DNA of 23,182 nt. It comes from a virus. The DNA is taken from positions 1-23,182 of the IMG/VR virus record IMGVR_UViG_3300013233_000216. One strand, given 5' to 3'. The notes beneath the pieces were generated by a model, which was not told where the DNA came from, searched no databases, and worked only from the letters and a program-made list of their open reading frames with translations. This document shows positions 1 through 23,182 of the stretch, one piece after another (position 1 is the first letter of the stretch; each line of letters begins with the position of its first letter). Both the position numbers and the translations under genes were made by a program.

Positions 1-951
1 TTAAGTCAAGCCAAGTTATTACTTCTAATAAAGTCATATCATTTTTCTATTAGATTACCGGTATTCCGCGATATATTAGCTAAAAAAGCACATGCAGACA
101 CAGACAATGCGTATGAATTATTTAAGCGATATAAGGAACTTGATATTCATTTAAGTAATAACCACAGAGCCACAGGCGAAACATTAGAATACCTAACGTT
201 GCGATACGGTAAGGAGATAGCCGTCGCTAAGCGAGAAGTAAAGTCAGCAAGAGTAACAGGTGACAAGAACCCAGGATATCAGCACAACGGTACAATGTCT
301 CCATTTTCGGATAATTTTAGCAAATATGTTAATAATACAGCCCAGCATACTAAGGACGAAGTAATTGCTAAGCGGAAGGAAACAATGAAAAATAATCCAG
401 CATCAAACAATACAAACATAGAATTCTATAAAGCTAAAGGTTTATCGGATACTGAAGCAGCTATAGCATTAAAAGAGCGCCAAGTATCTAATGGATTAGA
501 ATGGTATGAAAATAAATATGGAAAAGTTAAAGGATTAGAAAAATACAATAGACGTATGAAAAAGTGGATGACATCATTTAAAAAATGTAATTTTTCTAAG
601 ATCTCACAAGAATTATTTAACGGAATAGTAAAGGATTACGATACAACAAACGTGTATTATGCTACACACGACCGCGATAATATGGATGGGTATGTTAATA
701 AAGAGTATGTATTACGCCTAACAAAATCATATTGCCGCCCAGATTTCATCGATGTTGATACTAAGAAAGTGATTGAATTTGATGGTGATTATTGGCACCA
801 TGGTCCACAAGTGAATAAAGACCGAGATATGTTACGTGACAAAGCAATCATAGAGCAAGGGTATACTATATTGCATGTACGTGAGCGAGAATTTAATAAA
901 AACAAAACAAAGGTAATCAAAGAGTGTTTAGAATTTTTACAATTAAGCTAA
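1..951 (+). CDS. Vsr-like (EDxHD/PD-(D/E)XK-type) homing endonuclease, 5' end outside window
   Basis: The frame is open from base 1, so the gene starts left of the window; a TTG at 199 could start a 250-aa protein but has no good Shine-Dalgarno. The nuclease core is at the C-terminus: RPDFIDVD (about residues 180-187 counted from the TTG), then VIEFDGDYWHH (about 191-201), then a helix and ILHVRERE. This order, acidic residue followed by EFDG-YWH, is that of Vsr-like homing endonucleases such as the I-Bth0305I family. The middle has a G-S-EA...RQ segment seen in phage homing endonucleases, probably a DNA-binding module. It lies directly before the C-terminal half of a split intein inside terminase, the site where such free-standing endonucleases sit in fractured phage genes. 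Its likely role is to cut intein-less terminase genes and spread the insertion. Family is confident; target is inference. Confidence 0.75.
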   Translation, partial: LSQAKLLLLIKSYHFSIRLPVFRDILAKKAHADTDNAYELFKRYKELDIHLSNNHRATGETLEYLTLRYGKEIAVAKREVKSARVTGDKNPGYQHNGTMSPFSDNFSKYVNNTAQHTKDEVIAKRKETMKNNPASNNTNIEFYKAKGLSDTEAAIALKERQVSNGLEWYENKYGKVKGLEKYNRRMKKWMTSFKKCNFSKISQELFNGIVKDYDTTNVYYATHDRDNMDGYVNKEYVLRLTKSYCRPDFIDVDTKKVIEFDGDYWHHGPQVNKDRDMLRDKAIIEQGYTILHVREREFNKNKTKVIKECLEFLQLS

Positions 952-1070
952 TACAACTATTACACCTGTGGGACGGAATGGATAATCACGAAGTGTTAAT
1001 TAATAACGCAATTGATGGCATTATAGATAATAACTACACTAAGGTATTCGATGAACTATATTGCGATTAA
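948..1070 (+). pseudogene. Out-of-frame C-terminal remnant of a second homing endonuclease
   Basis: In a frame different from the upstream endonuclease, this stretch reads LLHLWDGMDNHEVLINNAID and continues to VFDELYCD and a TAA at 1068-1070. It closely resembles the end of the intact endonuclease at 6574-7464 (LIHLWDGIGDHMQIIETAIT ... VYNQLYG). No catalytic core precedes it in frame, so it is probably what is left of an earlier endonuclease, replaced by the present one. It overlaps the first 20 bases of the terminase/intein reading frame that starts at 1051. Confidence 0.55.
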
Positions 1071-2781
1071 ACTAATAAAGCTAATACTCTGGCTACTTGA
1101 TAAAAATCATCGCTCTGATGATAATATTGCTTCGGATAACACTAAAAAGTTCACTCACATGAAACCGGTTAGCTTCCGGTCTGATTTTGCTTTTGCTACC
1201 CACGTATTTAGAACTGTACCGTACGCCGCATGGCAGATAAAAACAAAAAACACAGAATTAACCGGCGCAGATAAACATCTAATTAAAACGCCTGGTGGAC
1301 TAAAATGGATCCAGGACTTAAATGTCGGCGATTTGATTTGTACTAAATTTGGCGACGAGGTGCTTACTGTAGTTCGTGATCTGAATATAAAAGTACACAT
1401 GTATGATCTTGAAATTGCATCAGCTGACCACTTATATTATAGCAATGATATCTTATCACACAACACTACTACAGCATGCGGATACTTATTATGGTATGCT
1501 ATGTTTATACCCGACTCAACAATTCTAATAGCAGCCCACAAATATAGTGGCGTACAAGAGATCATGCAGCGTATACGATATGCTTATGAATTATGTCCAA
1601 ACCACATTAGGGCAGGTGTCACCTCGTATAACAAAGGTAGTATAGAATTCGACAATGGGAGTAGATTAGTAGCCCAAGCAACAACAGAAAACACCGGACG
1701 AGGAATGTCCATAACATTGTTATATTTAGATGAGTTTGCGTTCGTTCGACCAACAATAGCGAAAGAGTTCTGGACATCAATATCGCCAACATTAAGTACA
1801 GGTGGTAAAGCAATCATAACAAGTACGCCAAACTCAGATGAAGATCAATTTGCGTTATTATGGAAAGGCGCCAATAAAACAGAAGATGAGTTCGGAAACA
1901 CACGCGAAGATGGTTTAGGACAAAATGGTTTTAAAGCTTATGAATGTAATTGGAAACGTCATCCAGATAGAGATCAAGAATGGGCAGACGAAGAATTAGG
2001 GCGTATAGGCGAAGAGCGATTCAGACGTGAGCATTTAAATGAATTTGTCATCAATGATGAAACATTAATAAAGCCAACAATGTTAATAGATATGGAAGGT
2101 AAAGAGCCATTGAATAAAACAGGGCAAGTACGCTGGTACGCCGAGCCAAGAAAAGGCTGTATATACACAGTAGCATTAGATCCTAGTTTAGGAACAGGTG
2201 GCGACCCAGCTGCTATACAAGTATTTGAAGCCAATACTACTAATCAAATAGCCGAGTGGAAACATAATAAAACTACTTGTCCAGTGCAAATTCGTATTAT
2301 GGTAGATATCATAAAGTATATATTTGAAAAAATAGATGATCAAAATAGCATATATTTTAGTTTAGAAAATAACACATTAGGCGAAGCCGCATTAATATCA
2401 CTAGAAGAATACGGTGAAGAAAACATACCAGGTATTATGTTAAGTCAGCCAAAAGTGCCAGGAAACTCACGTCGATACCGCAAAGGATTTAATACAACAA
2501 ATAAGACTAAGCTAGCAGCGTGTGCAAAAATGAAGCATCTAATAGAAGCACAGAAGATGACAATCAACAGTAAAAGTCTCATAAGTGAACTTAAGAATTT
2601 TGTAGCAATAGGCGCCAGTTATGCTGCTAAGCCCGGCGAGCATGATGATTTAGTAATGGCTACAGTGTTAACAGTGCGTATGTTACAAATGCTCAAAGAT
2701 TATCACCAAGAATTAACATCAAATTTAAGAGATTACAGTGACGAAACTATAGCGCCAATGCCCTTTGTTGCAATGTTCTAA
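1051..2781 (+). CDS. 17: Split-intein C-terminal half fused to the C-terminal part of large terminase (gp17)
   Basis: Residues 1-138 end in LYYSNDILSHN, the block F/G signature of an intein C-terminus; splicing would occur at Asn138, before Thr139. Upstream are an intein block B-like region (TELTGADKHLI, 68-78) and GLKWIQDLNVGDLI, so the intein half is long, about 100-138 aa. From Thr139 the sequence is terminase: TTTACGYLLW completes a Walker A whose GK must come from another polypeptide. Then come Walker B LLYLDEFAF (about 224-232), coupling motif TSTPN, and the RNase H-like nuclease residues DPSLGTGGD, LENN and HDDLVMA. The motor packages DNA into proheads by ATP hydrolysis and headful cutting. 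No N-terminal half exists in the window, so function requires protein trans-splicing. The long IntC resembles the atypical AceL-TerL class. ATG 1051 has AAGG six bases upstream; the ATG at 1159 is an alternative start. Confidence 0.88.
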   Translation: MNYIAIKLIKLILWLLDKNHRSDDNIASDNTKKFTHMKPVSFRSDFAFATHVFRTVPYAAWQIKTKNTELTGADKHLIKTPGGLKWIQDLNVGDLICTKFGDEVLTVVRDLNIKVHMYDLEIASADHLYYSNDILSHNTTTACGYLLWYAMFIPDSTILIAAHKYSGVQEIMQRIRYAYELCPNHIRAGVTSYNKGSIEFDNGSRLVAQATTENTGRGMSITLLYLDEFAFVRPTIAKEFWTSISPTLSTGGKAIITSTPNSDEDQFALLWKGANKTEDEFGNTREDGLGQNGFKAYECNWKRHPDRDQEWADEELGRIGEERFRREHLNEFVINDETLIKPTMLIDMEGKEPLNKTGQVRWYAEPRKGCIYTVALDPSLGTGGDPAAIQVFEANTTNQIAEWKHNKTTCPVQIRIMVDIIKYIFEKIDDQNSIYFSLENNTLGEAALISLEEYGEENIPGIMLSQPKVPGNSRRYRKGFNTTNKTKLAACAKMKHLIEAQKMTINSKSLISELKNFVAIGASYAAKPGEHDDLVMATVLTVRMLQMLKDYHQELTSNLRDYSDETIAPMPFVAMF

Positions 2782-2784
2782 ATA
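2777..2784 (+). promoter_or_regulatory. Possible late promoter box TCTAAATA
   Basis: TCTAAATA matches the T4 late -10 consensus TATAAATA at 7 of 8 positions and lies 21 bases before the ATG of the 813-aa gene. It overlaps the terminase stop codon. A single short motif in AT-rich DNA is weak evidence. Confidence 0.25.
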
Positions 2785-2805
2785 ATAATTAAGGTAAATA
2801 GTAGT

Positions 2806-5247
2806 ATGGAAAAACAAGTATCTAAGAAAATATTCGACATTTTAGTATCAAAAGATTTTAATGTAGAAACATTCACATCAACAGGTAAAGCAGTAACAGA
2901 CCTAGCAGAAGTAGAAATGTTTAGCTTTAATTTTGAAAATAACGGCACTGATATGGGGAATGTAATCATCCTCCTGAACGCAGATAAAGAGTTAGTATTA
3001 TTCAGCACTGACGCCGAAGATAAGCAAGCAGATGCCGCTGACAAAGGTGCGTGGCAACGCTTCTTAAAGCACATGCGCATGATAGCTAAGCGTAATATGT
3101 TAGGATTTAAAGTACAAAACATAAATCAAGTAAAGTACGCAATGCAATCAATGGCCAGTGCGAAAATCAACGAAGCATATCACGGTTCTACAAAAACAAG
3201 CTATAACAATAAAAAAGGCAAAACACGCATAATCATCAAGCACAATAAAAAAATAGGTGAAGATGATAAGCGATACAGACATATTAATTCAATCTTCATT
3301 GAAAACGCAGCAGGCGAACGTTTTAAGTTACCATTCACAAAACTACCAGGTGCCAGAGCAATGGCCCGCCACGTAGAAGAAGGTGGAACACCGTATGATG
3401 ATTTTGGCAGTCACATTACAGAAATGGTAGAAGACATTGGCACATTAAGTGGTTTTGTAAGACGTAGCAAAATGTTTGAAGATGACGCCGACACACAAGC
3501 GATCGCACAAACAGGCAGAAATCACTATCAATCATTACGCAAAGGATTAAGTCAGATAGCAGGTAAGCGAGGATATCACACGTTCAAAGAAAATTGGACT
3601 CCTGCAGCGCATATAGAAGAATCGGATGATGACGTATCAAATTTGCGTGGGAAATTCACGAAAAAATCAATTAATCAGAAAGTAGACAATGCGTTACCAT
3701 TGTTAGCAAGATTACAGAAGCAACTAACAAAGGAAAGCACAATGAAAGAATTATCAGAATTTGAAGAATGGGCTAACAACATCATCGGCGAAGAAATAGT
3801 AACGGAATTAGATATGCGCACAGTCAAGGGCACAAAGCAGGTGGAAGATTTTAAAGGATATGAAATACATGTTCGCCCGTTAAGAGCTAAACAACCTGGC
3901 CTTAGCAATGTTGGCCAGCAAAAACAAATGAATAAAGTATTTATTGCGTTTGCATATGATACCGCTACAAGAAAAGAAGTTAAAGAGTTTAAAGCAAAAG
4001 GTTCTACTCGCAATGGCGCAGTAGCAGCCCTACAAGAGATTATATCAGCAGCAGATGACAAAAATCACAGTGCAGAGAATATAACTAGTCAATCTACCAT
4101 TGATTTTAATGTTATGTTTACTACACATTTATTAAAAGGTGAAGAAGAAATTTGGACTAAAATAATTGATGGGCCAACTTTAGTAATAGCAGGCGATGAA
4201 ATATTAGCTCTAGACGATACGTCATATTTAAAGCAAGATGGATTTAGCAGAAGTGGAATCAGAAATCCAAAAGCCGGTGAAGGTGCTGCCAAATTATTAG
4301 GATCACCACTTAAGGCAAATGCCCAATCTACTGTTAAAAAACACGGTAGATATTTAATCGGAGATGAAACCAGTGATAATGATGGAAACAGAGTATTTCC
4401 ACTATCATTGCATAGCACCGTTCGATCCAAGGAAGAAAAGTACACACTAAATAAACCATCGTTAACTATTGGCACCACCGACAATAAAAAAACAGAATCA
4501 ATCGAAGAAGGCAGCTGGGCAATGCCAGACAGCGAAGATAAAATAGCAGCACTAAGCGACTTCATGTCAGTGGAACAGCCAGTAGGAGTAGACGCAGAAA
4601 ACGCTACTAGCGCATTATACGATATAGTAGGCGATGATAGTTTATTCGACGCATTGCAGGAATTAGCAGAAAATGATCCAGAGGCCGATGCTAGAATAGT
4701 ATTACATAGCTGGATAGAAGATAGATACAACGCTCGTGATGGTTTTACAGATCAATCTGATATTAACGTAGCAGAACAGATGTACCACGCAGTACAATCA
4801 TTTGACCCATTTGCTACGCAGCAAACAGAAAGCACAGAGGGTGAATTACAAGACCGAGGAGGTTACGAAACAATGGAACCAATGAAATGGATGAAGAACA
4901 AGAAAAAACAGTCGCCAAAGATACAAGAAAGTAGCCAGGGTATTAGCGCATTATCACCTAAGCTAGCACACGCTATTCTTAATGACCAAATTGATCTATA
5001 TGATACGTTACAAGGTCCGAGTGAGTTTGTATCTACAAATGATTATGAGATTATACAAACAGCATATAACGAAGCATCAATTGATTATGGTTTGCATGCT
5101 GATGACGACCACGAAGAAATACTAGATAAGATATTTAATGAAATATATGATATTTTCGAAGATGCTAATAATTTTGAAGAATCTATTAGAGAATCAAGTG
5201 ACTTAACAGATTTAATTAAACGCACGAAATATTTATTACAAAGTTAA
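2806..5247 (+). CDS. Large protein of unknown function (813 aa), possible virion or internal-head protein
   Basis: I do not recognise a named family. The protein is hydrophilic with no signal peptide or membrane segment. Residues about 1-110 form a mixed alpha/beta region. Around 190-270 is a well-ordered stretch (RFKLPFTKLPGARAMARHV, then FVRRSKMFEDDADTQAIAQ) that looks like a conserved domain of marine T4-like phages. The middle (about 450-560) is rich in charged and small residues, and the last 130 residues are very acidic and helical. It starts 24 bases after terminase with AAGGT upstream of the ATG, and a strong terminator follows at 5273. Its place next to terminase and a possible late box suggest a structural or packaged protein, but this is inference. 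T4 itself has the tail sheath gene after gene 17; this is not a tail sheath by sequence. Confidence 0.6.
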   Translation: MEKQVSKKIFDILVSKDFNVETFTSTGKAVTDLAEVEMFSFNFENNGTDMGNVIILLNADKELVLFSTDAEDKQADAADKGAWQRFLKHMRMIAKRNMLGFKVQNINQVKYAMQSMASAKINEAYHGSTKTSYNNKKGKTRIIIKHNKKIGEDDKRYRHINSIFIENAAGERFKLPFTKLPGARAMARHVEEGGTPYDDFGSHITEMVEDIGTLSGFVRRSKMFEDDADTQAIAQTGRNHYQSLRKGLSQIAGKRGYHTFKENWTPAAHIEESDDDVSNLRGKFTKKSINQKVDNALPLLARLQKQLTKESTMKELSEFEEWANNIIGEEIVTELDMRTVKGTKQVEDFKGYEIHVRPLRAKQPGLSNVGQQKQMNKVFIAFAYDTATRKEVKEFKAKGSTRNGAVAALQEIISAADDKNHSAENITSQSTIDFNVMFTTHLLKGEEEIWTKIIDGPTLVIAGDEILALDDTSYLKQDGFSRSGIRNPKAGEGAAKLLGSPLKANAQSTVKKHGRYLIGDETSDNDGNRVFPLSLHSTVRSKEEKYTLNKPSLTIGTTDNKKTESIEEGSWAMPDSEDKIAALSDFMSVEQPVGVDAENATSALYDIVGDDSLFDALQELAENDPEADARIVLHSWIEDRYNARDGFTDQSDINVAEQMYHAVQSFDPFATQQTESTEGELQDRGGYETMEPMKWMKNKKKQSPKIQESSQGISALSPKLAHAILNDQIDLYDTLQGPSEFVSTNDYEIIQTAYNEASIDYGLHADDDHEEILDKIFNEIYDIFEDANNFEESIRESSDLTDLIKRTKYLLQS

Positions 5248-5272
5248 AATTTCTCCAAATTTTAAAAACATT

Positions 5273-5297
5273 AAAACGGTGAAAGCCGTTTTATTTT
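5273..5297 (+). terminator. Intrinsic terminator with GAAA tetraloop
   Basis: AAAACGGT (5273-5280), loop GAAA, GCCGTTTT (5285-5292), then ATTTT. An eight-pair stem with one T-G pair, a stable tetraloop and a T-rich tail, 25 bases after the stop of the 813-aa gene. It separates that gene from the gp32 promoter region. Confidence 0.8.
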
Positions 5298-5311
5298 GGC
5301 TACCATTTCTA

Positions 5312-5340
5312 TAGACATTATGTTACAAATACAGTATACT
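5312..5340 (+). promoter_or_regulatory. Sigma70-type promoter for gp32
   Basis: TAGACA (5312-5317), a 17-base spacer, TATACT (5335-5340). It lies just after the terminator and about 150 bases upstream of gp32, leaving a long structured leader. Its -35 box is the same TAGACA as in the promoter before the RNA cluster at 13449. Confidence 0.55.
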
Positions 5341-5492
5341 AAGTAAATAGTAAATAAATTTGTATTTACTTATTCATTAGATAAATAAACATATGCTACA
5401 AACACCGCGAAGGAGTTTAGTAGTATTAGGCATTTATTTTACATTCCGCGATGGAATAGTAATTTTAGGACATAACTTAGGAGATAATCATC
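5341..5492 (+). promoter_or_regulatory. gp32 leader with inverted repeats and late-type box
   Basis: The leader holds a perfect 9-bp inverted repeat, AAGTAAATA (5341-5349) with TATTTACTT (5363-5371), overlapping an alternative GTAAATA/TATTTAC hairpin. A GATAAATA box (5380-5387) resembles the T4 late promoter. A small hairpin ATTCC-GCGAT-GGAAT lies further down. AGGAGA at 5479-5484 is the gp32 ribosome binding site. T4 gp32 represses its own translation by binding structured, A/U-rich leader RNA; a similar role here is inference. Confidence 0.4.
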
Positions 5493-6563
5493 ATGGCCTC
5501 ATTAGCAGATATTCGTGCGCGTTTAGCCGCACAAGATAACAAATCAAACAAAACTTACACACCAGGCGAATCAGCAGTATACCCACATTGGAGCATCGAA
5601 GAAGGAAGCACAGCAATTATTCGCTTCTTAGAAGACGCCGACGCATCAAATCCATATTTTTGGACAGAACGACAAGTATTCAAATTCCCATTCAATGGCA
5701 TTAAAGCTAACGCAGCACTAGGAATCGAAGGTTCATCAAAAGAAACCATTGTGCAAATTCCATGTATGGAAATGTATGATGAAAAAGACACAGTACTAGA
5801 CGAAGTACGCACATGGTTCAAAGATCCAACAATGGAAGATATGGGTCGCAAATACTGGAAAAAGCGTTCATATTTGTTCCAAGGTTTTGTACGCAGTGAC
5901 CCAATGGAAGATGGCACCAAGCCTGAGAACCCTATTAGACGTTTTGTAATTTCCCCTCAAATCTTTACATTAATTAAAAACTCTTTAATGGATCCGGATA
6001 TCGAGAACTTACCAACAGATGCGTTAGGTGGTTTAGACTTCCGCATTAATAAAACAAAGAAGGGTGAATATTCAGATTATTCAACCTCAAGTTGGGCTCG
6101 CAAGGAAACAGCATTAACTGAAGAAGAAGGCGAAGCTATTGAGAAACACGGCTTGTTTAATTTAAGTGATTTCTTACCTGCCAAACCTTCCGAGGAAGCA
6201 CAGAAAGTAATTATGGAAATGTTCGAGGCGTCGATCGACGGTGAGGCATATGATGCCGAACGTTGGGGAGCATACTACACACCATACGGCGTTAGCAAAA
6301 CAGATACCAAAGCACGCGACATTCCGTTTGCTACTAAAGCACCTGTAGAAACAGCAATAGCGGCGCCTGCGACATCAGACATTCCTGCACCAGTAGCAGT
6401 AGCCGGTGGAGCAGAATCAATGGAAGCAGCAGTGGAAACAGCAGAAGCAGCAATAATCGAAGAACCTGTAGCAGAAGCAGCAGTAGTTAAAGATGAAGCA
6501 TCGGCTACTTCCGGGGATAAAGCGCAAGACATTCTTGCTATGATCCGTTCACGTCAAAAGTAA
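5493..6563 (+). CDS. 32: Single-strand DNA-binding protein gp32
   Basis: Coats single-stranded DNA in replication, recombination and repair and recruits UvsX, UvsY and replication proteins. The order follows T4 gp32: a basic N-terminal region (MASLADIRARLAAQ), an OB-fold core with KYWKKRSYLFQGFV (about 120-133), FVISPQIFTLIKNSL and LDFRINKTKKGEYSDYSTSSW (about 180-200), and an acidic, alanine-rich C-terminal tail (about 280-345). At 356 aa it is longer than T4 gp32 (301 aa), mostly in the tail. T4 gp32 binds zinc through one His and three Cys; here that region has only Cys91 and no nearby His, so the zinc site appears lost. ATG 5493 has AGGAGA eight bases upstream. Confidence 0.9.
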   Translation: MASLADIRARLAAQDNKSNKTYTPGESAVYPHWSIEEGSTAIIRFLEDADASNPYFWTERQVFKFPFNGIKANAALGIEGSSKETIVQIPCMEMYDEKDTVLDEVRTWFKDPTMEDMGRKYWKKRSYLFQGFVRSDPMEDGTKPENPIRRFVISPQIFTLIKNSLMDPDIENLPTDALGGLDFRINKTKKGEYSDYSTSSWARKETALTEEEGEAIEKHGLFNLSDFLPAKPSEEAQKVIMEMFEASIDGEAYDAERWGAYYTPYGVSKTDTKARDIPFATKAPVETAIAAPATSDIPAPVAVAGGAESMEAAVETAEAAIIEEPVAEAAVVKDEASATSGDKAQDILAMIRSRQK

Positions 6564-6572
6564 GATTAGCTC

Positions 6573-6666
6573 AGTGGAGTTAGTGCGAAAAGAGATATTA
6601 GATTTCCCACGTATATTTAATGCACGTGGGAAACTCAATAGTTATTTATTTCGCACTAACTCCACT
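6573..6666. repeat. Nested perfect inverted repeats (18 bp outer, 10 bp inner)
   Basis: Outer arms AGTGGAGTTAGTGCGAAA (6573-6590) and its exact reverse complement (6649-6666). Inner arms TTTCCCACGT (6603-6612) and ACGTGGGAAA (6624-6633) with an 11-nt loop. The whole forms a 94-nt two-tier hairpin that covers the start and first 31 codons of the endonuclease gene right after gp32. Confidence 0.9.
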
Positions 6667-7464
6667 TTCATGCGGTCGGACTTAGTAGATAAGATTAACT
6701 TATCTACTGTATTCTTAAAGGACGCAAACATAATAGAGCGTATATATTATATTTTAAATAATATAACATCGCCGGTTAAATGTCTAAGCTGCACAAGCAC
6801 AGTTAAGTTTATTAATCTATCAGTCGGACATCACTTATATTGTTCAACGCAATGCGTAAATGAATCAACAGCAGTTAAAGAGAAGCGTAATAATACATGT
6901 GCCGCTCGTTACGGGGTAGATAATTATTCGCAAACTCATATCTCGCACGAATCGTTAAGCAAATTATCCGATGAAGAATGGTTAATTGATCAGCATCACA
7001 TTAAGCGACGATCAGCAAGTGACATAGCAATCGATTTAGGCGTAGACAGTACTACAGTACTAAGTAAGATGAAGAAAATGAATATCGCCGTTCATCGGTA
7101 TGCTAATTCAAAGCCCGAAGGGGTATTATTAGAATCTATTGCTAGTGCGTACGATACTAGAATATTGCAGAATGTAAGATCGATTATACCACCACGTGAG
7201 ATTGATATCTACTTACCAGAGTTTCATCTAGCTATAGAGTTTAATGGCACGTATTGGCACAGGCCAGAAAAGTTTGGTGGATACAACGGGTGGATAGAGT
7301 ATCATCAAAGCAAAATAGATTTATGTGCTAAAAAAGGCATTAACTTGATACACTTATGGGACGGAATTGGTGATCATATGCAAATAATAGAAACAGCAAT
7401 AACCGAACCAGTTGACAATAAGTTAGCTAGTGTGTATAATCAATTATATGGACTAAAATGTTAA
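6574..7464 (+). CDS. Vsr-like homing endonuclease with zinc finger and helix-turn-helix
   Basis: Free-standing homing endonuclease between gp32 and uvsX. In order: a cysteine cluster (C70-x2-C73 and C90-x3-C94) that probably binds zinc; KEKRNNTCAARYGVDNYSQ (about 102-120), typical of this phage family; a helix-turn-helix (RSASDIAIDLGVDSTTVLSK, about 146-165); and the nuclease core with REIDIYLP (208-215), IEFNGTYWHR (221-230), KIDLCAKKGINLIHLWDG. It is probably intact. The GTG start at 6574 has no clear ribosome binding site and lies in the outer arm of a long hairpin; ATG 6670, just after the hairpin, is an in-frame alternative. T4 homing endonuclease genes are known to be held back by RNA hairpins over their start. 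Its last codons contain a perfect promoter (7412-7440), and it overlaps the next gene by 7 bases. Confidence 0.82.
   Translation: MELVRKEILDFPRIFNARGKLNSYLFRTNSTFMRSDLVDKINLSTVFLKDANIIERIYYILNNITSPVKCLSCTSTVKFINLSVGHHLYCSTQCVNESTAVKEKRNNTCAARYGVDNYSQTHISHESLSKLSDEEWLIDQHHIKRRSASDIAIDLGVDSTTVLSKMKKMNIAVHRYANSKPEGVLLESIASAYDTRILQNVRSIIPPREIDIYLPEFHLAIEFNGTYWHRPEKFGGYNGWIEYHQSKIDLCAKKGINLIHLWDGIGDHMQIIETAITEPVDNKLASVYNQLYGLKC
7390..7449 (+). repeat. 60-bp direct repeat, copy 1 (carries a promoter)
   Basis: Matches 8228-8287 at 57 of 60 positions without gaps, 838 bases apart. This copy encodes the last codons of the homing endonuclease (ETAITEPVDNKLASVYNQLY). Confidence 0.92.
7412..7440 (+). 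promoter_or_regulatory. Consensus sigma70 promoter inside the endonuclease tail
   Basis: TTGACA (7412-7417), 17-base spacer, TATAAT (7435-7440): a perfect match to both hexamers with ideal spacing. It would start transcription near 7447, ten or so bases before the ATG of the 7458 gene. Confidence 0.8.
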
Positions 7465-8252
7465 CTATTGATTATGCCGTAGGTGGATTAGGAAACACAA
7501 TATTATCGCATATACTTTATGCTTGCAATAAAGCCGATATCGATTTAACTACGTTGTTTAATCAAGCCACAGGCGACGCACATGCTCGTCGAGCGCAATA
7601 TACTAGCCCAGTACTTAACATCAACCATTGCAGTATTTCTGATAATGCCGCAGACCGAATCGATCACTGTTTTTTGCAGGTTATTTCATCTAGCCCGGCA
7701 AACTTGTTAGTTACTAGAATGGGTTATCTAAAATTTGTAGAACAAGTTCCGACTTCTGATAATTATAGTGCTTTTAATATAAAAATAGGTTGCTTACACG
7801 ACACTAATTTTGTTGAATTACTAGCATATTTTTACGAATCCTGGCATTACGAGTTAGTTAATGCTACCCATCAGATGGAATTAATGGATTATATCAGTGG
7901 CGATGATAGTAAATTAAAACTCATCGCCACTGAGTTAGAATGGTCCTGGGATGCCGCCAAGTCGGCTAAATTTTTTAAGTTAGTCAGAAAAGCCAATGAG
8001 GACCATATTAGTTGGTATAATACAATCGTTAAGTACATAACCGACACTATTAGTTTTAAAAAGAATATGTTAGTACTAGAGGATTGGGAGAAAGCAGCAA
8101 CTATAGTTGAAATTTGTAAGAGTCTAGCGGTCCGGCCTAGCGAGTTACACTGGGGAACACATGACTATTTTTCAGCGCCGGGCAACATTGATTTAATTAA
8201 TGATATAAAACAGATACTGCAACAACGAAACAGCAATAACCAAACCAGTTGA
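7458..8252 (+). CDS. Unknown protein with N-terminal GGLGNT motif
   Basis: 264 aa, no confident family. The N-terminus MLTIDYAVGGLGNTILSHIL has a glycine-rich loop of the type seen at the start of some glycosyl- and sulfotransferase-like proteins; no other catalytic motif is clear. A tryptophan-rich helical region follows (LEWSWDAAKSAKFFKLV, about 158-174), and the C-terminal VRPSELHWGTHDYF may end a domain. The 9408 gene on the other side of uvsX begins similarly (SYDSGSGGNMVYLSLLLAL), so the two may be distant paralogues. The gene overlaps the endonuclease by 7 bases and its stop lies in copy 2 of the 60-bp promoter repeat, so the repeats bracket it. Having its own promoter suggests early expression. 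Confidence 0.6.
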   Translation: MLTIDYAVGGLGNTILSHILYACNKADIDLTTLFNQATGDAHARRAQYTSPVLNINHCSISDNAADRIDHCFLQVISSSPANLLVTRMGYLKFVEQVPTSDNYSAFNIKIGCLHDTNFVELLAYFYESWHYELVNATHQMELMDYISGDDSKLKLIATELEWSWDAAKSAKFFKLVRKANEDHISWYNTIVKYITDTISFKKNMLVLEDWEKAATIVEICKSLAVRPSELHWGTHDYFSAPGNIDLINDIKQILQQRNSNNQTS

Positions 8253-8287
8253 CAATAGGTTAGCTAGTGTGTATAATCAAATATATA
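8228..8287 (+). repeat. 60-bp direct repeat, copy 2 (uvsX promoter)
   Basis: Second copy of 7390-7449 with three substitutions. Read in the endonuclease frame it still gives ETAITKPVDNRLASVYNQIY, but no endonuclease precedes it; the 7458 gene ends inside it in another frame. Confidence 0.92.
8250..8278 (+). promoter_or_regulatory. Consensus sigma70 promoter for uvsX
   Basis: TTGACA (8250-8255), 17-base spacer, TATAAT (8273-8278). Start expected near 8285, followed by GGAG (8295-8298) and the uvsX ATG at 8307. Probably the early promoter of the recombination operon. Confidence 0.82.
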
Positions 8288-8306
8288 ACAATGTGGAGAA
8301 AACATT

Positions 8307-9407
8307 ATGAGTAAACCGTTTGATATAAGCAAATTCAGAAAAGATATAACTAAGTCAATAGATGGCATGTCGGTTGGATTTCACGACCCAACCGACTGGA
8401 TCAGTACAGGCAACTATGCGCTTAACTATTTAATTAGTGGAGATTTTAATAAAGGTGTGCCGCTAGGCAAGGTAACAGTCTTTGCCGGAGAATCAGGATC
8501 TGGCAAATCGTTTTTTGCATCTGGCAATATAGTAAAGCACGCACAAGAACAAGGCATCTACGTGGTGTTAATTGACAGTGAAAATGCGTTAGACGAAGCA
8601 TGGCTACAAGCCTTAGGTGTTGATACTAGCGAAGAAAAGTTATTAAAATTATCAATGTCTATGATTGACGATGTTGCTAAAACTATTAGTTCATTTATGA
8701 AAGATTATAAAGCAATGGACGAAGATACCCGCCCTAAAGTATTATTCGTAATTGATAGCTTAGGTATGTTATTAACACCAACTGATGTTAAGCAGTTTGA
8801 AGCAGGTGACATGAAAGGTGATTTAGGACGTAAGCCTAAAGCATTAACAGCGTTAGTTCGCAATACAGTAAACATGTTCGGAGCACATAACGTAGGAATG
8901 GTAGCAACAAATCATACTTATGAATCGCAAGATATGTTCAATCCAGACGAAATCATAAGTGGTGGCCGCGGTTTTATCTTTGCGTCATCTATAGTAATCG
9001 CAATGAAGAAAATGAAATTAAAAGAAGATGATTCCGGCAATAAAACTACGCAAGTGCATGGTATTAGAGCAGGCTGTAAAGTAATGAAAACACGTTATGC
9101 TAAACCATTTGAGAATATCCAAGTTAAGATTCCATATAAAACAGGAATGAGTCCATATAGCGGTTTATTTGATATGGCAGAATCGCAAGGATTATTAGAG
9201 AAGTCTGGCAATAGTTATATTTTCATTACCAAAGATGGCGAAGAGCTAAAAGCTTTTCGTAAGAAATGGGAAAAGAATGAAAACGGTCTCTTAGATAAGT
9301 TAATGGCAGATATGGCAATGAGTGATTCACTTGAAGAAGTTAGCGTTGATACAGATGTTGATATCAATCGAGTAGTTGAGAAAATTGAAGAAACAAACGA
9401 AGCATAA
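8307..9407 (+). CDS. uvsX: UvsX RecA-like recombinase
   Basis: ATP-dependent strand-exchange protein that forms filaments on gp32-coated single-stranded DNA with help from UvsY; it drives T4-type recombination-dependent replication and also the homing events seen here. Walker A is GESGSGKS (61-68), DSENALDEAWL (90-100) is the RecA-type post-Walker acidic region, Walker B is LFVID (146-150), and VGMVATNHTYES (about 197-208) is the region after loop L1. At 366 aa it is close to T4 UvsX (391 aa). The start has GGAG eight bases upstream and a perfect promoter. uvsY lies two genes downstream, the expected functional partner. Confidence 0.95.
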   Translation: MSKPFDISKFRKDITKSIDGMSVGFHDPTDWISTGNYALNYLISGDFNKGVPLGKVTVFAGESGSGKSFFASGNIVKHAQEQGIYVVLIDSENALDEAWLQALGVDTSEEKLLKLSMSMIDDVAKTISSFMKDYKAMDEDTRPKVLFVIDSLGMLLTPTDVKQFEAGDMKGDLGRKPKALTALVRNTVNMFGAHNVGMVATNHTYESQDMFNPDEIISGGRGFIFASSIVIAMKKMKLKEDDSGNKTTQVHGIRAGCKVMKTRYAKPFENIQVKIPYKTGMSPYSGLFDMAESQGLLEKSGNSYIFITKDGEELKAFRKKWEKNENGLLDKLMADMAMSDSLEEVSVDTDVDINRVVEKIEETNEA

Positions 9408-10223
9408 GTGATTGACTTAACAAAGAATGTAACTGTTAGCTACGATTCTGGTTCAGGTGGCAACATGGTTTATTTAAGTCTATTACTTGCGTTACAAAGC
9501 ACTCATACATCGCAAAGTAAAGTACATGTGGCTAATTTAATCAAAGAAGCATGGGATATATCGGAACTCAAAAATTGGAAAGATACAGAAATACTTGAAA
9601 ATTACGAAGACGTACCGAATTACAATGATACAACCGAGACCGAGACTATAGTGCGTATTACTTGTTTAGCAGGCAAAGGGGAAGTAGACTACGCCGATAT
9701 TGTTATTGTAGTCTACACTGATATAAAGACACAAGCTGCTCTGAGCAAGATGAAAAATACTTATGCGTATCGCAATTTGCACACATTAGTACGCACTATA
9801 CCGTTGACGGTGTATAATGATGTTAAAGATCGGCACTGGCCGGCAATTAGTGATGTTAGCGAGTTTAGTATACTCTCACGTAATATACAAAATGAGTTAG
9901 TTAATCAATTTAGTTTTCCGGAAAATATGCACAGGCCCGACGCTTGGGAAGATTATGTGCATGATATCATGAGCACCGAATATAACGGTATGCGTATTAA
10001 TTCGAATATTGCGGGTACATTAGATAAAGCTAACTATACTTTTATCTTGCAAGACATAGTTAACACTAAATTTAAATGTGTCACGGATGCGCTGGGATTA
10101 GAGTACACAGATGAAATTAGAGATCATATCGCATTGTGGTTAGATTTGCATCCAGGAAATATTCAAGAAATGCTAACATCAACTATATACAGTAAACTAG
10201 GAGAATCGAATTGGAAGACATAG
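9408..10223 (+). CDS. Unknown protein with glycine-rich N-terminal loop
   Basis: 271 aa. The GTG start touches the uvsX stop, so translation is probably coupled. The N-terminus SYDSGSGGNMVYLSLLLAL (11-29) is a strand-glycine loop-helix like that of nucleotide- or PAPS-binding proteins, but it is not a proper Walker A and no second motif is clear. The central part has IVRITCLAGKGEVDYADIVIVVYTD, consistent with a Rossmann-like alpha/beta core. The position between uvsX and uvsY and resemblance of the start to the 7458 protein suggest a shared phage family. I cannot assign a function. Confidence 0.6.
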   Translation: MIDLTKNVTVSYDSGSGGNMVYLSLLLALQSTHTSQSKVHVANLIKEAWDISELKNWKDTEILENYEDVPNYNDTTETETIVRITCLAGKGEVDYADIVIVVYTDIKTQAALSKMKNTYAYRNLHTLVRTIPLTVYNDVKDRHWPAISDVSEFSILSRNIQNELVNQFSFPENMHRPDAWEDYVHDIMSTEYNGMRINSNIAGTLDKANYTFILQDIVNTKFKCVTDALGLEYTDEIRDHIALWLDLHPGNIQEMLTSTIYSKLGESNWKT

Positions 10224-10453
10224 AAGTAAATTTATTAGTTTGGAAAGAACTAAAAGAACATTTAAACAATGACACTGAATCAGCAGCAGAAGATTTTGTG
10301 CGAGTATTAATTGAGCACGGAGCCGATGCTGAGGATATTGCTGAATACGCAGTGGATTCGGACGTTAAGCGTGCGTTAATGGAATACCTAGAAGTAGACG
10401 AAGATAGTGATGAATTTCACGAAGATAATGATACCGACGAATATGAATTCTAA
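10211..10453 (+). CDS. Small highly acidic protein
   Basis: 80 aa, about one third Asp and Glu, with a C-terminal acidic tail (EVDEDSDEFHEDNDTDEYEF). TTG start with a good AGGAG eight bases upstream, overlapping the previous gene by 13 bases; its stop overlaps the uvsY start in a TAATG. Helical pattern, no Cys and no membrane segment. Acidic small phage proteins often bind basic proteins or mimic DNA, and its seat between uvsX and uvsY would fit a recombination modulator, but this is guesswork. Confidence 0.65.
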   Translation: MEDIEVNLLVWKELKEHLNNDTESAAEDFVRVLIEHGADAEDIAEYAVDSDVKRALMEYLEVDEDSDEFHEDNDTDEYEF

Positions 10454-10908
10454 TGGTACGATATAATCAAGTAGTTAAGAACTTAGCATTACTTCCAAAT
10501 TTCATAACATATTATGAAACAGAATTATCCAGTGCTGCCAAAGATTGTACAATTCATGGCAATGTGGAAAAGCAAGTACAGATGCTACCTGGCATAACAG
10601 AACATAGATTTAATCAGTTACAAGAAATAGAAGCATTATTGGAATATTTGAATATACAGCTTAGAAAGATAAAGCAAAAACATTATAAGCTGTACTTGGA
10701 AAAATATGCCAAAGCATTAACTAGCAGAGATGCCCAGATATACAGCGAAGCAGAAGATGAAGTGATTGATTTCTCAGTACTTATTAACGAAGTAGCATTA
10801 GTGCGCAATAAATACTTAGGCGTATTAAAGGCAATAGAATCTAAGAATTTCCAACTCGGACATATTGCCCGATTACGTGCAGCCGGCCTTGAGGACATAC
10901 ACATTTAA
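10453..10908 (+). CDS. uvsY: UvsY recombination mediator
   Basis: Loads UvsX onto gp32-covered single-stranded DNA. The protein is 151 aa (T4 UvsY 137 aa), all helical, with a basic centre (LRKIKQKHYKLYLEKYAKAL, about 71-90) and the family's C-terminal pattern: LGVLKAIESKNFQLGHIARLRAAG (about 122-145), comparable to the T4 region with IKSRGFAIKHIQDMRA. Its position two genes after uvsX supports the call. The ATG overlaps the previous stop (TAATG), as does the next gene, so the run is translationally coupled. Confidence 0.8.
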   Translation: MVRYNQVVKNLALLPNFITYYETELSSAAKDCTIHGNVEKQVQMLPGITEHRFNQLQEIEALLEYLNIQLRKIKQKHYKLYLEKYAKALTSRDAQIYSEAEDEVIDFSVLINEVALVRNKYLGVLKAIESKNFQLGHIARLRAAGLEDIHI

Positions 10909-11114
10909 TGAAACAATTATGCGCAACATGCGAATCAACTAACGTACAAGAAGACACATTCACAGATACGTTTAATAAACGAGACAAAGGAAATAAATTA
11001 GTGATAGTATCTAATTTAGACGGATATTTCTGTAATGATTGCGGTGCTGTAACAATAACAGCTAAACAATTCGCAAAAAACACTAAAAAAGTAGAGAAAG
11101 CTTATGATGAATAA
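10908..11114 (+). CDS. Small zinc-ribbon protein, YgiT/MqsA-type finger
   Basis: 68 aa with two CxxC pairs: C5-x2-C8 near the start and C42-x2-C45 in GYFCNDCGA, the spacing of YgiT/MqsA-like zinc ribbons. After the second pair the sequence runs on as VTITAKQFAKNTKK, as in the antitoxin N-terminal domain, but the helix-turn-helix half of MqsA is missing. It starts in a TAATG overlap with uvsY and overlaps the methyltransferase by 11 bases. It may be a small nucleic-acid-binding or regulatory protein; no toxin partner is visible next to it. Confidence 0.7.
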   Translation: MKQLCATCESTNVQEDTFTDTFNKRDKGNKLVIVSNLDGYFCNDCGAVTITAKQFAKNTKKVEKAYDE

Positions 11115-11868
11115 TCCATTACAATTCGGATCCGAAGCAGATAGTCACGCTCACTCGCTATCGATTTTAAATTTATTACGAGAGTACGACGATTTCATGA
11201 TGTCAATTGACAGTGTAGCAGACATGGGATGCGGCACTGGCAAAGACTTAGAATGGTGGGCAACGCAAACCACACGCGACGATAATCCAGAGCCTCTGAA
11301 CATAAATTGTGTAGGGTACGATACACTGGATAAATTATTAGTAGAAGATCGCCACGATAATATATTGTATTCGCAGCGCGACTTTGAAACTGAAGTAACT
11401 GGCACGCAATACGATATCATTTGGAGTCACGACAGTTTTCAGTATGCTATAAATCCGTTACAAACGCTAGCACAGTGGAATAAAATGTTAACCCCCGGCG
11501 GAATGTTAATGTTGTCAGTGCCACAGTCTACTAACGTAGTATTTAACAAGCAAGAATATAATCAAGTTGACGGAACATATTTTAATTATACATTAGTAAG
11601 TTTAATTCACATGTTAGCAATCTCCGGGTTTAATTGCGATATTGGTTTCTTTCAAAAAAACGCCAATGACCCATGGATTAATTGTGTAGTATATAAAAGT
11701 GAACACGAGCCAATGGATCCACGCACAACACGGTGGTACGATCTAGTAGATAAAGAATTATTACCTAAAACAGCAGTAGACAGCATTAATGCTTGCGGAC
11801 ATTTGCGCCAACAGCATTTGGTACTACCGTGGTTAGATAAGAGTAATACAGATTTTGGACAACAGTAA
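11104..11868 (+). CDS. Class I SAM-dependent methyltransferase
   Basis: 254 aa. Motif I is VADMGCGTGKDLEWW (about 38-52), the AdoMet-binding glycine loop; an acidic residue follows in GYDTLDKL; YDIIWSHDSFQYAINP (about 104-119) is the motif IV region; and LTPGGMLMLSVPQ (about 133-145) matches the methyltransferase type 11 core. No DNA-methylase catalytic motif (NPPY/DPPY) is present, so a small-molecule, sugar or protein substrate is likelier than DNA. Its partner gene downstream joins a nucleotidyltransferase to a sugar isomerase-type cupin, which suggests carbohydrate modification. The start could be 11104 or the next codon ATG at 11107. Confidence 0.85.
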   Translation: MMNNPLQFGSEADSHAHSLSILNLLREYDDFMMSIDSVADMGCGTGKDLEWWATQTTRDDNPEPLNINCVGYDTLDKLLVEDRHDNILYSQRDFETEVTGTQYDIIWSHDSFQYAINPLQTLAQWNKMLTPGGMLMLSVPQSTNVVFNKQEYNQVDGTYFNYTLVSLIHMLAISGFNCDIGFFQKNANDPWINCVVYKSEHEPMDPRTTRWYDLVDKELLPKTAVDSINACGHLRQQHLVLPWLDKSNTDFGQQ

Positions 11869-11890
11869 ATTTAGCAGATTATTTAACACT

Positions 11891-12682
11891 ATGGTCAAAC
11901 GTGTAAATTTATGTTCCGGGGGATACGACCCAATTCACAGCGGGCATATTAATTTAATAAACGGTATGTCCACTGGTTTAACAAGCGACATCTCTGTAGT
12001 AGCAGTAAATTCTGACAAGTGGCTACAAAGAAAAAAAGGCAATAACTTCCTCACTATCAATGAGCGGATAACAATAGTAGCTAATCTAAAAAGTGTACAC
12101 AGCGCAATAGAATTCAATGACGACGACGATTCAGCGTGCGATGCGATACAGCAATGTTTAGACAAATACCCCTCGGCAGCAATACACTTTCACAACGGAG
12201 GAGATCGTAATAGTGCAAATATATTAGAAACATTAAAATTTGCAGGCAATAGCAGGGTACATTTCATTTACGGCACCGGTGGGAACAACAAAGCAAATTC
12301 CTCAAGCGATATCCTGACACGATGGGCAACCATATCAAACACAACGCAACGACAGTGGGGCAATTACACAGTACTAGATAATATGCCCGGGGTAAAAGTC
12401 AAAAAAATGATAGTAACGCCAGGAAAATCATTATCAATGCAGCAGCACGAACACCGCAGCGAGCATTGGTTTGTAGCATCCGGCAGCGGCTATGCCGAAG
12501 CACAGTATACAACAGAATCAGCAATAACACGCATACAGCTAGTCAAAGATGATTTATTAACAATATCTAAACAGTGCTGGCATAAATTAGTAAATGATTC
12601 GCACGATGACTTAGTAATAGTAGAAATTCAGCATGGATTAACGTGCAAAGAATCCGATATAACACGTAAACCAGATAAATAA
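11891..12682 (+). CDS. Cytidylyltransferase-like / mannose-6-phosphate isomerase-type cupin fusion
   Basis: Two domains. The N-terminal one is a nucleotidyltransferase of the RfaE/TagD kind: VNLCSGGYDPIHSGHINL with the HxGH motif (residues 16-19), VNSDKWLQRKKG, and SSSDILTRW as the second ATP-binding motif. From about residue 155 a cupin follows, with PGKSLSMQQHEHRSEHWFV (about 177-195), the metal-binding signature of type II phosphomannose isomerases. Together they could activate and bind or isomerise a sugar phosphate, for LPS or capsule modification or for decorating phage parts. A TTG at 11855 in the same frame would add 12 residues; I prefer the ATG at 11891 because such enzymes start right before this strand. 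Overlap or close spacing with the methyltransferase suggests joint action. Confidence 0.78.
   Translation: MVKRVNLCSGGYDPIHSGHINLINGMSTGLTSDISVVAVNSDKWLQRKKGNNFLTINERITIVANLKSVHSAIEFNDDDDSACDAIQQCLDKYPSAAIHFHNGGDRNSANILETLKFAGNSRVHFIYGTGGNNKANSSSDILTRWATISNTTQRQWGNYTVLDNMPGVKVKKMIVTPGKSLSMQQHEHRSEHWFVASGSGYAEAQYTTESAITRIQLVKDDLLTISKQCWHKLVNDSHDDLVIVEIQHGLTCKESDITRKPDK
12674..12681 (+). promoter_or_regulatory. Late-type promoter box GATAAATA
   Basis: Seven of eight matches to the T4 late box TATAAATA, 31 bases before the ATG of a virion-type gene, overlapping the preceding stop codon. A leader with AGGAG follows, as expected for a late gene. Confidence 0.4.
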
Positions 12683-12712
12683 CAGTAATAATATTATTAG
12701 GAGAAATAAAGA

Positions 12713-13375
12713 ATGGCAACAAGAACAGTACAATTATTAGGCGCAGCCTTTTCAGAAACAGGCGACGTATCTATAGCAGTAACCATGGACACTGGTGCCG
12801 GACCAGTTGAAGTATTTAATGGCGTAGTACCTACAACTGCTGGTGTAATGCCAGAACAAACTACAGCAAGTGATAAAGTAGTACTAGCATCGTACGAAAT
12901 GGACGATCTTATACAATTTACATCGTTGCCAGTTACTATCACACCAAGTAACGGCGATATTAGTGTAATGACATTTGCTTGGAATAACTATAACCCACTG
13001 AACCTAACAGAATTTGTACCAAGTACAGTCCAAGGCCAGAAAAGCAATCCATCAATTGATGGAGTACCGTTTGTGCATGGTGCGTTAACAGTGACCGAAA
13101 TCGGCAGCTTACATTATAATGTAACTGACGCATCTGTTTTTGCTTGCGATATGTTAGTAGGTGGATTACACCCAGATATCGTTGGATCAAAAACAATTAA
13201 TCAGTCAGCTATTGTTACAGGCACTAGTTATGTTATTGCACAAGCGGGCAACGCAGATTGGGCTGCCCTTGGCGCAGTAGATCCAACAGGAGTATGGGAT
13301 AACATCACTTTTACAGCAACAGCTAATGGCGATGCCACAAAAGGCGGGTATGCTATACCAACAGCTTCACTATAA
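12713..13375 (+). CDS. Virion structural protein with tail-fibre-type C-terminal repeat
   Basis: 220 aa, rich in Thr, Val, Gly and Ala with alternating beta pattern and only one Cys; the profile of a phage capsid-decoration or fibre protein. The C-terminal part GTSYVIAQAGNADWAALGA ... ITFTATANGDATKGG (about 171-214) is a module common in phage tail and fibre proteins. Strong ribosome binding site (AGGAG), a GATAAATA late box upstream and an intrinsic terminator after the stop make a single-gene late unit. Exact location in the virion cannot be told. Confidence 0.7.
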   Translation: MATRTVQLLGAAFSETGDVSIAVTMDTGAGPVEVFNGVVPTTAGVMPEQTTASDKVVLASYEMDDLIQFTSLPVTITPSNGDISVMTFAWNNYNPLNLTEFVPSTVQGQKSNPSIDGVPFVHGALTVTEIGSLHYNVTDASVFACDMLVGGLHPDIVGSKTINQSAIVTGTSYVIAQAGNADWAALGAVDPTGVWDNITFTATANGDATKGGYAIPTASL

Positions 13376-13397
13376 ATAAGATTTAGTCTTATTAACT

Positions 13398-13425
13398 AAA
13401 AATACCTCTTAATTGGGGTATTTTT
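13398..13425 (+). terminator. Intrinsic terminator after the structural gene
   Basis: Stem AAAATACCTC (13399-13408) pairs with GGGGTATTTT (13415-13424) with one T-G pair; loop TTAATT; flanking A/T adds an eleventh pair and the 3' side is T-rich. It closes the transcription unit before the RNA cluster. Confidence 0.85.
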
Positions 13426-13448
13426 GTGACTAAAATGTCAAATAAAGG

Positions 13449-13476
13449 TAGACATTTAGGATAAATGCTGTATAAT
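13449..13476 (+). promoter_or_regulatory. Sigma70-type promoter of the RNA cluster
   Basis: TAGACA (13449-13454), 16-base spacer, TATAAT (13471-13476). Start expected near 13483. An inverted repeat AAATGTC (13433-13439) / GACATTT (13451-13457) overlaps the -35 box and could be a regulator site. Confidence 0.65.
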
Positions 13477-13508
13477 GTAATATAACAGTTAGGAAACGAC
13501 GCTGTTAA

Positions 13509-13627
13509 GACAATAGCTGCTCCGGATGAGCGATAGCATAGTTAGAGTTCGATTCTCTTATAAGTACTGGATGTACGCTTTACCTCGTAACGAGGCACAG
13601 GTTGGTTCAACTCCAACGCTATTGTCA
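13509..13627 (+). ncRNA. tRNA-like element 1 (expanded)
   Basis: A perfect 9-bp closing helix GACAATAGC/GCTATTGTC abuts a canonical T arm (GTTGG-TTCAACT-CCAAC). A CCTCG-TAA-CGAGG hairpin before it resembles a type II variable arm. A GCTC-CGGAT-GAGC hairpin sits where the D arm should be, and there is a further hairpin AGAG-TTCGATT-CTCT. The total of about 118 nt is 25-40 nt too long for a tRNA. CTGGATG could be a seven-base anticodon loop with GGA (Ser), but its stem is weak. No CCA is encoded. It could be a domain of a larger RNA instead. Confidence 0.35.
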
Positions 13628-13885
13628 CTAGGAAAAAGGGGCAGGTGGTTCAGAGAGCCAAACTATGTCACTCTGGGTAGCATTGATAAAGTGTCCGGCC
13701 TAATTTAAACTGTACCCCGGATGGTTCCTAGGGGAATAATACAAGGGTTATAAAGCCTAGCTAAGCTAGTGCCTATAGCGTAACAGCAGTCCCGATGGAG
13801 CCACCAAATTTGAGAGATAATACGAGGGACTAATACCCACACGTGATTTCTTAAAGAGTAACGGGATTGATACATGTTAGGATCC

Positions 13886-13994
13886 TGTGTAATAGTATAA
13901 CGGCAATACGCTATCTGAGAGAATGTTAATTGTGGCTTAATTACCCACAAGGCAGTATCAAGGATGGAAATGGGGTTCAACTCCTCTTACACAC
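13886..13994 (+). tRNA. tRNA-like element 2, apparently interrupted in the anticodon arm
   Basis: The 5' third is a textbook tRNA: acceptor TGTGTAA, TA, D stem GTAT/ATAC with loop AACGGCA. The 3' end has a T arm (GGGG-TTCAACT-CCTC, one G-T pair, only four pairs) abutting TTACACA, the exact acceptor complement. Between them CTATC (13911-13915) can pair with GATGG, leaving a 47-nt loop instead of 7 that contains a TTGTGG/CCACAA hairpin. No CCA is encoded and the anticodon cannot be read. It may be a tRNA with an insertion, a decayed gene, or part of a larger RNA. Confidence 0.45.
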
Positions 13995-14130
13995 TCGACT
14001 AAATTGTAGTTTAATGATATCTACCTGATACAAAAATCATTATGGGATGATTTAACGTTTGAGATTTTTATTTCAAGCATTAACTAGTTAGTGATCACCA
14101 TGCGACTAGTAAAATAAAGCGGTGGTCAAT

Positions 14131-14203
14131 GCAAGGTTAGATTAATGGTAAATCATCGGGTTCCCCCTGAAAATGTAGGTTCGATTCCTGCACCTTTGCT
14201 CCA
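14131..14203 (+). tRNA. tRNA-Gly (UCC anticodon)
   Basis: Acceptor GCAAGGT pairs with ACCTTTGC with one bulged T; TA; D stem GATT/AATC with loop AATGGTA; an anticodon arm whose loop GTTCCCC puts TCC at 34-36; T arm GTAGG-TTCGATT-CCTGC; discriminator T and encoded CCA. The T73 discriminator, which is usual for bacterial tRNA-Gly, agrees with the anticodon. The variable region is short (three bases) and the anticodon stem has one mismatch, so it is somewhat divergent. Confidence 0.75.
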
Positions 14204-14209
14204 AATTAA

Positions 14210-14313
14210 CGACCGGCTGGAAATTAACATTAGCCAATAAGGCGCAAGATATATGGATTGATCACCGGAAATATTGCGCCCAGCGTGTGGTTCAAATCCG
14301 CACCGGTCGACCA
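14210..14313 (+). tRNA. tRNA-like element 3 with encoded CCA, expanded middle
   Basis: Acceptor CGACCGG pairs perfectly with CCGGTCG, followed by discriminator A and CCA; the T arm TGTGG-TTCAAAT-CCGCA is canonical and directly abuts it. A five-base variable region (CAGCG) precedes it, and GGCGC/GCGCC forms a stem at the anticodon-arm place but with a 30-nt loop rather than 7. The D region (14219-14235) lacks the usual GG in its loop. Length is 104 nt with CCA, about 28 above normal. Ends look like a processed tRNA; the decoding part cannot be assigned. Confidence 0.5.
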
Positions 14314-14373
14314 AATAAAAGGTTGACAGTCCTTCAAAACTGTCGTATAATATGTACTTAATTAATAAGCCAA
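14313..14373 (+). repeat. 61-bp promoter repeat, copy 1
   Basis: Matches 14602-14662 at 57 of 61 positions without gaps. It holds TTGACA (14323-14328), a 17-base spacer and TATAAT (14346-14351), a perfect sigma70 promoter. GACAG (14325-14329) and CTGTC (14340-14344) form an inverted repeat between the two boxes, a typical place for an operator. It lies just after the CCA of tRNA-like element 3. Confidence 0.88.
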
Positions 14374-14381
14374 GGTGTTAT

Positions 14382-14603
14382 ATGTGTGAAAAACTAGCAA
14401 ATGAGATAGCATCATTAATCGATGATTCTATTGTGAAATCAAATAACAGTGGATATGCTGTATTAACAGGATTCAATAGTAGTATTTCGTTGAATAATAG
14501 CACTAAAATAGTCATCATTCGCTCACCGTATTTTGCCTCATTATCTCGTAAAATCGAGCATTTAATCAGTGATCCCTGGACCACACAGACTGTTGATATC
14601 TAA
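14382..14603 (+). CDS. Small unknown protein
   Basis: 73 aa (MCEKLANEIASLIDDSIVKS...), no recognised family; one Cys and a mixed helix-strand pattern. The frame could open at an ATG at 14352, but that codon touches the -10 box of its own promoter and would lie upstream of the expected transcription start near 14358. ATG 14382 has AAGGTG nine bases upstream and is chosen. It is flanked by the two 61-bp promoter copies, so it forms a very short early unit. Confidence 0.55.
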   Translation: MCEKLANEIASLIDDSIVKSNNSGYAVLTGFNSSISLNNSTKIVIIRSPYFASLSRKIEHLISDPWTTQTVDI

Positions 14604-14662
14604 ATAAAAGGTTGACAGACCTTCAAAACTGTCGTATAATACATACTTAATTAATAAACCAA
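14602..14662 (+). repeat. 61-bp promoter repeat, copy 2
   Basis: Second copy, 289 bases after the first: TTGACA (14612-14617), 17 bases, TATAAT (14635-14640), with the same inverted repeat GACAG/CTGTC between the boxes. It drives the AAA+ ATPase gene at 14689. Confidence 0.88.
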
Positions 14663-14688
14663 TAGCTAAAAACACAGGAGTTTTAGAT

Positions 14689-15678
14689 ATGACAATGATG
14701 GTAACTATTAAAGAAGGTACATACCGTAACGCGGAAGTACACAATCAAACATTCGAGCTAGTATCGGATATCACAGATGGCAAAAAAGGTCCGTTTATAA
14801 CAGTCCGCCCCAACGATACAGTTGGAATAGGCCGCGACAAAATACGTGTTCACGTTCACGCAGATAACGTTCAATATAATACTACTAAAGTAGCCAAAGA
14901 AACAGACGACGAAATAATGGATCGCATTAAAGATCGTTTTGATATTCTTGAAGAAATGACAGCAGCAGCAATCGAATCTAATATACGTGCGATGATTGTA
15001 GTTGGGCCTCCTGGCGTTGGCAAATCATACGGTGTTATTAAGCAATTAGAAAAAGCTGACTTATTTAACAAAGTAAAAACAGTAGTACCACGCTACGAAG
15101 TAATTAAAGGTGCTATGACACCAATCGGCCTTTACAAGACACTATATACGCATAGTGATGCTAATCAAGTAATAGTATTTGATGATTGCGATTCGATTTT
15201 CATGGATGACTTATCTCTTAACTTACTTAAAGCAGCACTAGACAGCAGTAAAAAACGCAGAATATTCTGGAACAGCGATTCTAGCTTATTACGCCGCGAA
15301 GGAATTCCTGATAGTTTTGACTTTAAAGGTTCTGTAATCTTCATTACTAACTTAAAATTCGATAATATCAAATCTAAAAGATTACAAGATCACTTACAAG
15401 CATTGCAGTCTCGCTGTCATTATCTTGATTTATCACTTAATAGTACGCGCGATATGATGTTGCGTATTAAGCAAATTCATAGAGAAGGCGAATTGTTTGA
15501 TGATTATCATTTTGAAGCAAACGAGCCCAATGCGATTATTGAATTCATGGAAGAAAATGTAGATAATCTTAGAGAATTAAGTTTGCGTTCATGTTTGAAA
15601 ATCGCAGATTTAATTAAGATTAACCCAACACGCTGGCAGAAACTAGCGGCTAATACAGTTATGAAAAATAGCTACTAA
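14689..15678 (+). CDS. AAA+ ATPase
   Basis: 329 aa. Walker A is GPPGVGKS (106-113), Walker B VIVFDD (161-166) followed by CDSIF, and a sensor I type asparagine sits in VIFITNLKF (about 222-230). The first 70 residues form a separate beta-rich domain (GTYRNAEVHNQTFELVSDIT...). No helicase motifs are present and it does not look like the gp44 clamp loader, which should carry a further SRC motif; a remodelling or loader ATPase is more likely. The start has AGGAG and an early-type promoter copy. A structured intergenic region follows rather than a simple terminator. Confidence 0.85.
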   Translation: MTMMVTIKEGTYRNAEVHNQTFELVSDITDGKKGPFITVRPNDTVGIGRDKIRVHVHADNVQYNTTKVAKETDDEIMDRIKDRFDILEEMTAAAIESNIRAMIVVGPPGVGKSYGVIKQLEKADLFNKVKTVVPRYEVIKGAMTPIGLYKTLYTHSDANQVIVFDDCDSIFMDDLSLNLLKAALDSSKKRRIFWNSDSSLLRREGIPDSFDFKGSVIFITNLKFDNIKSKRLQDHLQALQSRCHYLDLSLNSTRDMMLRIKQIHREGELFDDYHFEANEPNAIIEFMEENVDNLRELSLRSCLKIADLIKINPTRWQKLAANTVMKNSY

Positions 15679-15932
15679 TTAGACGTAACGATTATCAACC
15701 AAGTTGAATATCCTATATATAGCGTCTAACTTTATAGTACAATGGATTGTACTTAATTGGAGTACACGGTAGTACTCATTTTAATCCATTATGTATTTGT
15801 ATAATGTAAGTCATTGATTTATATAGACTTATTATACAGTATATATAGTTCACTTAAACCGTTAAGTCATTGATTTATATAGAGAAAGTGAAATATTTGG
15901 CGCACGTAGCGCATCTAACAGGGTAATGACAC
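15679..15932 (+). other. Structured intergenic region with nested inverted and direct repeats
   Basis: No gene in 254 bases. Seen: TTAGACG (15679-15685) with CGTCTAA (15723-15729); an 18-bp palindrome AGTACAAT-GG-ATTGTACT (15736-15753); GAGTAC-ACGGTA-GTACTC (15760-15777); AATGGATT (15741-15748) with AATCCATT (15783-15790), an alternative pairing that closes the previous hairpin. Two perfect 21-bp direct repeats starting TAAGTCATTGATT lie at 15807-15827 and 15863-15883. A TATAAT at 15800-15805 has no good -35. It could be a regulatory RNA, binding array or origin element. Confidence 0.7.
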
Positions 15933-16967
15933 ATGAACTCTAACGTACAAGCGCAAAACAGCGAATTAAGTTTCGTATCACGTGAAATACTGTCGCAGTG
16001 GATACCTACTACAATCCGCTTAAACAGGTATGACGCAAGATTTATAGATAATATGAATCTGCGATATATTATTCATAATATCCCACTAAGTGCTAGTCAA
16101 AACGAATTATGGGAAAAGATACTACTAAAGTATAAAAAACAATTCTTTAAACTGAATTTAAACGTAAATGAATTAATCCTATTAGAATGGAAGTTACCAA
16201 TAATAAATGATGCCGAACTAAACAAACAAACATCGTTAAAGCTAATAGATGATTCAATAGAATTGCGATTTAATTTCAACAAAGATCTCATAGCCGAAGT
16301 GCGTGGTATAGTATACGATGACGCGGAAGCGTGTCTTAAGAAAGTTGGCGCCGATATAATCGATCAATCATTTAAATATGATTTTAAATGGGATAGTACT
16401 GAAAAACGTTGGCACGGCAAATTCAATATATATTTGTTTAAGGAAGTATATAACTTCGCTAAGCGCCACGATATTATCATAGATAAATCAGTGACTAATC
16501 TAGTAGCAGAATTAAATAAATCCAGTAGTAAATGGAAACCTGAACTCCGTGTACTTAACAATACGCTATATATAAATCACCTCACTGAATCTATGCTAGC
16601 AACAATCGAATCGTTTGACTTTAGCGACACTAGTGCGTATAATATAGAAACAATATCGAATAAGTTAGGAATATCACCTGGCCCGGAGTATAGCAATGCG
16701 CAAGCAATGTTAATGCGAGCGTCGTTACTAAGTAAGCAGACATACAAAATAAGATCCGAGAACGATATTAAAGTATTGCTCGAATATCTAGGAAGTCGGA
16801 ATACATTTGTTGATTATCCAGGAATCCAAGATGATATGCTAGCTAGTATATCATTTGACACTACTAAACCACTTGATGTGTTAGTAACTACATTAAGTAG
16901 CAGCGAAGTAATACAGAAGTACCCTAGCAATGCTAGGGATAATTTAAAGGTAATACGCATTTCATGA
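15933..16967 (+). CDS. Unknown protein, co-translated with uvsW
   Basis: 344 aa, no family recognised. Rich in Asn, Ile, Leu and Lys; N-terminal half mixed alpha/beta, with KWDSTEKRWHGKFNIYLFKE (about 150-169) as a distinctive aromatic patch, then a helical C-terminal half. The gene overlaps uvsW by ATGA, so the two are translationally coupled, and uvsW follows directly. That suggests a role in recombination or branch processing alongside UvsW, which is inference. A perfect CCCTAGC/GCTAGGG hairpin lies near its end. Confidence 0.65.
   Translation: MNSNVQAQNSELSFVSREILSQWIPTTIRLNRYDARFIDNMNLRYIIHNIPLSASQNELWEKILLKYKKQFFKLNLNVNELILLEWKLPIINDAELNKQTSLKLIDDSIELRFNFNKDLIAEVRGIVYDDAEACLKKVGADIIDQSFKYDFKWDSTEKRWHGKFNIYLFKEVYNFAKRHDIIIDKSVTNLVAELNKSSSKWKPELRVLNNTLYINHLTESMLATIESFDFSDTSAYNIETISNKLGISPGPEYSNAQAMLMRASLLSKQTYKIRSENDIKVLLEYLGSRNTFVDYPGIQDDMLASISFDTTKPLDVLVTTLSSSEVIQKYPSNARDNLKVIRIS
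16922..16938. repeat. Perfect short hairpin upstream of uvsW
   Basis: CCCTAGC-AAT-GCTAGGG, within the last codons of the unknown gene and 26 bases before the uvsW start. It may stall ribosomes or tune uvsW translation; it lacks a T tail, so it is not a standard terminator. Confidence 0.6.
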
Positions 16968-18424
16968 AAACATGCACAATTTTAATCAAAGATGAAGTTA
17001 ATTGCAAACTAGTTGACCTAGACATCGACTTTCGTAAAAAATTAGTAAGAAAGTTCAAATACGAAGTTCCAGGAGCCAGGTACTTGCCGGCTGTAAAATT
17101 AGGCAGATGGGATGGTAAAATTGCCTTCTTCCAACTCGGTGGCGGAACATATATAAATCTGTTAGATGAAATACTGCCGTTAGTAATAGCAGCAGGCTAC
17201 GAAATTGAGGTAGACGATCGCAGAGAATATAATTCAACATTCGAATTTGATAAAGTAACTAACGATAGTTTCTCACACATAACGTGGCCGGAAGGACATC
17301 AGATCGCCGGCGAGCCTATTGTTATACGTGATCATCAAGTTGATGCAATAAACAATTATTTAGAGAATCCGCAATCACTACAATCGATTGCAACTGGCGC
17401 GGGAAAGACGGTTATAGCAGCAGCACTTAGTCTCAAAGCTGAACCATATGGCCGTTCGATAGTGATTGTACCTAGTAAATCGCTAGTAATGCAAACTGAA
17501 GAAGATTATATCAATATGGGATTAGATGTTGGTGTGTTCTTTGGCGGCAGGAGAGAGTATACTAAAACCCACACGATATGCACGTGGCAATCTCTTAACA
17601 GTTTATTTAAAAAAACAAAGACTGGTGAAGCACCTATACCGTTTGCTGACTTCATAGCAGACGTAGTATGTGTAATAGTGGACGAGGTGCATTCTGCAAA
17701 AGGAGATGCGCTGAAATCAATGCTGAGCGGCCCAATGTCACATATCCCGTTACGTTGGGGATTAACAGGTACAATACCACAAATACCGAGCGAATTTAAA
17801 ACAATACAAACAACCATCGGCAATGTTGTTGGCCAAGTAACTGCTGCAGAATTACAAGAAAAAGGCATACTAGCAAAATGTAAAGTACACATTAAGCAAT
17901 TACAAGACAACAGAGATCTAGGTAACTATCAAAGTGAATTAAAGTTCTTACTAAGTAACGGAGATAGATTGGATCATATTGCGGAAATGATTATGAACTT
18001 TAATACATCCGGCAATACGTTAGTATTAGTTGATAGAGTATCAGCAGCAGAAGAATTAGCACTAAGAATGGGCAATTCTAATGTATCAGTAGTAACTGGC
18101 AAAGTTAAAGCAGAAAAGCGTAAAGAAGAGTACGACGAAATACGCGATGTAGATGATAAAATAATAATAGCGACATACGGCGTTGCGGCCGTAGGATTAA
18201 ATATTCCAAGAATATTTAATTTAGTACTAATAGAGCCCGGAAAATCCTTCGTAAGAGTAATACAAAGTATAGGGAGATCGTTGCGCGTAGCTGATGATAA
18301 AACAGAGGCTGACATATATGATATTACAAGTAATTGTAAATTCGCCAAGCGGCACCTAACTGCTAGAAAACGTTTCTATGCGGAAGCAGAATATGATTTT
18401 AAAGTAGAGAAGATAAAATACTAA
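16964..18424 (+). CDS. uvsW: UvsW DNA/RNA helicase
   Basis: Superfamily 2 helicase that branch-migrates recombination intermediates, regresses forks and unwinds R-loops, helping the switch from origin- to recombination-dependent replication in T4. The N-terminal domain has the family's LGRWDGKI (46-53). Motifs: RDHQ (122-125), Walker A ATGAGKT (143-149), DEVH (240-243), GLTGT (266-270), and QSIGRSLR (434-441) as motif VI. At 486 aa it is near T4 UvsW (503 aa). The start overlaps the upstream stop (ATGA), the end overlaps the next gene (TAATG). Confidence 0.92.
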   Translation: MKTCTILIKDEVNCKLVDLDIDFRKKLVRKFKYEVPGARYLPAVKLGRWDGKIAFFQLGGGTYINLLDEILPLVIAAGYEIEVDDRREYNSTFEFDKVTNDSFSHITWPEGHQIAGEPIVIRDHQVDAINNYLENPQSLQSIATGAGKTVIAAALSLKAEPYGRSIVIVPSKSLVMQTEEDYINMGLDVGVFFGGRREYTKTHTICTWQSLNSLFKKTKTGEAPIPFADFIADVVCVIVDEVHSAKGDALKSMLSGPMSHIPLRWGLTGTIPQIPSEFKTIQTTIGNVVGQVTAAELQEKGILAKCKVHIKQLQDNRDLGNYQSELKFLLSNGDRLDHIAEMIMNFNTSGNTLVLVDRVSAAEELALRMGNSNVSVVTGKVKAEKRKEEYDEIRDVDDKIIIATYGVAAVGLNIPRIFNLVLIEPGKSFVRVIQSIGRSLRVADDKTEADIYDITSNCKFAKRHLTARKRFYAEAEYDFKVEKIKY

Positions 18425-18723
18425 TGCTACGCGAAGTTGTTAAAAAATATTATGCTTATGTTAAGCATAAAAAGGAAGCAGAAGCTGCTAAGCAAGCCGC
18501 TAGAGTTAGTTATTCTAAAAATGCTATTGGCGGTAATATATCATCCACGTTCAACCCAATGCCGCCAGTGGAAACACCACGTGAGAGTGAAAAACAGTTA
18601 AGAGAACGTATCCCAGCATTGCAAGAAGCGTGGGATAATTATCAATTGCTATTAAAGTTAGTTGATGACAGACCAGTTGATGCAGCAAAGCATTCAGACT
18701 ATTATATGCCAGGAAAAAGATAA
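18424..18723 (+). CDS. Small unknown helical protein
   Basis: 99 aa. The N-terminal YVKHKKEAEAAKQAARVSYS is a basic helix, then a Pro-rich linker (FNPMPPVETPRES, about 43-55), then a second helix LQEAWDNYQLLLKLV. No family recognised. It starts in TAATG with uvsW and ends in TAATG with the next gene, so it relies on coupled translation. Confidence 0.6.
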   Translation: MLREVVKKYYAYVKHKKEAEAAKQAARVSYSKNAIGGNISSTFNPMPPVETPRESEKQLRERIPALQEAWDNYQLLLKLVDDRPVDAAKHSDYYMPGKR

Positions 18724-18944
18724 TGAATAAATTTTGGAAAGTAAGTGAACATAAAAGTATAGAAGCACAGTTAAACTGGCACAACGGCTGGACCGCCTGG
18801 ATCGGCATCAGATTAGAACAACGCAAAGGTGATCACAAAGGATGGGTATTCAATTTTGATTTATTGACGCTAGTATACTTTGAAATCTCGTACTACGATA
18901 ATCGCCACGCATCAGATGATGACGATGAGCACAGCGTATTCTAA
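18723..18944 (+). CDS. Small unknown protein, tryptophan-rich with acidic tail
   Basis: 73 aa. Aromatic beta pattern (LNWHNGWTAWIGIRLEQ, then KGWVFNFDLLTLVYFEISYYDNRH) and an acidic end (ASDDDDEHSVF). Such a fold pattern suggests a small beta sheet protein, not a membrane one. Coupled by TAATG at both ends. Function unknown. Confidence 0.6.
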   Translation: MNKFWKVSEHKSIEAQLNWHNGWTAWIGIRLEQRKGDHKGWVFNFDLLTLVYFEISYYDNRHASDDDDEHSVF

Positions 18945-19324
18945 TGAAAGAGATTATGCGAGTACAGAAGCCACCAAAGTATACTGCACAGTACAGAGCA
19001 AACTGTATGCAAGGTAGTCCGCATCCATTGCAAATCGAAACAGAAGATTATGTGAAGGTAGAGATAGCCCGCCTAAGTAGCCCGCCTGACTCGTATATGC
19101 CCGGCGAAATCCACAGTGCTATAGAAGCAGGTAGTATCGACAGTAATATGATACGCAGTGTTACTGAGAGACCCGAAGTGGAATGGGCAATAGATCAATC
19201 ATTCGACGGGTTGTATGTATTTAAACAGCACGATCCGGCAGCGTTCAATCAACTATACACATTTGCGGTTTATTTAAAATCCGAGTTAGCTACATTCTGG
19301 AAACTAAAGTACGGTAATATGTAA
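18944..19324 (+). CDS. Unknown protein, paralogue of the 19545 gene
   Basis: 126 aa. Its second half (FDGLYVFKQHDPAAFNQLY ... YLKSELATFWKLKYGNM) matches in order the second half of the 19545 product (NGLYIHKQRSNDYNKL ... HLPAATATYFKLKYQ), so they are likely duplicates that have diverged. No known motif. Coupled by TAATG to both neighbours. Confidence 0.62.
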   Translation: MKEIMRVQKPPKYTAQYRANCMQGSPHPLQIETEDYVKVEIARLSSPPDSYMPGEIHSAIEAGSIDSNMIRSVTERPEVEWAIDQSFDGLYVFKQHDPAAFNQLYTFAVYLKSELATFWKLKYGNM

Positions 19325-19539
19325 TGAAACACAAAGATTATTTCCTGCAAGAAATTACAACCGGTGATTATGTCATAACAGCATTGGGATACGGTTATGG
19401 TATTAGTCATCATAAAGTAATAGATCAAACTAATAAAATGATTAGAATAGAAACAAGCCGATCGTCGAAATTAGTATATAGCAAGGATGTTATGTTAATT
19501 GACTCGGCATTAATAACTTATAAATCACTAGTGGAGTAA
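19324..19539 (+). CDS. Small unknown protein
   Basis: 71 aa. The N-terminal half, GDYVITALGYGYGISHHKVID, and later KMIRIETSRSSKLVYSKDVML look like a small beta barrel. No family recognised. It starts in TAATG and is followed after five bases by the paralogue gene. Confidence 0.6.
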   Translation: MKHKDYFLQEITTGDYVITALGYGYGISHHKVIDQTNKMIRIETSRSSKLVYSKDVMLIDSALITYKSLVE

Positions 19540-19544
19540 CACAG

Positions 19545-19907
19545 ATGGATAGATATAAAACAAACATAGAATATATTAGAGCACCAGGTAGCAACCCTCT
19601 ATTTAAAGTATATGAATTTGATGTATCGGCAAATTGGAACCATGCGGACATCCCCACACACTGCCAGGGCGGGATCACAGCAGCAGCACATATTAGGATT
19701 ATAGGGGCTATTGCCAATCAGCTAGGAATTAGATTCGCCATTGAGAATTCAAGCAATGGGTTGTATATACATAAGCAGCGATCAAATGATTACAATAAAT
19801 TAGGGAAAATAACTGGTAGTCGTCCTCGCCAAGTGCCAGTTACTTATTCATTGCATGTTCATTTGCCAGCAGCAACAGCCACTTATTTTAAGTTAAAGTA
19901 CCAATAA
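19545..19907 (+). CDS. Unknown protein, paralogue of the 18944 gene
   Basis: 120 aa. See the 18944 gene for the shared C-terminal pattern ending in YFKLKYQ. The central AAAHIRIIGAIANQLGIRFAIEN is a helix-strand segment. It has its own GGAG upstream and ends this coupled run; a perfect promoter begins three bases after its stop. Confidence 0.62.
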   Translation: MDRYKTNIEYIRAPGSNPLFKVYEFDVSANWNHADIPTHCQGGITAAAHIRIIGAIANQLGIRFAIENSSNGLYIHKQRSNDYNKLGKITGSRPRQVPVTYSLHVHLPAATATYFKLKYQ

Positions 19908-19909
19908 AC

Positions 19910-19938
19910 TTGACAAAAACAACAAAGGATACTATAAT
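19910..19938 (+). promoter_or_regulatory. Consensus sigma70 promoter, leaderless arrangement
   Basis: TTGACA (19910-19915), 17-base spacer, TATAAT (19933-19938). The next gene's ATG is at 19945, seven bases after the -10 box, where transcription itself should begin. Confidence 0.82.
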
Positions 19939-19944
19939 AACAAT

Positions 19945-20448
19945 ATGAATATACACACTCTCGAAGATGATGCGTGCTACAGTTTAGACACGCTACCCGA
20001 TCAGATAGATGACATGCGTTTCGCAGTACTAGATAATAGTGATACTAGCGAGCCAGATTTTAAATATATACCGTTAATCTTTCTAGAAAGCTTCACAAGC
20101 CCAGCATTAGTACTTCGCATAGGTGACAAGAAGATAAAAATGCCGTTAGATTGGCAAGTAGTAATAGGAGAAGCAGAAGTAGGTGACCTTGAAGCTCTCC
20201 CACTAACAAGCATTAACGATAGAGACTTTAGTGTCTTTGTGTTTAATAGCTTATCAAGCTTTAGTGCAGATTTCTTACCTATTGAGATACTTGATGTCTA
20301 TAACGAGGTAAATTGGTATGCACCTAAATTAAAGAATGGTCAATATTTAGCAGTGCCAATAGAAGATTGTCCAAAGCCGCGATGCGTGTACTTTATTAAA
20401 GATGTATCGCGTAATACAGAAGTAATACAATATAGCAATTTATGGTAA
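19945..20448 (+). CDS. Conserved marine T4-like protein of unknown function
   Basis: 167 aa. The pattern YIPLIFLESFTSPALVLRIG, MPLDWQVVIGEAEVGDLEALPLTS, NDRDFSVFVFNSL and YAPKLKNGQYLAVP resembles a hypothetical protein I associate with marine T4-like phages; no function is known to me. There is no ribosome binding site because the ATG coincides with the expected transcription start, so translation may be leaderless. An upstream in-frame start is not available without crossing the promoter. Confidence 0.7.
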   Translation: MNIHTLEDDACYSLDTLPDQIDDMRFAVLDNSDTSEPDFKYIPLIFLESFTSPALVLRIGDKKIKMPLDWQVVIGEAEVGDLEALPLTSINDRDFSVFVFNSLSSFSADFLPIEILDVYNEVNWYAPKLKNGQYLAVPIEDCPKPRCVYFIKDVSRNTEVIQYSNLW

Positions 20449-20452
20449 TTAT

Positions 20453-20893
20453 ATGGCAGTTCAAATTCCACTAAGTAAGATGTTACCAGCCCTTGATCGC
20501 AAGGATAGGGATTTCTATGATAATTTAACAGAAGAAGAACAAAAAGCTTTCAGCCCCTTTTTAATAGTAAAGTATAGTGCTGCAGTAACCGGATCAAGTG
20601 ATTTAGAGAATTATTATTTAACTAGCACAAATAAGCGAGCAAATATTAACCTCTTTGATTTAGCAAAGCATAAAAAGTTACAGTGGTTAATGTTAACAAC
20701 AGCATCACCTGGAATAGGGATAGTAAATCACAAATGGATTAAACAAAAAAAGAAAGGAAAGTCTACAACTAATGTAATACGCAACGCATTATTAGACATA
20801 TATCCAACAATGAAAGAAGCCGACGTCGAAGTCCTAGCAACCTTAGTTACTAAAAAAGAGTTAACAGCTTATGCAAAAGCCAGTGGAAACTAA
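20453..20893 (+). CDS. Conserved marine T4-like protein, role uncertain
   Basis: 146 aa, helical and basic. DFYDNLTEEEQKAFSPFLIVKYSA (about 20-43) and LAKHKKLQWLMLTTASPGIG (about 70-90), followed by HKWIKQKKKGK, form a pattern I associate with hypothetical proteins of marine T4-likes. It weakly recalls the gp62 clamp-loader subunit (SPF..., then a helix and a K/W-rich segment), but length and details differ and I do not assign it. It overlaps the next gene by 23 bases. Confidence 0.65.
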   Translation: MAVQIPLSKMLPALDRKDRDFYDNLTEEEQKAFSPFLIVKYSAAVTGSSDLENYYLTSTNKRANINLFDLAKHKKLQWLMLTTASPGIGIVNHKWIKQKKKGKSTTNVIRNALLDIYPTMKEADVEVLATLVTKKELTAYAKASGN

Positions 20894-21563
20894 ATTCACC
20901 TGTAAATACTGTAATAAATCGTATAAACGTGAGCGAACATTAGTAAGTCATATGTGCGAAAAGAAGCGTAGATTTCAAGCTCGTGGTGACAAAGGCGTAG
21001 TAATTGGATTACAAACGTACATATATTTCTATCAGTACACGCAACATAATAGCAAGTCACGCACATTAGATGATTTCGAAAACAGTCCGTATTATATAGC
21101 CTTTGTCAAGTTCGGTAATTATTGTTTAAATGTTAACGCAGTGCGCATGTCGTATTTCATTAAGTATGTAGTACAAAAATCAATTCCGCTAGACAAGTGG
21201 GCCACTGACAAAGTATACACCGAGTACCTGCATTATATAACCGCAACAGAAGATGTAGGAGATGCGTTAGTGCGTACAGTAAAATATAGTGAGGATTGGG
21301 GCAAACAGAAAGATATGCGCTCACAAGATTTATTACGATATGGATCTAGAAATAGAATATGCCATGCTATAAACACAGGGCATATTAGTCCATGGGCAAT
21401 ATATAATAGTGCCAGCGGTATGGCATTTCTTGACAATTTAACAGAAGAGCAGATACAAGTAGTATATGAGATGATAGATCCAGATCACTGGACAGATAAA
21501 TTCAATAATGCAGCAGACGATGTTAAGTTTGCTAAAGAAGTACTTGGAGTAGCAGGATGGTAA
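20871..21563 (+). CDS. C2H2-type zinc finger protein
   Basis: 230 aa. The N-terminus FTCKYCNKSYKRERTLVSHM (9-28) has the two-Cys, first-His layout of a C2H2 finger, with C29 as the likely fourth ligand (C2HC); a basic KKRRFQARGDKG follows. The rest is helical with aromatic motifs (YIYFYQYTQHN; SPYYIAFVKFGNYCL), no catalytic signature. Probably a DNA- or RNA-binding protein of the late-middle gene block. ATG 20871 lies inside the preceding gene; a later start is possible but would remove the finger. Confidence 0.7.
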   Translation: MQKPVETKFTCKYCNKSYKRERTLVSHMCEKKRRFQARGDKGVVIGLQTYIYFYQYTQHNSKSRTLDDFENSPYYIAFVKFGNYCLNVNAVRMSYFIKYVVQKSIPLDKWATDKVYTEYLHYITATEDVGDALVRTVKYSEDWGKQKDMRSQDLLRYGSRNRICHAINTGHISPWAIYNSASGMAFLDNLTEEQIQVVYEMIDPDHWTDKFNNAADDVKFAKEVLGVAGW

Positions 21564-21564
21564 C

Positions 21565-22122
21565 ATGGCAGCAGATGTAGATATCGATTTCGCTAATCGA
21601 GCAGACTTATTAAAGCTAATAAAGCATATCCCAGCAAAACAAGCAAAAAAAGATCAAGCTCACAACACCGGGGTTCATATTCAGCCAATACCTATTGACC
21701 CAGTATTAGGTACTGCAACAATAACTTTCAAACAGGCCGATGACCGCAATTATTTTAAATTAGATTTGTTAAATGTTAGTGTATATAATAGTATACGTGA
21801 TCAAGAGCATTACGATTTGTTATTAGCAAAGGATCCACCCTGGCATAGATTACGCGAGCAATCATTTACAATGCAGTTAGTTCATATTGGCAATTATTAT
21901 AGTGATATAGCTAATAAGTTACCAGCAAGCATACCGCAGATGGCATTATTCTTAGCAGCAATGCGCCCTAGTAAAAAACATTTATTTTATTTAAGCTGGA
22001 AAGAAATGAACGAAACAATGTGGGATAAAGTCCCTGGGGAATATGTATTTAAACGACCACATGCGATTGCCTATGCTCAGCTAGTTGCACTTCACATGAA
22101 TATAATTGATGAATTAAATTAG
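21565..22122 (+). CDS. Small DnaE-like protein (fragment of DNA polymerase III alpha-type fold)
   Basis: 185 aa. HNTGVHIQPIPID (33-45), then NYFKLDLLNVSVYNSI, resembles the H..GVVI ... GL-KFDFLGL stretch of bacterial DNA polymerase III alpha (DnaE). The order continues with PQMALFLAAMRPSKKH, like the alpha subunit's ALYRPGP, and FKRPHAIAYAQLVALHM, like its F-KSHA-AYA. The PHP and palm catalytic aspartates are absent, so it cannot be a polymerase by itself; it may bind DNA or a polymerase. It begins one base after the previous stop and ends tail-to-tail with the minus-strand gene, overlapping by four bases. Confidence 0.6.
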   Translation: MAADVDIDFANRADLLKLIKHIPAKQAKKDQAHNTGVHIQPIPIDPVLGTATITFKQADDRNYFKLDLLNVSVYNSIRDQEHYDLLLAKDPPWHRLREQSFTMQLVHIGNYYSDIANKLPASIPQMALFLAAMRPSKKHLFYLSWKEMNETMWDKVPGEYVFKRPHAIAYAQLVALHMNIIDELN

Positions 22123-22496
22123 TCTACTTTGCGAACAAGTGTAATAGATTTGCGTTTACGTTTAGTATGTGCGATAGCATTAAGTGAAGTAACCGGTCCT
22201 GTTAGAATATCTAAATTTTTATTAGTAAAGGTTTTAGTATAAGGTTTAAACGGTTTCCATTCGTGCTTTAAAAAGATATTAATAGGGATAGATCTATTAG
22301 ATTCCCACCACCACGTCTCGCCAAGCTCCAAAAATAAGTGTTTTAACTGTTTGTCCGGCAGCTGGGCAAAATCATAGATACTAGTGATTATTTTATCATG
22401 ATTCTGAATAATACCTACAAATTCAACATCGGCATATTTGCAGATCGTCAAAAATGGGTATTTCTCTGTGAGTTTCTTAAAGGGATTATTATCCAT
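22119..22496 (-). CDS. Conserved marine T4-like protein, late-type, minus strand
   Basis: 125 aa: FVGIIQNHDKIITSIYDF, LFLELGETWWWESNRSIPIN, LKHEWKPFKPYTKTFTNKN and a basic end KRKRKSITLVRK. This looks like a conserved hypothetical of marine T4-like myoviruses, not a shadow frame. It is the only minus-strand gene seen. An exact T4 late box TATAAATA lies 35 bases upstream on the minus strand, so late expression is likely. Function unknown. Confidence 0.75.
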   Translation of the reverse strand: MDNNPFKKLTEKYPFLTICKYADVEFVGIIQNHDKIITSIYDFAQLPDKQLKHLFLELGETWWWESNRSIPINIFLKHEWKPFKPYTKTFTNKNLDILTGPVTSLNAIAHTKRKRKSITLVRKVD

Positions 22497-22501
22497 AAAT
22501 A
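22494..22501 (+). promoter_or_regulatory. Late-type box CATAAATA before the rightmost gene
   Basis: Seven of eight matches to TATAAATA. Only five bases separate it from the ATG at 22507, so a transcript started from it would have almost no leader. It overlaps the start of the minus-strand gene. Confidence 0.35.
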
Positions 22502-22506
22502 GTGTT

Positions 22507-23182
22507 ATGAGCTCTTATCATACTAAAATATATTTATACCACCAGCGCCATCAAGTAATAATAACTAACGTTACAAATAGCACAACAATCAGCAGAGGAT
22601 ACCAACAAGTGTACACAGAAAACTTAACAGCCAATAGAGGCACCACTAATCAAATTTTAATAGAATTTGTTAATCAAGACCAAAAAGCTGTAGACACAAC
22701 CGGCATAACATTCACGTGTAGAATAATATCACACGACGGGGAAACATTATTATTAGAAAAAGCATTAACTCCAGTGAACGAAATCAGAGGGCAATCTAAA
22801 TTAGTGTTAACAGAAGACGAGTTAAACAATATATCCCCGCAAACAGCAATGTATAGCATAGAGCAAAACAACACAATATTATCGGAGCCAGTGTATACAG
22901 ATGACCATGCCGGTAGTAGAGGAAACATAGATATAGTAGATAGTATCAAGCCAGCGTATGTAGCAAGTAAAATAATCACCATACCTGACCACCCGATAAA
23001 TACAGCATACGTTACTAGTGTGTTAGAAACTAATAATGCTGGAGTGCATACGTTACAATATGATATGAATCAGTTCACTGGAGACATTTTAGTCGAAGGT
23101 GCTACGGAAGCAGTAGGTCCGTGGTATACTATAATAGCAGAGAATATATCACAAGCGATTGATGTACACAGCACAACAATAG
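22507..23182 (+). CDS. Probable virion structural protein, 3' end outside window
   Basis: Open to the window end, at least 225 codons. The sequence begins MSSYHTKIYLYHQRHQVII and goes on as a Thr, Asn and Ile-rich beta protein: LTANRGTTNQILIEFVNQD, then FTCRIISHDGETLLLEKALT, KLVLTEDELNNI, and later GDILVEGATEAVGPWYTI. This is the pattern of phage baseplate or neck-associated structural proteins that wrap parameter definitions in beta sandwiches. No ribosome binding site is seen before the ATG, which is only five bases from a CATAAATA late box. A GTG at 22468 would extend it into the opposite gene and is less likely. Confidence 0.68.
   Translation, partial: MSSYHTKIYLYHQRHQVIITNVTNSTTISRGYQQVYTENLTANRGTTNQILIEFVNQDQKAVDTTGITFTCRIISHDGETLLLEKALTPVNEIRGQSKLVLTEDELNNISPQTAMYSIEQNNTILSEPVYTDDHAGSRGNIDIVDSIKPAYVASKIITIPDHPINTAYVTSVLETNNAGVHTLQYDMNQFTGDILVEGATEAVGPWYTIIAENISQAIDVHSTTI
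22531..22538 (-). promoter_or_regulatory. T4 late promoter box TATAAATA, minus strand
   Basis: Exact match to the T4 late -10 consensus on the minus strand (plus strand reads TATTTATA). It points left toward the gene starting at 22496 and leaves a leader of about 25-30 bases. Confidence 0.5.

What the first reader, a model, noticed from the sequence alone, without database searches (positions are those of the whole stretch)
1051..2781. Large terminase completed only by protein trans-splicing at the Walker A lysine-threonine bond
The frame starts with an intein C-terminus (LYYSNDILSHN) and continues as terminase at TTTACGYLLW, so the split falls inside the ATPase P-loop (GK/T) and the catalytic Thr is the first extein residue. 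No N-terminal half is in frame or nearby. The IntC part is long and holds a block B-like segment, which fits the atypical AceL-TerL kind of split intein (short IntN, long IntC) rather than the usual kind. A motor gene that is inactive until two polypeptides are joined is a notable control point for packaging. A Thr at +1 is also worth testing for splicing efficiency.
Basis: partly seen in the sequence, partly recalled or inferred. Interest (0 to 1): 0.85.

Follow-up and report, generated by a model that had tools for sequence, protein, structure and literature searches.

The report
Phage packaging motor joined by split intein
This phage makes its DNA-packaging motor as two separate proteins that must be joined, through the middle of the ATP-binding loop, by a self-splicing split intein; such splits are already known, but relatives suggest how they arise and show a severed helical clasp not found described before.

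Summary
ORF 1051-2781 is the C-terminal half of an atypically split intein fused to the C-terminal 438 residues of a T4-type large terminase. The junction (SHN|TTTA) falls between Lys and Thr of the Walker A loop. The window is a contig that begins inside a Vsr-like homing endonuclease (1-951), so the missing half lies off its edge. A sister contig (L082, 98% identical over the 343-base overlap) supplies it: terminase residues 1-86 ending SRQTGK, then a Cys-starting IntN of 49 residues, then the start of the same endonuclease. Joined in silico, the exteins give a 524-residue terminase collinear with intein-less relatives. This is a 'fractured gene' with an S2-split (AceL/GOS-TerL-like) intein, and such splits prove common in viral contigs (about 40 distinct forms). 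Two features look new. First, in one subclass both halves carry a hydrophobic helical extension at the cut. Second, in contiguous relatives the same endonuclease sits out of frame exactly at the S2 site with both frames kept open, which suggests how atypical splits arise. The proposed control of packaging has no support; a selfish-element reading suffices. Splicing itself is untested.

The parts
1..951 (+). Vsr/DUF559 (EDxHD)-like homing endonuclease ORF, cut at its 5' end by the contig edge; lies between the two terminase halves
   Evidence: Open 5' ORF; DUF559 3e-7, MTES_1575 2.8e-7; homologous to endonucleases at the same place in L021, L063, L089; full start in sister contig L082
1041..1044 (+). 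AAGG Shine-Dalgarno-like sequence before ATG 1051
   Evidence: Read directly from sequence
1051..1140 (+). IntC head: about 30-residue hydrophobic helical extension (MNYIAIKLIKLILWLLDKNHR...)
   Evidence: Conserved in L002, L088, L089, L092/Atu_ph07; predicted helix 2-16, pLDDT about 80; heads of related split inteins match a segment of contiguous intein L192
1141..1464 (+). IntC Hint part of the split intein; block B His76 at 1276-1278, block F Asp119 at 1405-1407, His137-Asn138 at 1459-1464
1462..1467 (+). Splice junction Asn138 | Thr+1 (Thr of the Walker A motif)
   Evidence: Empty sites in relatives; in-silico joined product
1465..2781 (+). Terminase large subunit, C-terminal 438 residues (rest of ATPase domain and RNase H-like nuclease)
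   Evidence: Walker B LYLDE, TSTP, nuclease ALDPS, ENN, HDDLV present

Best explanation
A 'fractured' terminase gene. The large terminase is made as two polypeptides: N extein (86 aa, to SRQTGK) + IntN, and IntC + C extein (438 aa). IntN and IntC associate, rebuild a Hint fold and splice in trans (class 1: Cys1, block B His, terminal His-Asn, Thr+1), restoring the GK|TT P-loop. A Vsr/EDxHD-like homing endonuclease gene lies between the halves and would spread the element into intein-less terminase genes. Both halves carry a hydrophobic helical extension at the split point, which most likely acts as a clasp that brings the halves together. Shown by sequence: both halves (the N half in a sister contig), junction, intein motifs, endonuclease, empty sites, collinear product, paired extensions. 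Inferred: splicing, homing, the clasp.
For: IntC and terminase parts. Sister contig L082 overlaps window 1-343 at 98% and carries terminase N half + IntN CCAYNTTVINNNTHTQIGELLWNEMTLKQKAVTKLENWLVNLAKSDEQN* followed by the same endonuclease. Independent relative L002 has both halves on one contig. L088, L089 and cultured Agrobacterium phage Atu_ph07 likewise. Empty sites in more than 60 relatives. Joined exteins: 524 aa against 522 aa for L003, 78.8% identity, 2 gaps, Walker A restored. C extein against L003: mismatches by codon position 75/43/221, i.e. purifying selection. No group I or II intron. Head and tail co-occur: tail present in 12 of 12 split inteins with a head against 4 of 18 without (Fisher 2e-5).
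Against: The window's own N half was never seen; it is inferred from a 98% sister over 343 bases. No splicing experiment exists for this intein. The IntC head is hydrophobic but not significantly amphipathic. The N-half model is low confidence and no complex could be predicted. The hydrophobicity cut-offs for head and tail were set after seeing the sequences (Fisher P 2e-5 to 6e-4 over three tail cut-offs). Head/tail co-occurrence is partly due to common descent: the tree places heads in at least two clades, but with weak deep branches.
Confidence: 0.9

Rival explanations
1. RNA-level splicing: the gap is a group I or II intron holding an endonuclease, as in the split terL genes of Jug phages and ICP1.
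For: Phage terL genes are split by introns elsewhere (papers PMC12363816, PMC10448857).
Against: No Rfam intron in the window or seven related loci; the segment before TTTA is an intein by motif, profile and fold; the N half ends in an intein N-terminus.
Confidence: 0.03
2. A decayed, non-functional terminase or an assembly artefact.
For: The contig ends inside the element, where assemblies often break.
Against: The same arrangement with intact frames occurs in independent contigs and in a finished cultured phage genome; catalytic motifs intact and third-position-biased divergence.
Confidence: 0.04
3. The split is kept as a regulatory switch on DNA packaging.
For: The essential P-loop bond is made only after splicing; in some phages the halves are far apart in the genome (SCTP-2 about 173 kb, LR756501 about 12.5 kb).
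Against: Most close relatives have an uninterrupted gene; contiguous inteins occupy the same site; an endonuclease between the halves in 17 of 27 loci with both halves held points to a mobile element.
Confidence: 0.07
4. The two halves work as a non-covalent complex without splicing.
For: Some split phage enzymes work as two peptides (general knowledge; a split ribonucleotide reductase is mentioned in PMC10448857).
Against: All splice residues are conserved (Cys/Ser1, block B His, mostly His-Asn, Thr/Ser+1), which a non-splicing complex would not need.
Confidence: 0.02

Closest known systems
Atypically split (S2) terminase inteins AceL TerL and GOS TerL, and the engineered consensus intein Cat (PDB 6dsl)
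   Same: Same kind of host gene (TerL), short IntN and long IntC holding block B, split after the first helix (S2, per PMC13014065).
   Different: IntN is 49 residues with a conserved helical tail, and IntC has a helical head of about 30 residues; CatC aligns only from about residue 25 or 49. Thr at +1; GOS TerL is Ser1/Cys+1 (PMC10189870).
Fractured genes with Vsr/EDxHD homing endonucleases (Dassa et al. 2009, not held; known through citing papers)
   Same: Essential phage gene broken into two ORFs by a split intein with a Vsr-like endonuclease between; compare AceL NrdHF with a GIY-YIG endonuclease (PMC7891396).
   Different: In contiguous relatives here the endonuclease is nested out of frame at the atypical S2 site rather than being a domain at the usual insertion site.
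Contiguous terminase inteins of Ackermannviridae (Vibrio VP-1, Kuja, Escherichia AV101)
   Same: Same insertion bond GK|TT, Cys1, SHN|T.
   Different: One polypeptide, no endonuclease between the intein parts, no helical arms.
ShiLan element: out-of-frame HNH endonuclease in a phage methylase (PMC11855218)
   Same: An endonuclease hidden in another frame of an ORF that stays open.
   Different: ShiLan has no splicing domain; L021, L063 and L149 hide a Vsr-like endonuclease inside a true intein.

Membership tests
Atypically (S2) split class 1 intein | Split after the first helix: short IntN, IntC holds blocks B, F and G | tested here: met
   Sister IntN core of about 25 aa ends after the GELLW helix; block B ADKH, F MYDLEI and G SHN are in IntC
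Atypically (S2) split class 1 intein | Cys or Ser at position 1; His-Asn end; Cys/Ser/Thr at +1 | tested here: met
   Cys1 in L082 and L002; SHN|T in the window
Atypically (S2) split class 1 intein | IntN of 15-37 residues (range given in PMC13014065; a range of known cases, not a strict definition) | tested here: not met
   49 residues in all; the core fits, the helical tail exceeds the range. Counted as a variation in length, not as grounds for exclusion
Atypically (S2) split class 1 intein | Hint fold | tested here: met
   AF2 model of IntC, pLDDT 70; top PDB matches all inteins or Hint domains, VidaL E 2.8e-5
Atypically (S2) split class 1 intein | Trans-splicing activity | not testable with these tools
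   Needs expression of both halves
Fractured gene with Vsr/EDxHD endonuclease | Two ORFs of one essential gene, each ending or starting in a split-intein half, with an endonuclease gene between | tested here: met
   L082 plus window, overlapping at 98% over 343 bases
Fractured gene with Vsr/EDxHD endonuclease | Endonuclease belongs to the Vsr/EDxHD family | tested here: inconclusive
   DUF559/MTES_1575 significant, Vsr only 0.038; EFDGDYWHH motif and homologues at the same site; no match to a solved member
Class 3 intein | No Cys1, Cys at C2:4, WCT triplet | tested here: not met
   Window has Asp at C2:4 and its sister has Cys1
T4-type large terminase | Walker A/B and RNase H-like nuclease acidic residues after joining | tested here: met
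   GKTT, LYLDE, TSTP, ALDPS, ENN, HDDLV in the joined product

The most novel reading that the evidence does not exclude
The window belongs to a subclass of split inteins whose halves are held together by the two severed arms of a helical hairpin. The atypical S2 split in phage terminases arose when a Vsr-like endonuclease gene inserted out of frame at that site in a contiguous intein, stayed hidden with both frames open, and later lost the intein frame. Contiguous, hidden-endonuclease, deleted-endonuclease, split-with-endonuclease and split-without forms all survive today.
Probability: 0.5. Interest if true: 0.75.

Novelty: new variant of a known kind. Interest (0 to 1): 0.6.

Why it matters
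It ties a single odd ORF to a widespread arrangement in large phages, makes the origin of atypically split inteins testable (the proposed intermediate states can be read in public contigs), and offers natural split inteins with possible built-in docking helices, plus Ser1/Thr+1 forms (Atu_ph07, L089), for protein ligation. PMC13014065 (2026) names PolB16 as the only known natural cysteine-less atypically split intein.

Tried and rejected
Group I/II intron reading: no Rfam match. N half within the window's own contig: none. Class 3 intein: rejected on motifs. Matching IntN or the endonuclease to solved structures: nothing useful. Amphipathicity test: the IntN tail is borderline (P 0.04 on the averaged profile), the IntC head not significant (P 0.18), so the clasp rests on conservation and co-occurrence. 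A first version of the head/tail count cut the tail too short and was redone. Sequence match of tails to the first arm of L192 is not above shuffles, while heads match strongly. The raw count of 54 split forms includes truncated loci and other insertion sites; after removing these about 40 remain. The Dassa 2009 paper is not held and the Thiel 2014 paper was not read; what is said of them comes from citing papers.

Full report
What is there. The window is a 23,182-base viral record. Its first ORF (1-951, open at the left edge) is an endonuclease with DUF559/MTES_1575 similarity. ORF 1051-2781 follows, with AAGG just before its ATG. Its residues 139-576 are T4-type large terminase. Its residues 1-138 match intein structures by sequence, and the AF2 model (pLDDT 70) has inteins as its best PDB matches, VidaL first. 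The junction is SHN|TTTACGYLLW. In intein-less relatives the same place reads SRQTGK|TTTACGYL or PRQTGK|STSAAGYL, so the break lies between Lys and Thr of Walker A.

The missing half. The window contig simply begins inside the element. A scan with a 29-base string from the left edge found one other contig, L082, which overlaps window bases 1-343 with 7 mismatches and no gaps and continues leftward. It encodes terminase residues 1-86 ending SRQTGK, then IntN CCAYNTTVINNNTHTQIGELLWNEMTLKQKAVTKLENWLVNLAKSDEQN and a stop. The endonuclease most likely starts five bases later (ATGGAAAAAG), although its frame is open further up. The relative L002 has both halves on one contig and no endonuclease. L082 and L002 also share similar sequence in the gene upstream of the terminase (seen by eye). 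N extein of L082 plus C extein of the window make 524 residues that align end to end with the 522-residue intein-less terminase of L003 (78.8% identity, 2 gaps), with all catalytic motifs present. The sister is not proven to be the same virus; that is the main gap in the chain.

How common. Atypically split inteins at this bond also occur in L088 (4-base overlap of the two ORFs), in L089-L091 (in L089 and L090 the N half was found, about 3.1 kb upstream, with the endonuclease and other ORFs between), and in the cultured Agrobacterium phage Atu_ph07, whose two CDS are 11 bases apart as annotated. The main text of the Atu_ph07 paper holds no mention of an intein or a split. They also occur in Salicola phage SCTP-2 (halves about 173 kb apart in the record), Vibrio phage vB_VmeM-32, and a 735-kb uncultured phage (about 12.5 kb apart). 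A broader scan gave about 40 distinct split forms and 15 contiguous ones; an endonuclease of this family lies between the halves in 17 of 27 loci where both are held (remnants and one in-frame fusion counted). Contiguous inteins at the same bond are present in Ackermannviridae.

The helical arms. In the window's clade the IntN ends in a conserved hydrophobic tail (LxLREKxVxxLExLLLxLxR) and the IntC begins with a conserved hydrophobic head (..KAxLWLLDKDHR..), outside the Hint fold. Where both halves are known, all 12 forms with a head have a tail, against 4 of 18 without a head (Fisher 2e-5). Heads occur in at least two supported clades of the intein tree. Contiguous inteins inside one of these clades, L192 and L211, carry two hydrophobic segments joined in one chain. 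The head of split relatives aligns with the second arm of L192 far above shuffles, but the tail does not align with the first arm above shuffles. The best reading is a helical hairpin cut at its tip that now helps the halves find each other. This is inference; no complex could be modelled.

Where the split may come from. In contiguous inteins L021, L063 and L149 a full endonuclease ORF of 279-304 residues lies in another frame, from intein residue 25-27 to about 113 residues before the end, which is the S2 split point. The intein frame stays free of stops across it although 15 to 18 are expected from synonymous shuffles (minimum 5 to 8 in 5000); endonuclease genes that do not overlap an intein frame show 43 and 51 stops in the same offset. 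L021 and L063 keep both frames open at 62% identity in the endonuclease frame. L022 is the same locus with a clean 687-base in-frame deletion that destroys the endonuclease and leaves a 192-residue contiguous mini-intein. Read together, these look like the steps from contiguous to fractured gene; the direction of change is inferred, since the tree is poorly resolved at depth. No report of an out-of-frame endonuclease inside an intein turned up in the held library; the nearest is ShiLan, which has no splicing domain.

Thr at +1. Every intein counted at this bond has Thr (52) or Ser (12) at +1, as the P-loop requires. Thr+1 is accepted by the CL intein at about a third of its rate (PMC13014065). 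Two split members have Ser1 with Thr+1 (Atu_ph07; L089 and its near-copies). They lack the His of motif NX described for such inteins in PMC10189870 (Thr stands there, by my reading of the alignment), so their activity is an open question.

Verdict. The kind is known; the window is a new member of a variant subclass. The regulatory claim is unsupported.

Noticed in passing
L021:3747-6566 with 4090-4929; L063:3717-6590 with 4114-4953; L149:3199-5418 with 3533-4447; partial in L150: Contiguous terminase inteins with a Vsr-like endonuclease hidden in another frame; the intein frame has no stops where 15-18 are expected.
   Followed up: yes
L022:4434-6566: Same locus as L021 with a precise 687-base in-frame deletion of the hidden endonuclease, leaving a 192-aa mini-intein.
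   Followed up: yes
L083/L092 (Atu_ph07) and L089-L091: Natural atypically split inteins with Ser1 and Thr+1; Atu_ph07 also has Cys at C2:4 and both lack the motif NX His.
   Followed up: partly
L110/L113 (Salicola phage SCTP-2), L112/L114 (Vibrio phage vB_VmeM-32), L107/L115 (LR756501): Terminase halves far apart in the genome record (about 173 kb, tens of kb, about 12.5 kb); SCTP-2 and VmeM-32 have a second intein near Walker B. LR756501 IntC ends NLN|T instead of SHN|T.
   Followed up: partly
L002:1806-2603; L104:1060-1740 (minus); L117 (minus strand, 390 aa): Terminase ATPase-like paralogues in three phages with a split terminase; P-loop intact in L002 (SRQMGKT) but degenerate in L104 (RRMGTTS) and L117 (SRQMGIT).
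   Followed up: partly
L111:1790-4075 (Vibrio phage Va1) and L134: Endonuclease that appears fused in frame ahead of the IntC-terminase ORF.
   Followed up: no
window 6574-7464: A second, free-standing homing endonuclease (PHROG 3339, 1.7e-30) next to an apparently intact gene 5493-6563.
   Followed up: partly
window 11855-12682: Cytidylyltransferase-like domain fused to a mannose-6-phosphate isomerase-type cupin domain, beside a methyltransferase ORF.
   Followed up: no
window 13376-14351: ORF-poor stretch with one tRNA-Gly (tcc) at 14131-14203.
   Followed up: no

Follow-up and report, generated by a model that had tools for sequence, protein, structure and literature searches.

A consensus sigma-70 promoter that appears to have been born inside the coding end of a homing endonuclease gene, and a piece of that coding end later copied or left behind in front of the recombinase gene uvsX, together make up what we consider the probable, if far from certain, history of the phage locus described here. 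The window, i.e., the whole stretch of DNA that was analyzed, is the entire 23,182-base record of an uncultivated virus. Its source is a large phage, and the best match of its uvsX gene among named phages is to Pseudomonas phages around PA5oct, the match covering only a portion of that gene (~68% identity at the DNA level). In gene order, a single-strand-binding-like gene (5493) is followed by the homing endonuclease gene (6574), by a bracketed gene that we denote g7458 and by uvsX (8307). The features of this locus are as follows.

5493..6563, + strand: ORF that we take to be a single-strand-binding-like gene, which relatives have upstream of uvsX or of the uvsX cargo
6572..6666, + strand: long inverted repeat, or nested hairpin, at the annotated endonuclease start (RNA fold of 6560-6690, -51.3 kcal/mol, z -7.85)
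6574..7464, + strand: short Hef-type homing endonuclease, 296 aa (phrog_3339; relatives L109, L110 and L241; alternative ATG at 6669)
7390..7449, + strand: repeat copy 1, endonuclease codons 273-292 with a consensus promoter (repeat scan, codon alignment)
7412..7440, + strand: TTGACA-N17-TATAAT in copy 1, 12/12, the -35 hexamer in the V-D-N codons and the -10 hexamer in the Y-N codons
7458..8252, + strand: g7458, the bracketed gene, 264 aa (ORF with homologues L102-L108)
8227..8286, + strand: repeat copy 2, putative detached endonuclease tail fused to the uvsX leader (repeat scan, codon alignment)
8227..8310, + strand: candidate relic endonuclease reading frame, its TGA on the uvsX start (ATGA), from translation
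8249..8277, + strand: TTGACA-N17-TATAAT in copy 2, 12/12, the -35 hexamer beginning 58 nt upstream of the uvsX ATG
8307..9407, + strand: uvsX, RecA-like recombinase (phrog_97 E 1.6e-71, Pfam RecA)

The two copies form a gapless direct repeat with 57 of 60 nucleotides identical (95%), and each contains a sigma-70 consensus matched at 12 of 12 positions with a 17-nt spacer. A 95% repeat with TTGACA-N17-TATAAT in each copy had been predicted from the sequence and is borne out; copy 1 lies where it had been placed, and copy 2 had been set one base off, at 8228-8287 instead of 8227-8286. The perfect site occurs five times in the 23,182 bases, on the + strand every time, compared to a mean of 0.01 in dinucleotide shuffles of the window, none of which (0/100) reached five; together with the 57/60 identity, these counts rule out a chance match. 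Given that two of the site pairs are copies, the window holds only three independent perfect promoter elements, two of which are duplicated. In 11 related records (~1.55 Mb), a looser consensus (spacer 16-18) was found 40 times vs. 3 times for a reversed control, so that the window is unusually dense in perfect promoters. Exact searches of viral contigs with the two promoter elements yielded no match.

Ordinary codons do spell the two hexamers, and hence they could be incidental coding sequence and the repeat a recombination scar with no promoter role. We regard this as improbable given the 12/12 match in both copies, against the 0.01 sites expected in the window, and the 58-nt distance to uvsX, which agrees with that of other promoters in the same slot (many at 52-59). 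The record being a fragment of an uncultivated virus, it is also conceivable that a metagenomic contig was wrongly joined at a shared 60-bp stretch; however, three mismatches separate the copies, the flanks outside the repeat on either side follow the gene arrangement known from relatives, and the contig contains another, unrelated promoter pair, which leaves such an artifact with very little likelihood.

The alignments show that copy 1 is true coding sequence and belongs to a short homing endonuclease of the Hef type. The 6574 protein matches the phrog_3339 homing endonuclease family (E 1.7e-30), has tblastn matches in 325 phage records and shows homology to phage homing endonucleases in the nuclease core (EIDIYLPEF..AIEFNGTYWH), which places it among the Hef-like enzymes; site-specific cleavage and homing are predicted from this homology. 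No match up to E 1 was found when solved structures were searched with the endonuclease profile, and eight distant matches of a genome collection to the endonuclease alignment were left out of the analysis. With Hef-like phage homing endonucleases, annotated as such in several records, the window protein has in common both the sequence family and the C-terminal tail: all 15 aligned long Hefs possess a residue-by-residue counterpart of this tail, closing in a YARKC-like motif that aligns with YGLKC of the window, and then run ~165 residues further. The long-form C-terminal domain that follows this motif in 15/15 long Hefs is absent from the window protein as well as from L109 (53% identity, best segment), L110 (50%) and L241 (41%), the short relatives with which it groups. 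Truncation of the endonuclease by g7458, suspected from the comparison with the long Hefs, was dropped because these short relatives end at the same place.

Across the 20 repeat-coded residues, L109, L110 and L241 each show 8 identities, and none of 20,000 shuffles was as good for any of them (in the L241 tail alignment, one residue was dropped to hold the register). Copy 1 corresponds to residues 273-292 of 296; the earlier statement that it encodes the last endonuclease residues is accordingly accurate save for the final four (GLKC), which lie just beyond the repeat. The 12/12 promoter site spans codons 280-289, and the next gene begins at 7458. In the same register, the L109, L110 and L241 tails match the promoter at 7, 5 and 8 of 12 positions, with 3.5 expected by composition. 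Because three relatives share the in-register tail and none has a promoter there, the most likely birthplace of the promoter is the endonuclease gene itself, in the lineage of the window. The original prediction that an endonuclease tail had become a promoter is supported by these partial matches and by the Hef tail homology across the whole repeat.

Copy 2 is most likely an endonuclease tail that became detached and now abuts the native leader of uvsX. Past the repeat, copy 1 goes on as endonuclease (GLKC) and copy 2 as AACAATGTGGAGAAAACATT-ATG, the uvsX leader. Single-base differences between the copies lie at 7405 (E to K), 7421 (K to R) and 7444 (L to I); as all three alter an endonuclease residue, nothing points to protein-level constraint on copy 2. 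Translated in the frame of the endonuclease, it reads as ETAITKPVDNRLASVYNQIYNNVEKTL followed by a stop, the TGA overlapping the uvsX ATG; the frame is thus open, as had been noted, although the changes are not all conservative as had also been claimed, given that E to K is not. As a trace of the endonuclease, this open frame to the uvsX start is suggestive only, since, with 7 codons added and one of three frames to be hit, we estimate that about one case in four would arise by accident. Copy 2 also supplies the last 8 codons (RNSNNQTS) and the stop of g7458, an end that adjoins the end point of the homologue L102.

With respect to the order of events, the original prediction had the endonuclease directly before uvsX as promoter donor, with g7458 inserted later together with a 60-bp duplication. 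The endonuclease frame of copy 2, open to the ATGA overlap with uvsX, is in line with this order, as is the fact that, in relatives, cargo ORFs frequently stop at or within the start of uvsX (L021, L028, L033, L103, L104). Moreover, a uvsX tree of 36 rows calls for four or more gains or losses of g7458, which is missing from L006-L009, the nearest relatives. However, homologues of the g7458 protein were found in 7 viral contigs (L102-L108, among which L106 is the same contig as L033, with identical uvsX in L104/L105 and in L033/L107), and in each of the 7 the homologue is flanked by the single-strand-binding gene on one side and uvsX on the other, with the endonuclease in none, so that g7458 can reach this slot unaided by the endonuclease, which argues against cargo dependent on the repeat for its arrival. 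Furthermore, an endonuclease-uvsX junction was seen in 0 of 80 uvsX loci, and no intermediate with the endonuclease directly before uvsX, or with a single copy, was found. Insertion of g7458 between the copies is therefore not favored; given the gains and losses of g7458 and the fast turnover of the slot, we keep the original order as a less likely alternative. Relatives that keep both copies with no endonuclease, which had been named as evidence against the original prediction, did not come to light, the promoter repeat being present in 0/80 uvsX loci; in the same ungapped scan of relatives, promoter duplication was rejected as a general feature of the uvsX locus.

The g7458 protein had no match in Pfam, PHROG or the phage collection, and its structure model (mean pLDDT 54.5) is too poor for use. 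Neither a transposase nor terminal inverted repeats mark the inserted unit as a transposable element with a target-site duplication: the single inverted pair is unrelated, and g7458 lacks a Pfam or PHROG match. The notion that g7458 and g9408 are paralogues on either side of uvsX was abandoned, the two showing no similarity.

The slot between the single-strand-binding gene and uvsX turns over quickly in relatives, in which this gap is either short and mostly promoterless or taken up by cargo of varied kinds, radical SAM and methyltransferase genes among them. We compared occupied and empty slots among 87 loci, reduced to 63 by removal of near-identical upstream stretches, setting aside 15 loci with no measurable gap and 3 with gaps of 150-300 bases. 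A promoter of at least 9/12 lies before uvsX in 19/32 occupied vs. 1/13 empty slots (Fisher 0.0015), of at least 10/12 in 11/32 (the window included) vs. 1/13 (Fisher 0.066, not significant), and of at least 11/12 in 8/32 vs. 0/13 (Fisher 0.049), although these values overstate independence because the loci are phylogenetically related. At the threshold of at least 10/12, the reverse strand of the same stretches gave 0/32 and random 90-mers 2%, and the promoter overlaps the end of the upstream ORF in 8 of the 11 occupied slots. Thus, a promoter ahead of uvsX tends to accompany an occupied slot, and it often lies within the last cargo gene. L010 and L011, whose flanks are 95% identical in DNA, form a natural before-and-after pair for cargo and promoter: the L010 slot holds 1.7 kb of cargo, the last gene of which overlaps at its end with an 11/12 promoter, and L011 is empty with at most 8/12. 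This pair offers a chance to watch a core gene regain a promoter after the arrival of cargo.

Promoters embedded in endonuclease genes are already known; the novel part is the detached, duplicated promoter-bearing tail, for which no report was found within the literature searched. According to a study of phage T4 (Virol J 2010, PMC2988022), endonuclease genes carry promoters for downstream genes (that of gene 32 in segG, and others in segA, segE, mobB and mobC), and such embedded promoters are argued there to favor endonuclease retention. By sequence, the window belongs with the segG type: as for segG and gene 32, the downstream promoter lies inside the endonuclease coding region, and, as with T4 endonucleases, a replication/recombination gene is a neighbor and a strong hairpin lies near the endonuclease start. 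The nested hairpin of the window may limit endonuclease expression, as in some T4 endonucleases. Unlike those of the T4 cases (PMC2988022), the promoter of the window matches a host-type consensus perfectly and sits in the last codons; in addition, a detached second copy would serve a core gene, with another gene in between. A study of SegB in phage T6 (PMC13096335) describes endonuclease- and UvsX-dependent segmental repeats involving the segB 3′ end; in common with the window, the 3′ end of a free-standing homing endonuclease joins rearrangements that repeat a neighboring gene, whereas SegB is a GIY-YIG enzyme with many-copy tandem units and the window has a nuclease of unrelated type and a single spacing of 837 bp. 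A further report describes nuclease genes located at the boundaries of exchange (PMC10448857).

A short Hef-type endonuclease gene occupies the rapidly changing slot that separates the single-strand-binding gene from uvsX, and we propose that point changes in its C-terminal codons (V-D-N ... Y-N) produced a perfect sigma-70 promoter in the coding end, able to drive the next gene. A 60-bp tail piece would then have been copied, or would be the bodiless remnant of an older endonuclease copy, which would account for its place between g7458 and uvsX. Copy 1 would drive g7458 and copy 2 would drive uvsX, both with host-type sigma-70 transcription, so that uvsX would have been released from dependence on the endonuclease for its promoter. 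The extra tail copy would most likely stem from recombination or break repair near an endonuclease. The repeat itself, its descent from endonuclease codons, the lack of the promoter in the tails of relatives, the turnover of the slot and the link between occupied slots and a promoter before uvsX are established by the sequences, whereas we infer that the promoters function, that the second copy was made by recombination or break repair, and in which order these events took place.

Embedded promoters are thought to retain homing endonucleases in phage genomes, given that deletion of the endonuclease would remove an essential promoter. As a tentative generalization, in which we place less than even confidence, homing endonucleases might trap themselves by hiding an essential-gene promoter in their coding end, and the phage studied here might have broken the trap via the detached tail before uvsX; more widely, genes that come to lie before uvsX in this phage group might tend to evolve the uvsX promoter in their own last codons, with promoters repeatedly reborn from unrelated coding ends. 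A detached promoter-bearing tail is a predicted escape route from such dependence and, if this is true, the endonuclease would be dispensable for uvsX expression.

Several further elements of the window bear on the origin of promoter repeats.

942..1070, + strand: second orphan short-Hef tail, bodiless, read in a different frame and following immediately on a DUF559-type endonuclease ORF (stop at 951)
13449..13476, + strand: probable older AAA-gene promoter, 1.2 kb upstream of the gene (alignment to AAA leaders)
14313..14373, + strand: second promoter duplication, copy 1 (promoter 14323-14351)
14375..14603, + strand: small ORF between the copies of the second duplication (listed from 14352; the downstream ATG near 14375 is preferred)
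14602..14662, + strand: second promoter duplication, copy 2, upstream of the AAA gene at 14689 (promoter 14612-14640)

The orphan tail matches at 7/12 in the promoter register; being promoterless, it indicates that a left-behind tail need not be a promoter, and its presence shows that endonuclease tails outlive their bodies. The second duplication, missed by the original prediction, is 57/61 identical and unrelated in sequence to the 7390 pair. Local alignment of the promoter-like 13449 site to the leaders of the AAA genes in L006, L008 and L009 gave scores of 62, 51 and 58 (the best of 300 random placements scored 41); hence, intervening sequence has probably cut the AAA gene off from its former promoter, and another has taken over.

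This second pair would fit a different explanation of the locus, under which the 60-bp unit is a mobile promoter element of a dispersed regulatory family that shuffles genes by homologous recombination, akin to PeSLs, the promoter-stem-loop cassettes found in T4-type phages (Arbiol 2010; Comeau 2014; both as cited in PMC4503421). PeSL cassettes, in which an early promoter is coupled to a stem-loop terminator and which occur as many dispersed copies flanking accessory genes, are the closest promoter repeats known. The likeness consists in strong promoters that flank genes as direct repeats able to recombine. Two related genomes contain promoter repeats bracketing genes (one in G007; three clear and one doubtful in G011; 40-61 bp, 88-97% identity), and such repeats were not seen in G001, G002 and G003; the promoter-repeat scan covered 40,000 of the 41,221 bases of G001, 138,093 of G007 and 160,000 of G011, and the remaining genome pieces were covered by promoter-pair comparison only, on the + strand. 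Furthermore, G011, a 300-kb relative (L212, L213, L214, L218, L239), has a dispersed promoter family, 'GGTTGACC...GCTATAATATACACATAGCAAAGC', with 11 distant pairs at least 80% identical outside the hexamers. However, no relatives of the 7412/8249 element occur in other parts of the window (mean identity of distant pairs 0.33), the 23 kb containing no further copies of the 60-bp unit, and the element is protein-coding in origin; unlike a PeSL cassette, the unit is endonuclease coding sequence with no dispersed copies in the window. Nor do the copies contain a clear stem-loop: both fold weakly (z -1.80 and -0.46), and no PeSL-type stem-loop terminator, or listed terminator-like site, was found at either. 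We therefore judge a dispersed cassette to be an unlikely source of the 7390 repeat and retain an endonuclease origin as the preferred reading.

Additional observations concern other parts of the window and its relatives. L024, L036 and L074 show the succession promoter, short stretch, promoter and then AAA gene. At 13480-14312, several motifs resembling a T-arm (GTTCGATTC, GTTCAACTC, GTTCAAATC) suggest a run of tRNA-like genes, of which one tRNA-Gly alone was recognized. The large terminase ORF (1051-2781) has an intein-like start ending in SHN-T beside the place where L009 has its GKT motif; an endonuclease ORF lies upstream, and the region 1-2781 presumably resembles a split-intein 'fractured gene'. 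In L008, a 158-bp direct repeat (2369-2526 and 2971-3128, 90%) is present, and the g9408-type gene after uvsX occurs in two copies. Finally, a perfect 21-bp direct repeat lies at 15807-15827 and 15863-15883 of the window, and a similar AATCAATGACTTA-like motif precedes the AAA gene in L006-L009.
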